This document shows, in pieces, positions 1 through 5,680 of a DNA stretch of 5,680 bases. The notes under the pieces are model-generated. The model saw only the letters and a list, made by a program, of their open reading frames with translations. It did no database searches and was not told the DNA's origin. Source of the DNA: Candidatus Tectimicrobiota bacterium (GTDB lineage: Bacteria > JACPSX01); the NCBI GenBank assembly GCA_016193065.1, contig JACPSX010000033.1, positions 2,958 through 8,637 on the forward strand. The letters are read 5' to 3'. The position numbers were made by a program, and so were the translations under genes. How positions within the stretch are numbered: the first letter of the stretch is position 1; each line of letters starts with the position of its first letter.

Positions 1-24
1 ATGCTGTATAGGTGGACACGCCAA

Positions 25-1515
25 ATGGCCAACCAAGATTGGACCCCACCGATGCAACGAACAGAGATCCTTGTTGTCGATGACGAAAAGGAGACCCGGG
101 AACTGCTGAAGGAGTTCCTTTCCCGCCAAGGGTTTGTTGTAAGCGTGGCGGGCGGCGGGCAGCGGGCCATCGATCTTTTGCGGGAAAAGGATTTCGACCT
201 CATGTTGGTTGACCTCAAAATGCCCCGGGTGGACGGTTTCGAAGTCCTCAAGGAAATCGGGCAGCTCGGCAGGCGCACCCTTGCCATTGCCATGACGGGG
301 TTTGGAAGCACCCAAACGGCGGCTGAGGTCATGGGAGCCGGTGCTTACGATTTCGTTACGAAACCGTTCCATCTCCAGGAGCTCAAAAAGTTGATGCTGA
401 GGGCCCTGGAGGAAAAACGCTGGCGGGGAGCTAGTGGCCCTTACCCAGGCGCCGAACGGCGCACCCACTTCCGCCGCTACGAGGACCAGAAATTATTCAT
501 CGAAAACTTGGCCTTACGCCGCCAACTCCAGAGAAAGTACCGGTTTGAAAACATGATCGGCGACAGCCCGGAGATGCAGCAGGTTTTCGCACTGATTGAA
601 AAAGTCGCCGACAGCGACAGCACCGTGCTGATCTGCGGGAAAAGTGGCACCGGCAAGGAGTTAGTGGCGCGGGCCCTTCACTTCAACAGCCATCGCAAGG
701 ACCGCCCGCTCATCCCGGTCAATTGTGGGGCCATCCCCGAAGCCCTTTTGGAGAGCGAACTTTTCGGCCATGAGAAGGGGGCTTTTACCGGGGCCTCCGC
801 GACCCGGATCGGTCGTTTCGAGCTGGCCCATCAGGGGACCATTTTCCTGGACGAAATTGGGGATATGAGTCCCGCCCTCCAGGTGAAAGTCCTGAGAGTC
901 TTGCAGGAACAAGAATTCGAGCGCATCGGGGGGACCAAGACCATAAAGGTGGATGTGCGGATCATCGCCGCTACAAACCAGGATCTCGAGCAGGCGGTGG
1001 CGAACCGTACATTCCGGGAAGACCTGTACTACCGTCTCAATGTGATCCCCATTTTATTGCCGCCTCTGCGCCGCCGCCAGGGCGACATTCCTCTCCTCAT
1101 CAACCACTTCTTGGAGCGCTTTAACAGGGAGAAAAATAAGCATATTCTTGGGATTACCGATGAGGCCATAAAGTATTTGATGAACTATGATTGGCCCGGC
1201 AACGTGCGGGAACTGGAAAACCTGATTGAGCGCCTCGTGATCCTAAAAGAGGCTGGCACCATCGAGATCGAGGATTTGCCGAAAAAGTTCTTCGGGGCCC
1301 GCTCCGATGGAAATTTTCCGCAGTTTGATATTCCCGATCAGGGCATTTCCCTCAAGGAGGTCGTAGACCGTTTCGAAAATCAAATAATTCTTCGCGCCCT
1401 GGAAAAGTCGGACTGGGTGAAAAACAAAGCCGCCCGTTTGTTAGGAATGAACCGTACCACCCTGGTCGAGAAATTGAAAAAGAAGCACCTCGCGCAGCCT
1501 TTGTCAAAATCCTGA
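25..1515 (+). CDS. NtrC-family sigma54-dependent response regulator (receiver, AAA+, Fis-type HTH)
   Basis: A cytoplasmic enhancer-binding activator that uses ATP to open promoters bound by sigma54-RNA polymerase. Numbered from the ATG at 25 (496 aa), the receiver spans about 13-130, with acidic pocket D19-D20, phosphoacceptor D63 (VDLKMP), switch T91 and K113 (TKPF). A linker of about 45 residues follows. The AAA+ domain has Walker A GKSGTGKE at 205-212, an intact sigma54-contacting GAFTGA loop at 252-257, Walker B FLDE ending at D276-E277, the arginine-containing [11 protein letters not shown] at 330-340 and [10 protein letters not shown] at 390-399. The C-terminal Fis-type helix-turn-helix at about 467-487 reads [20 protein letters not shown] chose the ATG at 25 because AGGTGG at 10-15 is a fair ribosome site nine bases upstream. 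The frame is open to the left edge, so ATG at 1 is possible, and ATG at 52 would also leave a full receiver. The Walker A has K where GESGTGKE is usual. The recognition helix resembles that of FleQ/FlrA, but those proteins usually have a degenerate receiver, so no symbol is given. Family call is near certain; the regulated pathway is not. Confidence 0.95.
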
Positions 1516-1516
1516 C
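1503..1516. promoter_or_regulatory. Possible activator-binding inverted repeat GTCA-N6-TGAC
   Basis: Perfect 4-base arms, GTCA and TGAC, flank six bases (AAATCC) in a 14-base element that overlaps the stop codon of the upstream activator gene. Arms and spacing match the outline of the Pseudomonas FleQ box as I recall it (GTCA-N6-TGAC), though the centre does not. It is centred about 161 bases upstream of the start predicted from the 1645-1660 promoter, within the usual range for sigma54 enhancer sites. Short arms make chance occurrence quite possible. Confidence 0.3.
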
Positions 1517-1534
1517 ATCCAATCCATCGAAATT

Positions 1535-1550
1535 GACAGAATCGGCTGTC
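1535..1550. promoter_or_regulatory. Inverted repeat GACAG-N6-CTGTC, possible activator site
   Basis: Perfect 5-base arms, GACAG and CTGTC, are separated by six bases (AATCGG). The centre lies 33 bases from the centre of the repeat at 1503-1516, about three helical turns, and about 128 bases upstream of the predicted sigma54 start. Both spacings fit paired enhancer-binding sites. It could also be a weak hairpin at the end of the upstream transcript, but no T-run follows, so it is not called a terminator. Confidence 0.3.
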
Positions 1551-1556
1551 CCCGGC

Positions 1557-1572
1557 TGGCACGGGGCTGGCG
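1557..1572 (+). promoter_or_regulatory. Weak sigma54-like promoter element
   Basis: TGGCACG at 1557-1563 is a perfect -24 element. After four bases, TGGCG at 1568-1572 is a poor match to the -12 consensus TTGCW. The required GG-N10-GC spacing holds (1558-1559 and 1570-1571). If used, transcription would start near 1583 and leave a leader of about 119 bases. It lies inside a small CCCCG/CGGGG inverted repeat (1550-1566). The site at 1645-1660 is the better candidate, and this one may be a chance match in GC-rich sequence. Confidence 0.25.
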
Positions 1573-1644
1573 TCGGTCCCTGCCCTAAGAGCCTTCCCAG
1601 TGTGTCCGCGAGCCCTTTCTCGATTTCCCACTGCCCCGGTGTGC

Positions 1645-1660
1645 TGGTACGAATCTTGCT
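1645..1660 (+). promoter_or_regulatory. Sigma54 (RpoN) promoter for the TPR-kinase-regulator operon
   Basis: TGGTACGAATCTTGCT matches the sigma54 consensus TGGCACG-N4-TTGCW at every defined position but one (T for C at 1648). The preceding base, C1644, also fits. The GG at 1646-1647 and GC at 1658-1659 are exactly ten bases apart, as the family requires. Transcription should start near 1671, giving a leader of about 31 bases that contains the GAGGAG ribosome site of the TPR gene. A sigma54 activator encoded just upstream and candidate enhancer repeats 128-161 bases upstream of the start support it. The match is seen; its use and the identity of the activator are inferred. Confidence 0.75.
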
Positions 1661-1683
1661 CACCTGTCCCTGCAAGTCCCATA

Positions 1684-1689
1684 GAGGAG
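1684..1689 (+). promoter_or_regulatory. Ribosome binding site of the TPR gene
   Basis: GAGGAG lies 12 bases before the ATG at 1702. The spacing is slightly long, but no closer purine-rich motif exists, and the ATG at 1702 opens directly into a signal peptide, so this start is favoured. Confidence 0.6.
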
Positions 1690-1701
1690 TGTTAACTTTC
1701 A

Positions 1702-3816
1702 ATGCGTGTGGGCGTAGGGATCCTCCTGGTGACCATTGCGATTGGGGGGGCTGGCATCGCAGCCGCCGCCGAGGGACAAGTCGGCAGCAAGCCGGCCAGC
1801 CAACCCCCCGTTGAAAAAGGTCCCGAGAAGAACGACCAGGAAATCTACTTTTTGGCCCTCAAGCTGTTCCAGAGTCGTAACTACGCCCTGGCCAGGAGGC
1901 AGCTTGCCCGTTTGGCAAAGGAATTCCCGAACAGCCGCCTCCGGGAAAGCGCCGACACCTTGCGGGCCGACAGCTATTTTTACATGGCCAAGCAAGCAGG
2001 GAAAAAGCAATTCTTTCCGGTCATCGACGAATATCGCGATCTGCTCCAGAGATATCCCCGCTCCGCCATGGCCCCCTGGTATCAGGTACAGGTTGGCCGC
2101 AGCTATGGCGCCATGGGCTATTATTACGAAGCTGAAGCGATGTTTCAGATTTTCATTGAGACCTACCCGAAGAGCCGTTATTTTCCCTACGCCCTGTTGG
2201 GACTCGCGGAGACCTATTACGTTCTGCAGCGGTTTGCGGAAGCGCAAGTGATCTACGAGAAGGTCAGCGAACAATTCAAAGGTTCAGCGCCGGGAGCCGA
2301 GGCCAGTTATGGGATCGGAAATACGTTTTATCGCCTCGGCCAGTTTGAGAGAGCCGAGATCTTCTACCGCAAGGCCATGGATTCCTACCCGCGAGGGGGG
2401 ATTTCCTCTGCCGCCACCTTGTTTGCCATGGGTGAGACGCTCTACCAGCGCGCAAAATACGCCGAGGCGCGGCGGGTCTTCTTTGATCTCCTCAACCTCC
2501 ACCCGGCGGATCCACTGAGCACCCGAGGGCTGGCCCGGATCGGGGATTCTTACCGGCGTCTGGGGCAGATCAGGGAGGGCAAGCAAATCTATCAGGAGGC
2601 GGCGCTGCGCTATCCCTATGAGGAGGGCGGGTACATCAGCCGGATCCGGCTTGCCGATATGGAAGGAGAAGCCCTCCGCCAGCCGAAACCCCTGCCGAAT
2701 CCGATTCAGTGGGCGTCATCGCAAGCCCGTCAGGACCCTCTGGAGGTCTACCGAGAGGTGGCCCGCGCCCAACTCACTCCGGCGCTCAGCGAGGTTGCAT
2801 TGATCCGGCTCGCCTCCCGGCAAAAGGAGAGTAAACAGTTCCGGCAAGCCCTCGAAACATTGAAGATCCATCAGACCCAATATCCGTACGGAGTTCTGGC
2901 GGATCAAACCGCGGCCCTCGTCCGCCAGACCGCCCAGGAGCAGGTCGCCTTTTATTCCGGGCTGGGGCGCCACAGTGCCGTGGTCGACCTTTATCAGAAA
3001 ATGCGCCGGGATGTTTTGGACGAAGCCGCCAGCCCGGAAACTTTGCTGCAAGTAGGCGAGAGCTTTGCCGCCCTGGGGCTTCTGGAGCCTGCCATGGAAA
3101 TCTACCGGGACCTCCTGGAGAGGAAAAAACAGAACATTCCGCGGGACCGCCTGTTGTTCCTGCTCGGAGAAGCTCGCTGGGCCAGCGCGGACGGCGCCGG
3201 AGCCGCGGAGCTTTTCTCCACGCTCCAGAAGAAATACCCGAGTTCCCCCTGGCGTCCCATGGGGCTGCTGCGTCTCGGAGAAATTGCCGTAGCGCAAAAC
3301 GAACCGGAGCGGGCAGAGCGCTTCTTTGAACAAGCGCTCCAGGCCAACCCGAAGTTTCCCGGTGCTCCCCTGGCGCTCTACCACGAGGGGCGCCTGTCCT
3401 TGGCGCGGGGAAAATTCGAGGCAGCAGCCGGCTTTTTCGCCCGCGCCATACAATCTTACGTGCCGGAGGTGACTGCAGGCGAGGCCCACGTAAAGGCCAG
3501 CTACTTCCTCTTGGGGGACAGCCTTTTCCAGACGGGGAAGACCAAGGAGGCCCTCGAGGCGTACGGAAAAGCGCGACAGCTCTACCCGAATTCTCCCCAG
3601 TCCCCCTGGGCCTCTCTCCAGATGGGGCTAGGTTACCGGAAGCTCGGCGCCCCGGAAAAGGCCCGGGAAATTTTCAAGACTTTAAGTTCCGGCAAGGACG
3701 ATCCCTTCCTCGCCCAAGTAGCGGCGAATTTTCTGGCCGATCTGGAATGGCAGGCCAAGGTGCAGCCCAAGATCCAGCCTTTCCTGGATCCCCCCAAGGA
3801 GGCGGCAACGCCATGA
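1702..3816 (+). CDS. Secreted tetratricopeptide-repeat protein, function unknown
   Basis: A 704-residue protein made almost wholly of TPR-type helical hairpins, which normally act as protein-protein docking scaffolds. Residues 1-23 look like a Sec signal peptide: one arginine, a hydrophobic stretch, then an alanine-rich cleavage site probably after A23. There is no lipobox cysteine, and I find no cysteine in the whole protein, which suits a periplasmic location. A proline- and lysine-rich stretch (about 28-45) is followed by repeats at about 50-85, 105-155, 160-195, 200-233, 236-271 and 272-308. A less regular segment (about 315-345) and a second TPR block to about 680 follow. Many units share the CpoB/BamD-like pattern of small residues, aromatics and a closing 'YP', for example ETYPKS and RQLYPNSPQ. 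It is first in an operon with a sigma54-type promoter, and its stop overlaps the kinase start. The kinase is soluble, so direct contact between the mature proteins is unlikely. TPR fold and secretion are well supported; the role is unknown. Confidence 0.92.
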   Translation: MRVGVGILLVTIAIGGAGIAAAAEGQVGSKPASQPPVEKGPEKNDQEIYFLALKLFQSRNYALARRQLARLAKEFPNSRLRESADTLRADSYFYMAKQAGKKQFFPVIDEYRDLLQRYPRSAMAPWYQVQVGRSYGAMGYYYEAEAMFQIFIETYPKSRYFPYALLGLAETYYVLQRFAEAQVIYEKVSEQFKGSAPGAEASYGIGNTFYRLGQFERAEIFYRKAMDSYPRGGISSAATLFAMGETLYQRAKYAEARRVFFDLLNLHPADPLSTRGLARIGDSYRRLGQIREGKQIYQEAALRYPYEEGGYISRIRLADMEGEALRQPKPLPNPIQWASSQARQDPLEVYREVARAQLTPALSEVALIRLASRQKESKQFRQALETLKIHQTQYPYGVLADQTAALVRQTAQEQVAFYSGLGRHSAVVDLYQKMRRDVLDEAASPETLLQVGESFAALGLLEPAMEIYRDLLERKKQNIPRDRLLFLLGEARWASADGAGAAELFSTLQKKYPSSPWRPMGLLRLGEIAVAQNEPERAERFFEQALQANPKFPGAPLALYHEGRLSLARGKFEAAAGFFARAIQSYVPEVTAGEAHVKASYFLLGDSLFQTGKTKEALEAYGKARQLYPNSPQSPWASLQMGLGYRKLGAPEKAREIFKTLSSGKDDPFLAQVAANFLADLEWQAKVQPKIQPFLDPPKEAATP
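3796..3802 (+). promoter_or_regulatory. Ribosome binding site that sets the kinase start
   Basis: AAGGAGG is a full Shine-Dalgarno match ten bases before the ATG at 3813, inside the last codons of the TPR gene. It decides in favour of 3813 over the upstream in-frame ATG at 3747, which lacks a comparable site and would add 22 residues of low-complexity Gly/Ala/Pro sequence. Confidence 0.8.
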
Positions 3817-5234
3817 ACCTGCTTCCCCGGAATTCCGGTCTAATGGAATATTCCTCCTTGAGCTCAAGGGCGGAGGAGAAATTCGAACCCATTCCCTCGG
3901 AAACCGTCGCGCCCACGCTGCGTCTTCTTCCGGAAGCGGTGCGGAATCCCGAGGAAAGCTCGGAGGGAAAGCTTCTGGCGGCGGCTTTTGAGTCCTTCAC
4001 TCGCGCTACTGAAACCCTGCGGCGCTCCTACGGACTGCTCCAGAAGCGGGTAAAAGACCTGACCCTGGAGCTACAGCAAAAGAATCTGGAGCTGGAGAGA
4101 AACTTGCGGGAGAAGGAAGAGGTCAAGAACTACCTCAACAACATACTGGAAAGCCTGCAAACCGGAGTGGTGGTTCTGGACATCGCCGGGCGGGTTCGGC
4201 TGTTCAACCGGGCCGCCCAGCAGCTCACCGGCCTCGACTCCCGCCAGGTTCTGGGCGCCCCCTGGCAGGAAAATTTACGTCCTTACCTGCCTCCAGCAGG
4301 GTTTGATTCCTTTTCCCCGGGCTCCGGGCAGCTCGTGATGGAGACGGAATTCCCGATCCGCAACCGCGGGTTTACGGATTCCTTGATGCTGCGCGTCTCC
4401 CTGGCTCCCATGCAGGCTCAGGAGGAACAGGTGGCGGGAGTGGTGGTTCTCCTCCAGGACGTCACCCGCCTCAAGCATCTGGAGCAGGAAGGTCAGCGCC
4501 GCAGCCGCCTCCTGGCCATGGGGGAGATGGCCGCCCATATGGCCCACGAGATCCGCAATCCCCTGGGCAGCATCGAACTCTTTGCCACCCTCCTCAGGAG
4601 GGAACTGGACCACGATCCGGACAAACGGGATCTGGCAGAGCGGATCAGCTCCGGAGTCAGAAGCCTGAACCACATCCTGACGAACCTGTTGCTCTTTACG
4701 AGAAGCCAGAAGCCCACAGCGGATCTGCTCGGAGCGAACGATCTCGTTGCCGAAACCTTGCAGTTTGCCCGCTACCTCCTGGAACAAAACCGGGTCGATC
4801 TGGGCGTCGATTTCAGCCCCGAGAACCCGCAGATTCAGGGGGATCGAGAACTGCTCAAACAGGTGTTCCTCAACATGATCCTGAATGCCGTGGAAGCCAT
4901 GCCGGCAGGGGGAAACCTGCGGGTATCCACCCGTCTGCTTTCCTGTCCCGGCATCGATCCCGGCAGGCGCCAGGATCGCTGCAAGACGGACAGAGAGGTC
5001 GAAATTGGGTTTTGCGATTCGGGTGTGGGAATCCCTGAAGATCATATTTCCCGGATCTTTGATCCTTTCTTTACGACCAAGGACTCAGGTACCGGGCTCG
5101 GCTTGGCCATTGTCCACAATATCGTCGCGGCGCACGGCGGGCGGGTGCAAGTCAACAGCAAGCCAGGCCAAGGGACCGACTTGACTCTGATCTTCCCCGG
5201 CGGGCAACCGGCAGGAGTTTCAGGAGCGCACTGA
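3813..5234 (+). CDS. Soluble PAS-domain sensor histidine kinase (NtrB/FleS/FlrB-like)
   Basis: A 473-residue cytoplasmic histidine kinase with no membrane segment. Order from the ATG at 3813: variable N-terminus (1-60), predicted coiled coil (about 63-108, rich in Leu, Glu, Lys and Arg), PAS domain (about 106-217, ending DVTRLKHLE), HisKA with phosphoacceptor H245 in MAHEIRNPLG, and HATPase (about 345-465) with N-box N354/N358, G1 box DSGVG from D402, F box FDPFFTTK and G2 box GTGLGL at 426-431. All catalytic motifs are intact, so autophosphorylation and phosphotransfer are expected. An insert of about 20 polar residues (375-395), with cysteines C378 and C390, sits just before the strand leading into the G1 box. 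The start overlaps the TPR stop as ATGA, implying translational coupling, and the regulator gene begins two bases after its stop, making that protein the likely partner. The kinase core and lack of membrane anchor resemble FleS/FlrB of flagellar regulation, but NtrB-like kinases of other pathways look similar, so no symbol is assigned. Confidence 0.95.
   Translation: MNLLPRNSGLMEYSSLSSRAEEKFEPIPSETVAPTLRLLPEAVRNPEESSEGKLLAAAFESFTRATETLRRSYGLLQKRVKDLTLELQQKNLELERNLREKEEVKNYLNNILESLQTGVVVLDIAGRVRLFNRAAQQLTGLDSRQVLGAPWQENLRPYLPPAGFDSFSPGSGQLVMETEFPIRNRGFTDSLMLRVSLAPMQAQEEQVAGVVVLLQDVTRLKHLEQEGQRRSRLLAMGEMAAHMAHEIRNPLGSIELFATLLRRELDHDPDKRDLAERISSGVRSLNHILTNLLLFTRSQKPTADLLGANDLVAETLQFARYLLEQNRVDLGVDFSPENPQIQGDRELLKQVFLNMILNAVEAMPAGGNLRVSTRLLSCPGIDPGRRQDRCKTDREVEIGFCDSGVGIPEDHISRIFDPFFTTKDSGTGLGLAIVHNIVAAHGGRVQVNSKPGQGTDLTLIFPGGQPAGVSGAH
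5222..5226 (+). promoter_or_regulatory. Ribosome binding site of the second response regulator
   Basis: AGGAG, inside the final codons of the kinase gene, lies ten bases before the ATG at 5237. It supports that start and suggests that the two genes are translated from one message. Confidence 0.65.
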
Positions 5235-5236
5235 AC

Positions 5237-5680
5237 ATGAACAAGCAAAATACTTCCTCCCTGTCGATACTTGTGGTCGATGACGAGGCCGACATGAGAC
5301 TTGCACTTTCGGCGGCCCTGGGCCGGGCGGGTTGTGAAGTCGAGGCGGTGTCAAGCGGCCTTGAGGCGCTCTACAAGCTGGAAAAGCGGACCTACGACGT
5401 GGTGATCAGCGATGTTCGCATGCCTCACGTCAGCGGCCTCGACGTACTCCGCAAAGCCAAAGAGCACAACCCGCAGGTCTCCTTCATCATGATCACGGCC
5501 TACGGTACGATTGAGAACGCCGTGGAGGCAATGCGCGAGGGGGCGACGGACTATATCTTGAAGCCTTTCTCCGTAGAGATTCTGGAAGATGCAGTTCGCC
5601 GGGTTTGGAAACGGAAGGGACCGCGGGTGGGAAAAGAAGAACCTGCCGGACGATCCCAGGAGGTTCCCCTCAAGGGAGAG
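5237..5680 (+). CDS. Response regulator, receiver domain (3'-truncated by window edge; probable NtrC/FlrC type)
   Basis: The first 148 codons of a response regulator, open to the right edge with no stop. The receiver spans about 9-125, with acidic pocket D15-D16, phosphoacceptor D59 (SDVRMP), switch T87 and K109 (LKPF), all intact. The AYGTIENAVEAM stretch followed by GATDYILKPF is typical of NtrC-family receivers, including FleR/FlrC, so a sigma54-type AAA+ domain and a Fis-type helix-turn-helix probably follow. That part is not in the window, and a different output domain is possible. After the receiver comes a charged, proline- and glycine-containing linker (about 126-148). The gene begins two bases after the kinase stop and is most likely the kinase's phosphotransfer partner. 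The truncation is an effect of the window, not evidence of a broken gene. Confidence 0.93.
   Translation, partial: MNKQNTSSLSILVVDDEADMRLALSAALGRAGCEVEAVSSGLEALYKLEKRTYDVVISDVRMPHVSGLDVLRKAKEHNPQVSFIMITAYGTIENAVEAMREGATDYILKPFSVEILEDAVRRVWKRKGPRVGKEEPAGRSQEVPLKGE

Follow-up and report, generated by a model that had tools for sequence, protein, structure and literature searches.

A conserved predicted sigma54 promoter between a FleQ/FlrA-like activator gene and a TPR-kinase-regulator operon: a probable flagellar cascade in little-studied phyla

The element at positions 1645–1660 (forward strand) of the window, by which we mean the whole 5,680-nucleotide stretch analysed here (positions 2958–8637 of contig C16, in a draft genome of 2.9 Mb), is, from its sequence, almost certainly a genuine sigma54 promoter. 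It very probably serves a flagellar operon of class II, at which a FleQ/FlrA-type activator encoded directly upstream would drive a cascade of the FlrBC/FleSR type. Cascades leading from FleQ to FleSR and from FlrA to FlrBC are established (PMC7064773), and the one described here is of that known kind, found in little-studied phyla and with differences of its own.

The element, TGGTACGAATCTTGCT, reads TGGTACG-AATC-TTGCT and differs from the −24/−12 consensus at one base; GG at 1646–1647 and GC at 1658–1659 give the GG-N10-GC spacing within near-consensus flanks. Coordinates and letters were exact on rechecking, in agreement with the first-pass annotation, which had described a near-consensus site with a single mismatch. 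No other place on either strand of the window fits the consensus with one mismatch or fewer. When three mismatches are allowed, the window contains fewer matches than shuffled sequences, so it is the full-length fit of 1645–1660 that counts; this lack of excess is the one result in line with a chance match, a reading that we regard as most improbable because it is contradicted by the intergenic concentration of such sites across the genome and by their conservation in orthologous gaps, both described below. Transcription is predicted to start near 1671, and a Shine-Dalgarno sequence, GAGGAG (1684–1689, forward strand), lies between this start and the ATG of the TPR gene at 1702, an arrangement that had also been proposed from the first reading. 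A second sigma54-like match, TGGCACGGGGCTGGCG (1557–1572, forward strand), scores 10.2, compared with 17.9 for 1645–1660; it was rejected as a promoter and is probably none.

In the genome as a whole, exact matches to TGGYACG-N4-TTGCW number only five, including 1645–1660. A hand-made position weight matrix, whose weights follow the published consensus, gave at a score of at least 15 eleven intergenic sites, 1645–1660 itself among them, against one coding site in 183 kb of contigs chosen solely for carrying a sigma54 activator, where intergenic DNA makes up only 14% of the sequence (P = 5e-9). The reversed-motif control returned no match on these contigs. Over the 267 kb of contigs scanned in all, part of which were chosen for pattern matches, the counts were 17 intergenic and one coding, again with none for the control. 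For seven of the 16 activator genes, a sigma54 site (score at least 14) follows on the same strand no more than 600 nt downstream, and an activator followed by its predicted sigma54 target is thus, in sequence terms, a habit of this genome. Such sites follow five further activators (L093, L094, L092 with its site at 12651, L091, and L101), several of them preceding cytochrome, oxidoreductase-like, or metal-transport-like genes.

The draft nature of the assembly (294 contigs, 86% complete) has several consequences. The rpoN gene was not found in it; the 15 strong activators of the genome, together with its clear intergenic sigma54 sites, imply that sigma54 is used and that the genome probably has rpoN. 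Since fliF was not found in the draft either, the full cascade cannot be pieced together from this genome, a point against the proposed reading. The genes rplU, rpmA, obg, and proB, named from their translations, lie behind the window on the opposite strand, and a run of N just before position 2958 of the contig, between rplU and the activator gene, makes the activator's own promoter unreadable in this assembly. The sequence set searched contained no relative closer than domain, and neither a plasmid search nor an Rfam search returned a match.

In orthologous loci of Nitrospinota, Nitrospirae, and Syntrophaceae, a forward-strand TGGYA-N6-TTGCW precedes the TPR gene in all 21 of the 21 gaps that are informative, which, many of the Nitrospinaceae being close kin, amount to about six independent comparisons; the background is at most 0.018 matches per 300 nt. 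Only gaps present in full were taken as informative, which includes L122, with its site at 5301, and leaves out L140, with 166 nt upstream. These loci were collected by one kinase-based scan, the TPR protein as query having returned generic TPR matches only and nothing useful. Conservation of the GG-N10-GC element in orthologous gaps, which the first-pass annotation had proposed as a check, was therefore found throughout. The promoter is kept also where the upstream gene is divergent, a point that bears on whether most expression of the operon might come from transcripts running on out of the activator gene, or from a promoter of sigma70 type, with sigma54 in a minor role. The genes do lie on one strand, separated by a 186-nt gap in which no terminator-like site was found; yet this gap contains no sigma70-like promoter, and what the different phyla have in common there is the sigma54 element, so that we consider read-through or a sigma70-type promoter as the main source of transcripts to be quite improbable.

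The activator gene (25–1515, forward strand; start codon most likely at 52) encodes a REC-AAA+-Fis protein, in which Pfam and alignment identify the receiver, an AAA+ domain with GAFTGA, and a Fis-type HTH. FleQ was among the top PDB matches, and FleQ and FleQ mutants were the best matches to the AAA+ domain. The phylogenetic tree, built from the AAA+ domain only, took in 13 other activators of the genome, the operon regulators, NifA, NtrC1, NtrC4, LuxO, and NtrX, FlrA being absent from it; in this tree, Pseudomonas aeruginosa FleQ nests within the clade of the activator with moderate support (88/89), and the operon regulators form a separate clade (100/93). The recognition helix RTTLVEK is common to the activator and FleQ (stretch RRTTLVEKMRK in the latter); it occurs in none of the other activators of the genome but recurs in nearly all orthologs, every one of which, including those that lack a receiver, carries RTTLVEK or RTTFVEK. 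By these sequence features, the activator belongs with the FleQ/FlrA flagellar master regulators. Its receiver has the acidic pair, the phosphoacceptor Asp, the Thr, and the Lys all intact (D, D, T, K) and does not share the phosphorylation-incompetent state of the P. aeruginosa FleQ receiver (PMC10723142), which is why we file it as FleQ/FlrA-like and not as a FleQ with the same input. The full set of c-di-GMP contacts of FleQ (R144, R185, R334, E330) is not found in it either: R185 and R334 are kept, R144 is replaced by E166, and E330 by H352. Together, the intact receiver and these two changes suggest that its input signal is likely to differ from that of FleQ. Receiver-less orthologs of about 350 residues occur in Nitrospinota and in one Nitrospirae genome (L182, L183, L195, L175, and L120), and in two Nitrospinaceae (L183 and L195) a flagellin gene adjoins them. 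Elsewhere in the draft genome, an activator with a divergent receiver (L100; C277, 6283–8336) adjoins a flagellar rod-like gene and is possibly another flagellar regulator.

A putative upstream activating site, TGTCA-AAATCC-TGACA, spans 1502–1517 and overlaps the end of the activator gene. The centre of its GTCA-N6-TGAC core (1503–1516) lies 135 bp before the −24 element, and it has the same arms and the same spacer as the FleQ consensus GTCaNTAAAtTGAC quoted in PMC6120874, where this consensus is described as unreliable genome-wide in Pseudomonas fluorescens. Seven of 20 orthologous gaps (L120, L133, L123, L124, L129, L138, and L164) contain a box in which at least nine of the ten arm bases match, 128–187 bp upstream of the sigma54 site (single-locus shuffle P up to 0.017); the remaining gaps reach six to eight arm bases, and no convincing box was found in L130/L139, L125, and several close Nitrospinaceae. 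Within the genome, a perfect GTCA-N6-TGAC occurs on contig C35, where a sigma54 site (score 16.2) follows after about 176 bp and precedes fliL-fliM-fliN and export genes, and contig C276 has a FleQ-type box matching at 7 of 8 positions 148 bp upstream of another sigma54 site. On the latter contig (L107, 5670–8354), flagellin, fliD, and fliS-like genes are followed by the box and the site and then by genes for a receiver-domain protein and a YcgR/PilZ-like protein, which from their sequence context are a possible third target of the activator. Two further contigs, C28 and C127, have GTCA-N6-TGAC matches within genes, which are probably due to chance.

We also considered the core of the box, TGTC-N8-GACA, as a ZraR- or NifA-type site and set this aside, the recognition helix and the published consensus fitting FleQ better. 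A palindrome with the same core precedes a ZraP-like gene on C239 (L097, 3768–7575), where a kinase and an activator are followed by the palindrome TGTCGAAAGTTCGACA (6956), a sigma54 site (7068), and the gene of a small secreted protein rich in Gly and Met; this unit looks like a ZraPSR-type envelope/metal response.

The sequence of the box and of the recognition helix thus makes 1502–1517 the probable binding box of the activator. The promoter might instead be driven by the operon's own FlrC-like regulator (gene from 5237), in positive feedback, or by another of the 16 activators: in Nitrospinaceae it is kept where the activator gene does not adjoin the operon, the box is weak or missing in some gaps, and a second, different inverted repeat, GACAG-AATCGG-CTGTC, lies at 1535–1550, 33 bp downstream of the first. 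Its arms differ from those of the FleQ box and its role is uncertain; the probability of two perfect repeats with a spacer of six in the gap is about 0.008. However, a FleQ-type box and a FleQ-type recognition helix occur together here, adjacency of activator and operon is kept in three lineages (the activator lies directly upstream of the operon in L133, L130, L139, and L120), and in Nitrospinaceae the helix is retained by activator orthologs located away from the operon, two of them adjoining flagellin as noted above. On balance, a different driver is unlikely, and we keep the FleQ/FlrA-type activator as the one that would act at 1645–1660.

The TPR gene (1702–3816, forward strand) is the first of three genes. 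It overlaps the kinase gene (3813–5234, forward strand) by ATGA, and the regulator gene (5237–5680, forward strand) starts 2 nt after the latter, hence we regard the three as one operon; gene calls gave the same order in all complete orthologous loci. The TPR protein of the window, predicted to be secreted or periplasmic, has a signal-like N-terminus and TPRs (Pfam, AF2), and its orthologs align over their length. An AMIN domain is present in the Nitrospinota and L120 copies (seen in L120, L125, and L137), and the structural model of L120 shows an AMIN beta-sandwich, a loose linker, and a long TPR superhelix, which recalls the layout of PflA (signal, AMIN, linker, TPR superhelix; PMC11870540). 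No AMIN domain was found in the window copy, L133, and L130, so that the window copy lacks the full PflA-type layout. With Foldseek, the best match of the AMIN-bearing L120 model was chain K of the Campylobacter jejuni motor scaffold 9hmf (E = 4.5e-20, the next being 1.8e-15), a chain whose length suggests that it is PflA; for the window copy, this chain ranks third. VIA-align placed generic TPR superhelices first, with no motor scaffold among the best 50 matches, and TPR folds match many unrelated proteins; the PflA reading accordingly rests on domain order, context, and Foldseek. Lone TPR proteins near flagellar genes have been proposed as PflA homologs (PMC11870540), and the window protein is, from these models, probably a PflA-like motor-scaffold candidate.

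The second gene encodes a PAS-HisKA-HATPase histidine kinase (Pfam) in which no membrane helix was found, and which is therefore described as cytoplasmic and, by context, FlrB/FleS-like; its orthologs, 37–46% identical, lie in the same operon in Nitrospinota, Nitrospirae, and Syntrophaceae. The third gene is truncated by the contig end, a detail that adds to the first-pass annotation, so that only a receiver domain is seen in the window, and all orthologs with a full-length gene, FlrC/FleR-like, are sigma54 activators (REC-AAA-Fis in L133). In L133, L130, and L139 the operon continues into flgB/flgC, fliE, fliF, fliG, fliH, and fliI, and in many Nitrospinaceae the three genes are followed by flg and fli genes in similar order; these names come from translations, the FlgC-like C-terminus of L133 being confirmed by Pfam. 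A second strong sigma54 site follows the regulator gene in 11 loci (L122, L123, L126, L128–L131, L133, L134, L136, and L137). This flagellar linkage is seen in the orthologs, the window's own contig ending before it. Contig C35 ends in fliH, so that a single missing contig probably lies between C16 and C35, which would also explain the absence of fliF. Another strong sigma54 site on C35 (TGGCATGGGGATTGCT, score 18.3, L211, position 13668) lies within the flagellar cluster, between fliJ-side genes and fliK-flgD-flgE. An assignment to PEP-CTERM PrsK/PrsR/PrsT or AtoSC-type systems was rejected on two grounds: activator and kinase fail to reach the curated thresholds (421 of 502, 500 of 714, and 285 of 646 bits), and the neighbouring genes are flagellar in related loci.

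The local circuit suggested by the first-pass annotation, in which an upstream sigma54 activator switches on a second signalling pair, is supported by the box, the conserved promoter, and the gene order in other phyla; the signalling pair and its position behind the activator stand, and a flagellar nature, which goes beyond that annotation, is added by the flg/fli synteny and the grouping with FleQ. From these sequences, we infer sigma54 dependence, binding, and looping as follows. The FleQ/FlrA-type protein would bind the palindrome at 1503–1516 and loop to sigma54 RNA polymerase parked at 1645–1660, and its ATP hydrolysis would start transcription near 1671. Three co-translated products would result: the periplasmic TPR protein, the cytoplasmic PAS kinase, and the NtrC-type regulator. 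By analogy with FlrBC and FleSR, whose activity needs the export apparatus, the MS ring, and the rotor (PMC7064773), the kinase/regulator pair may act as an assembly checkpoint, the regulator opening the second sigma54 promoter for flgB-flgC-fliE and the genes that follow. Far more tentatively, a FleQ-type activator with a phosphorylatable receiver might top the flagellar cascade of Nitrospirota/Nitrospinota-like bacteria, and its first product, a PflA-like motor-spoke subunit, might also tell the kinase encoded next in the operon how far assembly has come, making scaffold, sensor, and regulator one checkpoint unit.

Work on the two-component checkpoint of flagella has been done in Gamma- and Epsilonproteobacteria. 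Its tiers, the promoter, and the box recur in Nitrospinota, Nitrospirae, and Syntrophaceae, which suggests that the cascade is older or more widespread than assumed. Moreover, the intact, altered, or missing receivers allow the input to FleQ-type regulators to be compared, and, because the gene for the TPR scaffold always accompanies that of the checkpoint kinase, a connection of motor assembly with transcription can be put to the test.

Among known systems, FlgSR of Campylobacter and Helicobacter likewise combines a cytoplasmic kinase with an NtrC-type regulator for sigma54 rod and hook genes; however, the FlgS model matches the kinase weakly (84 bits against a cut-off of 600), and the master activator present here is absent in Campylobacter (PMC7064773). 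PflA, the Campylobacter motor spoke, resembles the orthologs in signal, AMIN beta-sandwich, linker, and TPR superhelix, whereas the window copy, L133, and L130 are without AMIN and the protein is known here from sequence and models. FleQ shares with the activator the recognition helix and the GTCA-N6-TGAC box; unlike FleQ, the window activator keeps its receiver phosphorylation residues and has E166 in place of the c-di-GMP residue R144, and the Nitrospinota orthologs lack the receiver. A 2011 survey counted FleQ-like activators in a single class or phylum (PMC3162934), outside which the phyla described here lie. As a whole, the arrangement is closest in kind to FleQ-FleSR of P. aeruginosa and FlrA-FlrBC of Vibrio cholerae, with a master activator gene and a sigma54 promoter, then a cytoplasmic PAS kinase and a sigma54 regulator, and then sigma54 flagellar genes (PMC7064773), except that the operon here opens with a large TPR gene.
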